From an uncultured Pelagibacteraceae bacterium (GTDB lineage Bacteria; Pseudomonadota; Alphaproteobacteria; Pelagibacterales; Pelagibacteraceae), in assembly GCA_902595115.1 (NCBI GenBank), contig CACJOS010000004.1, forward strand, positions 1 through 47,500: a DNA stretch of 47,500 nt. The letters run 5' to 3'. Below, piece after piece: positions 1-47,500 of the stretch (positions within the stretch are counted from its first letter, which is position 1; the number at the start of each line of letters is the position of its first letter). Position numbers and translations under genes: made by a program. The notes beneath the pieces are model-generated. The model was not told where the DNA came from, ran no database searches, and saw nothing but the letters and a program-made list of their open reading frames with translations.

Positions 1-62
1 AAATTGTTATAAAAAATAAATTTTCAAAGGTTTGGTTCCTTCACATAGATGATTTTAAATAA
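1..62 (+). CDS. 3' end of an upstream gene (partial, unidentified)
   Basis: A frame open from the window edge (codons from base 3) runs to a TAA at 60-62 and would end a protein in ...FSKVWFLHIDDFK. It overlaps the following oxidoreductase start by 14 bp, a style of overlap seen repeatedly in this window. Only about 19 residues are visible, so nothing can be said about function, and in such AT-rich DNA a short open frame could be chance. Confidence 0.3.
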   Translation, partial: IVIKNKFSKVWFLHIDDFK

Positions 63-1470
63 TCTAAATGAAATAAGACAGCAAAATGAAGTTGTGATTA
101 TAGGTAGCGGCCCTGCTGGTATATCTGCAGCTTTACAATTAGAGAAAAGAGGAATTAATTCCGTTATTTTTGAGGCTGGAAATGTTAATTATGATGAAAA
201 GTCACAATCTCTATATGATGGAAAAATAATCGGAGATGAATATCCAGATTTAAAAATTTCAAGATTAAGACAATTTGGTGGAACTTCTGGACATTGGGGA
301 GGCAGTTGTCTCGAGTTAGATAGTTACGATTTTAAAAAATGGCCTATAACCAAATCAGCTTTGGATCCATACCGGCAAAACTCTTATGAAATTTTAAACA
401 TAAAAGGAAATTTTTACAAAAAAAGCTTTAATGATTATTTTGATTTTTTTAATTTGAATTGGTCCAACGTAAGATTTAGTGAAAAATATTTTGAAAAAAT
501 TAAGAAATCGAAAAAAATATCTTTAATACTTAATTGCCCGCTCTTAATGTTGAATGGAAAAGATGGCATAATTGAAAATGCAGAGTTTAAAAAAAATTAT
601 AAAAAAAAGGTAAAAGCAAAATATTTTGTAATTGCAACAGGTGGTATTGAAAATTCTAGACTTTTATTATGGATAAAAGAAAATAATAATAATTTATTTG
701 ATGAAAGATTACCCATAGGTAAATTTTGGATGGATCATCCATATCATTCAGTAGCTGAGGGTATAATTTTTCACGATAAATTTCATGAATTTTTAAAAAA
801 ATCAAAAATTGAAAAATATTTTGATTTTAATTGTAATTACTCTTTTTACTTCTCTCCAAAAAGAAATTTTATAGATCAATCTAATCTATTAAATACTTGT
901 CTTCTTTTTGATATTAGGCAAATTGATAGAGAATTCAAAAATGATTTTTTAAATAGATTGAAATGTTTAGCACCTAATGTAGTTAAAAATAAATTTTTTT
1001 TTGAAAAAACATACAAGGATTATAAATTCAGCCTAAGCCTAATAAAAGATCAAAAACCAACTATAGAAAATAAAATTATACTAAGTAATGATAAAGACGA
1101 ATTAGGTATACCTAAACCAATCCTTCATTGGAAAAGGTCTGAAAATGTAAGAAGATCATCAAGAATTATAGTTGAAAGATTTGCTCAATTTTTAATTTCT
1201 GAAAATCTTGGAAGATTGGCTGCTAATCAATTTTTATTTAATAACGAAATATACAAACATGAAAATGGATATCATCACATAGGAGGAACAAGAATGGGAG
1301 CGAACATTAGCGATTCTGTGGTTGACAAAAATTGTAAAGTTCACAAAATACAAAATCTTTTTGTCGCTGGCAGTTCAGTTTTTCCAACTGCAGGACATGC
1401 ATATCCAACTTTAACGATCACACAGTTATCATTGAGATTAGGTGACTATATATATAAATTAATGGCTTAA
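49..1470 (+). CDS. GMC-type FAD-dependent oxidoreductase
   Basis: Predicted flavoprotein alcohol/sugar oxidase or dehydrogenase of the glucose-methanol-choline family. The N-terminus carries a Rossmann FAD motif GSGPAG (residues 19-24) followed by a beta strand ending in FEAG. The C-terminal GMC_oxred_C region has HHIGGTRMG (409-417) and a final AGHAYPTLTI block with the catalytic-region His at about 449. At 473 residues it is short for the family but complete. An in-frame TAG at 46-48 makes ATG 49 the first possible start. It converges with the next gene, the two stop codons overlapping by 4 bp. In a glycan locus it probably oxidises a sugar hydroxyl; the substrate is unknown. Confidence 0.85.
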   Translation: MILNNLNEIRQQNEVVIIGSGPAGISAALQLEKRGINSVIFEAGNVNYDEKSQSLYDGKIIGDEYPDLKISRLRQFGGTSGHWGGSCLELDSYDFKKWPITKSALDPYRQNSYEILNIKGNFYKKSFNDYFDFFNLNWSNVRFSEKYFEKIKKSKKISLILNCPLLMLNGKDGIIENAEFKKNYKKKVKAKYFVIATGGIENSRLLLWIKENNNNLFDERLPIGKFWMDHPYHSVAEGIIFHDKFHEFLKKSKIEKYFDFNCNYSFYFSPKRNFIDQSNLLNTCLLFDIRQIDREFKNDFLNRLKCLAPNVVKNKFFFEKTYKDYKFSLSLIKDQKPTIENKIILSNDKDELGIPKPILHWKRSENVRRSSRIIVERFAQFLISENLGRLAANQFLFNNEIYKHENGYHHIGGTRMGANISDSVVDKNCKVHKIQNLFVAGSSVFPTAGHAYPTLTITQLSLRLGDYIYKLMA

Positions 1471-2246
1471 ATTTTATATAAATTTATATTTAAAGATTTT
1501 CTAAGTTCAGATGATGATTTAATTTTTGAAACGTCATGCCAAGAATCTTTGGATTTGATGAAACCTACTATCTTATTTCTATCAAATTTTGATTTGTAAA
1601 AAATTGAATGACTTTGATAAAATTCTTTCGACTTTTCATGACTCATCATATCGCCTTTCCATATATTCAAATCTTTTTTGTCACTTTTGAAAAAGTTCGT
1701 GCCAAGATCTCTCTCCTTTATTTGAGTTTCATCAGGAAAGTAAATCATTAAACTTACTAATTTATTCTCTGTATCATTATGTGGTGGAATAAAATCTCCA
1801 TTTTTCATTAATGAAAATTCAAATGCTAATCTTACTTCATAAATTCCCATTAGACTTTTTATTTTTCTAATCGCTCTGTTTAAGAAATTTGAGTTTGGAT
1901 TTAGTTTAAAATCAATTGACCTGATATTTTTCCTTTCGTTTATTGAGAATAGTCTATTTTTACATAGTAAAAAAATTTCATTTAGAAATTTTTTTGAATT
2001 AACCTCATTATAAAAATTCTGCCATGCATTTGATTTTTTTAAGAAAATATTAAAGTTACTATCTTTATTATTTAAATATTTTTTGTTTCCAAGGTCATGT
2101 TTATTGTAAAAATATTCTTCCTTTGGAAATTCTTGGCTAAGCGTATTATAAAATTCATTATCAAAAAAATTGTTTTTTTCAAAAATACTAAATGGTTTAT
2201 CTATATCTATATCCATTTCGCTTAATTGTTTTGGTAATTTGAACAT
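1467..2246 (-). CDS. 2OG-Fe(II) oxygenase (prolyl-hydroxylase-like)
   Basis: Predicted non-haem iron, 2-oxoglutarate-dependent hydroxylase. A HxD pair is visible in PPHNDTE (H156, D158), a distal His in SWHDVS (H237), and an Arg twelve residues later (R249, LRKSLNINL) suited to binding the 2OG carboxylate. The order and spacing fit the double-stranded beta-helix oxygenases. It is the last gene of a minus-strand operon starting near 7582, one base downstream of the GT-B-like gene. The substrate could be a sugar or a lipid-linked glycan; this is inferred from context only. It is one of five putative 2OG oxygenases in the window. Confidence 0.75.
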   Translation of the reverse strand: MFKLPKQLSEMDIDIDKPFSIFEKNNFFDNEFYNTLSQEFPKEEYFYNKHDLGNKKYLNNKDSNFNIFLKKSNAWQNFYNEVNSKKFLNEIFLLCKNRLFSINERKNIRSIDFKLNPNSNFLNRAIRKIKSLMGIYEVRLAFEFSLMKNGDFIPPHNDTENKLVSLMIYFPDETQIKERDLGTNFFKSDKKDLNIWKGDMMSHEKSKEFYQSHSIFYKSKFDRNKIVGFIKSKDSWHDVSKIKSSSELRKSLNINLYKI

Positions 2247-2247
2247 A

Positions 2248-3798
2248 TTATTTTGATTTAAAAATAAATTTATCTAAGGACTTTGGGTTTAAAGGAATTA
2301 TATTATTTGGGACAACTATATTGAATTTTTCCTTAGAGTGTAATTGATACGGCATTGTTGATGTTGAAGAAAGAAGTTTTTTTTTATTTTTAACTTCAAT
2401 ACTTTTTGAATTTATCTTAATGTTGCTATTTAAATTTAATTTATTCTTATATTTCATTTTTGGGTGTAATTTTACTGTAAATTTGTAATTTTTATTATAA
2501 TTTCTTAACTCATTAATCATATTGTAACTATCATGAAGACCCAAATAAACAATAAATTGATCATTTGTAGGTTTGTTTTTTTTTATTTTTTCTGTTTTAT
2601 TTTGCCATTTTTTATAAGTTATTTTTATATTTTTAAAATTTTTTTTATACGCATTTAAACTAAATCTGTATTTACAGTTAATTTTATTTGGGAAAAAATT
2701 TGTAAAGCTTATTTTTTTTGATAGATTTTGCCACATTAATCTCTCTGAATATATTCCATGTTGATATCCGACTAAAACACAATTAGGAGAGGTATTTTTA
2801 ATTATGCTGCTCAAAAAATATCCAAAATTATATTCGAAAAGATAATAGTGAAATTTTTTAATTTTTTTATTCATGAAAAATTTTTTAAGATCTTTTTTAT
2901 AAATATTTAATTTGTTATAATTGTGTAACGACATATAAAATAAATTTCTAAATTGCGTTGAGCAATTAATACCGTTTATTATGAAAGTAAATTTATTAGA
3001 TCTTTGAATTAAGTAATAATTACTTAATGATTTAAAGAAATTTTGAATTATCGAAGAAAAACTAATTAAAGACTCCGCTGATAAAGTATTATTCATTTTT
3101 TTTACTTTGAATAAATCTAAGATACTTTTTTGTAAAGAATTTCCTAAATGCGTCTCATCTGTCATTAAAAAATTTAATTTTAAGTAATTCTTCTTAAAAA
3201 AACTTTCTTTATCCTTTTTATAAAAAAGTGGAAAAATCGACAAGCATACTTCTGATGCTTTTTTTATTTTAATTTTATTTGTAGCAATTATTTTTGAAAG
3301 TATGACTAAAACTGAAGCTTTTAAATGAAATTTTAGTGTGCTCAGAAAATAGCTTAAAAAATTTTTTTTTGTTTTTAATGTCGAAATATTATTAATATTA
3401 ATATTAATATTCTTAATTGACTTATACGTCTCATAGAAATATTCGTCATCCGTAACTATTTCTATATTACTTATTTTTTTGATTTTTGAATAATTAATTA
3501 TTTCAGTGATGTTAAATATTTTATTGAATAACTGATTTTTATCATTTCTCTGATTAAATAATTCAAGAGTAAGTATTTCAATACTATTACTTTGCTTTTT
3601 TATCAAATTATAAAAATTTAAAAGTGATTTATTTAACTGAGATTTAAATAATTCAAGTTTTTTATCTGTAAAAAAGTTTTTTTTAATTATTTCACAATTC
3701 TCTAAATGACATGTGCCATATGATAATTGGAATATGATAGAATTTTTTTTTTTTAAATCTACGTCTTTTGATAAATCTAATATTACTATCTTTTTCAA
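2248..3798 (-). CDS. Putative GT-B-like surface carbohydrate biosynthesis protein
   Basis: A 516-residue protein without a firm family. It resembles the GT-B-fold 'surface carbohydrate biosynthesis' proteins (TIGR04326-like, from memory): VGYQHGIYSER at about 344-353 looks like the xQHG nucleotide-sugar-side motif, and VKLHP (442-446) is the KLHP motif shared with the proteins at 20839 and 22726. A simple ATTAAT repeat near 3389-3412 encodes an alternating Ile-Asn tract at residues 129-137. It lies one base from the neighbouring oxygenase and one base from the cyclase gene, so it is co-transcribed with them. Transfer of the sugar made by the adjacent cyclase/CMP-transferase genes is a plausible but unproven role. 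Confidence 0.5.
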   Translation of the reverse strand: MKKIVILDLSKDVDLKKKNSIIFQLSYGTCHLENCEIIKKNFFTDKKLELFKSQLNKSLLNFYNLIKKQSNSIEILTLELFNQRNDKNQLFNKIFNITEIINYSKIKKISNIEIVTDDEYFYETYKSIKNINININNISTLKTKKNFLSYFLSTLKFHLKASVLVILSKIIATNKIKIKKASEVCLSIFPLFYKKDKESFFKKNYLKLNFLMTDETHLGNSLQKSILDLFKVKKMNNTLSAESLISFSSIIQNFFKSLSNYYLIQRSNKFTFIINGINCSTQFRNLFYMSLHNYNKLNIYKKDLKKFFMNKKIKKFHYYLFEYNFGYFLSSIIKNTSPNCVLVGYQHGIYSERLMWQNLSKKISFTNFFPNKINCKYRFSLNAYKKNFKNIKITYKKWQNKTEKIKKNKPTNDQFIVYLGLHDSYNMINELRNYNKNYKFTVKLHPKMKYKNKLNLNSNIKINSKSIEVKNKKKLLSSTSTMPYQLHSKEKFNIVVPNNIIPLNPKSLDKFIFKSK

Positions 3799-3799
3799 T

Positions 3800-4921
3800 T
3801 TAAATCTCTTTTGTTATTTTAAATATTACATCGTTAAGTGCACCAAAATCGTTAATTTCCATAATATTCGATTTACCAACTTTTTTAACTGAAATGTATC
3901 TTGGATTTTTATTTATTTTTTTTTTATCTAAAAAAATCCCCTCGTAAATTGTTGAGTGTATTTTTTTTTTTAAATTTGATGGAATCTCCAAACTGGTAGG
4001 CAAATTATATTTAGATAATAATTGTTTTGTGAGTTTATATGTTGTCTCAGAGTTTTTTCCTTTTTGTAACATTATTTCACACAACATACCTAAACCTACA
4101 GCCTCACCATGTCTTAAAAAATCTTTTTTTAAAAACTTATCTGTTGCCATTTCTATAGAGTGCGCAAATGTATGTCCAAAATTTAGGTTTAATCTTTTAT
4201 TTCTTTCTTTAATGTCATTCTTAAAAAAATTGATTTTTGTTTTAAGAGTTTCTAAAATTATATAGGCTAAATTCTTACTATTTAGTCTTTTACATAAGTT
4301 CTTATCTCTCAACAAAAATTTAATAATTTTTTTATTACCAATTAATCCACACTTTATAATTTCTGCAAACCCTGAATAATATTCTCTTGATGGAATATCA
4401 TTAATAATTTTTTCTGAAATATAAACTCTTTTTGGGTGGTAATAATTTCCCATAGAATTTATTATCCCTTTGTAATTAATTCCGGTTTTGCCGCCAATAC
4501 AACTATCTACTATCGCTGTCATGGTTGTAGGTATATGAAAATAAGTTGTTCCTCTCAAATACAGTGAACTTAATAACCCACACATATCTCCAACTACACC
4601 CCCACCACAAGAAATAATAACTGAATTCTTAGTAAATTTGTTTTTAATAAGCAGATTAAAAAGTTTTAGAAGGTTATTTAAATTTTTGTTATTTTTTTTT
4701 CCCTCAACCTCTTTAAAAATTAAAATATGACCAGTAATTTTTAATTTTGATTTGATTTCTAAAATTATTTTATTTGATATATTTTTATCATAAATGAATA
4801 AAATTTTTTTATCGGATTTAATTTGATCGATATCTTTGATTATTTTATCATCAATATTTTTTGAATAAATTACCTTATTTTCCTCATTATCGATGACGTA
4901 TGAAATTATGTTGGTTGACAT
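3800..4921 (-). CDS. 3-dehydroquinate synthase-like sugar phosphate cyclase
   Basis: Member of the AroB/sugar-phosphate-cyclase superfamily, which turns a ketose phosphate into a carbocycle using NAD and a divalent metal. Visible motifs: SCGGGVVGD (NAD site, about 104-112), DSCIGGKTGIN (139-149), AEIIK (E187), NFGHTFAHSIE (H250) and RHGEAVGLG (H271). These match the Zn ligands and the GGKTG signature of true dehydroquinate synthases rather than valiolone or scyllo-inosose synthases as I recall them. Length (373) is normal. It sits between a GT-like gene and a KdsB-like CMP transferase with 1-4 bp spacing, which argues for a glycan role rather than shikimate synthesis, although a relocated housekeeping aroB cannot be excluded. 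Confidence 0.85.
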   Translation of the reverse strand: MSTNIISYVIDNEENKVIYSKNIDDKIIKDIDQIKSDKKILFIYDKNISNKIILEIKSKLKITGHILIFKEVEGKKNNKNLNNLLKLFNLLIKNKFTKNSVIISCGGGVVGDMCGLLSSLYLRGTTYFHIPTTMTAIVDSCIGGKTGINYKGIINSMGNYYHPKRVYISEKIINDIPSREYYSGFAEIIKCGLIGNKKIIKFLLRDKNLCKRLNSKNLAYIILETLKTKINFFKNDIKERNKRLNLNFGHTFAHSIEMATDKFLKKDFLRHGEAVGLGMLCEIMLQKGKNSETTYKLTKQLLSKYNLPTSLEIPSNLKKKIHSTIYEGIFLDKKKINKNPRYISVKKVGKSNIMEINDFGALNDVIFKITKEI

Positions 4922-4925
4922 AATG

Positions 4926-5669
4926 TTATTTATAAAACTTAAAAAATCTATCTTTACTCATCTGGCTTTTCGCTCTTTTATAATCCTCAGCAACATCGAC
5001 TGAAAAACTGTCACCTTTTAAACTGATTGTCTTTATAGTAAGACCAATTTCTAAAGCTCTTAATAATTCTATGTCTTCAATTTTTTCTAAATTTGTTGGC
5101 TTTGCTTTTGCGAATTTAAGTAATGCCTCTGGTTTAAATGATATAATTGATAAGTGCTTTAAAAAAAAATTGCTTTTTGATTTTGCCTCGTAAGGAATTT
5201 TGGATCTAGATAAATATAATACCTCATTTTTTTTATTAACTGTAACTTTTATTAAATTTGGATTATCTGGAAGTTTGATCTTTAAAGTAGGTAAAATTAT
5301 ATCCACATCCTTATTTTTTTTGTGAAACTTAATTATTTCATCAATATGGTAAGGACTGATTAATGGTTCATCGCCTTGAATATCTATTACCAGATCATAT
5401 TTTTTTGTTTGTTTAATAAAAGCTTCAGCAATTCTCTCTGTACCATTTAAATGATAGGGAGAAGTCATAATCGTGTTACACTTATGTTTTTTTGCAGCTT
5501 TAACGATTTTGTTACTGTCAGTGCATATTAAAATTTTATCGATAAATTTAGATAAATTCGCTCTTCTGTAAGTATGAACCACTAAAGGCAATCCGCTTAT
5601 TGGTAGTAATGCCTTTGCGGGCAATCTTTTTGATCCCATTCTTGATGGTATTAATCCTAATACTTTCAT
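4926..5669 (-). CDS. KdsB-like CMP-ulosonate cytidylyltransferase
   Basis: Predicted to activate a 3-deoxy-2-ulosonic acid (Kdo type) with CTP to a CMP-sugar. It has the nucleotide-binding loop IPSRMGSKRLPAKAL (about 7-21), the KdsB-type NGTERI (75-80), QGDEP (98-102) and the C-terminal SVDVAED motif near 224. Length of 247 residues is typical of KdsB. It is embedded in an operon between the dehydroquinate-synthase-like cyclase and a FabG-like SDR. It could be the cell's housekeeping KdsB or a specialised paralogue acting on a carbocyclic or modified ulosonate; sequence alone cannot decide. Confidence 0.85.
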   Translation of the reverse strand: MKVLGLIPSRMGSKRLPAKALLPISGLPLVVHTYRRANLSKFIDKILICTDSNKIVKAAKKHKCNTIMTSPYHLNGTERIAEAFIKQTKKYDLVIDIQGDEPLISPYHIDEIIKFHKKNKDVDIILPTLKIKLPDNPNLIKVTVNKKNEVLYLSRSKIPYEAKSKSNFFLKHLSIISFKPEALLKFAKAKPTNLEKIEDIELLRALEIGLTIKTISLKGDSFSVDVAEDYKRAKSQMSKDRFFKFYK

Positions 5670-5678
5670 GGCTTTTTA

Positions 5679-6413
5679 CTAACTTGCTGTCCAACCTCCG
5701 TCTATATTTATTGAAGCACCATTTATATAATCTGATAAGTCAGATAATAAGAAACAAATTAAATTACTCACTTCTATTGGTTCACCCCATCTTTTCTGTG
5801 GAATTCTACTCAACGTCCACTTATAAAGTTTTTTTTTCATTTTAAATTTATTAAAATAGGATGTTTTTACAAATCCAGGATTAATTAGATTAGCTCTGAT
5901 ATTATGAGTTGCCATTTCTTTCGAAAATGATTTGGTTAGTCCTATTAATGCAGTTTTAGTCGAAGCATATCCAGAAAGTTCACTAAAACCATTCTCCCCT
6001 ACTATTGAACCTACGTTTACAATTGATCCTGAATTTCTTTTTTTAATTAAATAATTTGAATATAACTGCATGTTTTCAAATATAGAAAAAAAATTTGTGT
6101 CAAATAAAGTTTTTAAATCTTTTTGTGAAATGCTATTAAATTTTTTTCTTTGTCTTTGCCCAGCATTATTTACAAAGCCATGGATTATTCTTTTATCCTT
6201 TAGGGATTGTTTAAATAACCGTTTGATAATTTTATTATTTGTTACATCTCCAAGGAATATTTTACAATTTTTTAAATTTTGAAATTTTTTTAAATCCGAT
6301 TTAGATCTTGTAATACCATAAACAAAACCACCATAAAATATAATTCTTTTTAATAAGTCATAACCTAGTCCCTTGCCAACCCCTGTAACAATAATATTTT
6401 TTTTTGATAACAT
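5679..6413 (-). CDS. Short-chain dehydrogenase/reductase (FabG-like)
   Basis: Classical SDR of 244 residues: cofactor loop TGVGKGLG (10-17), VNNAG (81-85), catalytic Ser136, Tyr149 and Lys153 (YASTK), and a C-terminal NIDGGW typical of FabG-like enzymes. All catalytic residues are present, so it should be an active NAD(P)-dependent oxidoreductase. It starts at the base where the upstream GT4 gene stops and lies 9 bp from the KdsB-like gene. In that setting it could reduce the keto group of the neighbouring cyclase product, for example a dehydroquinate to quinate type reaction; this is inference. Confidence 0.85.
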   Translation of the reverse strand: MLSKKNIIVTGVGKGLGYDLLKRIIFYGGFVYGITRSKSDLKKFQNLKNCKIFLGDVTNNKIIKRLFKQSLKDKRIIHGFVNNAGQRQRKKFNSISQKDLKTLFDTNFFSIFENMQLYSNYLIKKRNSGSIVNVGSIVGENGFSELSGYASTKTALIGLTKSFSKEMATHNIRANLINPGFVKTSYFNKFKMKKKLYKWTLSRIPQKRWGEPIEVSNLICFLLSDLSDYINGASINIDGGWTAS

Positions 6414-7582
6414 TAATCTGATTTGTTTACTAAATTATATATATTTAAAAACTTTTTTGTGACTAAATTAAGATCATATTTTAATGCTGTTTCATTTATG
6501 CCTACTTTTAATTTTTCAATAAGCTCAGGTTTATTATGTATATCTTGAATTTTTTCACCAAATTTTTCGATCTCTCCTTCTTTTACTATAAATCCATTAT
6601 AGTTGTTAATTATAATTTCATTCGCTCCTTTTGTATCAAAACTTATAATTGGAATACCAGCTGCTAAAGCTTCCACAAATGTGATACCAAAAGACTCAAT
6701 TCTAGATAAATTCACGTATAAGTCAGATTCCATGTATTCCATAATCAAATCTTTCGAAGGTAAATATTCATCTTTGAAGTTTGTAACGTCATCTAAAATT
6801 TTAAAATATGATGAATTTTGTTTAATGATGTCATATTTACTGAGCTCTGACGTATTCTTTCCAAGAATAGTCCATTGAAATTTTATTTTTGCGTCAATTA
6901 ATTTTTTAGATAGTTTTGGTAATAAATCAAAACCTTTTTTTTTTGGTGAATATCTTGCGACAGTAATAAGTTTCAAAATTTTATTTTTCTGTCTAGAATT
7001 TGACTTGTAATTCTCAAACTTTTTTAAATCTACAGCATTAGGAATTAAAATTAATTTTCCTTCACTTATTCCAATTTTTTTTAAGTCATTTTTAATCGTT
7101 TCAGATAAACATGTAAATTTATCAACTTCAAAAACTATTTCTTTCAAGAATTGATCATATTTTTTATCTAGTCTATAACCATAATCAATTTCTGTTTCAA
7201 TTTGAATATCGACTCCCTGAAATGTAACAATAATTTTTTGATTTAGTTTTTTTAATATTTTAATTAAAAGTAAACTCTTATAATTTAAAAAATTAAAGTG
7301 CCATAAATCATAATCATTTAATTTAATTATTTTCGATAAATATAATTTTAAGAAATACAAAAATTCAAAATTAAAATAATATTTTAATAAGAAAGTGATG
7401 CTTAAAATAAACCTATTAAGTATATAAATTTTATACTTGTTATTTGTAAGATTGGTTTTATCAAATAAGTAACAATCGACTTCAACTTTACTGTCAATTA
7501 GTTTGTTGGCAAGATTGTGCACTTGAACTTGTGCACCCCCGGGGGCGGGAAAAAATGCACCTGGTATTAAAGCTATTTTCAT
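6413..7582 (-). CDS. Glycosyltransferase family 4
   Basis: GT-B retaining glycosyltransferase. The N-terminus has PGGAQVQVHNLA (about 14-25), the loop typical of GT4 acceptor domains. The C-terminal domain has ESFGITFVEALAAG (near 310), the E-x7-E nucleotide-sugar motif, followed by a typical NGFIV stretch. At 389 residues it is full length. It begins an apparent minus-strand transcription unit running to 1467, with a 66-bp gap (7583-7648) separating it from the SDR upstream that may hold a promoter. Donor and acceptor cannot be read from sequence. Confidence 0.85.
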   Translation of the reverse strand: MKIALIPGAFFPAPGGAQVQVHNLANKLIDSKVEVDCYLFDKTNLTNNKYKIYILNRFILSITFLLKYYFNFEFLYFLKLYLSKIIKLNDYDLWHFNFLNYKSLLLIKILKKLNQKIIVTFQGVDIQIETEIDYGYRLDKKYDQFLKEIVFEVDKFTCLSETIKNDLKKIGISEGKLILIPNAVDLKKFENYKSNSRQKNKILKLITVARYSPKKKGFDLLPKLSKKLIDAKIKFQWTILGKNTSELSKYDIIKQNSSYFKILDDVTNFKDEYLPSKDLIMEYMESDLYVNLSRIESFGITFVEALAAGIPIISFDTKGANEIIINNYNGFIVKEGEIEKFGEKIQDIHNKPELIEKLKVGINETALKYDLNLVTKKFLNIYNLVNKSD

Positions 7583-7648
7583 AAAACTTAAATTAAGTAT
7601 TTAGAATTTTTAATTTTGTACATTTTAAACATTAAGATAAACGTAATC

Positions 7649-8299
7649 TTATAAATATTCTGAAATACCGCAATCAAAAGGTATTGTAACACCATTTAGA
7701 GATTTAATTTTATTTTTGACTACGAATTGAACAAATAAACCTATTTCTTTTGGCTCGGGAATTTTTTTACCTGGCATACCCTTTTCAAATTTTTTAAGGG
7801 AGATTTTATCTTTTTTAATTAAATTTAATAATCTTTTTGTTTTTATGGGGCCAGGCGCAATATTTATGAAGGAAATATTTTTTTTTTTATAAATTTTGCT
7901 TAGAGATTTAAAAAGCGTTGTGAAACCTGACCTAAGTGAACTTGAAAGTAATAATTCTGTGCCAGGTTGTTTTATAATAAAAGAAGAAATTAAGAAAATG
8001 TAACCATTTTTTTTTACATTAATATCCTTAATTATTTTCGAAAAAGACAGAAATAATTGGTTAAAATATTTCATCCAATCATCATCGGAAATTTTTTCAA
8101 AATCTAAATCTGGAGGACCGCCTGTGTTCAATACTAATATATCTGGTCCTTTATTTTTGGTTATAAAATTATTTACACTTCTTAAAGAAGAAGTATCTAC
8201 TTCTTTTCTTCCCGTTGCATAAGTTCTACAGATTCCTTTTAGTTTTTTATTAATCTCTCTTCCAATTCCTGAGGTTCCACCTAAAATAACTGCTTTCAT
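7649..8299 (-). CDS. Atypical SDR lacking the Tyr-Lys catalytic pair
   Basis: SDR-fold protein of 216 residues with cofactor loop GGTSGIG (7-13) and NTGG (58-61) where NNAG is usual. The catalytic Ser is present (S106), but at the expected spacing the Tyr position is Ser119 and the Lys position is Arg123 (SSSLRSG). The canonical YxxxK is therefore absent, although the fold and the C-terminal APGPIKT loop remain. Its start overlaps the stop of the NeuB-like gene by 4 bp, so the two are probably translationally coupled. It may bind a nucleotide cofactor and act as a non-canonical reductase, dehydratase or partner of the NeuB homologue; function unknown. Confidence 0.7.
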   Translation of the reverse strand: MKAVILGGTSGIGREINKKLKGICRTYATGRKEVDTSSLRSVNNFITKNKGPDILVLNTGGPPDLDFEKISDDDWMKYFNQLFLSFSKIIKDINVKKNGYIFLISSFIIKQPGTELLLSSSLRSGFTTLFKSLSKIYKKKNISFINIAPGPIKTKRLLNLIKKDKISLKKFEKGMPGKKIPEPKEIGLFVQFVVKNKIKSLNGVTIPFDCGISEYL

Positions 8300-9036
8300 T
8301 CAAATACCCACTTTGGCAATTTTTCTCTTCTTTTTATCCCATCGCCCATGGAAATACTAATTTTTTTCCAGTCTTCTAAATAATTCTTTAGATTTTCGAT
8401 GTTTATTGCGTGAAAGTGATCAGGATATTTTTTGTGATCATCAAATTTTACATAAAAAAATATACTTTCCACTTTTAAGGTAATTGCAGAAATAATTAAA
8501 GGTACCATTCTTGCGTGAAGACCAAATGAAATATTTCTTTTTATTTTTTTTTTAATATTTTCAATCGCGTTTAAATTTGCATCTTTGATTTTATCTGAAA
8601 AAGAAGTGTGAATAAATTTAATTTTTTTATACTTTCTGAATTTCCTTGTTATATCACTTATTGAAGCTATACCACATGACAAATATACATCTTTTTTAGT
8701 TTTAATAGCTGCACTAATCAATTTATCATCAAAAAATTTAGGGCTTATAATTTTCCAAAAATCAACTCTTACACTTTTAAATTTATTTATAGTTTGAATA
8801 TTATTAGTTGCAATTCCAAATTTTATTTTTTTCTTTTTAAGAAAAATAGCCATCTCTTTATAAGCATCAATTTTAAGTTCTCTTCTGAATTTTGTACTTC
8901 CATCGTAGTAATTATCTTCTAGTATTTGTACTGTTACTCCATATATTTCGTTAAAAATTAGTCTTTTATACATTTTTTTTAGAGTAGATTTATCTCCTAG
9001 ATGGTTAAGACCTATTTCAGCAATTAATTTTGACAT
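8296..9036 (-). CDS. Divergent NeuB-family (nonulosonic acid synthase-like) protein
   Basis: NeuB-type PEP-condensing TIM-barrel homologue, recognised by the N-terminal AEIGLNHLG (6-14) and overall layout. It is only 246 residues and lacks the C-terminal SAF antifreeze-like domain. Two hallmarks seen in the two other NeuB homologues here are changed: VKFQ is VTVQ (Thr35), and the second metal His (ERH/EKH) aligns with Tyr195. The first metal His is kept (H174, FGLHARM). It may have altered chemistry or be catalytically inactive. It heads a minus-strand unit divergent from a NeuA-like gene, so a role in CMP-nonulosonate synthesis is still the best guess. Confidence 0.65.
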   Translation of the reverse strand: MSKLIAEIGLNHLGDKSTLKKMYKRLIFNEIYGVTVQILEDNYYDGSTKFRRELKIDAYKEMAIFLKKKKIKFGIATNNIQTINKFKSVRVDFWKIISPKFFDDKLISAAIKTKKDVYLSCGIASISDITRKFRKYKKIKFIHTSFSDKIKDANLNAIENIKKKIKRNISFGLHARMVPLIISAITLKVESIFFYVKFDDHKKYPDHFHAINIENLKNYLEDWKKISISMGDGIKRREKLPKWVFE

Positions 9037-9133
9037 TTTTTAATTTAATAAATTGTTAAATATTTAATGTAATAAATATAAAGTTATAGTATTAATTTTA
9101 ACAAAAATCTAAATATATATACTAATAAAATAA
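9037..9133. promoter_or_regulatory. Divergent intergenic region, likely back-to-back promoters
   Basis: 97 bp separate the divergent NeuB-like and NeuA-like genes. On the plus strand TTGTTA (9053-9058) and TATAAA (9077-9082) are 18 bp apart and could be a sigma70-type promoter for the NeuA-like gene. The DNA is almost all A/T, so such matches arise easily by chance; gene orientation is the stronger argument. Confidence 0.3.
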
Positions 9134-9817
9134 ATGTTTGATGCAATAATCCCTCTTAGATCAGGATCTAAAGGTATAAAAGATAAGAATTTAATTAAAT
9201 TTAAGGGAGAACTATTAGTTAACTTTACTGTAAAAAAACTTTTAAAAATAAATGACATCAGAAGAATATTTATATTAACTGACTCAACAAGTTACAAAAA
9301 AAAAATAATTAAAAATAAAAAGATTGATCTAAGCTATAATAGGCCAAAAAAAATATCTAGGGATAACTCGAGTATTAATGAAGTAGTTTTAGATTTTTTA
9401 AAAAAAAAAGGTAAAGAATGTGGAATTGAAAAGGTGCTTTTTTTTCATGTTACTACGCCTCTTGTTTCAATAAATGAGATTAAAAAAACAATTAATTTTA
9501 TAAAATTAAGAAAAATAGATTCCTTAATACACGTAAGTGAAATGATTGAACCACCATATGAATGTATTACAAAAAAGGGTTTAAATTGGAAATTATTAAC
9601 TAGTAAATATGTAACTAATAGACAAAACTTTAAAAAGTATTATTTTATCACCGGTTCAATGTATTATTTTACAAGAAATTTTTTCTTAAAATCTAAAAGA
9701 GTTTATAATAATAAAACTTATGCCTATGAAGTTGATAAAATCAATTTTATAGATATTAATACAGCTTTTGATTATGAAAACGCGAAGTTATTAATTAATA
9801 AAAAAATTAGAAACTAA
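9134..9817 (+). CDS. Acylneuraminate (nonulosonate) cytidylyltransferase
   Basis: NeuA-type CMP transferase activating a sialic, legionaminic or pseudaminic-like acid. The CTP-binding N-terminus IIPLRSGSKGIKDKN (5-19) preserves the R-x-G-S-K-x(4)-K-N signature; VTTPL follows in the position of the family's second conserved block. Length (227) is standard. It is one base upstream of a DegT aminotransferase and divergent from a NeuB homologue, the usual nonulosonate context. Which of the three NeuB homologues in the window feeds it is not determined by position. Substrate identity is unknown. Confidence 0.85.
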   Translation: MFDAIIPLRSGSKGIKDKNLIKFKGELLVNFTVKKLLKINDIRRIFILTDSTSYKKKIIKNKKIDLSYNRPKKISRDNSSINEVVLDFLKKKGKECGIEKVLFFHVTTPLVSINEIKKTINFIKLRKIDSLIHVSEMIEPPYECITKKGLNWKLLTSKYVTNRQNFKKYYFITGSMYYFTRNFFLKSKRVYNNKTYAYEVDKINFIDINTAFDYENAKLLINKKIRN

Positions 9818-9818
9818 T

Positions 9819-10958
9819 ATGCCAGGAAACGAGATTGTTGGAAAAGAAGAGTTAAATGAACTTAAGAAAATCTTTACAAAAAGCAATGGAGTATTATTTG
9901 CTCATGCTTTTGATAAAAGAAGGAAAAATATTTTTAGAATAAGAAGTTTTGAAAAAGAATTATCTAAATTTTTTAAAATTAAATACGTACAATGTGTATC
10001 ATCTGGAACAGCTGCAATAAAAGTTGGGCTAAAAGCTCTTGGTGTTAAATATGGTGATGAAGTTATCACTCAATCATTTAATTTTATCGCAACAATCGAG
10101 GCAATATTAGATTTAGGTGCAAAACCTGTAATTACAAAAATAGACGATTCCTTAAATATGTGTCCTGATGATCTTAAGAAGAAAATTAACTCGAAAACTA
10201 AAGCTGTAATCCCAGTTCATATGCTTGGATTTTCTGCAGATATGTCAAAAATTTCTAAGATTTGTAGAGAGAAAAATATTCCAATACTTGAAGATAACTG
10301 CGAGTCGGTTGGTGCAAAATTTAACAAAAAATATTTAGGGACATTGGGAGATATTGGAGTTTTTAGTTTTGACTTTGGTAAAAATATCACTACTGGAGAA
10401 GGTGGCGCACTTTTAACAAAAAATAAAAAATTATTCAAGTTTTGCAAAGAATATCATGACCATGGTCACGAACTTAACCCAAAGTATCCAAGAGGTATGG
10501 ATACAGTAAAAATTTTTGGTTTTAACTATAGAATGACAGAAATGCAGGGTGCTGTAGGTTTAGCTCAAATAAAAAAACTTAAAAAAATTTTAAGAGAAAA
10601 CAAAACAAGATATGATGTTCTTTATAAAAATTTAAAAGATAACTATAAAATTAGAACCTTATTTAAAGGAACCACGCCCTCATATGACACAATGATGTTT
10701 AAGGTAAAAAATAATAATTTAAGATCAAAAATTATTTCATTTTTAAAGAAAAAAAAAATTGGAACTAAAAATGTACCAGATGCTATAAAATGGCATTTTG
10801 CACATTATTGGAAACATGCAATTAAAAGAGAACAAATTAAATCAATTCAATCATCAAGAAAAAAAATTGAAAGTTACATTGCAATACCAATTTTAATTAA
10901 GCAAAAAGTTAGTACTTACAAAGAGATTGGAAGTTATATTAAAAAATTAGCTGACTAA
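9819..10958 (+). CDS. DegT/DnrJ/EryC1/StrS-family aminotransferase
   Basis: PLP-dependent sugar aminotransferase, 379 residues. The internal-aldimine Lys is K188 in FDFGKNITTGEGG; the phosphate/PLP region SSGTAA (61-66) and EDNCESVG (158-165) are also standard. It would transaminate a keto sugar to an amino sugar. Translation probably follows the NeuA-like gene directly, since the gap is 1 bp, suggesting an amino-nonulosonic acid or its precursor as product. Its stop overlaps that of the convergent PhyH gene by 4 bp. The exact sugar cannot be inferred. Confidence 0.88.
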   Translation: MPGNEIVGKEELNELKKIFTKSNGVLFAHAFDKRRKNIFRIRSFEKELSKFFKIKYVQCVSSGTAAIKVGLKALGVKYGDEVITQSFNFIATIEAILDLGAKPVITKIDDSLNMCPDDLKKKINSKTKAVIPVHMLGFSADMSKISKICREKNIPILEDNCESVGAKFNKKYLGTLGDIGVFSFDFGKNITTGEGGALLTKNKKLFKFCKEYHDHGHELNPKYPRGMDTVKIFGFNYRMTEMQGAVGLAQIKKLKKILRENKTRYDVLYKNLKDNYKIRTLFKGTTPSYDTMMFKVKNNNLRSKIISFLKKKKIGTKNVPDAIKWHFAHYWKHAIKREQIKSIQSSRKKIESYIAIPILIKQKVSTYKEIGSYIKKLAD

Positions 10959-11695
10959 TGAACTGTAGATTTTGTTCTCTGAGCTATCTGTTTTCTCAAG
11001 GAAATATTATACTTTTTAAGAGCTGTCTGATTTACAGTTTCTTTTTTTGAGACAAGTTGAATAGTAAAACCTCTTCTAGAGTATTTTGATTTATTCCTAT
11101 CACTTCCATGAATAATTTCCGAGTGATGAACCAAACAATCTCCTATATTAAGATTAAATTTTTTAGTTTTAAATATTTTAATGTATTTACTTACATTCTT
11201 TACTTTTTGAGAGCTGCCTGGTGCAAATGAGGCTTCATGTTCAACCAAACCTTTCTTGTGAGACTTTATCAAATATTTTACTGTACCATTATTTTTGTAA
11301 GATTTATCTATTGCAATCCACATGGTAAGACCTTTTCCTTTTTTTAAATTCCAATAATAATTATCCTGATGAAGTGGACTTGCTAATCCGATTTTTTTTG
11401 GTTTTGCAAAATACTCACACTTTCTAAATTTTGGACTATCCTTTAGAAGATTTTTACCTATATTAAATATTTTTTTTTGAGACGAGAATTTTTTAAAAAA
11501 GGGATCTTTAAATTTATGGATTGAATTGATCCTTTTTTTAATATAATTGATTTCTTTGCCTCTAAGTTTATTACTATTTTTTTTAATATAAGAATTTATT
11601 TTACTTTTGAGATGATTGACCTCTTTTAATGTAAATAGTTTTTTGATAACTATTACTCCATTTTTATCATATTCTGTGACTAACTTTTGAATCAT
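10955..11695 (-). CDS. Phytanoyl-CoA dioxygenase (PhyH)-family 2OG oxygenase
   Basis: Non-haem Fe(II)/2OG hydroxylase, 246 residues. PLHQDNYYW supplies the HxD (H109, D111), HHSEIIHGS the distal His (H196), and SRRGFTIQL the 2OG-binding Arg (207/208). It overlaps the upstream methyltransferase gene by 4 bp and ends the minus-strand operon that contains two NeuB synthases. A hydroxylation of the nonulosonic acid or of its acyl group would fit the context, but the substrate is inferred. Confidence 0.82.
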   Translation of the reverse strand: MIQKLVTEYDKNGVIVIKKLFTLKEVNHLKSKINSYIKKNSNKLRGKEINYIKKRINSIHKFKDPFFKKFSSQKKIFNIGKNLLKDSPKFRKCEYFAKPKKIGLASPLHQDNYYWNLKKGKGLTMWIAIDKSYKNNGTVKYLIKSHKKGLVEHEASFAPGSSQKVKNVSKYIKIFKTKKFNLNIGDCLVHHSEIIHGSDRNKSKYSRRGFTIQLVSKKETVNQTALKKYNISLRKQIAQRTKSTVH

Positions 11696-12675
11696 ATTTT
11701 TTTAAATGTTACTCTAAAATGATTGCCTAAATTTGAATTATCAATAATAGGTTGAACAATATTTATAAAATCTTTAAGTTTTTGTACATAGTTCTTTTTG
11801 TCCTTAAACTCTCTAAAGAGAAAATAGTCAGTCAAATCTAAGCCGAAAGTTTCATAATTTACTATTTTAAAACCTGACTTACGTGCAAAGATTTCAAGAG
11901 TTTTCTTCCCAAAAAAATATAAATGTTCAAAAGGATACACCTGATTTTGATTTTCGCCCATTAGTTCGAATGCTAGAGAATATATATTTGGTGAATAACA
12001 AATTACATGTCCTCCTCTTTTAACTTTTTTTCTTAAAATTTTAAATTCTGATATTGGTTTAGTAAGATGTTCTAAAACATCAAACATAACACATAAATCA
12101 AAACTATTATTTTTTAAGCTTTGAAGTTTAATATTTTTAACATTAAGACCGTTATTTTTTGCTACCTCAATTTGATAAGGATCTACTTCTAGCCCTTGGC
12201 ATTTAATTTTTTTTTTGGATAGTTCGCTTAAAAACATTCCAGTGCCACATCCATATTCTAACACATTTATATTTTTTCTTTCTTTAAAAATTCTTTTTAC
12301 ACAATAATCATAACGTTCTTTAATAAATGTTGATGTCCTATATTTTTGTGTTTTATAAAGCATTTTTCGATGATTTTGATCGGAATAATTTTTATAAACA
12401 GCTTCTACATAGTTTTTATAATTAAGAAATTTCGTATTTGGAAATATTAATTCACAATTTTCACATTTGTTTAATCTGTAAAATTTATTTATTTTAAGAA
12501 AACCGTTTTTAATTTTAATAGACGAACAAATAGGACATTTTTGACTTTTTTTATTAATTAAAAACTTTAAATTTTTAAAATTTTTTCTTCTGTCCTCAAA
12601 TATGCCTTTAAAAAATGATTTTTTTCTTAATTTATATGGATCAATTTTAGACTTATCTAAATTAATAAATTTCAT
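11692..12675 (-). CDS. SAM-dependent methyltransferase with N-terminal zinc ribbon
   Basis: Class I methyltransferase, 327 residues. Residues 47-74 form a CPIC...CENC zinc-ribbon, typical of sugar C- or O-methyltransferases in polysaccharide loci. The SAM site VLEYGCGTGMF is at 138-148, followed by GLEVDP and a motif near VMFDVLEHL. It starts 3 bp after the NeuB2 stop and overlaps the PhyH gene start by 4 bp, so all are co-transcribed. It likely methylates a sugar hydroxyl or an intermediate of the neighbouring pathway. Confidence 0.82.
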   Translation of the reverse strand: MKFINLDKSKIDPYKLRKKSFFKGIFEDRRKNFKNLKFLINKKSQKCPICSSIKIKNGFLKINKFYRLNKCENCELIFPNTKFLNYKNYVEAVYKNYSDQNHRKMLYKTQKYRTSTFIKERYDYCVKRIFKERKNINVLEYGCGTGMFLSELSKKKIKCQGLEVDPYQIEVAKNNGLNVKNIKLQSLKNNSFDLCVMFDVLEHLTKPISEFKILRKKVKRGGHVICYSPNIYSLAFELMGENQNQVYPFEHLYFFGKKTLEIFARKSGFKIVNYETFGLDLTDYFLFREFKDKKNYVQKLKDFINIVQPIIDNSNLGNHFRVTFKKI

Positions 12676-12678
12676 ATT

Positions 12679-13527
12679 TTACCAGTACTTAAATTTTTTA
12701 AGCATAGTTTTTTCATCTGTTAAGAATTTTTTTTTACCATTTCCAAGAAAAGATTTATCCTTAAGTAGAATTGATGACAACATTTCCATTCCTTCCTCAG
12801 ATAACGAAGCAGCTTGATCAGTACCCCACATAGATCTATCTAAAGTGATGTGTCTTTCTATTACTTCGGCACCTAAAAAATATGCATAAATACTTGGTGT
12901 AATATTTGACTCATGGCCACTATATCCGACTTGACATTTAAATTTTTGTTTTAAAACTTTAATCATATTTAAATTAAGTTTATCCTCAGGACATGGGTAC
13001 AAAGATACACAATGTAAAATAGTAAAAGGACATTTTAACTTTTTGAAGATTTTTACACATTTTTTAATATTTATCATTTGACACATGCCTGTGGAGATGA
13101 AGGTATGTTTTTTTTGTAAAGCTACCTGTTTAACAAATTCTAAATTTGTTATCAAAGCTGAGGGAATTTTGTTATATTTGAACTTATATTTTTTAATATC
13201 TTTTAAACTATTTACATCAAAGCATGATGCAAATAGATCAATCTTATTTTTTTTTGCATAATTGTTAATTTGTAAAATATCATTATGTTTTAACTCAATC
13301 TTCTTTTTATAGTTCAAATATGTCATATCTCCCCACGGAGTATTTCTAATTTTATTTTTTTCACTATCTGGGATACAAATTTCTAAATCTCTTTTTTGGA
13401 ACTTTACACAATCAAATTTGTATTTTTTTGCTAAATCAATAAGTTTTTTAGCAAGTCTAACAGATCCATTGTGGTTAATACCAATCTCAGCAATCAAAAA
13501 AGGTTTTTTAATATAATTATCTTTCAT
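12679..13527 (-). CDS. NeuB-family nonulosonic acid synthase (NeuB2)
   Basis: PEP-dependent condensing enzyme of the N-acetylneuraminate synthase family. AEIGINHNG (13-21), VKFQ (41-44), ILHCVSLYP (170-178), GYSGHE (H205) and ERHITLDRSMWGTD (H226) are all present, so the metal His pair and the PEP-side Lys are intact. It is 282 residues and ends just after the barrel, without a SAF domain. It lies 6 bp from a second intact NeuB homologue. It probably makes a nonulosonate or a shorter ulosonate; the two paralogues may use different sugars. Confidence 0.85.
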   Translation of the reverse strand: MKDNYIKKPFLIAEIGINHNGSVRLAKKLIDLAKKYKFDCVKFQKRDLEICIPDSEKNKIRNTPWGDMTYLNYKKKIELKHNDILQINNYAKKNKIDLFASCFDVNSLKDIKKYKFKYNKIPSALITNLEFVKQVALQKKHTFISTGMCQMINIKKCVKIFKKLKCPFTILHCVSLYPCPEDKLNLNMIKVLKQKFKCQVGYSGHESNITPSIYAYFLGAEVIERHITLDRSMWGTDQAASLSEEGMEMLSSILLKDKSFLGNGKKKFLTDEKTMLKKFKYW

Positions 13528-13533
13528 TTATTA

Positions 13534-14340
13534 TTAGTCTTTAAATCTATTTCTCAAAAAATACTTAATTTTTTTCTCTTTTTTTGTTGGTGTTTTTTGT
13601 TTTTTACCCAACAGTAATTGAATATTATTACTAAAATCTCTTAGTTCTTTAAACTCTTTTTTTGTTGCCGATAAAATATGATCCGTACCATTAAGTTTTT
13701 TATTTAAAGTAAAATGCTTCTCTATAATTGTAGCGCCTAAACTCATTGCAGTGTAGCATGCTTGATTTCCAATTGTGTGATCTGAATATCCAATTTCATG
13801 ACCAATAAATTTCTCTTTTAACAGTTCTATAGCTCTTAAATTGGCATTTTTAGGACTTAATGGATACTCACTAACACAATGAAGAATTTTTACATCGACA
13901 TTTGATAAAACTTTAACAGATTTTTTTATTTCCTTTATTGTTGATGCACCAGTCGAAAGGAAAATTGTTTTACAGTTTCTATTCAAATATTTTAATAAAT
14001 TCAAATCCGTCATTTTACCAGATGCGATTTTTATATTTTTAAGCTTAAGCTTTTCACATAAAAATTTAGCTCTTTCTAAACTGAATGGAGAACTAAAAAA
14101 TTTAATTCTATTTTTTTCACTAAATTTTTTTAGATCAATATGGTCTTGGTTACTAAGTGAAACTCTTTTGAACCATTTGTATTCTGGATCTTTTTTTTTT
14201 AAACAGTCCAAATTATAAGATTGGAATTTTACGAAATCTGCACCTGCACTTTTAGCCTGTAAAATCATTTTTTTTGAAAAATGAATTTTACCAATATGGT
14301 TTTCACCAATTTCTGCAATAAGTACAACTTTTTTAGACAT
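13534..14340 (-). CDS. NeuB-family nonulosonic acid synthase (NeuB3)
   Basis: Second intact NeuB-type synthase, 268 residues. Motifs: AEIGENHIG (9-17), VKFQ (37-40), ASGKMTDLN (106-114), LSTGAST (129-135), ILHCVSEYP (152-160), GYSDHT (H188) and EKHFTLN (H209). No SAF domain follows; the last 40 residues are a Lys-rich helix. First gene of the minus-strand unit, 56 bp from the divergent DegT gene. It is clearly distinct in sequence from NeuB2, so this is not a recent duplication. Confidence 0.85.
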   Translation of the reverse strand: MSKKVVLIAEIGENHIGKIHFSKKMILQAKSAGADFVKFQSYNLDCLKKKDPEYKWFKRVSLSNQDHIDLKKFSEKNRIKFFSSPFSLERAKFLCEKLKLKNIKIASGKMTDLNLLKYLNRNCKTIFLSTGASTIKEIKKSVKVLSNVDVKILHCVSEYPLSPKNANLRAIELLKEKFIGHEIGYSDHTIGNQACYTAMSLGATIIEKHFTLNKKLNGTDHILSATKKEFKELRDFSNNIQLLLGKKQKTPTKKEKKIKYFLRNRFKD

Positions 14341-14396
14341 TTAACAGAATTTAATTTATACCATTTTTAAATTAAATATATAAATATTAATCTTCT
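14341..14396. promoter_or_regulatory. Short divergent intergenic region
   Basis: 56 bp between the divergent NeuB3 and DegT genes must hold the promoters or leaders of both units. The sequence is nearly pure A/T and no convincing -35/-10 pair stands out. Confidence 0.25.
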
Positions 14397-15362
14397 ATGA
14401 AATTTAAAATTGGATTTGATCAAAATGATAAGAAGAAATTGTTTAAGTACTGGGATGAAATAATACAAAATAATATTTGGTCGGAGGGTAAATTTACCAA
14501 AGAATTTGAGGAAAAATGGTCAGTGCATAATGAGCTGAGTACTGTATCTTTCTCAAGCTGGGCAGGTGCGGCTGAAGCAGTATTAAAATTTTATAATTTA
14601 GAAAATAAAAAAATACTCTGTCCGTCAAATACTTTTCAAGCAACCCCAATGATATCTAAGCTAAATGGCAGTATTGTAAAATTTGTAGATTGCAATAAAG
14701 AAGATTTATGCATTTCATATAAAGATCTAGTTTTAAAAGTAAAAAAATACAAACCAAAAGCTGTTTGGGTTGTACATATTGGTGGTCATATAAGTTTCGA
14801 TATCGAAAAAATTTCGAAATTTTGTAAAGATAATAATATATTACTCATTGAAGATTGTGCTCATGCTCATGGAGCTTCTTTTAAAGGGAAAAAACCAGGT
14901 AGTTGGGGGGATGCAGGTATTTACTCATTATATGCTACAAAAACTATTTCAACTGGAGAAGGTGGTTTATTAGTTTCTAAAAATCTTAACTTAATTGAAT
15001 TTGCTAAGTCATTTAAAAATTATGGAAAACCAAAAAACATTGTACCTGGAAGAAATCTTAGAATGAGTGAATTTTCGGCTGCCTTAGGATGTATCCAGGT
15101 GGAAAGATTGAAAGATATTGTAGAGTGGAAAAATAATTATGTTGAAAAACATATGTCAAAGTATACAAACAACCTAATACTTCCAAATGGAATGATATCA
15201 GGTAGGTATAAATTCATTGTTTTCGAAAAAATTGAAAAAAGTGTCGGTAAGGTTTATGAGAAAGGTTGCCATAAATTGTTTAGAGATAAGGAGGAATTGC
15301 CAAATACTGATTGGGTGAATAAAAATCATTGGTGTGTTCCACTTTTTTATAAAGGAGATTAA
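14397..15362 (+). CDS. DegT-family aminotransferase, short C-terminus
   Basis: PLP-dependent sugar aminotransferase homologue. K182 in YATKTISTGEGG is the Schiff-base Lys; IEDCAHAHGA (151-160) is the Asp/His block that contacts PLP. It has 321 residues against roughly 370-390 for the family and stops right after HWCVPLFYKGD, without the usual last helix. The active site is complete, so it may still work. The sequence encoding its last residues contains the ribosome-binding site of the next gene, consistent with operon compaction at its 3' end. It heads the 14397-18199 unit. Confidence 0.82.
   Translation: MKFKIGFDQNDKKKLFKYWDEIIQNNIWSEGKFTKEFEEKWSVHNELSTVSFSSWAGAAEAVLKFYNLENKKILCPSNTFQATPMISKLNGSIVKFVDCNKEDLCISYKDLVLKVKKYKPKAVWVVHIGGHISFDIEKISKFCKDNNILLIEDCAHAHGASFKGKKPGSWGDAGIYSLYATKTISTGEGGLLVSKNLNLIEFAKSFKNYGKPKNIVPGRNLRMSEFSAALGCIQVERLKDIVEWKNNYVEKHMSKYTNNLILPNGMISGRYKFIVFEKIEKSVGKVYEKGCHKLFRDKEELPNTDWVNKNHWCVPLFYKGD
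15351..15357 (+). promoter_or_regulatory. Strong Shine-Dalgarno supporting a TTG start
   Basis: AAAGGAG lies 7 nt upstream of the TTG at 15365. It is a near-consensus site, which stands out in a window where most genes have none, and it justifies the non-ATG start that gives the complete TGGSGFIG cofactor motif. Confidence 0.65.
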
Positions 15363-15364
15363 TT

Positions 15365-16294
15365 TTGAAAATTTTAGTAACTGGAGGATCAGGTTTTATT
15401 GGAAGTCATATTATAGAAAAACTTTCAAAAGATAAAACAAACGAAATATTAATATTTGATATAGCGAAACCAGATATCAGCCACCCTAAAAATGTTAAGT
15501 ATATTGACGGTGATATATGTTATAAAACCTCAATTGACAAACATATTAAGAACTGTGAAGAAGTTTATGATTGTGCGGGAGTGCTTGGAACTCATGAATT
15601 AGTTTTTCAAACAGAAAGAGCTATAGATACAAATATTAAAGGAGCTTTTAACGTTATCCAATCTTGTTTAGATTTTAATGTAAAAAGAGTCTTCCATCCA
15701 ACAAAGCCTTTTTTTAAAAATCATTGGGAAAATACTTATACTATTTCAAAAATTACAGCTGAAAATTTTGTAAGAATGTATAAGAATGTTTATGACATGG
15801 ATGTAACCATTTTAAGATGGATGAATGCATCTGGCCCAAGACAGCATTTGTATCCAGTAAGAAAATTTATACCAATCGCAATTTGCCAAGCAATTTTAGG
15901 TAAGGATATTGAAATTTATGGAACAGGCAAGCAAACAGTAGATATTATTGATGTTAGAGATATTGCAGATATAGCTATTAATTCAACTAGAAACGGATTA
16001 GGTAAAATTGATAAAATTTATGATGTGGGATCAGGTCACGCAGTAAGCTGTAATGATGTTGCGGAATTTATTTTAAAAAAGATTAAAAGTAAATCAAAAA
16101 TAAAACATTTACCGATGAGAGTTGGTGAAGCTCTTGATACAAAAATTGTTGCTAAATCTCATAATGAACTCTTAAATAAACTTAATATGAAACTTCAATA
16201 TTCTTTTGAAGATACAATTGATGCATGTATAGAATATATGAAATCTTTGGATATAAATTTTCTTAATAAGGCCTATGAATTCTTTGAAAAATAA
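15365..16294 (+). CDS. NAD-dependent epimerase/dehydratase (extended SDR)
   Basis: Nucleotide-sugar epimerase, dehydratase or reductase, 309 residues, starting at TTG. VTGGSGFIGSH (5-15) is the NAD loop; the YxxxK pair is Y125-K129 (YTISK) and Thr113 in HPTKP takes the usual Ser/Thr position. NASGPRQH and DIIDVRDIA are typical of the family's substrate side. It follows the DegT gene by 2 bp and overlaps the GT2 gene by 20 bp. Product sugar unknown. Confidence 0.85.
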   Translation: MKILVTGGSGFIGSHIIEKLSKDKTNEILIFDIAKPDISHPKNVKYIDGDICYKTSIDKHIKNCEEVYDCAGVLGTHELVFQTERAIDTNIKGAFNVIQSCLDFNVKRVFHPTKPFFKNHWENTYTISKITAENFVRMYKNVYDMDVTILRWMNASGPRQHLYPVRKFIPIAICQAILGKDIEIYGTGKQTVDIIDVRDIADIAINSTRNGLGKIDKIYDVGSGHAVSCNDVAEFILKKIKSKSKIKHLPMRVGEALDTKIVAKSHNELLNKLNMKLQYSFEDTIDACIEYMKSLDINFLNKAYEFFEK

Positions 16295-16976
16295 GAAGTT
16301 TATAACTATTATTATTTGCTGCTATAATCATGAAAAATACCTTGCTAAGTGCCTCAATTCAATTCTTAAGCAAAGAGAATTTAAATCTAAATTTGATTTA
16401 ATTTTTGTTGATGATCATTCAAAAGATAATTCAATTAAAATTGCAGAAAAAATTTTATCTAAAGAAAACTCTTTATTAATTAAAAATTCCAAAAATATTG
16501 GATTAGTAAAATCTTGTAATAAGGCTATAAAAAAAACAAGGACTAAGTACTTTATTAGAGTAGATAGCGACGACTTTGTTTCGAATAAATTTTTAAAATA
16601 TTTCGAGAAAGAAATTCATAAAGATTTTGACTTGATATTTTGTGATAGAGTTGAATTTAAGAAGTCAAAAAAGAAAATTATCAAAAATAAAGAAATGAAT
16701 ATTTTTAAAATGATTTCATGTGGAGTCGCTCTTAAAACAAAAAAAGTTTTAAAAATTGGTGGTTATAAAAATTTTAAATGGGAAGAGTATGATTTATATT
16801 TGAGATACTTAAATAATTCTCCAAAAATAAAAAATATTACAAGAAATCTATATTATTATAGAAAGCATATGAAAAGTATGTCTTCAAATAATCTATGGCA
16901 AAAAAAAGCCTGGAAAGAACTAGAAAAAAAATATTCATTTAATTATTTGAGTAAGTTTGGTAATTACAAAATATAA
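16275..16976 (+). CDS. Glycosyltransferase family 2
   Basis: GT-A fold inverting transferase, 233 residues. TIIICCYNHE (11-20) is the opening strand, FVDDHSKDNS (44-53) binds the nucleotide, and RVDSDD (95-100) is the metal-binding DxD. It lacks a C-terminal membrane segment, so it is probably cytoplasmic and membrane-associated. The start lies inside the end of the epimerase gene (20 bp overlap), implying coupled translation. Donor unknown. Confidence 0.85.
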   Translation: MNSLKNKKFITIIICCYNHEKYLAKCLNSILKQREFKSKFDLIFVDDHSKDNSIKIAEKILSKENSLLIKNSKNIGLVKSCNKAIKKTRTKYFIRVDSDDFVSNKFLKYFEKEIHKDFDLIFCDRVEFKKSKKKIIKNKEMNIFKMISCGVALKTKKVLKIGGYKNFKWEEYDLYLRYLNNSPKIKNITRNLYYYRKHMKSMSSNNLWQKKAWKELEKKYSFNYLSKFGNYKI

Positions 16977-17013
16977 TTTAATTAAAATTATTTAATTTTG
17001 TATAAAAAATTTT

Positions 17014-17379
17014 ATGAAAATTCAAAAAATTTGTTTTGATATAGATGGTGTAGTATGTTTAACCAAAGAAAAAGATTACAAATATTCTAAACCCATCAAA
17101 AAAAATATAAAAAAAATAAATCAACTTTATGATGCTGGGTACAAAATTATTTTATATACAGCACGTTACATGGGAAGATCATCTAATGATGAAAAAAAAG
17201 CAACCAAATTAGCGAAAAAAATTACTTTGTTTCAATTAAAAAAATGGAAGGTAAAATATCATTTTATTAAATTTGGCAAACCATCTTATGATTTATTGGT
17301 TGATGACAAATCCTTGTTTTTCAAGAAAAATTGGAATAAAAATATTCAAAATGTAATAAAAAAGTCTTATGGAAAATAA
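17014..17379 (+). CDS. Small HAD-superfamily phosphatase (capsule type)
   Basis: 121-residue HAD-like protein. CFDIDGVVC (7-15) contains the DxD nucleophile/acid pair, YTARYMG the Thr of motif II, and DLLVDDKS the acidic motif near the end. Such small cap-less HADs occur in capsule and LPS loci and may dephosphorylate a sugar phosphate such as a nonulosonate 9-phosphate or heptose bisphosphate. The gene overlaps the PhyH gene by 11 bp. Substrate inferred only from context. Confidence 0.72.
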   Translation: MKIQKICFDIDGVVCLTKEKDYKYSKPIKKNIKKINQLYDAGYKIILYTARYMGRSSNDEKKATKLAKKITLFQLKKWKVKYHFIKFGKPSYDLLVDDKSLFFKKNWNKNIQNVIKKSYGK

Positions 17380-18199
17380 TTCTGAATTTTTAGAAAAAAA
17401 TGGATACCTAATATTAGAAAATTTTGTAAGTGAAGATAATCTTAACAAAATTAAAAAAGGTTTTGAAGAACACACTAAATATATAAGAGATTTGGGATTA
17501 GAGGGTATCTCTGGACCTGAAAAAAATATTGCTAATGAAAAAATACTCAATTATTGCCCAGGAATTTTGGATATTGTTAATAATAAATCTTTAAATCATT
17601 TATTAGAAAAATATCTTGGTAAAAACTTTAAAATACTTAATATTTATCCAACAATATCAAAACCAATTAAGGCAGATGCTAATGATCAAAGAAATTTTAA
17701 TAAAGATGAAAGTTTATGCTGCTATCATCATGATCAAATTGGAAAACAATTAAAGTTGATTATAGTCCTTCATGATATTGATGAAAATCAGAACTGCCTA
17801 GAATATGCCGTTCAAAGCCATAAAGTGGGTATACTAGATCAGTATATTATAAAATTTTTTAATTTTTTTGGTTTTTTTAAAAATTGGGACAAAAGCATTA
17901 TCAACCATTTTTTTTTAAAAATTTTAGGAAGAAATCCTGCATTCTTAAAAGAGAAAACTATTAGCAAAAAATTTAAAATTAAACAAGTTTATGCAAAGTC
18001 TGGGGCTGTTTTTATGTTTGATACAAATGGATATCATAGACAAAAACCTGCTAATGAATTTACAGATTTTAATATATTGAGAAAAACAATATTCTTGGAT
18101 TGTGCTCCGGAAAAGCAGCTAGCAAGGTCGAAAATAAGAATGAAATTTGAAACAATAAACAAAGATCTTTATCAAAAGATGGGGAATTATTTTAGATAA
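17369..18199 (+). CDS. PhyH-family 2OG-Fe(II) oxygenase
   Basis: 276-residue hydroxylase homologue. CCYHHDQ gives HxD (H120, D122), NGYHRQ the distal His (H223), and ILRKTIFL the Arg (R238). The N-terminus (FLEKNGYLILENF) is the characteristic PhyH opening helix and strand. Last gene of the 14397-18199 unit; it converges with the methyltransferase gene 7 bp away. Role likely hydroxylation of a glycan or its acyl substituent, by analogy to the other oxygenases here. Confidence 0.78.
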   Translation: MENNSEFLEKNGYLILENFVSEDNLNKIKKGFEEHTKYIRDLGLEGISGPEKNIANEKILNYCPGILDIVNNKSLNHLLEKYLGKNFKILNIYPTISKPIKADANDQRNFNKDESLCCYHHDQIGKQLKLIIVLHDIDENQNCLEYAVQSHKVGILDQYIIKFFNFFGFFKNWDKSIINHFFLKILGRNPAFLKEKTISKKFKIKQVYAKSGAVFMFDTNGYHRQKPANEFTDFNILRKTIFLDCAPEKQLARSKIRMKFETINKDLYQKMGNYFR

Positions 18200-18205
18200 A
18201 ATTTG

Positions 18206-18233
18206 ATTAATTTAAAATTCTTTTCAAATTAAT
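18206..18233. terminator. Candidate bidirectional hairpin between convergent genes
   Basis: ATTAATTT (18206-18213) and AAATTAAT (18226-18233) form an 8-bp perfect inverted repeat with a 12-nt loop, placed at the ends of two convergent genes. The stem is all A/T and therefore weak; position is the main support. Confidence 0.3.
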
Positions 18234-19037
18234 TATTAACATATTTATAAATTTTCTTATTAAAATTTGAGCTTCAAAAATTTTTCCATCTTTAAGATCT
18301 AAAACTTGAATATTTTTTTCATTAAAAAATTTTTTTTTATGTTTTTTTGCTATTATAAAAAAACTTCCATCAAAATAAAATTTTTTAAGAAAAATTTCAT
18401 AATTATAAAATTTTAAGTAATTTAAAATTGTATTTTTGTAAAGAAAAGTTGAGGAAACTAGAGACTCTTTTTTATCATTCATTGATTTTTTTATGGGCAT
18501 GTAATCAAAATATTTGTCTCTGATTATTAATATTCCATTATTTTTTAAGTAACCTGAAAGTTTTGAAAATATTAATGGAAAATTTTCGGAATATTTTAAA
18601 GCATTTCTTGTGAATATAAAATTATAACTTCCTTTAATTTTTTTTATATTATTGACTACTTTAAGTTTTTTATTTTTGCATTTTGAAAATAGCTTTTTAT
18701 TTGGTTCAACACCAAAAGTATCTAATCCATGTTGTTTTGCAATTTTTAATTCTTGCCCAGCACCACACCCAAAATCAAGCCATTTTTTTCTATTCAATCT
18801 TAAATTTAATTTAGTTAATTTTTTTAAAATTGACAAAAATTCATAGGAGTTTCCTTCATTGAAATTATCGAATATTTTGCTTTTATTTTGATAATATTTG
18901 TCATTTTTGTTTTTAACTTCAATGTAAATTAAGCCACATAATCTACACATTCTCCAGATATAATTTTTTTTACTAACCAATATCTTGTTATCAAGATGTT
19001 TATGGTTTAAACAACTTGAAAGTTTGCTTTTGTACAT
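18207..19037 (-). CDS. SAM-dependent methyltransferase (class I)
   Basis: 276 residues. The N-terminus has CLNHKHL and MCRLCGLIY (30-38), remnants of the Cys/His cluster common in sugar methyltransferases of these loci. WLDFGCGAGQEL (86-97) is the SAM-binding loop and GVEPN follows. It is a lone minus-strand gene between two plus-strand operons and can only be transcribed from the 19038-19132 spacer. Methyl acceptor unknown. Confidence 0.75.
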   Translation of the reverse strand: MYKSKLSSCLNHKHLDNKILVSKKNYIWRMCRLCGLIYIEVKNKNDKYYQNKSKIFDNFNEGNSYEFLSILKKLTKLNLRLNRKKWLDFGCGAGQELKIAKQHGLDTFGVEPNKKLFSKCKNKKLKVVNNIKKIKGSYNFIFTRNALKYSENFPLIFSKLSGYLKNNGILIIRDKYFDYMPIKKSMNDKKESLVSSTFLYKNTILNYLKFYNYEIFLKKFYFDGSFFIIAKKHKKKFFNEKNIQVLDLKDGKIFEAQILIRKFINMLIINLKRILN

Positions 19038-19132
19038 TTTTAAGATTTATATAATTTAATCAAATTATGCAAAATAATTTATTATTAATGCCAAATAAAA
19101 TTTTAGTAGATTTTTAAGATTATACATTTGTA
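19038..19132. promoter_or_regulatory. Divergent intergenic region
   Basis: 95 bp between the minus-strand methyltransferase and the ABC exporter. It must supply promoters for both, the plus one driving a nine-kilobase operon to 28415. A TATACA-like element near 19120 is the only -10-like match I noted for the plus strand; no good -35 accompanies it. Confidence 0.28.
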
Positions 19133-20842
19133 ATGATATCAAAATTTAGAAATATATTTAAAAACTACAAGTATCTATATAATACAAATTTTTTTCTCAG
19201 TAAAATTGATATTTTTAATTTGTTATTTTTGAGTATTATAACTCTAATTTTCAGTTATCTAGTTGTATATTTTTCAATTCCCTTTTTAGATACTATGCTC
19301 GGGACTGACATGGCATCTAAAAATGATTTTACTATTAAAATTTTTAAATTATTTGAGAGCGTTGGTATTAAACCAAATTTTATTACTTTTTCGTTTTTAT
19401 TCATATTTGTACTTATTCTTAAATCTTTATTCGACATCATATATGAGTATTTGTCGGTCAAGTTACAATTTAAGTACATGAAGCTCTCAGGATTTGATCT
19501 CAACAAAATTATCTTTAGAATGAATCAAATCTTTTTTATTAAAGTTTCATCTTCAAAAATTTTAAATATTTATACTAAAGAGTTAGAGAGATCCTCTGAT
19601 GTAATATCCTCATTTTTTTTATCAATTAATGCGCTTTTACAATTAATTATTTTCTTGGCGATACCTCTGTATTTAAACTTTAAATTTACTATTTTATTTT
19701 TATTTTTGATGACTGTATTTCTTGCTCCATTTTTATTGATAAGTTTTTACAGTTACAAATTAGGTATTGTTGCTACAAAAGTGAATGATCATTTATTTAA
19801 AACTTTATCAAATAATTTATTATATTCTAAATTTATTGCTATACATGGATTAGTCGGAAGTGCAAATTCCCTATTTTTAAAATCATTTAAAAATTTTTCT
19901 GAAAACAAAATTAAATTGACATTGTTGGGATCAATCTCTCGAAAAATGATGCAGCCTATTGGAATAATAGCCTTATTAATACCAATTTACTATTATTTTG
20001 GAAAAATTGAAAATATCTCATTATTAGGTGGAATATTATGGAGTTTAACAAGAGCTCTTGGTCCAATAAATGTAATTTTATATTCTTTTAATACTATAAA
20101 CAGTCAAATAGGTGCTTTTAAAAACTTACATTCTACTAGAAATGACTATGTAGCTCATAAGATCGAAAATGGTAAATTGAAGATTGAAAAATTTGAAAAA
20201 ATCAGATTTTCGAAAGTAAGTTTTAGTTATGATGATAAATTAATATTTAATGATCTAGATATTGAAATTAAACAAAACGAAAAAGTTGCTATTATTGGGG
20301 ATACTGGAAGTGGAAAATCAACCTTCTTAGATTTATTGACCAATGTCTCAAATATTAAATCTGGAATTAGAAGTATAAATGACATTAGTTATAGAGATAT
20401 TGATTTCGAAAATTTTAGAAATAAAATTTCCTACGTTCCTCAAAGTCTTTCAATATTAGACGCAACTGTGAAAGAATATTTTGAATTTTATAAACAAAAT
20501 ATCAAAGAAGAAGAAATCATAAAATTCTTAAATCTACTTGGTTGTAATGATTTCTTAGATGATACTGTCTCCATTACTAATACTTATTTGGGTGACAAAG
20601 GAATGAAACTTTCGGGTGGTCAAAAACAAAAAATTATATTATCTGCTGCACTGGCTAGGAAACCAAACTTATTAATTTTAGATGAAGCTACAAATGCATT
20701 AGATGAAAAAGAAGAAGGGAAAATACTAACCAAAATAACTGAATCTAATAATGCTTTAGTATTTGTTTCTCATAAATTCAATAAACATAAGTTATTCGAT
20801 AAAGTTTTAAAACTAGAAAATGGTGAGTTAAAAAACATATGA
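19133..20842 (+). CDS. ABC exporter, fused permease and ATPase (flippase-like)
   Basis: 569-residue half-transporter of the MsbA/PglK type. Residues about 25-330 carry about six membrane segments. The ATPase has Walker A GDTGSGKST (389-397), Q-loop Q437, signature LSGGQ (493-497), Walker B LLILDE (513-518) and H-loop His547, so it should be active. It is the only transporter in the glycan part of the window and there is no Wzx, hence it is the best candidate to flip a lipid-linked oligosaccharide. Its stop overlaps the next gene's start (ATGA), so the downstream carbohydrate genes are coupled to it. Confidence 0.88.
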   Translation: MISKFRNIFKNYKYLYNTNFFLSKIDIFNLLFLSIITLIFSYLVVYFSIPFLDTMLGTDMASKNDFTIKIFKLFESVGIKPNFITFSFLFIFVLILKSLFDIIYEYLSVKLQFKYMKLSGFDLNKIIFRMNQIFFIKVSSSKILNIYTKELERSSDVISSFFLSINALLQLIIFLAIPLYLNFKFTILFLFLMTVFLAPFLLISFYSYKLGIVATKVNDHLFKTLSNNLLYSKFIAIHGLVGSANSLFLKSFKNFSENKIKLTLLGSISRKMMQPIGIIALLIPIYYYFGKIENISLLGGILWSLTRALGPINVILYSFNTINSQIGAFKNLHSTRNDYVAHKIENGKLKIEKFEKIRFSKVSFSYDDKLIFNDLDIEIKQNEKVAIIGDTGSGKSTFLDLLTNVSNIKSGIRSINDISYRDIDFENFRNKISYVPQSLSILDATVKEYFEFYKQNIKEEEIIKFLNLLGCNDFLDDTVSITNTYLGDKGMKLSGGQKQKIILSAALARKPNLLILDEATNALDEKEEGKILTKITESNNALVFVSHKFNKHKLFDKVLKLENGELKNI

Positions 20843-22125
20843 TTTTACTTACTTGTGATCATAAAAGAAGAGAATTAGCTAGCTTAAAAAAATTGAAACT
20901 AAATTTAGAAAATAAAGGTATTAGAGTAAAAATAATAAACAAGCATCTGACCGTAAAAGCCTACAATTTATACAAACCAAAGATAATTACTATTCCACAT
21001 TGTAATACCTACTTATTTAATGCAGTTAAAAACTTACATAAAAAAGTGAAGTTGGTCGTCTTACCAAGTGAAAGTGCTATATTTGTTGATAAATTCATAG
21101 AAATGATTTTTTTGAATAAATTTGAAAATTATTCAGGGAAAAGTAATCATAATAAAACTGATCTGATTTTTACTCATAGTGAGTACACCTCTAAATTTTT
21201 AAGTAAAAAAAATTATATAAAGCCATATTTATATCCTTCTGGATTTATTCATTATGATTACTGGAATAATACTAAACATAAACATTTTAATAAAGATAAA
21301 AATATAGGAATAGCACTTACTTTAATAAACCCATTTATGTATTATAAAAATAAAAATTTTCTAGTTAATTATTATCATATAAGTGAAGAAATTAAATATT
21401 TCAAAAATCCATGGAGAATAAATGAAATTACATTAGGATTATATTATAATACAATTATTTTTGAAATTTTAAAAAATTTACCTAAAAATTATAAAATTAA
21501 TATAAGACTTCATCCAATGGATTTTGATTTTAATTGGAAAAAAATTTTTAAAAATAAAAAAAATATATCAATTGATACACAAAGCGAAATTTCAGAATGG
21601 ATTAATAATCAAGATTTAATAATATCAACTTTTAGCGCAATAAATATCGACTCATATGTTTTTAAAAAACCTCATATTTCTCTAGTAAATATGATACCAA
21701 AACATATTTTAGATTATTCTGCATACGATGCCTTTTCAGTAAAAGATTATAAAGAAACATACTCTTATAAACCCAAAAATATGAAGGAGTTGATTAAAAT
21801 TGTAAAGACAGCAAAATTTAAAAAAAATTTAATTATGAGTAAAAAATTAGAAAAATATTACAAATTTCCTTATAAAATTTCACCAGTAAACGCAGTTGCA
21901 AATGAATTAGAAAAACAATACAAGAATACAAGTTATAGTTTTTCTCCTGTAAAAATTAATAAAAATAGTATTGCAAAATACTTTTATTATTTTCCGTTCT
22001 TATATTTTTATCTAAGTGAAATTAAAATTTTTTTTAACAGATTTAACCGAGGTGGATACTTTAGCTCATTTACTAGGATTTTTTTTTCAATACCACGTTA
22101 CATATACTCCATTTTCAGGAAATAA
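20839..22125 (+). CDS. GT-B-like surface carbohydrate biosynthesis protein
   Basis: 428 residues; no signal peptide. IRLHPMDF (about 228-235) followed by an ISTFSAIN stretch resembles the C-terminal nucleotide-binding half of capsule/CDP-glycerol-type GT-B proteins and of the 'surface carbohydrate biosynthesis' families known from Leptospira. The N-terminal half (LLTCDHKRRE, PSESA) fits that group too. The gene overlaps the ABC exporter by 4 bp and is followed by a related gene after 1 bp. Probably a glycosyltransferase; specificity unknown. Confidence 0.55.
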   Translation: MILLTCDHKRRELASLKKLKLNLENKGIRVKIINKHLTVKAYNLYKPKIITIPHCNTYLFNAVKNLHKKVKLVVLPSESAIFVDKFIEMIFLNKFENYSGKSNHNKTDLIFTHSEYTSKFLSKKNYIKPYLYPSGFIHYDYWNNTKHKHFNKDKNIGIALTLINPFMYYKNKNFLVNYYHISEEIKYFKNPWRINEITLGLYYNTIIFEILKNLPKNYKINIRLHPMDFDFNWKKIFKNKKNISIDTQSEISEWINNQDLIISTFSAINIDSYVFKKPHISLVNMIPKHILDYSAYDAFSVKDYKETYSYKPKNMKELIKIVKTAKFKKNLIMSKKLEKYYKFPYKISPVNAVANELEKQYKNTSYSFSPVKINKNSIAKYFYYFPFLYFYLSEIKIFFNRFNRGGYFSSFTRIFFSIPRYIYSIFRK

Positions 22126-22126
22126 A

Positions 22127-22714
22127 ATGGTCTACAATATTGATAAAATTAATAAAATAAATTTAAAAATTTTCAAATCTTTAGATAAAATTAATTTAAA
22201 AATATCTAAACATTATGGAAAAATAAACTTAATTTCCATTATGATGATTGAAATTCAAAGATATTTGTCATCTACAATTATATCAATTTACGACAAACAA
22301 CCAAAGTATATAAATCAAATAGATTTCCCCCATGTGAATCAAAATTATTTAATTAAAAATATAAAAATTGAGAAATTTACTATGAAATCTAACAACAACT
22401 TATACAAATTAAAATATGATATTTTATCATTAATAAAAAAAAACAATGATTTTGAAATATTCAATGTAAGCCCCAAAAATCATATATATAAAAAAATTAT
22501 AAAAAATTCTATTTTTAGTTTTTCAAAACAACATTTTCAAAAAATATATATTAAAAATTATTTGGAGCAAAAAGAATATCTTATTAAATTTTTAAATACA
22601 TTTAAATTTCAATACAAAATTAAAAATAAATTTTTTACAGATAACTTTTTAAATTACCTTGAGATTTTTTTTCTAAAAAAGAAGAATTTAAATCAAACTC
22701 AAAAGTCTTATTAG
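22127..22714 (+). CDS. N-terminal part of a frameshifted surface carbohydrate protein
   Basis: Reading from ATG 22127, one base after the preceding stop, gives 195 residues. A longer reading from 22016 lies wholly inside the previous gene and is rejected. The first 45 residues contain an 11-residue tandem repeat (INLKIxKxxxK). There is no recognisable domain of its own. At a T8 run (22665-22672) a -1 shift joins it to the next frame, which is open from 22663 and encodes SKKEEFKSNSKVLLVGSN before the Met at 22726. A fused product would be 468 residues, near the 428 and 439 of the related genes here. Either a real frameshift, a slippery site or a homopolymer error. Confidence 0.5.
   Translation: MVYNIDKINKINLKIFKSLDKINLKISKHYGKINLISIMMIEIQRYLSSTIISIYDKQPKYINQIDFPHVNQNYLIKNIKIEKFTMKSNNNLYKLKYDILSLIKKNNDFEIFNVSPKNHIYKKIIKNSIFSFSKQHFQKIYIKNYLEQKEYLIKFLNTFKFQYKIKNKFFTDNFLNYLEIFFLKKKNLNQTQKSY
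22157..22222 (+). repeat. 33-bp tandem repeat encoding an 11-residue unit
   Basis: Two diverged copies encode INLKIFKSLDK and INLKISKHYGK, with a third partial INLIS. The 11-residue period suggests a hendecad coiled coil at the protein's N-terminus. The segment is almost free of G and C (only 4 of 60 bases in 22141-22200). Confidence 0.5.
22665..22672 (+). other. T8 slippery run, likely frameshift site
   Basis: In the upstream frame the codons are ATT TTT TTT CTA. A -1 slip lets both TTT-decoding tRNAs re-pair perfectly and continues with TCT AAA AAA GAA, the frame of the downstream coding segment. One extra T in the genome would have the same effect, so a sequencing or assembly indel is an equally simple explanation. 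Confidence 0.55.
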
Positions 22715-22725
22715 TTGGTTCTAAT

Positions 22726-23532
22726 ATGACTATTGAAAATAGAGTTATGTCAGCAAACTATTTAAAACTAAAAAAAAAAGTAATATCTTTTAATCATGCA
22801 AATCACACACCACTAATTTATGATAATCCATGGAACGAAGCAGGTGAGTTTGCTTTTTGTAATAATTATGTTGATTTTGGTGAATTTAAATTTAAAAAAA
22901 AGTATCTGGTTAGTGATTATTTTCACCCAAAGGTTATCAATTATTCTATACCCCATGCGCCAACAGAAAAAAAAGTAAATATAAATATAGTAAATGAAGT
23001 TATTTTGTATTTTTCAGAGGCTTTACATGGCTCTAGAAGAAACGGACCATTTCGAGATATAAATGATTTAGATTACTTAAATTTTCAAAAAAAATTATTA
23101 ATTCAAAATAAAAATCTTTTGATTAAAAGGCATCCTAAAGAAAGAAGATATCTAAAAGAAGAGCCATTATTTAGTTTAAAACAAAAAATAATCTATGACC
23201 TAAAAAAAAAATGCCAATCAGAATTTAAATATATAATTGTCGATAGAATTTCACAAAAATTTTTCGAAAGTATAATTTTAAAAAGTCCAGTTCTTTATTT
23301 AGATATGAATGTAAGAAATTTAAATTCTCAAGTGAAAAAACTTCTTAAAAAAAATATATTTATTAGAAAAATAAATGTTTATAAACCAGGAAAAACTATC
23401 TTGGATAAAAAGTTAAATTATAAAAATATTTATAAAAATTATTATAAAATATTAGAAAAATGCTGTTTTAATGAAAATAAAAATTTGAATTTAATAAGCA
23501 ATATAATTAAAAAATCAAATGAAAAAAATTGA
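22726..23532 (+). CDS. C-terminal part of a frameshifted surface carbohydrate protein
   Basis: 268 residues from ATG 22726, but the frame is open back to 22663 and the preceding KVLLVGSN looks like the first beta strand of a Rossmann-type domain, so the true protein probably begins in the upstream frame. LIKRHPKER (about 124-132) parallels the KLHP motif of the GT-B-like genes at 2248 and 20839, and ESIILKSPVLYLDM is typical of their C-terminal end. Its end overlaps the aminopeptidase-like gene by 14 bp. Likely a glycosyltransferase-like protein; function unproven. Confidence 0.5.
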   Translation: MTIENRVMSANYLKLKKKVISFNHANHTPLIYDNPWNEAGEFAFCNNYVDFGEFKFKKKYLVSDYFHPKVINYSIPHAPTEKKVNINIVNEVILYFSEALHGSRRNGPFRDINDLDYLNFQKKLLIQNKNLLIKRHPKERRYLKEEPLFSLKQKIIYDLKKKCQSEFKYIIVDRISQKFFESIILKSPVLYLDMNVRNLNSQVKKLLKKNIFIRKINVYKPGKTILDKKLNYKNIYKNYYKILEKCCFNENKNLNLISNIIKKSNEKN

Positions 23533-24796
23533 TAGCTATACAAAAAAAATATTTAGTTTACCAAGAGGTATAAACTCTGATGGAAATATCCAAACATTAA
23601 AATTATTAAAAAAAAAAATCACTGGTTTAAATATTAAATACTTTAAAAAAAGAAAAGTATTTGATTGGGTGGTTCCTCGAAGATGGAGTCTTATTGATGG
23701 ATATATTTCAGATATAGATAATAATAAAAAATTAATTGATTGTAAAAAAAACTTGCTTCATATTGTTCAAAACTCAGAAAATATCAAAAAAACTATCTCA
23801 AAAGAAAAATTATTTAAAAATCTCTATTTTCAAAAAGAAAAACCAAACTCTATTCCCTATATTACTTCTTACTATAAAAAAAGGTGGGGTTTTTGTATTA
23901 AATATAATGATTTAAAAAAATTTAAGAAAAAAAAATATTTTGTAAGAATAAAAGCTATAAATAAAAATAAACCTATGCCATATGGGGAAATTTTTATAAA
24001 AGGTAAATCAAAAAAAACAATTTACCTTACCACTTACATATGTCATCCCAATTTAGCAAATGATAATCTATCAGGTATTTTGATGCTTTCAAATTTAGTA
24101 AGACACTTGAAATCAGAAAGTAAAAAAAATCAACTCAATTATTCTTTCTGTATTCTATTTATATCCGAAACGATAGGATCCATGTTATATATTGATAAAA
24201 ACTTAAATAAACTTAAAAAAAATTTTGTCGCTGGCTATGTATTAACATGTCTTTCAAATGGAAAGGAATTTAATATTATTTCAAAATACAAAGAAAATTT
24301 ATCATTCAAATTTTTAGTAAATTTTTTAAAAGTTGGTAAAATTAATCACAAAATAAGAAATTGGACTGTAAGAGGATCAGATGAAAGACAGTTTAGTTCT
24401 CCAAATGTAAATCTTCCATTCGTTTGTATAACAAAAAAAAAATTTGGAGAATACAAAGAATACCATAGTTCTTCTGATAATTTAGATTTTTTTAATATTT
24501 CAAATTATAATCATTCTTTTGTTATTTTAAAAAAATTTCTTAACTTTATTAATGAACAAGAGGTTTATTGTTCAAAAATAAAAGGAGAGCCTTTTTTGTC
24601 AAAAAGAGGACTGTTTACAAATATATCTAGTTCTTTTAAAAAAATAAAAAATCAAGACCTTGTTTTAAATGTTTTTGATTTTTGTGATGGAAAAAATTCA
24701 ATTCTAGATATCTCAAAAAGTATAGGTTTTTCAGAAAATGTAATTAAAAAAATTATTAATAAACTAGATAGACAAGGATTAATAAAAAAAATATAG
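23519..24796 (+). CDS. DUF4910-type metallo-aminopeptidase-like protein with winged helix
   Basis: 425 residues resembling the DUF4910/DUF2172 M28-like family often found in polysaccharide loci. All five expected metal ligands can be located: H176 (CHPN), D182 (NDNLSG), E217 (SETIGS), D288 (GSDERQF) and H316 (EYHSS). The C-terminal 60 residues (FDFCDGKNSILDIS... to LDRQGLIKK) look like a winged helix. It overlaps the previous gene by 14 bp and is followed after 3 bp by a second, unrelated aminopeptidase-fold gene. It may cleave an amide on an amino-sugar or aminoacyl intermediate; this is inference, and the family's biochemical role is not well known to me. Confidence 0.72.
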   Translation: MKKIDSYTKKIFSLPRGINSDGNIQTLKLLKKKITGLNIKYFKKRKVFDWVVPRRWSLIDGYISDIDNNKKLIDCKKNLLHIVQNSENIKKTISKEKLFKNLYFQKEKPNSIPYITSYYKKRWGFCIKYNDLKKFKKKKYFVRIKAINKNKPMPYGEIFIKGKSKKTIYLTTYICHPNLANDNLSGILMLSNLVRHLKSESKKNQLNYSFCILFISETIGSMLYIDKNLNKLKKNFVAGYVLTCLSNGKEFNIISKYKENLSFKFLVNFLKVGKINHKIRNWTVRGSDERQFSSPNVNLPFVCITKKKFGEYKEYHSSSDNLDFFNISNYNHSFVILKKFLNFINEQEVYCSKIKGEPFLSKRGLFTNISSSFKKIKNQDLVLNVFDFCDGKNSILDISKSIGFSENVIKKIINKLDRQGLIKKI

Positions 24797-24799
24797 TTT

Positions 24800-25762
24800 A
24801 TGAATTTAAAGTTGATAAAACATATATTGTTCTACTGCGGAAACTTTAAAAAAAGCGAAAATCTCCTATTAATTTATGATCAACCCTCAGAAAAAATTTT
24901 TGTTAAATTCAAAAATTTTCTTGATAGCCAAAATTTAAATTTTGATTTTATAAAAACCAAGAATTTTAATGTTCATGGAAAGAACCTTGGAAAAAATATA
25001 GAAAAAAAAATGGTCAATAGCGACCTTATTTTATGTCTCACTGAAAATTCATTTGCTCATAGTAAAGAGAGGTTAAAATCAGAAAAAAAAGGAGTGAGAT
25101 TTTTAAGTTTAGTTAATTTTGCATCTAAAAGACTTCAATTAAAATCACTCATTGCACCCTTTAAAAATTACGCAAAAAAAGCAAAAAAATTAAAAAAAAT
25201 ACTTAATGATGGAAAAACTTTAGAAGTGGTATCCACAGATGGTATCAGATTATTAGCAAACATTTACAAAAGGAAATCAAATTTTTGCCCAGGTTATGTA
25301 AATAAAAATATACTTTTAGGATCGCCTCCTGATGTAGAGACAAATATTTCGCCTGTAGAACACAAATCTAACGGCGACGTGATTATTGATGGATCGATAT
25401 CAACTACTAGTATTGGAAAATTAAGTTCAAAAATAAACTTAAAAATTAAAAATGGATACATAGAAAAATTTGATACAAAAAGTGAAACTTTAAAAAAAAA
25501 ATTTAAAAACCTATTTAATAATTACAGTAAAAAAAGAAAGATATTAGCTGAAATAGGATTTGGTTTTAATAAAAAAGCTGAAATAACAGGTCATATGCTT
25601 TGTGATGAGGGGGCATATGGATGTGTTCACTTTGGATTTGGATCAAATTATACTGTTGGAGGAAAAAATAAAATAGATTTTCATGTAGATATGATTTTAA
25701 AAAAACCTACAGTTTTTGTCGATAAAAGAATAATACTTAAAAATAATGTTTATAGAATTTAA
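24800..25762 (+). CDS. M29-like (AmpS/PepS) aminopeptidase homologue
   Basis: 320 residues. Candidate metal ligands in the M29 order are E180 (PPDVET), E251 (AEIGFG), H277 (VHFGFG), and H295 plus D297 (FHVD). The segment EIGFGFNKKAEITG and the glycine-rich loop after VHFGFGSN are typical of the family, which normally has about 370-410 residues, so this is a short form. It shares one base (TAATG) with the AMP-ligase gene. Two different aminopeptidase folds side by side suggest removal of an amino-acid or acyl group in glycan synthesis rather than general proteolysis. Confidence 0.72.
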   Translation: MNLKLIKHILFYCGNFKKSENLLLIYDQPSEKIFVKFKNFLDSQNLNFDFIKTKNFNVHGKNLGKNIEKKMVNSDLILCLTENSFAHSKERLKSEKKGVRFLSLVNFASKRLQLKSLIAPFKNYAKKAKKLKKILNDGKTLEVVSTDGIRLLANIYKRKSNFCPGYVNKNILLGSPPDVETNISPVEHKSNGDVIIDGSISTTSIGKLSSKINLKIKNGYIEKFDTKSETLKKKFKNLFNNYSKKRKILAEIGFGFNKKAEITGHMLCDEGAYGCVHFGFGSNYTVGGKNKIDFHVDMILKKPTVFVDKRIILKNNVYRI

Positions 25763-27195
25763 TGAATACTTTTTTAGCAAAATTTAACAATAAAAATTAT
25801 ATTTATAATAAAGAAAATTCAAAAAAAATTTACTATAAAGATCTTTTGGAAATTATCTTTAAACAAATAAATTTTTTTAGAGCAAATAATTTAAAAAATG
25901 GTGATACTATAGCTAGCTATATACCAAACTCCATTGAGAATATTGTTTTATTTGCTGCAAGTGGTTTATATGGATTAAAATTCTTACCTATAGATTGTAA
26001 TACTCCGGAGAATAAACTGAACGAATTAATAAAAAAATTAAAAATTAAGAAACTTTTTATTGATAGAAATAATAAGTTGTCAAAGAAAAATTTTAATTTT
26101 CCAATAGAATGTAACTCGGAATTTACTTGGTTAAATTCTTTTAAATCAAATAAAATAAAACTTAAAAATAATGGTAAATTAATTCTTTTTACAAGTGGGA
26201 CAACTGGAAATAATAAGCTAATACAAATTGATTTTAAGAAACTCATTGAATCAAGCACTTATTTTGTAAAATTTTATAAACTAAAAAGTCAAACTTTTTT
26301 AAATATTTTTCAGACCTCTTATCTTGGGGGCATTTTTAATTCTTTTTTAATACCCATTATGGGATCAAGTAATATAATCTTTTTTAATTTTTTTAGTTCT
26401 TTTGATATTTTTAATTTTTGGAAACACATTAAAAATTATAATATCACTGCAATATGGTTTACGCCGCCACTTATTAAATCTCTTATTGAATTAAATAAAA
26501 ATCAATCTATTGAAAAGTTAAAATGTAAACTGAATTACGCTTTTTGTGGAACTGCATATTTGGACAAAAAAATTAAAAGAAATTTTAATAAACGTTTTGG
26601 AACCAATATTTTAGAAAATTATGGACTATCAGAGACCACATTTGTATCCTTGGAAAAAAAAAGATCAAAAAATACTTATAAAAAAGGGTTTGTGGGGAGT
26701 ATCTTAAAAAATGTAAAAATCAAACTTGTAAATGTTGACAAAAAAAATAATAAAGAAATTATATTAAAATCAAAATATATCTTTGACGGATATTTAAAAC
26801 TGGATGGAAAACTTACCACTTATAACAAATCCTATTTTTATACTGGGGATGTAGGTATAGTTAAAAACAAAAAATTCCTTTTTATTAATGGTAGAAAAAA
26901 CGAAATTATTAAAAAAAGAGGAAATTTAGTAAATTTGAATTTAATTGAAGAATTTTTTCAAAGTAATAAATTAATTGATGATGCTAAAGCAGTTTCAATA
27001 TTAGATAAATCAAACTTTGAAGACTACAATGTATTTATAAAATTAAAAAAAAAACAGAATAAATTAAGAGCATTAAACAAAATTAACAATTGGGCAATTT
27101 CAAATCTCAATAGAAATTTATTTCCTAAAGAGATTATTATCAAATCTGAATTCCCCAAAACCCGGAGTGGAAAGGTGAAGACATTCAAGTTATGA
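25762..27195 (+). CDS. AMP-dependent acyl/aminoacyl ligase (ANL family)
   Basis: 477-residue adenylating enzyme. LFTSGTTGNNK (142-152) is the P-loop-like A3 core, ENYGLSETT (near 290) the A5 motif, YTGDVG (near 371) the A7 Asp, and PKTRSGK (465-471) the A10 catalytic Lys. It should activate a carboxylic or amino acid as an adenylate and load it on a carrier. It overlaps the aminotransferase gene by 4 bp (ATGA). The acyl carrier protein and AAC(3)-type acyltransferase at 28402-29386, on the opposite strand, are the obvious partners. Substrate unknown. Confidence 0.85.
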   Translation: MNTFLAKFNNKNYIYNKENSKKIYYKDLLEIIFKQINFFRANNLKNGDTIASYIPNSIENIVLFAASGLYGLKFLPIDCNTPENKLNELIKKLKIKKLFIDRNNKLSKKNFNFPIECNSEFTWLNSFKSNKIKLKNNGKLILFTSGTTGNNKLIQIDFKKLIESSTYFVKFYKLKSQTFLNIFQTSYLGGIFNSFLIPIMGSSNIIFFNFFSSFDIFNFWKHIKNYNITAIWFTPPLIKSLIELNKNQSIEKLKCKLNYAFCGTAYLDKKIKRNFNKRFGTNILENYGLSETTFVSLEKKRSKNTYKKGFVGSILKNVKIKLVNVDKKNNKEIILKSKYIFDGYLKLDGKLTTYNKSYFYTGDVGIVKNKKFLFINGRKNEIIKKRGNLVNLNLIEEFFQSNKLIDDAKAVSILDKSNFEDYNVFIKLKKKQNKLRALNKINNWAISNLNRNLFPKEIIIKSEFPKTRSGKVKTFKL

Positions 27196-28415
27196 GAATA
27201 TCTAAGCATGTGAATGAAGTTGATGAAGCTCTATCTATTTATATAAACCAAATCGTATACGATTTGAAAAGATCAAATAGAGATGTTGTAACACTTTCAC
27301 TTGGAGAAGCATTCTTTGATTTACCAGCTTTAAATATGGAAAATATAGATGTTGATAAGTCTTATCACTACTCTGACTCGCAGGGTTTGCCAAGTTTGAG
27401 AAAAAAGATATCTAAATATTATAATTCTAATTATAAAAGTTCTATAAATTTCGATAAAAATTTACTTGTCTCAGCAGGCTCTAAAATCATAATTTTTATG
27501 TGTATTAATCTTCTAACTAATCCTAACGACGAAGTTATAATTGTTGAACCATCTTGGTTAAGTTACAAAGAGCAAATTAGAATATCTAAAGGAAAAATTA
27601 TTGGAATTCCCATACATGAAAAAGTTTCAAATTATAAAAAGTATGTTTCGTCAAAAACAAAATTAATGATTATTTGTAATCCAAATAACCCTGCAGGAAC
27701 GATTTATTCTAAAAAAGAAATTGAAATAATCTACAATCTTGCAAAAAAAAATAATTTTGCAGTTATTTGTGACGAGGCATACTCTGAATTTACAAATAAA
27801 AATAAATTTTTTTCGTTAGCAAGAATTGATAAAAATCTTGAAAATTCATTAATTGTTAATTCTTTATCAAAAAACTTTGGCATCTCAGGATGGAGGATAG
27901 GATATGTAATAACAAATGAAAAATTTATTAAAAAACTTACCATTTTAAATCAACATCTGATTACATGTGCACCAACTATATTAAGTCAATATTTGTCTAT
28001 AAACTTTGAAAAATTTGAAAATATTTCAAAAAAACAGATAGCTGATTTATTAAAAAAGAGAAAAAAAATAATAAATTATTTAAAAATAAAAAAAATTAAT
28101 CACGTTTCTGGTATTTCGACGTTTTATATCTTTATTAAAATTGATAATTTTAAAAATCCAATATTTGACTTTTCTATGTACCTTTTATTAAAATATAATA
28201 TTAGTGTCGTTCCTGGTATATCTTATGGAGTTTCTACCGAAAAATACTTAAGAATTTCAATAGGCACTGAAAATTTAAATAAAATAATTAATGCAATTGA
28301 TAAAATTAATAAAATCAAAAAAAAAAATAATATTGACTATAACTTCCTAAAAAAGAGGATAAAAGAAATGGGCATAAGCAAATTTGAGGGAAAATTAAAA
28401 ACTAAACTTTTTTAA
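27192..28415 (+). CDS. Class I/II PLP aminotransferase
   Basis: Fold-type I aspartate-aminotransferase-like enzyme, 407 residues. NPNNPAG (163-169), CDEAYSEF (193-200) and the PLP Lys K227 in SLSKNFGISGWRIGY are all canonical. It differs from the two DegT enzymes and so probably acts on an amino or keto acid rather than a nucleotide sugar, perhaps making the acid used by the adjacent ligase. The last codons lie inside a terminator-like hairpin shared with the convergent AAC(3) gene. Confidence 0.85.
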   Translation: MRISKHVNEVDEALSIYINQIVYDLKRSNRDVVTLSLGEAFFDLPALNMENIDVDKSYHYSDSQGLPSLRKKISKYYNSNYKSSINFDKNLLVSAGSKIIIFMCINLLTNPNDEVIIVEPSWLSYKEQIRISKGKIIGIPIHEKVSNYKKYVSSKTKLMIICNPNNPAGTIYSKKEIEIIYNLAKKNNFAVICDEAYSEFTNKNKFFSLARIDKNLENSLIVNSLSKNFGISGWRIGYVITNEKFIKKLTILNQHLITCAPTILSQYLSINFEKFENISKKQIADLLKKRKKIINYLKIKKINHVSGISTFYIFIKIDNFKNPIFDFSMYLLLKYNISVVPGISYGVSTEKYLRISIGTENLNKIINAIDKINKIKKKNNIDYNFLKKRIKEMGISKFEGKLKTKLF

Positions 28416-29172
28416 TAAAAAAGTTTTTTAAATTTACTTTTTTAAAAACTAATTTTTTCAATTTTTCAATTTCCATGTAGGTAATAATACCTAAACCAAG
28501 CTTTTGTTGTCTTGCCAATTTATATTTTATAGCGTAATCGTGAAATTTATCGAACCTTGCCTCTTCCTTTTTAAAATTTCTTAAACAATAAAAAATTATT
28601 TTTTTACTGTAGACAACCCCTTTTATATCTATTTTAACTTTAAATTTTTTATCAAATCTATAACGTGCTCCAGCAAGTTTTTCAAAATAATGAATATGTG
28701 TTGCTGCACACGTATCATTAAAATTAACAATTTTACCATTTAACTTGTAAAACTTTTCAAAGAAAGAATTTTTTCCAAAACATTCGTAATTCGAAATATT
28801 TTTAATTTCTGTTAAATACTTTGAATATTTGCCAATGGAATAAACTGAAAAAATTGGATCTGCTGATCTACTTCCAGCTTTCAAAGACATTAAATAATTT
28901 GAAAATACTCCGCATACTGATGGTGTATTTATTTTGTTAAATTTACTGTTAATAGAATATGTAAAAGTTGGGACAACAAGTGTGCCTTGATTTCCAATAA
29001 CCTCAAAAATTGATTTTAAAAAAACCTCACACAAATTTTTTTTCGATTTGAGCTTACCAAAAAATGCGATATTTGAGTGTACAAATATTAAGTCCCCTTT
29101 TTTAACACCTATTTTTTTTAGTTTGTTTTTAATTTCAAGTGGTGTGTAATGATATTTTTTATTATTTCTCAA
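28402..29172 (-). CDS. AAC(3)-family N-acyltransferase
   Basis: 256 residues. GVKKGDLIFVHSNIAFFG, GNQGTLVVPTFTYS and THIHYFEKLAGARYRF match the aminoglycoside 3-N-acetyltransferase fold, including the His of the last block. In polysaccharide loci such proteins acylate amino sugars. Its start overlaps the acyl carrier protein stop by 11 bp, pointing to an acyl-ACP or aminoacyl-carrier donor rather than acetyl-CoA. An antibiotic-resistance role is unlikely from context. Confidence 0.8.
   Translation of the reverse strand: MRNNKKYHYTPLEIKNKLKKIGVKKGDLIFVHSNIAFFGKLKSKKNLCEVFLKSIFEVIGNQGTLVVPTFTYSINSKFNKINTPSVCGVFSNYLMSLKAGSRSADPIFSVYSIGKYSKYLTEIKNISNYECFGKNSFFEKFYKLNGKIVNFNDTCAATHIHYFEKLAGARYRFDKKFKVKIDIKGVVYSKKIIFYCLRNFKKEEARFDKFHDYAIKYKLARQQKLGLGIITYMEIEKLKKLVFKKVNLKNFFIKKV
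28404..28426. terminator. Perfect hairpin joining two convergent genes
   Basis: AAACTTTTTT (28404-28413), loop AAT, and AAAAAAGTTT (28417-28426) make a 10-bp perfect stem with a 3-nt loop and T-rich flanks on both strands. The stop codons of both convergent genes (TAA 28413-28415 plus; TAG 28404-28402 minus) are inside or at its edge, so it likely terminates both operons. Confidence 0.6.
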
Positions 29173-29386
29173 GTTTCAAAAGCTCTTTAATAGTTTGTTT
29201 TTTCTTATTTTGTATAAATGAAGTATTTACTTTTATTTTTAATTTTTTTTCTAAAAATATGATTAGCTCAACACCTTCGAAGGAATCAATAATTTTTGAA
29301 TCAAAAATATTTATGTTCAAATCACTCTTTTTAAGATTGCGTTTAAGTTTTTTCTCAAACCATTTCTGAATAATTTTTTTTTTCAT
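29162..29386 (-). CDS. Acyl carrier protein
   Basis: 74 residues with the ACP pattern: IIDSFEGVELIIFLEKKLKIKV, Ser35 in the DSxxxxEL motif being the expected phosphopantetheine site. It is much more basic than a fatty-acid ACP, so a dedicated carrier is more likely. Overlaps the AAC(3)-type gene by 11 bp and ends 2 bp before... the VOC-like gene upstream in the operon. It would carry the acid activated by the ligase at 25762. Confidence 0.8.
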   Translation of the reverse strand: MKKKIIQKWFEKKLKRNLKKSDLNINIFDSKIIDSFEGVELIIFLEKKLKIKVNTSFIQNKKKQTIKELLKLEK

Positions 29387-29387
29387 A

Positions 29388-30017
29388 TTAGTAATTCAAA
29401 AACTCGAATAACATTCCAGATGGAAATCTAGCAAAAAATATTTTATTTTGTTTTAATAATTTTACTTTAAAAATTTTAGTTAATTTTATTTTATCACAAT
29501 TTAATATTTTTCTTGCTAAACCGATATTGCCCACAAAAAAACTCATAATATTTGATCCTGTTGAGTCTAAGTAAATTTTTTGTTTTAATTTATATTTACT
29601 TTCAGAAAACTTAATAAATTTTCCAGCTTTATTTTTGAAAAAAAAATAATTATTTTTTTTTTTTATTTTTATAATTTTGCTGAGATACTTAATATCCTGT
29701 TTAAAATTTAAGCTACAAGATTTAATACTAATTGAATTTCTACTCTCGAAATAATCTAAAGAATTTTTTTTTTTGAGAGTTACATTCTTATATCCTATTG
29801 TTTCAATAAAATAATTTTTATCTTTGAAATGTAAGTTTATATTATGTCTAGAACTAAATTTATTATATAATGATTTTTTTTCTATAGGATTTACAATATT
29901 TTCAAAAGTAATTGTTTTTTTATTTCTTAAAAAATTGTTTTTCGAAATTACTTTATTTTTTTTGTGTACAAATGTTATGTGGGAAAAGAAGTTTATTTTT
30001 TTGTTATAACCTGTCAT
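29388..30017 (-). CDS. Possible VOC-fold (glyoxalase-like) protein, function unknown
   Basis: 209 residues, very Lys/Phe/Asn-rich and weakly conserved to the eye. The opening INFFSHITFVHKKN and the closing stretch from SNIMSFFVGN to FARFPSGMLFEFL resemble the start and end of two-module vicinal-oxygen-chelate proteins, but metal ligands cannot be placed reliably. It overlaps the methyltransferase gene by 4 bp and precedes the acyl carrier protein by 1 bp. It could be an epimerase or dehydratase of the carried acyl group; this is speculative. Confidence 0.35.
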   Translation of the reverse strand: MTGYNKKINFFSHITFVHKKNKVISKNNFLRNKKTITFENIVNPIEKKSLYNKFSSRHNINLHFKDKNYFIETIGYKNVTLKKKNSLDYFESRNSISIKSCSLNFKQDIKYLSKIIKIKKKNNYFFFKNKAGKFIKFSESKYKLKQKIYLDSTGSNIMSFFVGNIGLARKILNCDKIKLTKIFKVKLLKQNKIFFARFPSGMLFEFLNY

Positions 30018-30679
30018 TCGAAGTATATTAGTTCATAGTCTCTGTAATACCCAGCATCTTTAAAAATCCATTCCCACTCCTTTTCTGAAAAGAAACTTTG
30101 ACATGTTAGTGCCCAACACTGAAGATTAAAAAGTTCTTGGTCATTTCGATAACTCTCTGTAGATATAAATGAATTTTTAGAAATAGAAACGATATTCTTA
30201 ATAAAGTTTTTAACTTCATTGATTTTAAAATTATGTATTAGGTTTATTGATATTGCTAAATCAAAATTTTTAAATGGGTAATTTAAATTTTTTCTAGCAT
30301 CAAAGTGTCTTATTCTTTTTTTGATTTCATTAGGTGAAGTTTTTATTGCATGTTTTGATATATCTAAGCCATAAATATTTTTTGGACCTAAAAACTTAGA
30401 CAATTCGTATATTAAATGTCCCTTACCACATCCAATATCAATTATTTTTGAATTTTTATTAAGTTTGTATCTTTTAATTATTTTTTTTGCTACATCGATC
30501 CAGGATCCATTATATTTATAGCCGCCATACCCATATTTTCTTTTACCATCCCAATAATCATATCCGTATTTTTTTGCTACTTTCATAGAAGCAACTTTAT
30601 CATTCACCATTCTTTGAATGTAATTTCTCTTAAAGCTTTTATGATTTGGTGTTATTAATTTGATTTTTTTTAAAGGCAT
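30014..30679 (-). CDS. SAM-dependent methyltransferase (class I)
   Basis: 221 residues. KIIDIGCGKGHLIYEL is the SAM loop and GLDISKHAI the acidic second strand; AISINLIHNF corresponds to motif IV. The N-terminal 60 residues are Lys/Tyr-rich with a KYGYGGYKYNG stretch. Start is directly adjacent to the transketolase C-subunit stop. Acceptor unknown; likely a small sugar or acyl intermediate. Confidence 0.78.
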   Translation of the reverse strand: MPLKKIKLITPNHKSFKRNYIQRMVNDKVASMKVAKKYGYDYWDGKRKYGYGGYKYNGSWIDVAKKIIKRYKLNKNSKIIDIGCGKGHLIYELSKFLGPKNIYGLDISKHAIKTSPNEIKKRIRHFDARKNLNYPFKNFDLAISINLIHNFKINEVKNFIKNIVSISKNSFISTESYRNDQELFNLQCWALTCQSFFSEKEWEWIFKDAGYYRDYELIYFE

Positions 30680-31171
30680 TTAAAATTTTTTATTGATTTT
30701 TTTATCAGTTTTTAGACTAATAAATGTTGGACCTTTTTTTTTGTAGCATTCGTAAACATACCTTTTTGTATCATTACTATCTTTAGGGAAATATGATTTA
30801 ATATTTTTAAATACACTCATTGTTTTTTTAGCATCTAGTTCACTGTGACTTGGACCTAGTGTAGGATAGTCAGCAAACCCGACTAGTTTAACATTGCTTT
30901 TTTGCTGGTTTATATCTAATTTAATTTGTTCAAAAGGTCTTTCAATTAAAAATGGTGTTATCGTATATACCCAGGGCTTGAGTCCTTCTAAAGCCATCCC
31001 AGAAGCAAAACCAATTATACTTTGTTCACAAATTCCAAGATTATAGAATCTTTTTGGGTGATTTTTTCTAAAATCATCAAAAATACCATATCCAATATCC
31101 CCAACTACCAAAATAATTTTTTTATCTTTTTTTGCTAAATCATTTATAACTTTTCCAAATATTCTTCTCAT
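30680..31171 (-). CDS. Transketolase-like subunit, pyrimidine domain only
   Basis: 163 residues corresponding to the Pyr domain of transketolase-type enzymes: VVGDIGYG, then LGICEQSIIGFASGMAL with the catalytic Glu49, then the DYPTLGPSH segment. Stand-alone C-subunits usually have about 300 residues with a third, C-terminal domain; here the protein ends with FISLKTDKK after the Pyr domain. The next gene begins on the following base, so the short form appears genuine. It should pair with the 249-residue N-subunit to bind thiamine diphosphate. Confidence 0.78.
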   Translation of the reverse strand: MRRIFGKVINDLAKKDKKIILVVGDIGYGIFDDFRKNHPKRFYNLGICEQSIIGFASGMALEGLKPWVYTITPFLIERPFEQIKLDINQQKSNVKLVGFADYPTLGPSHSELDAKKTMSVFKNIKSYFPKDSNDTKRYVYECYKKKGPTFISLKTDKKINKKF

Positions 31172-31176
31172 GTCTA

Positions 31177-31926
31177 TTACTTTAAGCCTAAACTTTCTTT
31201 TCCAGTTAAAATTTCCTTTCCCTCTAATTTTCTAGCGTGCCATACAGGATCATTTTCAAATTTTTTAATTCCTTTACCTTTGATGGTATTGAATATTATC
31301 GCATTTGGCTTTGTTTTACTTAATTTCTTGAAACCGTTTCGAATGTCATTGAAGTTATGCCCGTTTTTTACATTTACTGTATTCCAATTAAAAGACTTAA
31401 ATTTTTTATTAAGACTTTCTAGGGGCAAAGCATCTTTAATTTTGGAAAGCGCTTGTATTTTATTATAATCAATTAATACAATTAGATTATTTAATTTATG
31501 TTTTGCTGATATTAAAAGAGTTTCCCAAGTAGTCCCCTCTTGACACTCGCCATCACTAATCATGACGTAAATATCTCCTTTTTCTTTTTTAATTTTTTTA
31601 GCAAAAGCCATTCCTGCAGCTATAGGTAAACCATGACCAAGACTTCCAGTAGTACAGTAAATTCCATTTTTACTATCTAATTCAAGGTGTGTAGTAATTT
31701 TTGTATTTAAACCTTTTGATCTTAAAAGAATTGAAAATGGAAAAGAAGCATGAGATTTACTTAGGATAAATTTATCCTTTTTTTTTAATACTTTTTCATG
31801 CAAAAAAACTAATATCTCAATCATTGAAAAGCTTCCTCCTAAATGAGCTTCTCCTTTTTTAATAAATGTTAAAAAGGTTTCTCTTCTTAGTTTAAGGCTT
31901 TTATTCTTTAAATTTTTTATGTTCAT
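31177..31926 (-). CDS. Transketolase-like subunit, thiamine diphosphate domain
   Basis: 249 residues. KSHASFP supplies the substrate-side His, GSLGHGLPIAAGMA the PP-domain loop, and SDGECQEGTTWE ... DYNKIQ the GDGx(N) metal-diphosphate motif. Length matches stand-alone N-subunits. Adjacent (5 bp) to the C-subunit. In polysaccharide loci such pairs transfer two-carbon ketol units to make branched or long sugars. A product such as sedoheptulose phosphate feeding the adjacent SIS isomerase is a possibility. Confidence 0.82.
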   Translation of the reverse strand: MNIKNLKNKSLKLRRETFLTFIKKGEAHLGGSFSMIEILVFLHEKVLKKKDKFILSKSHASFPFSILLRSKGLNTKITTHLELDSKNGIYCTTGSLGHGLPIAAGMAFAKKIKKEKGDIYVMISDGECQEGTTWETLLISAKHKLNNLIVLIDYNKIQALSKIKDALPLESLNKKFKSFNWNTVNVKNGHNFNDIRNGFKKLSKTKPNAIIFNTIKGKGIKKFENDPVWHARKLEGKEILTGKESLGLK

Positions 31927-31933
31927 ATGAATT

Positions 31934-32494
31934 TTATAAATTTGATTTGTAATTCAATGATCCAATTTTTTTATCAACTATAGCTAAGAGTATGGCAGCT
32001 TGTGTAATTTCAATTAGATTGTAAGATTTAGAGTCAATCCAAATATTTGTTCTACAATACTTTGATAAAATATTTTTTTTGTTAAAGCCATAAATTGAAG
32101 CACATTTAATTTTATTTTTATAACAGTACTTTGCGGCCTTTATAATATTTTTAGATGTACCACTTGCACTTAATAAAATTACTAGGTCTTTTTTAGATGA
32201 ATAATATTTAATAGAATTTTGTATCCAATTTTCAAAACCGTAATCATTAGAAAAGCAAGTTATTAAATTGCCATCTCCAAAAGAACTAGTAGTTATTTTT
32301 CCATTTTTTGTCATATCTGTTGCGAAATGTGAAGCAAGAGATACATTTGCACCATTTCCAAAAACTAATATTTTTGATTTTTTTTTTTTTATTTCTGAAA
32401 TGAATTTATCTAATTTTTCAATATCCTTAGTATTTAATTTACTTAAAATACCTGTTATTTTACTAAAGTAATTTTTAAAAAAATTATTTTTCAT
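31934..32494 (-). CDS. SIS-domain sugar isomerase (GmhA-like)
   Basis: 186 residues with the SIS fold: FGNGANVSLASHFATDM, SNDYGFENW and LSASGTSKNII parallel E. coli GmhA, a sedoheptulose-7-phosphate isomerase, and the length agrees. By eye alignment GmhA Glu65 aligns with Asp, and His180 (and His175) with Leu (and Thr), so the known acid/base residues are not retained. It may isomerise another ketose phosphate. It overlaps the epimerase gene by 4 bp and follows the transketolase genes. Confidence 0.72.
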   Translation of the reverse strand: MKNNFFKNYFSKITGILSKLNTKDIEKLDKFISEIKKKKSKILVFGNGANVSLASHFATDMTKNGKITTSSFGDGNLITCFSNDYGFENWIQNSIKYYSSKKDLVILLSASGTSKNIIKAAKYCYKNKIKCASIYGFNKKNILSKYCRTNIWIDSKSYNLIEITQAAILLAIVDKKIGSLNYKSNL

Positions 32495-33474
32495 TTTAAA
32501 TTAATTCTCTTCATCATTTTCACATTAAAATAAATATCATTATTTAATGAATCATTAAAAAAATTTGAGATATAAGCTTTTTTAATATCTTTTACAGCAT
32601 CTGCAATATTATATCTATTTACAAAACCAAGCTCTTTTTTTATTTTTTCAGAGCTTATGTGATATGATCTATTATCATTAGTCTCAGTTTGAATGATTTC
32701 AGTCTTTTTTCCTACATTTTCTCTGACAATATTCGCGAGCTCGATCACTTTTTGGTTATCATATCCTGCATTAAAAATTTTTCCATTTATTAATGAACTT
32801 TCCTTACTTAAACCTAATAAATAAATATCTAGCATATCTTTAATATGAATATTTGGTCTAAGTTGTGTGCCACCAAAAACAGTAATAGGTTTATTATTTA
32901 ACGCTAAATTTGTTAAAATATTAACAACTAAATCAAATCTTTGTCTTAAAGAATATCCACAAACAGTTGCTGGGCGGATAATTAAAACATCAAAATTTTT
33001 TGAGTTATATTTCATGCAGATATCTTCACAATTTGCTTTAAAAGCTGAGTAATCTGTTAAAGGTTCTAATTTCATTTCTTCATGAACATTCTGATCCTTT
33101 TTAATTCCATATACACTAGACGATGACGCATAAATAAATCTTTTTACACCATTATCTTTAGAAATCTTAACTATAGGCTCAAAAGCATCGAGATTAATTG
33201 ATTTTCCAAGTACTGGATCTAATTCAAAACTTGGATCATTGGAAATACATGCAAGGTGAATCACAGCATCATGTGATGGGATGGTTTTTTTTAGTAGCTC
33301 TATGTTTCGAATATCACCTTTAATTTGTTTAATTTTGTTTTGATATTTAAATACTTTTTCACCATAAATAAAAAGATCAAAGACTGTGACTTGATAATTT
33401 TTTTCAATAAGTTTATCTGCAAGTGCTGATCCTACATATCCAGCTCCACCAGTTATTAATACATTTTTAATCAT
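32491..33474 (-). CDS. NAD-dependent epimerase/dehydratase
   Basis: Extended SDR of 327 residues from the ATG at 33474, which places MIKNVLITGGAGYVGSA at the N-terminus; a start at 33522 would add 16 Lys-rich residues ahead of the cofactor strand. SSSSVYG and YSAFK (Tyr/Lys pair) are catalytic. It overlaps the methyltransferase stop by 8 bp. Family is UDP-galactose epimerase/dehydratase-like; the product is unknown. Confidence 0.85.
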   Translation of the reverse strand: MIKNVLITGGAGYVGSALADKLIEKNYQVTVFDLFIYGEKVFKYQNKIKQIKGDIRNIELLKKTIPSHDAVIHLACISNDPSFELDPVLGKSINLDAFEPIVKISKDNGVKRFIYASSSSVYGIKKDQNVHEEMKLEPLTDYSAFKANCEDICMKYNSKNFDVLIIRPATVCGYSLRQRFDLVVNILTNLALNNKPITVFGGTQLRPNIHIKDMLDIYLLGLSKESSLINGKIFNAGYDNQKVIELANIVRENVGKKTEIIQTETNDNRSYHISSEKIKKELGFVNRYNIADAVKDIKKAYISNFFNDSLNNDIYFNVKMMKRINLK

Positions 33475-34093
33475 TTTTTTTAAAAATAAATATTGAATTT
33501 TTTTCTTGTTTAGCCTGTTCATAATTTTCTCTATTTATTTCAATAGAGGAAATCTCTTGAAATTTATTCTTTAAAAGTTTTCTTAATTTTAAATCATTTA
33601 AGTATTTATTTGAAAAAGAATTTTTTTTTAAATTATAAGATATAATTAGTATTCCGCCCTTTTTTAAATATTTATGGAAATTCGAAAGCACTAATTTAAT
33701 ATTATCAGATACATAATAGATGGTTTTTAAGCAAATAATAACATTAAACTTTTTTAAAAAATTTTTATTATAGATGGTAATATCGTCAAAAATTACATTT
33801 TTGAATTTTTTTTTATGTATATCGGTTCCTATATACTTGAACTTTTTACTAAATTTACTTTTTAAAATTCCTGATCCAGCTCCTACATCTAGAATTTTTA
33901 TATTTTTAAGTTTTTTGTTCAAGTAATTTAAATAACCTTCTAAAATCATTGTTGTCTGATCAATATGAAAGTTTTTTCTTTGGTTCCATGGATCCTTTAT
34001 TTTAGAATACAATTTTTTGAAATCTCTTATAAATTTTTTGTTTTTAATTATATATTTATTTGGGTTTTTAAATGAAATATTTTTTTTAATCAT
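33467..34093 (-). CDS. SAM-dependent methyltransferase (class I)
   Basis: 208 residues. ILDVGAGSGILKSKF is the SAM loop, YIGTDIH the second motif, and ICLKTIYYVSDN motif IV. It is Lys-rich and compact, and overlaps the following epimerase start by 8 bp and lies 5 bp from the upstream epimerase. Substrate unknown; one of four class I methyltransferases in the window. Confidence 0.75.
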   Translation of the reverse strand: MIKKNISFKNPNKYIIKNKKFIRDFKKLYSKIKDPWNQRKNFHIDQTTMILEGYLNYLNKKLKNIKILDVGAGSGILKSKFSKKFKYIGTDIHKKKFKNVIFDDITIYNKNFLKKFNVIICLKTIYYVSDNIKLVLSNFHKYLKKGGILIISYNLKKNSFSNKYLNDLKLRKLLKNKFQEISSIEINRENYEQAKQEKNSIFIFKKND

Positions 34094-34098
34094 GTCAT

Positions 34099-35088
34099 CT
34101 ACTTCAAATTTTTAAACCAAATTTCGGTTGCTTTTTTAATATTTTTTTTATTCCATAAAGGTGCTGACTTCCAATAATTAATGTTTTTTAAAAGTTCATC
34201 TATTCCACGTTCAAATTTGATTTTTGGTTTCCATCTCAAAAGCCTTTTAATTTTATTGACATTGGCTTTTGAATTAAATGGCTCCCCTGGTCTTTTTGGA
34301 ATAAAAATTTTTCTTCCTCCAATTAAATTTGCTAAATAATTTATAGACTTAGGTTTTCCTGTACCTACATTAAAAATTTGATTCTTCACTTTTGAGAAAC
34401 AAGATTTTATAAAAACTTCAACTACATCATCTACATTTACAAAGTCTCTTTTTTGTTTACCATTACCTACAATAGTTAAGGGTTTATTAGATAGTTTTTG
34501 CTTTAAAAAAACGCCCATCACTGCACCATAAGCACCAGTAGTTCTAGATCTGGGTCCATAAACATTAAATAATCTTAGAGAAATATAATTTATACCATAC
34601 ACTTTTGACCAATGTAAAACGGCTTGCTCTCCAGCATTCTTTGAGAAGGAATAAGGATATAATGTGGAAATTTTATATTCTTCATTTACACTTTTTGATG
34701 GGGTTAGGCCATAACAAGATGAAGAAGCGGCATAAATAATTTTCTTTACCTTATTAAGCCTCATCGCTTCTAAAACATTTATAGTTCCACCAAAGTTCGT
34801 ATCGACATAGTCTTTAGGATTTACAATTGATGGGACTATGTCTGCTATTGCGGCTAAATGGAAAACACAATAAACGTTTTTGAACACTTTTTGTATACTT
34901 TTTAAATTTCTAATATCCCTCCTTAATATTACAATTTTTTTATTACTTAATATTTTGTTTAAATTTTTTAAGCTACCGTCTCGAAGATGATCAATAATAA
35001 CTATTTTTTTAATTTTCTTAATTTTGGTAAGTTTTTCGGCTAGATGGCTACCTATAAATCCTGCACCGCCAGTTACAATTACTTTCAT
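34099..35088 (-). CDS. NAD-dependent epimerase (UDP-glucose 4-epimerase-like)
   Basis: 329 residues, complete. VTGGAGFIGSHLAEKL at the start binds NAD; AASSSCYG and YPYSFSK give the Ser/Tyr/Lys catalytic set; RLFNVYGPRSR and GKQKRDFVNVDDV are typical of GalE/WbpP-like epimerases. It is the first gene of the minus-strand unit running to 28402, so the 35089-35178 spacer should carry its promoter. Confidence 0.88.
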   Translation of the reverse strand: MKVIVTGGAGFIGSHLAEKLTKIKKIKKIVIIDHLRDGSLKNLNKILSNKKIVILRRDIRNLKSIQKVFKNVYCVFHLAAIADIVPSIVNPKDYVDTNFGGTINVLEAMRLNKVKKIIYAASSSCYGLTPSKSVNEEYKISTLYPYSFSKNAGEQAVLHWSKVYGINYISLRLFNVYGPRSRTTGAYGAVMGVFLKQKLSNKPLTIVGNGKQKRDFVNVDDVVEVFIKSCFSKVKNQIFNVGTGKPKSINYLANLIGGRKIFIPKRPGEPFNSKANVNKIKRLLRWKPKIKFERGIDELLKNINYWKSAPLWNKKNIKKATEIWFKNLK

Positions 35089-35178
35089 ATTGGAATATAT
35101 TAATTATGAAATATGTATTTTATAAAGATTATTTATTCAACTTAAAAAGCATGTATTTGCAAAATTATTATTAATTAT
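35089..35178. promoter_or_regulatory. Divergent intergenic region
   Basis: 90 bp between divergent units: the minus epimerase operon and the plus TIGR04372-like gene. AT-rich, with several TATAAA/TATATT-like strings and no clearly paired -35. Promoter content is inferred from gene orientation. Confidence 0.28.
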
Positions 35179-36498
35179 ATGGGTGAAAAAAATTTTAATA
35201 TTTTATTGAAAAAATACTCTTTTGGAGGAACATTAGATACATTATCAAAATTTATCCCTTTTGCTGATCAATATAAAATAAATATTAATTTAATTGATTT
35301 AAATATAAATCCAAAAAAAAATGGTGGATTATTAATTAGGAATATTGATGATTTAAATTTTATTTATAATTTGAAATATAATACTTTGAATATTTTATAT
35401 AAAAATAAAAATATTTTTAAAGAACAAATTTTATTTTTTATAAAAACATTATGTATCAAATATAAATTTTTTTCTCTGGTAATAAAATTTATTTGTTTAA
35501 TTTTATCTATGAATTTTGAAAAAGCTAAAAATAGATATAGAAAATTTTTTCACGCTCAGAATTATATCGATGGCAACTATAATCAAAAAAATTATAATTA
35601 TTTAAAAAAATTCAAAGTTTTACTAAAAGAAGGTGATTTTCAAAAAATCTATTTTAATAGAAAAAGCTTTGATATTGATAAAGAAATTTTTTTCGAAAAT
35701 ACAATAACCAAAAAAAAATACGTTTGTATGTATGTAAGAGAAAAATCATATAATTTAAAACATAATTTTTTAAAAAAAAAAAATGATGTGATTTGGTATG
35801 GTATTGAAGATTTTAAAGAGGGAATTTATTCAATAATTAACAAAAACCTAAATATAATTGATTTAAGTTTGTTCAAGAGCGATACAAATATTCCTCAAGA
35901 AAATTATTTAAATATAAGAAAAAATTTATCGTACAAAGAAATTTTTTCGATTGTAAAAAATTGTGAACTTTTTCTTTCAACTGGGGGAGGAGGATATGAA
36001 ATGGCAAAAATTTTTAAAAAACCAACATTAAAAGTTGATCATGAATATAATATAATAAATAATTTCGATTTCTCTACAGAAAAAGATAATATAATTTTCT
36101 GTAAAGTTTTTAGTCGTATAAAAAAAAGATTTTTATCAATTAAGGAGCAATTTGAATCATTAGAAAATTTATTTCCCAACATAAAATATAATTTAAATTT
36201 TAAATTTAATCATGATGATTATGAAATTATAAAAAACTCTAATAATGAAATTAAAACTTTAACTGATACATATACTTTTAACGAAGAACAAATTAATGAA
36301 ATAAGGCAAAACCAAACTGAGATTTTTAATATAAAAAATTTTTATTTAAAAAAATTTCTTCCAGATTATTTTTATTTGATGAACTCAAATTATCCAATAA
36401 ATCCCATTATAAATAAAAAATTTTTTGATGATACAAAAGATTTTTCAGACTATCTTGAAAATGATACTGTTATTTATAATCAAAGAAAAAATGACTAA
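35179..36498 (+). CDS. TIGR04372-like putative glycosyltransferase
   Basis: 439 residues. CMYVREKSYNLKHNFL, then a basic segment, IIDLSLFKSD and CELFLSTGGGGYEMAKIFKKPTLKVD resemble the TIGR04372 family (H/Y-x-R-E start and a GGGG/PT-L end), which is predicted to be a GT-B-like transferase. No signal peptide is visible. The end overlaps the PhyH gene by 8 bp. Very low G+C. Function inferred from locus. Confidence 0.5.
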   Translation: MGEKNFNILLKKYSFGGTLDTLSKFIPFADQYKININLIDLNINPKKNGGLLIRNIDDLNFIYNLKYNTLNILYKNKNIFKEQILFFIKTLCIKYKFFSLVIKFICLILSMNFEKAKNRYRKFFHAQNYIDGNYNQKNYNYLKKFKVLLKEGDFQKIYFNRKSFDIDKEIFFENTITKKKYVCMYVREKSYNLKHNFLKKKNDVIWYGIEDFKEGIYSIINKNLNIIDLSLFKSDTNIPQENYLNIRKNLSYKEIFSIVKNCELFLSTGGGGYEMAKIFKKPTLKVDHEYNIINNFDFSTEKDNIIFCKVFSRIKKRFLSIKEQFESLENLFPNIKYNLNFKFNHDDYEIIKNSNNEIKTLTDTYTFNEEQINEIRQNQTEIFNIKNFYLKKFLPDYFYLMNSNYPINPIINKKFFDDTKDFSDYLENDTVIYNQRKND

Positions 36499-37264
36499 CT
36501 ATTTAAGTAAATTAAAGAAAGATGGATACTGCATTATAGAAAATGCCGTTTCAAAAAAAAAATGTGTTGAGATAGGTGCCGAACTTGACAAAATTTCTAT
36601 TTCAAAAAAACACAAAAAGTTCAGATTTAGAGACAAAAAAAAACAGCTTCAATTAGTAAATGTTAATTATATTAATCCAAGTATGTTTATGGATTTAGTT
36701 ACAAATAAAAAAATTCTGAAAATATTAAACGATGTTTTCAAAGAAAGATATGTGCTAAGTAATTTTAATGCTAGTCGACCTATTAGCAACTTTAAAAAAT
36801 ATAGATTACATATCGATAGTAGAATGCCTATTTTTAATTATAATAACACTACACATGTTGTGGCTAATTTGTGTGTTGATGATTTTACAATTAAAAATGG
36901 TTCTACAGTCATTTTAGAAAATTCACATAAAGGAAGTAGGAAGGGAAGAATTAAAAAAATAATAGCAAAAAAGGGTAGTATAGTTTTAATGCTTGGACAT
37001 CTTAAACATGATATAGGTAAAAATATAGACGGTACCAGAAGGTGGTCCATAATTGCTTACTACTGCAGATGGTGGGTAAAACCTACATATGATTTCGTTA
37101 ATTCATGTACAAAAAAAATTTATGGGCAATTAAGTAACAAGCAAAAAGAAGTTTTAGGTTTTAACGCTACGCCACCAATTGATTGGGATAAAAGAAAGTA
37201 TACTTTAAGAAATGCTAAAACAATCCCATCAAATTTTTCTAGATTGAAAAAATATCTAAATTAA
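36491..37264 (+). CDS. PhyH-family 2OG-Fe(II) oxygenase
   Basis: 257 residues from ATG 36491; an earlier in-frame start at 36425 lies inside the previous gene and adds a non-homologous hydrophobic leader, so it is rejected. LHIDSR gives HxD (H107, D109), LGHLKHD the distal His (170 or 173), and TRRWSIIAY the Arg (183/184). KDGYCIIENAV at the start is the usual PhyH opening. Overlaps the upstream gene by 8 bp. Likely hydroxylates a glycan component. Confidence 0.75.
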   Translation: MTNYLSKLKKDGYCIIENAVSKKKCVEIGAELDKISISKKHKKFRFRDKKKQLQLVNVNYINPSMFMDLVTNKKILKILNDVFKERYVLSNFNASRPISNFKKYRLHIDSRMPIFNYNNTTHVVANLCVDDFTIKNGSTVILENSHKGSRKGRIKKIIAKKGSIVLMLGHLKHDIGKNIDGTRRWSIIAYYCRWWVKPTYDFVNSCTKKIYGQLSNKQKEVLGFNATPPIDWDKRKYTLRNAKTIPSNFSRLKKYLN

Positions 37265-37370
37265 GTTTCAATTAAAATGATATTTTATTTAACCACAGTA
37301 TATTTTTAAAAAAAATATGATAGATGTACACGATAAATATTAAACGATCTTAATTTATTGAATAAGATTA

Positions 37371-37392
37371 TTAAAGATTTAATTTTCTTTAA
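37371..37392. terminator. Candidate terminator hairpin in convergent spacer
   Basis: TTAAAGA (37371-37377) and TCTTTAA (37386-37392) form a 7-bp stem with an 8-nt loop in the 141-bp spacer (37265-37405) between convergent genes, just after the minus-strand kinase stop. No long T tract follows on the minus strand. I see nothing else in this spacer. Confidence 0.3.
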
Positions 37393-37405
37393 AATTTTAT
37401 CTAAA

Positions 37406-38923
37406 TTATTTCAATATAGATTTCAGAGTTCTGTGAATATCATCGGCTTTAATATAATCCCTGTGTCCAACAATTTGTACTTTTAGAGCACCTGCAATTG
37501 CAGATACTAACGCGATTAAATTTGAGTTATTTGTATTTCCAATTAAACCTGATGCAAAACTAAATGCTGCGTCACCAGCACCAATCGTGTCTAAAGGTTT
37601 TTTACTTAATGCTGGTATATACTTAAGCTCTTTATGGTGTAAGTAATTTAGGCCATCAACACCCCTAGTAATCATTATTTTTTTATATTTTTTTCTGGAT
37701 AAACTCTTTATGATTTTTTCTACATTAGTCTTTTTATCTTGAACCCCTAATCTTAATTCAGGCTCATCAATTGATAGGAAATCAAGTTTTTTATATTTAT
37801 TAAATAAGTTAAAACCACGATTACCAGAATTTGTTTGAACATTTGCTGATAAAAATTTTGATTTAGATGATATAATTTTCGAAATTTTAGAGTTAATTAA
37901 ACCGTGACCGAAATCACACACTATTACTTTATCAAATTTTTTGAGATTTTTTGACAAGTAATTTTTAATATTCTCATCATAAAAGTCTTCATCTTTAAAG
38001 TTATATACTTCAAAAATTTTTGAAAAATTCTTATTATTTAGATACCTCCTTTTATAAATATCTAAATAATTTTTTTTTTTGAATAATTTCAAATTAATTC
38101 TGTCATTTTTAAATGTTTTTTTTATCTTTTCTAAAGCACTTTGCTTTTCATATAAGCTTAGAATTGTTAGATTTTTGCAAATTTTTGACAAATTTTTAGC
38201 TACTGGCAAACATCCTCCGAGAAATAGTTCTTGATTTTTAAAATTGACTGATAATATATTTTCCTTTGAAGGTTTGCCTAGAGGATCTACATAATTATAT
38301 TCATCAAAAATTATTTCACCTATTAAAAGTATTTTTTGCCTCTTCAGTTTTTTTAAAGCATTTAAATAATCCTTTAAATAATTATTTTTACTCGCATCAG
38401 ACTTTATTTTTCTTAACCAATTAGAATCTGTCTCTTTAAAAACACTTAACTTCTCGTTAATCAATTTTGTTGATGAATATTGTACAGTAGAAGTAAAAAG
38501 GAACTTTCCTTTGACTTTTTGAATAGCTTTTTTTTCTATTCCTAAATTACCCGCTTCATCTCCTGACTTACTTTTATAATCTGGACCTTTTACATAGAAA
38601 TCAGGTTTTAAATATTTAATAATATTTGATGCATCTTTTTCATCATTGCAGTAAACATAATCGACAAGTGATAGTTGACTTAAAAAATTAAGCCTATCTT
38701 TTTCGTTAAAATACGGTTTATTCAGCCCTTTATTTACAAATTTATCCGATGTTAAAGAAACAACAAGTACATCACCATAGGACTTTGCTTCTTGAAAATA
38801 ATAAATGTGACCTAGGTGCACTAAATCAAAAACGCCATGGACAAGAACAATTTTTTTTTGTTTTGTTTTATGTTTATTTAATTGTTTTTTTAAAAGATCT
38901 TTTGATAAAATAATTTTTTGCAC
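37406..38923 (-). CDS. Cytidylyltransferase-PfkB kinase fusion, HldE-like in reversed order
   Basis: 505 residues. The N-terminal domain (about 20-160) is a nucleotidyltransferase with HGVFDLVHLGH (29-39, HxGH) and KGPDYKS. The C-terminal domain (about 190-505) is a PfkB carbohydrate kinase: LGGCLPVAKN and DTIGAGDAAFS, D451 being the catalytic Asp. E. coli HldE has the same two activities in the opposite order. With the GmhA-like isomerase nearby it suggests an NDP-heptose-type pathway. It stands alone on the minus strand between convergent and divergent neighbours. NTP and sugar specificity cannot be read. Confidence 0.82.
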   Translation of the reverse strand: MQKIILSKDLLKKQLNKHKTKQKKIVLVHGVFDLVHLGHIYYFQEAKSYGDVLVVSLTSDKFVNKGLNKPYFNEKDRLNFLSQLSLVDYVYCNDEKDASNIIKYLKPDFYVKGPDYKSKSGDEAGNLGIEKKAIQKVKGKFLFTSTVQYSSTKLINEKLSVFKETDSNWLRKIKSDASKNNYLKDYLNALKKLKRQKILLIGEIIFDEYNYVDPLGKPSKENILSVNFKNQELFLGGCLPVAKNLSKICKNLTILSLYEKQSALEKIKKTFKNDRINLKLFKKKNYLDIYKRRYLNNKNFSKIFEVYNFKDEDFYDENIKNYLSKNLKKFDKVIVCDFGHGLINSKISKIISSKSKFLSANVQTNSGNRGFNLFNKYKKLDFLSIDEPELRLGVQDKKTNVEKIIKSLSRKKYKKIMITRGVDGLNYLHHKELKYIPALSKKPLDTIGAGDAAFSFASGLIGNTNNSNLIALVSAIAGALKVQIVGHRDYIKADDIHRTLKSILK

Positions 38924-38974
38924 TACTTGAACTTACTAATATTTGTTGGTAATTCAATATGCATAATCTAAAAA
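38924..38974. promoter_or_regulatory. Short divergent intergenic region
   Basis: 51 bp between the divergent HldE-like and RmlD-like genes. It must contain or border two promoters, but no convincing element can be named. Confidence 0.25.
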
Positions 38975-39859
38975 ATGGCTAATTTAATATTAGGAGCATC
39001 TGGAAATATTGGCGTTTCTCTATCAAAAAAAAACAAGTCTACTGTTTTTACTTATAATTCAAATAGAGTAAAAGGCGCGATTAAATTTGATATTAGAAAA
39101 GATAATATTTCTAAGTTGGTAAAAAAATACAAGGTTAATTCTGTTGCATATTTAAGTGCGATATCTGATCCAAATTTTTGTTATAAATATAAATTAAAGA
39201 GTAGAAATATAAACATCGTAAAAACCGTAAAAATTTTAAATTATTTTATAAAAAAAAATATTTATTTTATTTTTTTTTCATCAGAATTTGTTTTTGATGG
39301 AAAAAAAAAAAACTATAATGAAAAAGACAAAACTAATCCTGTGAATGAATATGGAAGACAAAAACTCTTTGTAGAAAAATATATCACTAGAAATGCGAAG
39401 AACTATGCAATTTTTAGAATTGCTAAAACATATAGTTCTGAGCTAAATGACAGAACTTTAATATCAGATTTTATATCTAAAATAATAAATGGAAATAAGA
39501 AATTTAATGTTGCCCATGATCAAATATTTTCCCCACTATATGCTGGAGATTTATCAAAAATACTTAATTTATTTTTAAAGAGAAAATTTACAGGAATATA
39601 TAACGTATGTGGTTCTGAAAAATTATCGAGATATCAAATTTATAATATAATACGAAATAATCTTAATAGAAAATTAAAAAAAAAAATTTTAATAACTAAG
39701 ACAAAATTAAATAATTTCAAATATCTGGACAAAAGACCTTTAAATGTTTCTATGAATAACAAAAAAATTAAAAAAATTTTAAACTTTAAATTTTCTAAAT
39801 TTAGTGATATTTCAAAAAAGGTTATAAGTAAGTCTAAAATAAATGAAAAATTTGATTAA
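38975..39859 (+). CDS. RmlD-like sugar-nucleotide reductase
   Basis: 294 residues related to dTDP-4-dehydrorhamnose reductase. ILGASGNIGVS (5-15) binds the cofactor, Ser102/Ser103 precede the catalytic pair Tyr126-Lys130 (YGRQK), and IFSPLYAGDLSKI is the substrate region. It begins the six-gene 'sporadic carbohydrate cluster' and overlaps the WbuC-like gene by 17 bp. It likely reduces a keto sugar before attachment of the cluster's product; the sugar is unknown. Confidence 0.75.
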   Translation: MANLILGASGNIGVSLSKKNKSTVFTYNSNRVKGAIKFDIRKDNISKLVKKYKVNSVAYLSAISDPNFCYKYKLKSRNINIVKTVKILNYFIKKNIYFIFFSSEFVFDGKKKNYNEKDKTNPVNEYGRQKLFVEKYITRNAKNYAIFRIAKTYSSELNDRTLISDFISKIINGNKKFNVAHDQIFSPLYAGDLSKILNLFLKRKFTGIYNVCGSEKLSRYQIYNIIRNNLNRKLKKKILITKTKLNNFKYLDKRPLNVSMNNKKIKKILNFKFSKFSDISKKVISKSKINEKFD

Positions 39860-40361
39860 ACAAGATTATAAAGCAAAAACTACCTCCTTTTTTTTATTAA
39901 AAGAGGGAGAAAAAATTGATCAAAAATATATTTCATTCTTAAAAAAAAGTTATAGTAAAAATAAAAAAGACATAAGACTTTGTTTGCATAAAAACCCAAA
40001 AGCTAAGCATCATGATATGATAATACTTCAACAAAGAAAAAATTTTTACACTCCACATAAACACTTAAAGAAAGGAGAAACTTATCATATCATTCAAGGA
40101 TCAATGGCATGCGTTTTGTTAAATAATAGTGGAAAGATAACTAAGGTTTGTAGATTAAAAAAAAATGAAATATTTCGAACACCTTTAAATATATTTCATA
40201 CTATGTTACCAATTACAAAATATGTCATTTATCATGAAAGCAAAACAGGTCCCTTTTTAAAAAAAAATGATAGTATTTATCCAAAATGGGGCAAAAAATT
40301 AATTAGTGATAAAAGATTAATAGAGAAATTTAAAAAAACAATTTATAAACATATAAATTAA
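39843..40361 (+). CDS. WbuC-type cupin
   Basis: 172 residues. A cupin barrel with PHKHLKKGETYHIIQGSM (two His and one Glu as metal ligands) and RTPLNIFHTMLP for the second motif resembles the WbuC family of O-antigen loci. WbuC function is not established; metal-dependent isomerase or sugar-binding roles are proposed by fold. It shares one base with the radical SAM gene (TAATG), so coupling is likely. Confidence 0.72.
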   Translation: MKNLIKQDYKAKTTSFFLLKEGEKIDQKYISFLKKSYSKNKKDIRLCLHKNPKAKHHDMIILQQRKNFYTPHKHLKKGETYHIIQGSMACVLLNNSGKITKVCRLKKNEIFRTPLNIFHTMLPITKYVIYHESKTGPFLKKNDSIYPKWGKKLISDKRLIEKFKKTIYKHIN

Positions 40362-41344
40362 TGACTAAACTTGAATCTTATCTAAATAGAAGAATTGATA
40401 CCAAAGCTAAATATAAAGATTTATTAGAATTCCCCAAATATATTGAGGTTGAAACTGTTAACGCTTGTAATGCCAGATGTCCTATGTGCACAATTAATGA
40501 TTGGGAAAGAAATTATCCAGTAATGAAGGATAATGTATGGGATAAGATAAGTGACGATATCATAGAAAATAAAACCTCTATTAAAAGAGTAAGTCTTTAC
40601 AGAGACGGTGAACCGTTAATTGATAAAAAAATGGCATCAAGAATAAATAAGTTAAATCAGAACGGAATACATAATACATCAATTGCAACAAATGTTTCAT
40701 TGCTTAATGAAAAAAGAGCTACTGATCTATTAGAAGCAGGTTTGGGGATGGTAATTTTTTCAATAGATAGTTTAAAAAAGGAAGTATTCGAAAAGATAAG
40801 AGTAAGACTTAAATTTGAACAAGTCAGAGACAATGCAATCAGATTTTTACAATTAAGAGATAAAATTAATCCAAATTGTAGAGTTTGGATAAGAATGATC
40901 AGGCAGGAAACTAATCAGAATGAGTGGGATGATTATTATAATTTTTGGAGAAAATACACTTCAGATGTTGATAGAATTTATTATCATAATATTTTTAATT
41001 GGGGTGGTCAGCTTGATAATTTCAAGTCTATATCAAAAAGTTTTGAACCAAATTTACCATGTGTAGCGCTTTGGTCACTTTTAGTTGTTTTTGCTAATGG
41101 TGATGTTCCACTATGTAATGTTGATTATAACAACAAATATCCAACTGGTAGCATCATGAAAAATTCAATTAAGGAACTTTGGCAATCGAAAATAATGAAT
41201 GCAAGAAGAAAGTTGCATTTGAATGGTAATAAAAAAGATATTTCTATTTGTGCAAATTGTAATGTATGGGACGAAGTTAAAGGTGAAGAAATTGTATCTC
41301 CCGAATTTGCTGAAAAAGTCTCAATATTAAATTCTAATCAGTAA
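40361..41344 (+). CDS. Radical SAM protein with SPASM domain
   Basis: 327 residues. C36NARC40PMC43 is the CxxxCxxC [4Fe-4S] site. The C-terminal part has LWSLLVVFANGDVPLC, GSIMKNSIKELWQ and ICANCNVW, the Cys pattern of a SPASM auxiliary cluster domain. Such enzymes act in the sporadic carbohydrate clusters known from Leptospira and relatives. It could dehydrogenate or epimerise a sugar or methylene group; the reaction is unknown. It lies between the WbuC cupin and the Glf-like mutase. Confidence 0.8.
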   Translation: MTKLESYLNRRIDTKAKYKDLLEFPKYIEVETVNACNARCPMCTINDWERNYPVMKDNVWDKISDDIIENKTSIKRVSLYRDGEPLIDKKMASRINKLNQNGIHNTSIATNVSLLNEKRATDLLEAGLGMVIFSIDSLKKEVFEKIRVRLKFEQVRDNAIRFLQLRDKINPNCRVWIRMIRQETNQNEWDDYYNFWRKYTSDVDRIYYHNIFNWGGQLDNFKSISKSFEPNLPCVALWSLLVVFANGDVPLCNVDYNNKYPTGSIMKNSIKELWQSKIMNARRKLHLNGNKKDISICANCNVWDEVKGEEIVSPEFAEKVSILNSNQ

Positions 41345-41349
41345 AAATT

Positions 41350-42462
41350 GTGAAAAAAGCATTGATTATCGGATCAGGTTTTACAGGCTGCATGTTTGCA
41401 ATGATGTTAAATCAAAAAGGATGGGATGTAAAAATATTTGACAAATCAAAGTTAACTGGTGGTGGAGTGCGTACATTTTATCATGGCGGTCATCCCTATA
41501 CATACGGTCCAAGACATTTTATTGGTCCAGAAGAAAATATGAAAGCTTTTGAATTTTTAAATAAAATTGTCCCTATGAGACATATAAAGAAAATGAATGT
41601 GAGTTACCAACAAAATGAGGATTTATTTGCCAGTTATCCTATGCATATAGAGGATGTTAAAAAATTTAAAGACTCAAAAAAAATTTTTGATGAGCTTGAT
41701 AATCTTCCTAAAGAAACCAAATCTAAAAATTTTGAAGAATTTTGGATAGGTAGAGTTGGAAAAACTTTATACGAACGATTTAATAAATTTTATAATCTAA
41801 AAGCCTGGCAAATACAGTCCAATAAAGAAATGGATTTTGGTTTTGAGGCTACTGTAAAAAGAAAGCCGTTAGAAACAAAATCTCGTTATGAATTTCCAGA
41901 GGGATATATAAATGCGTATCCTAAACCAGTTGACGGATATAATAAATTTTTTGATGTTTCGCTCTCAGGCTGTAACACAATACTTAATTGCACTATAAAA
42001 AGCGTTGATTTAGATAAAAGAAAACTAATAACTGATAAAGGTGATTACGAAGGAGATTTAATAATTTCAACAATTTCACCTGATTTTTTATTTTCGAATT
42101 GTTGGGGTGAATTAAAGTATGTAGGAAGAGAATTTTATAAAATTGTTCTACCATGTGAACATGTACTACCAAAAGATGTCTATTTTATCTATTATCCAAA
42201 CGAGAATGAGCAACAAACTAGAGTTACTGAATTTAAAAAGTTCACAAACCATAAAAGTCCAAACTCATTAATCACAATGGAAGTTCCTTCATTAAAAAAT
42301 AAGCTTTATCCTACAATGATGAAAGAACAAGTAGATCTAGCAGATAAATATTTAAAAGCCTTACCAGATAATATTATGTCGGTAGGTCGCATGGGGACAT
42401 ACAGATATGTCGATATTGATGATATAATCATGCAAGGCTTAGATTTTGCAAAAAAAATTTAA
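41350..42462 (+). CDS. UDP-galactopyranose mutase-like flavoprotein
   Basis: 370 residues from a GTG start at 41350, which places the FAD loop LIIGSGFTGCMFA (5-17) at the N-terminus. FYHGGHPYTYGPRHF, YNLKAWQIQ, PVDGYNKFFD and the terminal GRMGTYRYVDIDDII match the Glf family, including the segment contacting the UDP-sugar. It probably interconverts a pyranose and furanose nucleotide sugar, but the sequence is divergent and a related reaction is possible. No clear ribosome-binding site precedes the GTG. Confidence 0.8.
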   Translation: MKKALIIGSGFTGCMFAMMLNQKGWDVKIFDKSKLTGGGVRTFYHGGHPYTYGPRHFIGPEENMKAFEFLNKIVPMRHIKKMNVSYQQNEDLFASYPMHIEDVKKFKDSKKIFDELDNLPKETKSKNFEEFWIGRVGKTLYERFNKFYNLKAWQIQSNKEMDFGFEATVKRKPLETKSRYEFPEGYINAYPKPVDGYNKFFDVSLSGCNTILNCTIKSVDLDKRKLITDKGDYEGDLIISTISPDFLFSNCWGELKYVGREFYKIVLPCEHVLPKDVYFIYYPNENEQQTRVTEFKKFTNHKSPNSLITMEVPSLKNKLYPTMMKEQVDLADKYLKALPDNIMSVGRMGTYRYVDIDDIIMQGLDFAKKI

Positions 42463-42497
42463 ATTAACAAAATTTTGAATTAAGCTATATTAAAATT

Positions 42498-43316
42498 ATG
42501 GTAAATGAAAAAGAAATAAATTTTTTTAAAAAGAATGGTTATCTCATTAAAAAATCTCCAGACCAGATTTCATTAAATAAACTTCAAGATTTTGTATATA
42601 AAATTTTATCTAAAAAAAAAAAGAGTCTTTCAAAAGACAAAAAAAAATATTTTCAATCTTTACATAAATATATAACAAAAAAAGAATTAAATAATTTTAG
42701 AGTCAATGCAATAACATTAATCAATAGAAACAAAAATTTTAGAGACTTATATTATAATAGTTCAAAGGAATTACTAGACGGACTTGTTGGAAATGAAATT
42801 GCTATGCAAAAAAAAATAAATCTGTCTATACAAATACCTAATGATACAAAATCAATGTTACCTATGCATTCTGATATTTATGCCGGTGAAAGCCCATTTG
42901 AAGTAGTAGTGTGGATACCTCTCATGGATGTAAAGAAATCTACACATTCAATGTTTATTACAAATCCTAAAGATAATATTGCAATAAACAAAGCAATTAC
43001 AAAAAGCAAAAAATTAACGATAATCAAAATTTATAATAAATTCAAAAAGAAATTTAAATTTTTAAAAATAAATTTCGGGGAAATACTTATTTTTTCACCA
43101 ATAATTCAACATGGTAATGTAGTGAATACAACTAAAGAAACTAGAATTTCCCTAAATTGTAGATTTAAAAGTTTATTGTCGCCGTATGACGTTTTCAGTA
43201 AAACTCACAGAAATATACCACATTTTTTTCAACCACATACAGTTAAACCTTTAACAAAAATAGGTTTTAATTTTATAGAAACAGTGAACAAAAAAAAATT
43301 TCATGGATCACTTTAA
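42498..43316 (+). CDS. Sporadic carbohydrate cluster 2OG-Fe(II) oxygenase
   Basis: 272 residues. PMHSDIYAGESPFEVVVW supplies HxD (H124, D126); IIQHGNVVNTTKETRISLNCRF supplies the distal His and Arg. The C-terminal HTVKPLTKIG tail and the next gene suggest the cluster-specific oxygenase family seen beside LIC12192-family proteins (TIGR04324, recalled from memory). Likely hydroxylates the cluster's sugar. 35 bp downstream of the Glf-like gene, same strand. Confidence 0.72.
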   Translation: MVNEKEINFFKKNGYLIKKSPDQISLNKLQDFVYKILSKKKKSLSKDKKKYFQSLHKYITKKELNNFRVNAITLINRNKNFRDLYYNSSKELLDGLVGNEIAMQKKINLSIQIPNDTKSMLPMHSDIYAGESPFEVVVWIPLMDVKKSTHSMFITNPKDNIAINKAITKSKKLTIIKIYNKFKKKFKFLKINFGEILIFSPIIQHGNVVNTTKETRISLNCRFKSLLSPYDVFSKTHRNIPHFFQPHTVKPLTKIGFNFIETVNKKKFHGSL

Positions 43317-43327
43317 AATAAACTAAT

Positions 43328-43780
43328 ATGAAAAAAATGCCTATCTTTGCTGGATATATAAACCTTAAACCAATTAATGGAATTATTTTTCCATCCTATG
43401 CGCAAAATCAAATTAATAAAGAATACATTACAAGCAAACTAAACGGTGAGTTTTTTATGTCCACAAATGAAAATACATACGGGAAAAATAATATTGTACT
43501 TAGGTCTCTTTTAGAGGAAAAAAGCCTTAGAGGTATATGTTTATTATCTGTTTATTCTTTACCAGATATTAAAAAACAAAGAGAAGAAATTTATAAATTG
43601 TCATTAAAATATAAAAAAGAATTTCATTTCGTATTTGAAGAAAAATTTTTGAAAAATAAAAAAGATATATCAACAATAGAGGATTTATTTATTTTTAATA
43701 ACTCTTTTTTTACAACAAAAAAAAAATTCTTGAATAAATTTGAAAGACAATTCGTAAACAAAGATTGGTCTTTTGTATAA
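43328..43780 (+). CDS. LIC12192-family sporadic carbohydrate cluster protein
   Basis: 150 residues. FAGYINLKPINGIIFPSYAQN, then STNENTYGKNN, SVYSLPDIKKQREEIY and FHFVFEEKF resemble the LIC12192 family (TIGR04323, from memory), found in scattered carbohydrate clusters; its biochemical role is not known to me. Its partners here (radical SAM, 2OG oxygenase) match the reported company, which supports the call. Last gene of the plus-strand run from 38975; it converges with the B12-radical SAM gene 24 bp away. Confidence 0.68.
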   Translation: MKKMPIFAGYINLKPINGIIFPSYAQNQINKEYITSKLNGEFFMSTNENTYGKNNIVLRSLLEEKSLRGICLLSVYSLPDIKKQREEIYKLSLKYKKEFHFVFEEKFLKNKKDISTIEDLFIFNNSFFTTKKKFLNKFERQFVNKDWSFV

Positions 43781-43804
43781 CTTGAAAATTTTATTTTAAA
43801 ACTA

Positions 43805-45943
43805 TTATAGAACTCGTTGATAATTTTTTTGGAAGACTCCAACACCTCTGCCAACATATTGCATTAAATATCTTCCAAATGCTCTTTCAACATTATTATA
43901 ACCTTTTTTTGATCCATATAATGAGTTAATTTCATTTCTCATATATTTTAGTTTTTTAGGATCATACTTTAGTTCATATTTCGACTCATAAAGGTATTTT
44001 TCAATTTCGTCGCTTGATTTTTCTAGCCATTTTGGAAAATCAAAATCTAAGTCTATTGTGTATGAATTTTCCACTTTTATATCTGAACTTTCGTTTAAAA
44101 TAATATTAATTGTAAAAATATTTCGAAGCCACTTTTCACACGAGTCAACTATGGACATTTTTTTCTCATCTATTATTTCTTTAAATTCATTTCTTAAAAT
44201 ATAAAATATTGTATCGAATGCTTCGTCCAAATGTAGCAAACTTTTTGCAGTATATTTTGCTGCTAAATTTTCTCCAATATCTCCTTTTATTAGTTTCTCA
44301 TAATTTTCTTTTTTTGAATAAAACTCTATCGCATCATCTTTTGTATTAAATAATTCACTGCTAGACTCCTTGCAAAAATCATCATAAATATTTTTTAGTT
44401 TTCCTTTAAAATCATTACTTTGAATTTTTTCACTCATTATTTTTGAAAAATCATACCAAGATATATTTAATTTTTTAACAAGCTTATAAATTGGAGCAAA
44501 AACTTGATTAGCTAAGAGTTTAACAACAAAACTATAATTTCTACAATTTAAGTATTCTTGGTAACTCATTGTATTAGTTGCTACACATATTCTTTCAATT
44601 TCTAATGCTTTTTTTCCATTGTACTCTCCAAATTGTTTAGGCAATATTCTCCATTTATCTATCATCCCATATTTATTAATTGCCTTGTCTCTACCCAGTT
44701 CTGCCCCGCATAGCATCATTAAAGTGTAAGTACCCGCTTGAATATTGTGATCCATTAAAAATTTAATTCCCTCGTAATAAGTTTTTTCAGTTTCGCCAGG
44801 TAAAGGTATTATTATCTCTGAAGCTGGAGTTTTACCTCTCTTTTCAATTTCTTTAACAAAATCTACATATTGGTCTGTTGTCCAATTTCTTCTCTTAATA
44901 TCAGTTAATGTTTCCAAATTTAAAGATTGCATTGATAATCCAATGCTAACTCTGTTTTTTAATATGTCGTTTATAATTAAAATATTTTCTCTATTACTTT
45001 TAGGTGCAATAGCTTCGATGTACTGAGGCCAATCGTATTCATTCATAACCTCTAATAAATATTTCGCCAAATTCACATCTTTTTCAAACAAACCGAAATT
45101 TGAGTCAAATATTGCAACTGTTTTTGAACCAGAATTAAATTTTGATAATTTTTTAGCTACATACTTCATTTCATCAACAATTCTCTCAGAGCTGAAGGCT
45201 GTAATTTTATTCTGATCAAGTCCTTGATCACAAAATGTACACTGAAATGGACAACCTCTTGCAGTTTCAAAAGCTGGCACAAAACTACCATCTAAAAATT
45301 CATCTAACATTCCGCTTAGATATGGTGAAGGTATAATATCACGTCCGTAAGCCTTAACAGAACCCTCCAGTCCAATTCTTGGTATATATTCTCCAACCAA
45401 AAGATTAGATTTATCATTTGAAATACTTGCACAACCTTTAATAACTATATTGTTCTCTCGCAGTTTTTTAGTTGATAAATTACTTTTTATAAATTCTCTC
45501 ACTACTTCACAGAAGGAAACTTCTCCATCTGAGTAAGCAAAATAATCTACCGAGGGTCTTTCATTAAGATATTTTAAACATTTATCGTATGTCTTATCTT
45601 GAGATGTGTTTTTTATAAATTTAGCACCTGTTCCAGCTGGAAACTCAGGACCACCTAGCACACATAAAATTTTTTTGTTTATTTTCTTTGCGTGTTCACA
45701 AATCAAGTTTGATAAACTCGAGTTCCATATATAATTAGAAAGACCTACTATATCTGGATTCCAATTATTGATTATTTCTAATGCTTCTTGTGGACTCGTG
45801 GTCAATTTTATTTCAATATTCGCCTCTTTGACTTTTTCTTTCAAATACGATGCGATATATCCTATCCCGATAGGAACATAATTCGAATGAGCTCCTACTG
45901 TGCTGTGGCGAAGATCAGTTAATAAAATTTTTATATTTTTCAT
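43805..45943 (-). CDS. Cobalamin-binding-domain radical SAM enzyme
   Basis: 712 residues. Residues about 1-150 form the Rossmann-like B12-binding fold (IVGLSNYIW, LGGPEFP, YSDGEVSF), and C231PFQC235TFC238 is the CxxxCxxC site of the radical SAM core. There is no DxHxxG His, as in many class B enzymes. The C-terminal 350 residues are helical and specific. Target is unknown; such proteins often methylate unactivated carbons. It precedes, by 18 bp, a membrane protein and TonB receptor on the same strand, both plausible cobalamin-related genes. Confidence 0.82.
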   Translation of the reverse strand: MKNIKILLTDLRHSTVGAHSNYVPIGIGYIASYLKEKVKEANIEIKLTTSPQEALEIINNWNPDIVGLSNYIWNSSLSNLICEHAKKINKKILCVLGGPEFPAGTGAKFIKNTSQDKTYDKCLKYLNERPSVDYFAYSDGEVSFCEVVREFIKSNLSTKKLRENNIVIKGCASISNDKSNLLVGEYIPRIGLEGSVKAYGRDIIPSPYLSGMLDEFLDGSFVPAFETARGCPFQCTFCDQGLDQNKITAFSSERIVDEMKYVAKKLSKFNSGSKTVAIFDSNFGLFEKDVNLAKYLLEVMNEYDWPQYIEAIAPKSNRENILIINDILKNRVSIGLSMQSLNLETLTDIKRRNWTTDQYVDFVKEIEKRGKTPASEIIIPLPGETEKTYYEGIKFLMDHNIQAGTYTLMMLCGAELGRDKAINKYGMIDKWRILPKQFGEYNGKKALEIERICVATNTMSYQEYLNCRNYSFVVKLLANQVFAPIYKLVKKLNISWYDFSKIMSEKIQSNDFKGKLKNIYDDFCKESSSELFNTKDDAIEFYSKKENYEKLIKGDIGENLAAKYTAKSLLHLDEAFDTIFYILRNEFKEIIDEKKMSIVDSCEKWLRNIFTINIILNESSDIKVENSYTIDLDFDFPKWLEKSSDEIEKYLYESKYELKYDPKKLKYMRNEINSLYGSKKGYNNVERAFGRYLMQYVGRGVGVFQKNYQRVL

Positions 45944-45961
45944 AAAACAACAAATCAGTTA

Positions 45962-46447
45962 TCACTTATTTTTAAGCTTTTCTATTCTAAAAAAAACGTT
46001 AATTCCTTCGATAATTGATGAAAAAACTAATGTTGAAATCAACGTATACGCAAAAAATGGAATTGCCATCACATAACATTTTATAAGTCCTTCCACAGAA
46101 TATCCATAGGATCCTAAAGCCCAAACACCGAAGTTTGTAACTACAAAAAATATTATTGCACCAAAAAATACACCTACTATTCTTTTGGTTATAGTGTAAC
46201 TAAAATATTTAGATATAAGACCGATTATTAGTACACTTCCCCAAGTGAAAAATGTTAAATTATGCATTCCTATTATCAAGTCAGTAATAAAAAAACTTAT
46301 TAATAAAGCGGGAATATAATTTATCCCAAGCATAGCAGGAATATAAAAACTTAAAGCCAATAAACTTGTAAAGTTTGGCGGATGAGGAACAAACCTGCTA
46401 GCAGCCAAAGCGATAAAAATTCCAATAGAGATTTTTAAATATTTCAT
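45962..46447 (-). CDS. Small membrane protein, DUF6580/ECF S-like
   Basis: 161 residues with about five hydrophobic segments and few charges. RFVPHPPNFTSLLALS at the N-terminus, ITDLIIG, FTWGSVLIIG and FFVVTNFGVWALGSYG match the DUF6580 family as I recall it, thought to resemble substrate-binding subunits of energy-coupling vitamin transporters. Beside a TonB receptor and a B12-binding enzyme it may move cobalamin or a precursor across the inner membrane. This is inference. Confidence 0.65.
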   Translation of the reverse strand: MKYLKISIGIFIALAASRFVPHPPNFTSLLALSFYIPAMLGINYIPALLISFFITDLIIGMHNLTFFTWGSVLIIGLISKYFSYTITKRIVGVFFGAIIFFVVTNFGVWALGSYGYSVEGLIKCYVMAIPFFAYTLISTLVFSSIIEGINVFFRIEKLKNK

Positions 46448-46524
46448 TTAATCATTTTAATTAATTAGATAGTGAACATATCATATCAACAATAAAACTT
46501 ATAATCTATCACATAAAAAAGGAA

Positions 46525-47500
46525 TTAATAAGCTCTCCTAAAACCAAAATTTATCATTCTTCCATCTTGAGAATAAGTTCCAGGTTTTTCGTATCTTTCA
46601 TTAACAAGATTGGTTAAATTTAAAGAGATTATATTACCATACCAACTTTTGCTAATTGACATATCAATTAAATCTACACTTTTTACGAATTCATTTTTAG
46701 AACCAGTCCAGTCAATATGATCACCTATATATCTATGACTTAAATTCAGATCAAAAGGACCATACAGAGATGAATTAAATTTTTTTGAATAATCCACTCC
46801 ATAAGATAAGTCTGGTCTTCTAGAGTTTGGTCCATTTGAGGCAGTTCTACTTTTTGCGAAGTGAGAAACTAAAGATATGCTTTGATTATTTGTTAACCAT
46901 TTAATTTCATTTTCAAGCCCCTCTTGAGTTGTGTCAGGCACTTTGTTTTCGTAAGCATTCCAAGATGAGTTGATTTTAATTCTATCTTTCATTCTAGTTC
47001 TATAAGCAGTAGAAAATAATTTTATATTTTCAGTCAAACTATACTCGCCAAAAATTTCATTTGTTTCACTCTTCTCAGGGTTTATATTTTTTTGACCTAT
47101 ATTTCCATAAAGTTCATATAGACTAGCATTCTTTAGACCAGTTGAGTGGGTAACTCCTAATCTTAATCCGCCTAAAAATTGCGTGAAATTTATTTTATAA
47201 GTTTTGTTACCACCAGTTTCTTTATGATCATCATTTCTTCCATGAAATGATAGTATCTGGTTTTCATTAAACTTATAACCTGCATTTAAAAATATACCAA
47301 GATTGCTTAAATGTCCTCTTGTTTGAGATGAAAATGTTGTTGTTTGGTAGTGCCCCCAATCATACTTATATTCACTCCCTAAACCGTATGATAATTTTTT
47401 ATCGACAACAACCTCTCTTTCTGCTTTTGCAACTAGGGACTCACTGTAATATTTATCTTTTTTACCTTGCACATAATACTTTCTATCATAATTGTGATAA
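46525..47500 (-). CDS. TonB-dependent receptor, C-terminal barrel (partial)
   Basis: Open without a stop to the window edge, so the N-terminal plug and signal peptide lie outside. About 325 residues of beta-barrel are visible, with alternating hydrophobic/polar strands (for example NIISLNLTNLVNERYE near the end) and the typical C-terminal SQDGRMINFGFRRAY. A GTG at 47472 is not a real start, since the frame continues upstream. With the membrane protein and B12-binding enzyme next to it, a cobalamin receptor (BtuB type) is possible, but the barrel alone does not identify the ligand. Base composition is visibly less AT-rich than in the island. Confidence 0.82.
   Translation of the reverse strand, partial: YHNYDRKYYVQGKKDKYYSESLVAKAEREVVVDKKLSYGLGSEYKYDWGHYQTTTFSSQTRGHLSNLGIFLNAGYKFNENQILSFHGRNDDHKETGGNKTYKINFTQFLGGLRLGVTHSTGLKNASLYELYGNIGQKNINPEKSETNEIFGEYSLTENIKLFSTAYRTRMKDRIKINSSWNAYENKVPDTTQEGLENEIKWLTNNQSISLVSHFAKSRTASNGPNSRRPDLSYGVDYSKKFNSSLYGPFDLNLSHRYIGDHIDWTGSKNEFVKSVDLIDMSISKSWYGNIISLNLTNLVNERYEKPGTYSQDGRMINFGFRRAY

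What the first reader, a model, noticed from the sequence alone, without database searches (positions are those of the whole stretch)
3800..6413. Cyclase, KdsB-like CMP transferase and SDR in one operon: possible CMP-activated carbocyclic ulosonate
A dehydroquinate-synthase-type cyclase with intact GGKTG and metal residues is directly followed by a KdsB-like CMP transferase; a classical SDR and a GT4 precede them and a GT-B-like protein ends the unit, with 0-9 bp spacing. DHQ synthase converts a 3-deoxy-2-ulosonate phosphate to a carbocycle that keeps the carboxylate and tertiary hydroxyl, formally resembling the substrate KdsB activates. A pathway to a quinate-like, CMP-linked glycan unit is conceivable. 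Chemistry at a tertiary non-anomeric hydroxyl would be unusual. The simpler alternative is a relocated housekeeping aroB and kdsB.
Basis: partly seen in the sequence, partly recalled or inferred. Interest (0 to 1): 0.75.

Follow-up and report, generated by a model that had tools for sequence, protein, structure and literature searches.

The report
Three-gene cassette for CMP-activated sugar acid
A marine bacterium carries, in its surface-sugar genes, a conserved three-gene set that looks like a dedicated route from an aromatic-pathway intermediate to a new CMP-activated acidic sugar; the exact product (carbocycle or deoxy sugar) is not yet known.

Summary
SDR, KdsB-like and AroB-like genes form a conserved cassette. 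A strict search of 397 genomes of the order with cassette AroBs found 14; in all 14 the three genes are neighbours in that order. Nitrospina and Prochlorococcus have it too. The AroB is not housekeeping: cassette AroBs form one clade, and 11 of 11 of these genomes examined keep a normal aroB. The KdsB's subfamily has as neighbour AroB (32 of 75 rows) or a HAD phosphatase-like gene (32 of 75), never both. One viral contig has cassette-type AroB and SDR near a cytidylyltransferase fused to a true DAHP synthase. I conclude that the cassette makes a CMP-activated acid from DAHP: AroB removes phosphate by DHQ-synthase chemistry, the SDR reduces, KdsB adds CMP. That step is inference; AroB keeps nearly all residues needed to make dehydroquinate. 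Nothing was tested biochemically.

The parts
3800..4921 (-). AroB-like (DHQ synthase superfamily) enzyme, cassette-specific clade
   Evidence: PF01761 and PF24621; TIGR01357 256.4 bits, under the 305 cut-off; in one clade of 32 rows (31 cassette loci, some identical, plus viral L124), SH-aLRT 99; catalytic and substrate residues kept
4926..5669 (-). KdsB-like CMP transferase, subfamily found beside either AroB+SDR or a HAD hydrolase
   Evidence: PF02348; NF003952 234 bits over cut-off 193, TIGR00466 150.9 under 155.2; 76-row clade 100/100
5679..6413 (-). classical SDR of the cassette; NNAG-x-R-x-R, S136, Y149, K153, W209
   Evidence: PF13561/PF00106; residues kept in 30 of 30 SDRs over 215 aa (29 cassette loci plus L124; the short ORFs of L050, L051 and L060 left out); resembles FabG and KduD about equally by NCBIfam score
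2248..3798 (-). candidate glycosyltransferase for the CMP product (HP and Ser-Thr motifs, weak GT-B fold); TTG start
   Evidence: Homologues in 7 other KdsB-subfamily loci, all without the AroB; HP and S/T residues invariant in 8 rows; Foldseek best CalG1 E 4.5e-4; VIA-align 5wc6 polysialyltransferase Z 8.0, tied with UDP-GlcNAc 2-epimerase 4zht Z 8.0
6413..7582 (-). GT4 glycosyltransferase, same operon by spacing, not part of the conserved cassette
   Evidence: PF00534, PF13439; among the 31 triad loci only the window has its cluster (c36), which recurs in 4 non-cassette loci
1467..2246 (-). protein following the 2248 gene by 1 bp, sub-threshold 2OG-Fe(II) oxygenase match; same unit by spacing only
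   Evidence: PF13640 19.9 bits against cut-off 27

Best explanation
The SDR, KdsB-like and AroB-like genes are a dedicated cassette, apparently passed between phyla, that sits in surface-polysaccharide gene clusters. [quoted passage not shown] The AroB-like enzyme uses DHQ-synthase chemistry (oxidation at C5 by bound NAD, loss of the 7-phosphate). The SDR reduces the remaining ketone. The KdsB-like enzyme joins the 2-hydroxyl to CMP, and a neighbouring transferase (perhaps the 2248 protein) adds the unit to the polysaccharide. Most likely the ring stays a pyranose and the product is CMP-3,7-dideoxy-hept-2-ulosonate: the AroB-like enzyme would act as a phosphate-removing deoxygenase (hydride or proton placed on C7) instead of letting the ring open and close to a carbocycle. 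Shown by sequence: the conserved cassette, its distinctness from housekeeping genes, its exchange with a HAD gene, and a DAHP synthase fused to a cytidylyltransferase near AroB+SDR in one viral contig. Inferred: every catalytic step, DAHP as substrate, and the 7-deoxy product. Rough odds: dedicated cassette 0.9; CMP-activated product of AroB+SDR 0.75; DAHP or a close isomer as substrate 0.7; 7-deoxy pyranose rather than carbocycle, given those, 0.6.
For: (1) 14 of 397 genomes of the order match the cassette-AroB profile at E up to 1e-95 (at most 5 candidates per genome were scored, so a lower bound). All 14 have SDR-KdsB-AroB in that order (11; window, G027, G073). In single-contig genome G151 (99% complete) and Prochlorococcus contig L101 the three genes stand between genes of the other strand, so they are self-contained there. 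(2) Cassette AroBs are one clade across Pelagibacterales, Prochlorococcus, Nitrospina and a viral contig, in genomes with a normal aroB as well: 22 of 26 and 11 of 11 (9 of these 11 are genomes by coordinates). (3) Partner exchange in one KdsB subfamily: AroB 32, HAD 32, neither 11, both 0 of 75 rows; the tree needs at least 6 partner changes. AroB-type and HAD-type KdsBs share the same changes from KpsU-like and housekeeping KdsB at KpsU positions 177, 203 and 175. (4) Viral contig L124: cassette-type AroB, SDR, then after one gene a CTP_transf_3-DAHP synthase fusion; the synthase passes TIGR01361 (361 bits, cut-off 268) and fails KdsA (103.5, cut-off 314). (5) Phage-like contig L212: a KdsB of the subfamily by profile score (339 bits) overlaps a KDPG/KHG aldolase gene by 4 bp. 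(6) AroB keeps the conserved DHQ-synthase residues, including those recalled as carboxylate-binding (K229, R243, N247), in 32 of 32 rows. (7) The own genome has a class II DAHP synthase. (8) DHQ synthase itself appears to catalyse only the redox and elimination steps, ring opening and aldol being spontaneous (PMC7144000, passages).
Against: No biochemistry and no glycan structure. AroB keeps nearly all residues for making DHQ, and the same review implies that the elimination product closes to DHQ spontaneously unless the 2-hydroxyl is missing or blocked, so the default product is a carbocycle; I know of no precedent in this family for the proposed interception. Only K154 (to I/V/T, 32 of 32) and H254 (to Q, 8 of 32) depart at sites I recall as NAD-binding and catalytic. 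The partner-exclusion sign test on independent tree pairs is not significant (median p 0.25). 11 of 75 KdsB rows have neither partner; L048, L053 and L055 are such rows nested among cassette KdsBs, and L060 has SDR and KdsB but no AroB behind them. L076 has three genes between KdsB and AroB. The L124 fusion is a single contig; its cytidylyltransferase domain fits a NeuA-like profile best (46 bits). No class I DAHP synthase lies near the bacterial cassettes (class II not sought there). Two cassette genomes (G196, G469) show no second KdsB-type gene, so there the cassette KdsB could also serve Kdo. FabG scores as high as KduD for the SDR. The profile was built from cassette members, and many of its genomes also turned up in the KdsB scan, so the two lines are not fully independent.
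Confidence: 0.45

Rival explanations
1. One reading: the AroB-like enzyme makes dehydroquinate or an isomer, the SDR reduces it to a quinate-like acid, and KdsB puts CMP on the tertiary hydroxyl, giving a CMP-activated carbocyclic ulosonate.
For: Catalytic, metal and substrate residues of DHQ synthase are kept apart from K154 and, in 8 of 32 rows, H254. DHQ is the carbocyclic mimic of the DAH pyranose, so a KdsB that accepts a ulosonate might accept it. Spontaneous cyclisation is the default after elimination (PMC7144000, passages).
Against: CMP on a non-anomeric tertiary carbon cannot act as a glycosyl donor (inference from mechanism). The same KdsB subfamily lies beside a HAD hydrolase or a KDPG-type aldolase, which would supply plain 2-keto-3-deoxy acids. 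In genomes that already have a normal aroB (11 of 11) a second DHQ synthase would be redundant.
Confidence: 0.2
2. Two parallel branches in one glycan: AroB+SDR make a cyclitol acid used as such or as an ester, while KdsB makes CMP-Kdo or another known CMP sugar.
For: SDR+AroB-like pairs of a more divergent kind occur without a detected CMP-transferase gene in viral contigs L125-L129 and in L036.
Against: AroB and HAD exclude each other beside the same KdsB (0 of 75 rows with both), as expected for alternative routes into one step, not for parallel branches. In none of the 14 genomes are the three genes apart.
Confidence: 0.15
3. Some other acidic product, for example an exocyclic enol ether or a stereoisomeric heptulosonate, or a substrate other than DAHP such as an amino-DAHP or another 7-phosphoheptulosonate.
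For: The subfamily differs from housekeeping AroB at several sites invariant there (window T135, H162, R341), so the substrate may not be DAHP itself.
Against: A true DAHP synthase is fused to the cytidylyltransferase in L124. No further gene cluster recurs in every cassette locus (at most 20 of 31).
Confidence: 0.18
4. Relocated housekeeping aroB and kdsB that happen to lie together.
For: They are the only copies found in the 71.75%-complete own assembly.
Against: Second, normal copies in relatives; a separate AroB clade; KdsB outside the clade of the relatives' usual KdsB.
Confidence: 0.02

Closest known systems
3-dehydroquinate synthase AroB (TIGR01357)
   Same: Domain families, metal ligands, NAD motif and the conserved substrate residues
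   Different: Separate clade; 8 of 9 cassette-type AroBs tested score 247-300 bits, under the 305 cut-off (L124 307.8), against 370 for a housekeeping control; K154 and T135 differ from housekeeping in 32 of 32 rows
CMP-Kdo synthetase KdsB/KpsU
   Same: Family; catalytic aspartates, lysine and arginines kept; best PDB match KpsU 1gq9
   Different: Own 76-row clade; I/V, L and S where the KpsU-like L153 and 12 housekeeping KdsBs have Y177, Q203 and G175; partner genes are AroB+SDR or a HAD
KduD, 2-dehydro-3-deoxy-D-gluconate 5-dehydrogenase (SDR)
   Same: Shares R89, RWG and DGGW with KduD 4z9y, which FabG-type 2c07 lacks; a reductase of a 3-deoxy-diulosonate would fit
   Different: 151 bits against a cut-off of 339, no better than FabG at 158; context is biosynthetic
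Sugar phosphate cyclases EEVS and DOIS
   Same: Same superfamily and chemistry (recalled); DOIS 2d2x and cyclase 4p53 are hit by sequence
   Different: Weaker matches (98.6 and 78.3 bits) than the entries named DHQ synthase or AROM (101-156 bits), except 5tpr at 66.4; the cassette enzyme keeps the residues recalled as binding the carboxylate
NDP-hexose 4,6-dehydratase logic (recalled)
   Same: Proposed C5-to-C7 transfer would mirror their C4-to-C6 hydride shift on NAD
   Different: Unrelated fold; loses phosphate, not water; hypothetical here

Membership tests
3-dehydroquinate synthase (AroB equivalog) | Score above TIGR01357 cut-off of 305 bits | tested here: not met
   Window 256.4; 8 of 9 cassette-type members 247-300; L124 307.8 passes; housekeeping control 370.3
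3-dehydroquinate synthase (AroB equivalog) | Catalytic, metal and substrate residues | tested here: met
   D139, K145, N155, E187, K190, K229, E239, R243, N247, H250, H271, R123 kept in 32 of 32 rows; but H254 is Q in 8 of 32 and K154 is I/V/T in 32 of 32. Residue roles recalled from A. nidulans DHQS
3-dehydroquinate synthase (AroB equivalog) | Branches with housekeeping AroB | tested here: not met
   32 cassette-type AroBs one clade, SH-aLRT 99; 28 housekeeping on another side, support 64 only
3-dehydroquinate synthase (AroB equivalog) | Makes DHQ from DAHP | not testable with these tools
   Needs enzyme assay or aroB complementation
KdsB (CMP-Kdo synthetase) | Score above TIGR00466 or NF003948 equivalog cut-off | tested here: not met
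   150.9 against 155.2 and 173.7 against 281; passes only the broad subfamily NF003952, 234 against 193
KdsB (CMP-Kdo synthetase) | Catalytic Asp pair, Arg/Lys of the CTP site | tested here: met
   R10, R15, K19 and D100 in 76 of 76 subfamily rows, D225 in 71 of 76; roles recalled, except that the two aspartates and K19 are named in PMC3149649 (passages)
KdsB (CMP-Kdo synthetase) | Uses Kdo | not testable with these tools
   Positions aligned with KpsU 177 and 203 differ throughout the subfamily; their contacts with Kdo were not verified
KduD-type SDR | Score above TIGR01832 cut-off | tested here: not met
   151.3 against 338.85
TIGR04425 AroB-related phospholyase (cyclizing) | Score above cut-off of 400 | tested here: not met
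   187 bits
CMP-ulosonate glycosyltransferase (2248 protein) | Structural match to CMP-dependent GT-B transferases | tested here: inconclusive
   5wc6 Z 8.0, rmsd 4.9, 226 aligned, tied with 4zht UDP-GlcNAc 2-epimerase Z 8.0, rmsd 6.2, 240 aligned; no sequence match in PDB up to E 10

The most novel reading that the evidence does not exclude
A dehydroquinate-synthase relative has been diverted from aromatic biosynthesis into sugar-nucleotide biosynthesis. It deoxygenates rather than cyclises DAHP, and with an SDR and a KdsB relative yields CMP-3,7-dideoxy-heptulosonate, a seven-carbon ulosonic acid building block that I did not find described, in surface polysaccharides of SAR11, Prochlorococcus and Nitrospina.
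Probability: 0.35. Interest if true: 0.8.

Novelty: new variant of a known kind. Interest (0 to 1): 0.62.

Why it matters
It ties the aromatic (shikimate) entry metabolite to surface-sugar synthesis in some of the most abundant ocean bacteria. It predicts a CMP sugar that can be tested with three small purified enzymes, and offers a DHQ-synthase relative in which elimination may have been uncoupled from cyclisation, a discussed feature of that mechanism. If the carbocycle reading proved right instead, it would be a CMP-activated carbasugar acid, which would be stranger still.

Tried and rejected
Housekeeping relocation: rejected. Sedoheptulose-7-phosphate cyclase reading: disfavoured, since the residues recalled as carboxylate-binding are kept and matches to EEVS/DOIS are weaker than to most DHQ synthases. 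Bradyrhizose as a lead: search listing only, dropped. Kdo-type GT for the 2248 and c26 proteins: folds weakly GT-B, tied with or below non-CMP enzymes; no PDB sequence match for the 2248 profile and two chance-level phospholipase A2 matches for c26; left open. Dedicated ulosonate synthase near bacterial cassettes: with the class I DAHP synthase domain of L124 as query, only L124 itself (also as L210 and L211), a 280-aa protein in L119 (no cassette) and four weak NeuB-like matches, one of them in cassette locus L081; class II was not sought there. Plasmids: KdsB and AroB relatives; the four KdsB neighbourhoods opened had no cassette, one (L150) had KdsB + HAD. Phages: AroB relatives and DAHP-synthase matches only. 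Kdo contacts of KdsB: passages of PMC3149649 did not name them.

Literature: I saw titles and starts of abstracts for 25 of 44 papers, 8 of 8, 3 of 3, 15 of 63 and 20 of 76; none of these appeared to describe the cassette. The Pelagibacterales O-chain paper PMC11898729 was searched for six terms (dehydroquinate, kdsB, Kdo, aroB, CMP, flanked) with no occurrence in its main text; it was not read. That is absence from these searches, not proof. Not done: an SDR tree.
Full report
WHAT IS THERE. On the - strand the window holds, in transcription order, a GT4 (6413-7582), an SDR (5679-6413), a KdsB-like CMP transferase (4926-5669), an AroB-like enzyme (3800-4921), an unknown 516-aa protein (2248-3798) and a 259-aa protein (1467-2246), spaced by a 1-bp overlap and gaps of 9, 4, 1 and 1 bp. 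Pfam confirms the families of the first four and gives none for the last two at E 0.001. The surroundings are a long surface-sugar region with three NeuB-like and further CMP-transferase, aminotransferase-like and glycosyltransferase-like genes (partly by eye). The order is taken to be Pelagibacterales because relative G027 matches named Pelagibacteraceae contigs by coordinates.

NOT HOUSEKEEPING. The own assembly is 919,619 bases in 25 contigs, 71.75% complete, with one DHQ-synthase match (the window gene, 112 bits) and two CTP_transf_3 matches, both in the window. In 121 genomes of the order (own included), 97 have a DHQ-synthase match. The usual copy scores 145-164 bits (two cut short, 129 and 137); a second, weaker class (25-128 bits) appears in 11 genomes including this one. 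Four of the 11 are of the window's type by profile score (window, G073, G027, G047); the other seven are divergent or fragmentary. A tree of 67 AroBs (64 different) puts 32 cassette-type rows, from 31 cassette loci plus viral L124, in one clade (SH-aLRT 99) apart from 28 housekeeping ones. In the 11 new genomes, 11 of 11 have both; by coordinates 9 of these 11 are genomes under other handles, G151 and G269 being new.

A CONSERVED CASSETTE. I searched 397 genomes of the order with a profile of eight cassette-type AroBs at E up to 1e-95. 14 match (a lower bound, as at most five candidates per genome were scored). KdsB played no part in that search, though the profile came from cassette loci and three of the 14 (window, G027, G073) are in it. 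In the other 11 a KdsB-like gene lies beside it in 11 of 11, and regions read out show SDR-KdsB-AroB in that order in 11 of 11, with overlaps of up to 26 bp or gaps of up to 23 bp (ORF starts taken mechanically; the SDR ORF of L198 is short). The window, G027 and G073 have the same order. In a sample of 398 genomes of the phylum only the own genome matches, so the subfamily is rare there. A scan of named genomes by KdsB, which keeps its best 80 loci, found the triad also in Nitrospina (L074), Prochlorococcus (L101, L105, L106), contigs named only as alphaproteobacteria, and a contig labelled Euryarchaeota (L076, three genes between KdsB and AroB, probably misbinned). In single-contig genome G151 (L202) and in Prochlorococcus L101 the three genes stand between genes of the opposite strand, so they are self-sufficient there. 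Nine of the 11 genomes have another CTP_transf_3 gene over 130 bits; G196 and G469 do not, a result against a purely dedicated KdsB.

PARTNER EXCHANGE. The KdsB tree (109 rows) has a 76-row clade with 100/100 support that holds all cassette KdsBs and many that lie next to a HAD hydrolase instead; a representative HAD is HAD_2, PF13419, 115.8 bits. Of 75 rows with neighbourhoods, 32 have AroB, 32 have HAD, 11 neither, none both. L150, a HAD row, was left out because its neighbourhood came from another tool; L062 gives two of the AroB rows; some rows are identical; L068, L069, L093 and L097 among the 'neither' rows lie near contig ends; L060 has SDR but no AroB. Fisher p is 6.6e-12 but takes no account of kinship. 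On the tree at least six partner changes are needed; among independent pairs the two traits never go the same way, yet the sign test is not significant (median p 0.25) because pairs are few. AroB-type and HAD-type KdsBs share the same departures from a KpsU-like plasmid protein (L153) and 12 housekeeping KdsBs: Y177 to I/V, Q203 to L, G175 to S (numbering of the L153 ORF). I read this as: the KdsB takes the same kind of acid in both cases, and AroB+SDR replace a phosphatase in supplying it. That the HAD is a phosphatase is inferred from its family.

THE SUBSTRATE. Three observations point to a 3-deoxy-2-ulosonate phosphate, most likely DAHP. First, residues that I recall as binding DAHP's carboxylate and phosphate in DHQ synthase are kept in 32 of 32 rows. 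Second, in viral contig L124 a cassette-type AroB and SDR are followed, after one gene, by a 498-aa protein with a cytidylyltransferase domain (31.8 bits, cut-off 22.6) fused to a DAHP synthase; the synthase passes TIGR01361 (361 against 268) and NF006421 (409 against 335) and fails KdsA (103.5 against 314). It is a single contig; two further scans found only itself, and no bacterial cassette locus has a class I DAHP synthase nearby. Third, in phage-like contig L212 a KdsB of the subfamily by profile score overlaps a KDPG/KHG aldolase gene (PF01081, 222.9 bits) by 4 bp. The own genome has a class II DAHP synthase and no class I match.

THE CHEMISTRY. For DHQ synthase the review PMC7144000 (passages seen) lists C5 oxidation, C6 enolisation, loss of phosphate, C5 reduction, ring opening and aldol. 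It reports that a 2-deoxy analogue stops before the last two, so these are probably spontaneous. Deoxy model: after elimination the reducing hydride or a proton goes to C7, leaving a 7-deoxy diulosonate; the SDR reduces it; KdsB activates the anomeric 2-hydroxyl as usual. Its strong point is that KdsB then sees a normal ulosonate, as in the HAD and aldolase contexts. Its weak point is that spontaneous cyclisation must be avoided. Departures of the cassette AroB at K154 (I/V/T, 32 of 32) and H254 (Q in 8 of 32) fall on positions I recall as A. nidulans K161 (NAD) and H275 (proton relay; His275 is named in PMC7144000) and would be places to look. The SDR keeps two arginines (NNAG-x-R-x-R), W209 and the catalytic Ser-Tyr-Lys in 30 of 30; R89, RWG and DGGW are shared with KduD 4z9y, whose NCBIfam name is a 5-dehydrogenase of 2-dehydro-3-deoxygluconate, but FabG scores as high.

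THE TRANSFERASE. The 2248 protein has homologues in seven other KdsB-subfamily loci that lack the AroB and conserved HP and Ser-Thr residues. An HP motif is shared by beta-Kdo and sialic acid transferases (PMC10148158 and PMC9587256, passages). The AlphaFold model (pLDDT 73.9) gives CalG1 as the best Foldseek match (E 4.5e-4) and polysialyltransferase 5wc6 at Z 8.0, tied with a UDP-GlcNAc 2-epimerase, so this is a lead only. A second family (c26, 16 loci) is also weakly GT-B, nearest to UDP-GlcNAc 2-epimerases.

VERDICT. The finding is confirmed and strengthened at the level of the cassette, the separation from housekeeping genes, and a CMP-activated acid as likely product. The carbocyclic product is unproven and, in my judgement, less likely than a deoxy-ulosonate. 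Membership in the AroB and KdsB equivalogs is not met by score and tree, though both proteins keep those families' catalytic residues. I rate it a new variant of the known CMP-ulosonate pathways.

Noticed in passing
L124:7480-8976 (viral contig IMGVR_UViG_3300030419_004179): A cytidylyltransferase fused to a genuine DAHP synthase, near cassette-type AroB and SDR; upstream a HAD-nucleotidyltransferase fusion at 3596-4969.
   Followed up: partly
L212:4130-5547 (phage-like contig; also L213, cut): KDPG/KHG aldolase gene overlapping a subfamily KdsB by 4 bp, among phage-like genes.
   Followed up: partly
L125-L129 (viral contigs), about 4200-7600: A divergent SDR+AroB-like pair followed by a protein that looks like a TPP enzyme of acetolactate-synthase type (by eye in L125, L126, L128; not scanned), without a detected CMP transferase.
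   Followed up: no
L041 9236-10975 and L042 3906-5645 (G060, G061): 579-aa proteins with a distant DHQ-synthase domain, possibly fusions.
   Followed up: no
L035 and L039 (G080, G090): A divergent SDR+AroB-like pair with a KdsB-like gene (125-134 bits) four genes upstream of the SDR: a looser version of the same association.
   Followed up: partly
Cassette loci in Pelagibacterales, genes near AroB: CDP-glucose pathway genes (4,6-dehydratase c5 in 18, glucose-1-phosphate cytidylyltransferase c3 in 20, of 31 triad loci against 7 and 8 of 51 others) often lie near the cassette.
   Followed up: partly
L214-L216 (viral contigs), and c12/c19 in L061, L075, L076, L081, L096: What look like a radical SAM protein and a HisC-like aminotransferase (by eye in the viral contigs) lie beside KdsB-like genes there and beside several bacterial cassettes.
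   Followed up: no
window 8296-9036, 12679-13527, 13534-14340: Three NeuB-like genes of 246-282 aa in one cluster, all far below the NeuB and PseI equivalog cut-offs; the first is especially divergent.
   Followed up: no
L076 (contig PABV01000032.1): Contig labelled Euryarchaeota carries a Pelagibacterales-like cassette whose AroB branches inside Pelagibacterales; probably a binning error.
   Followed up: partly
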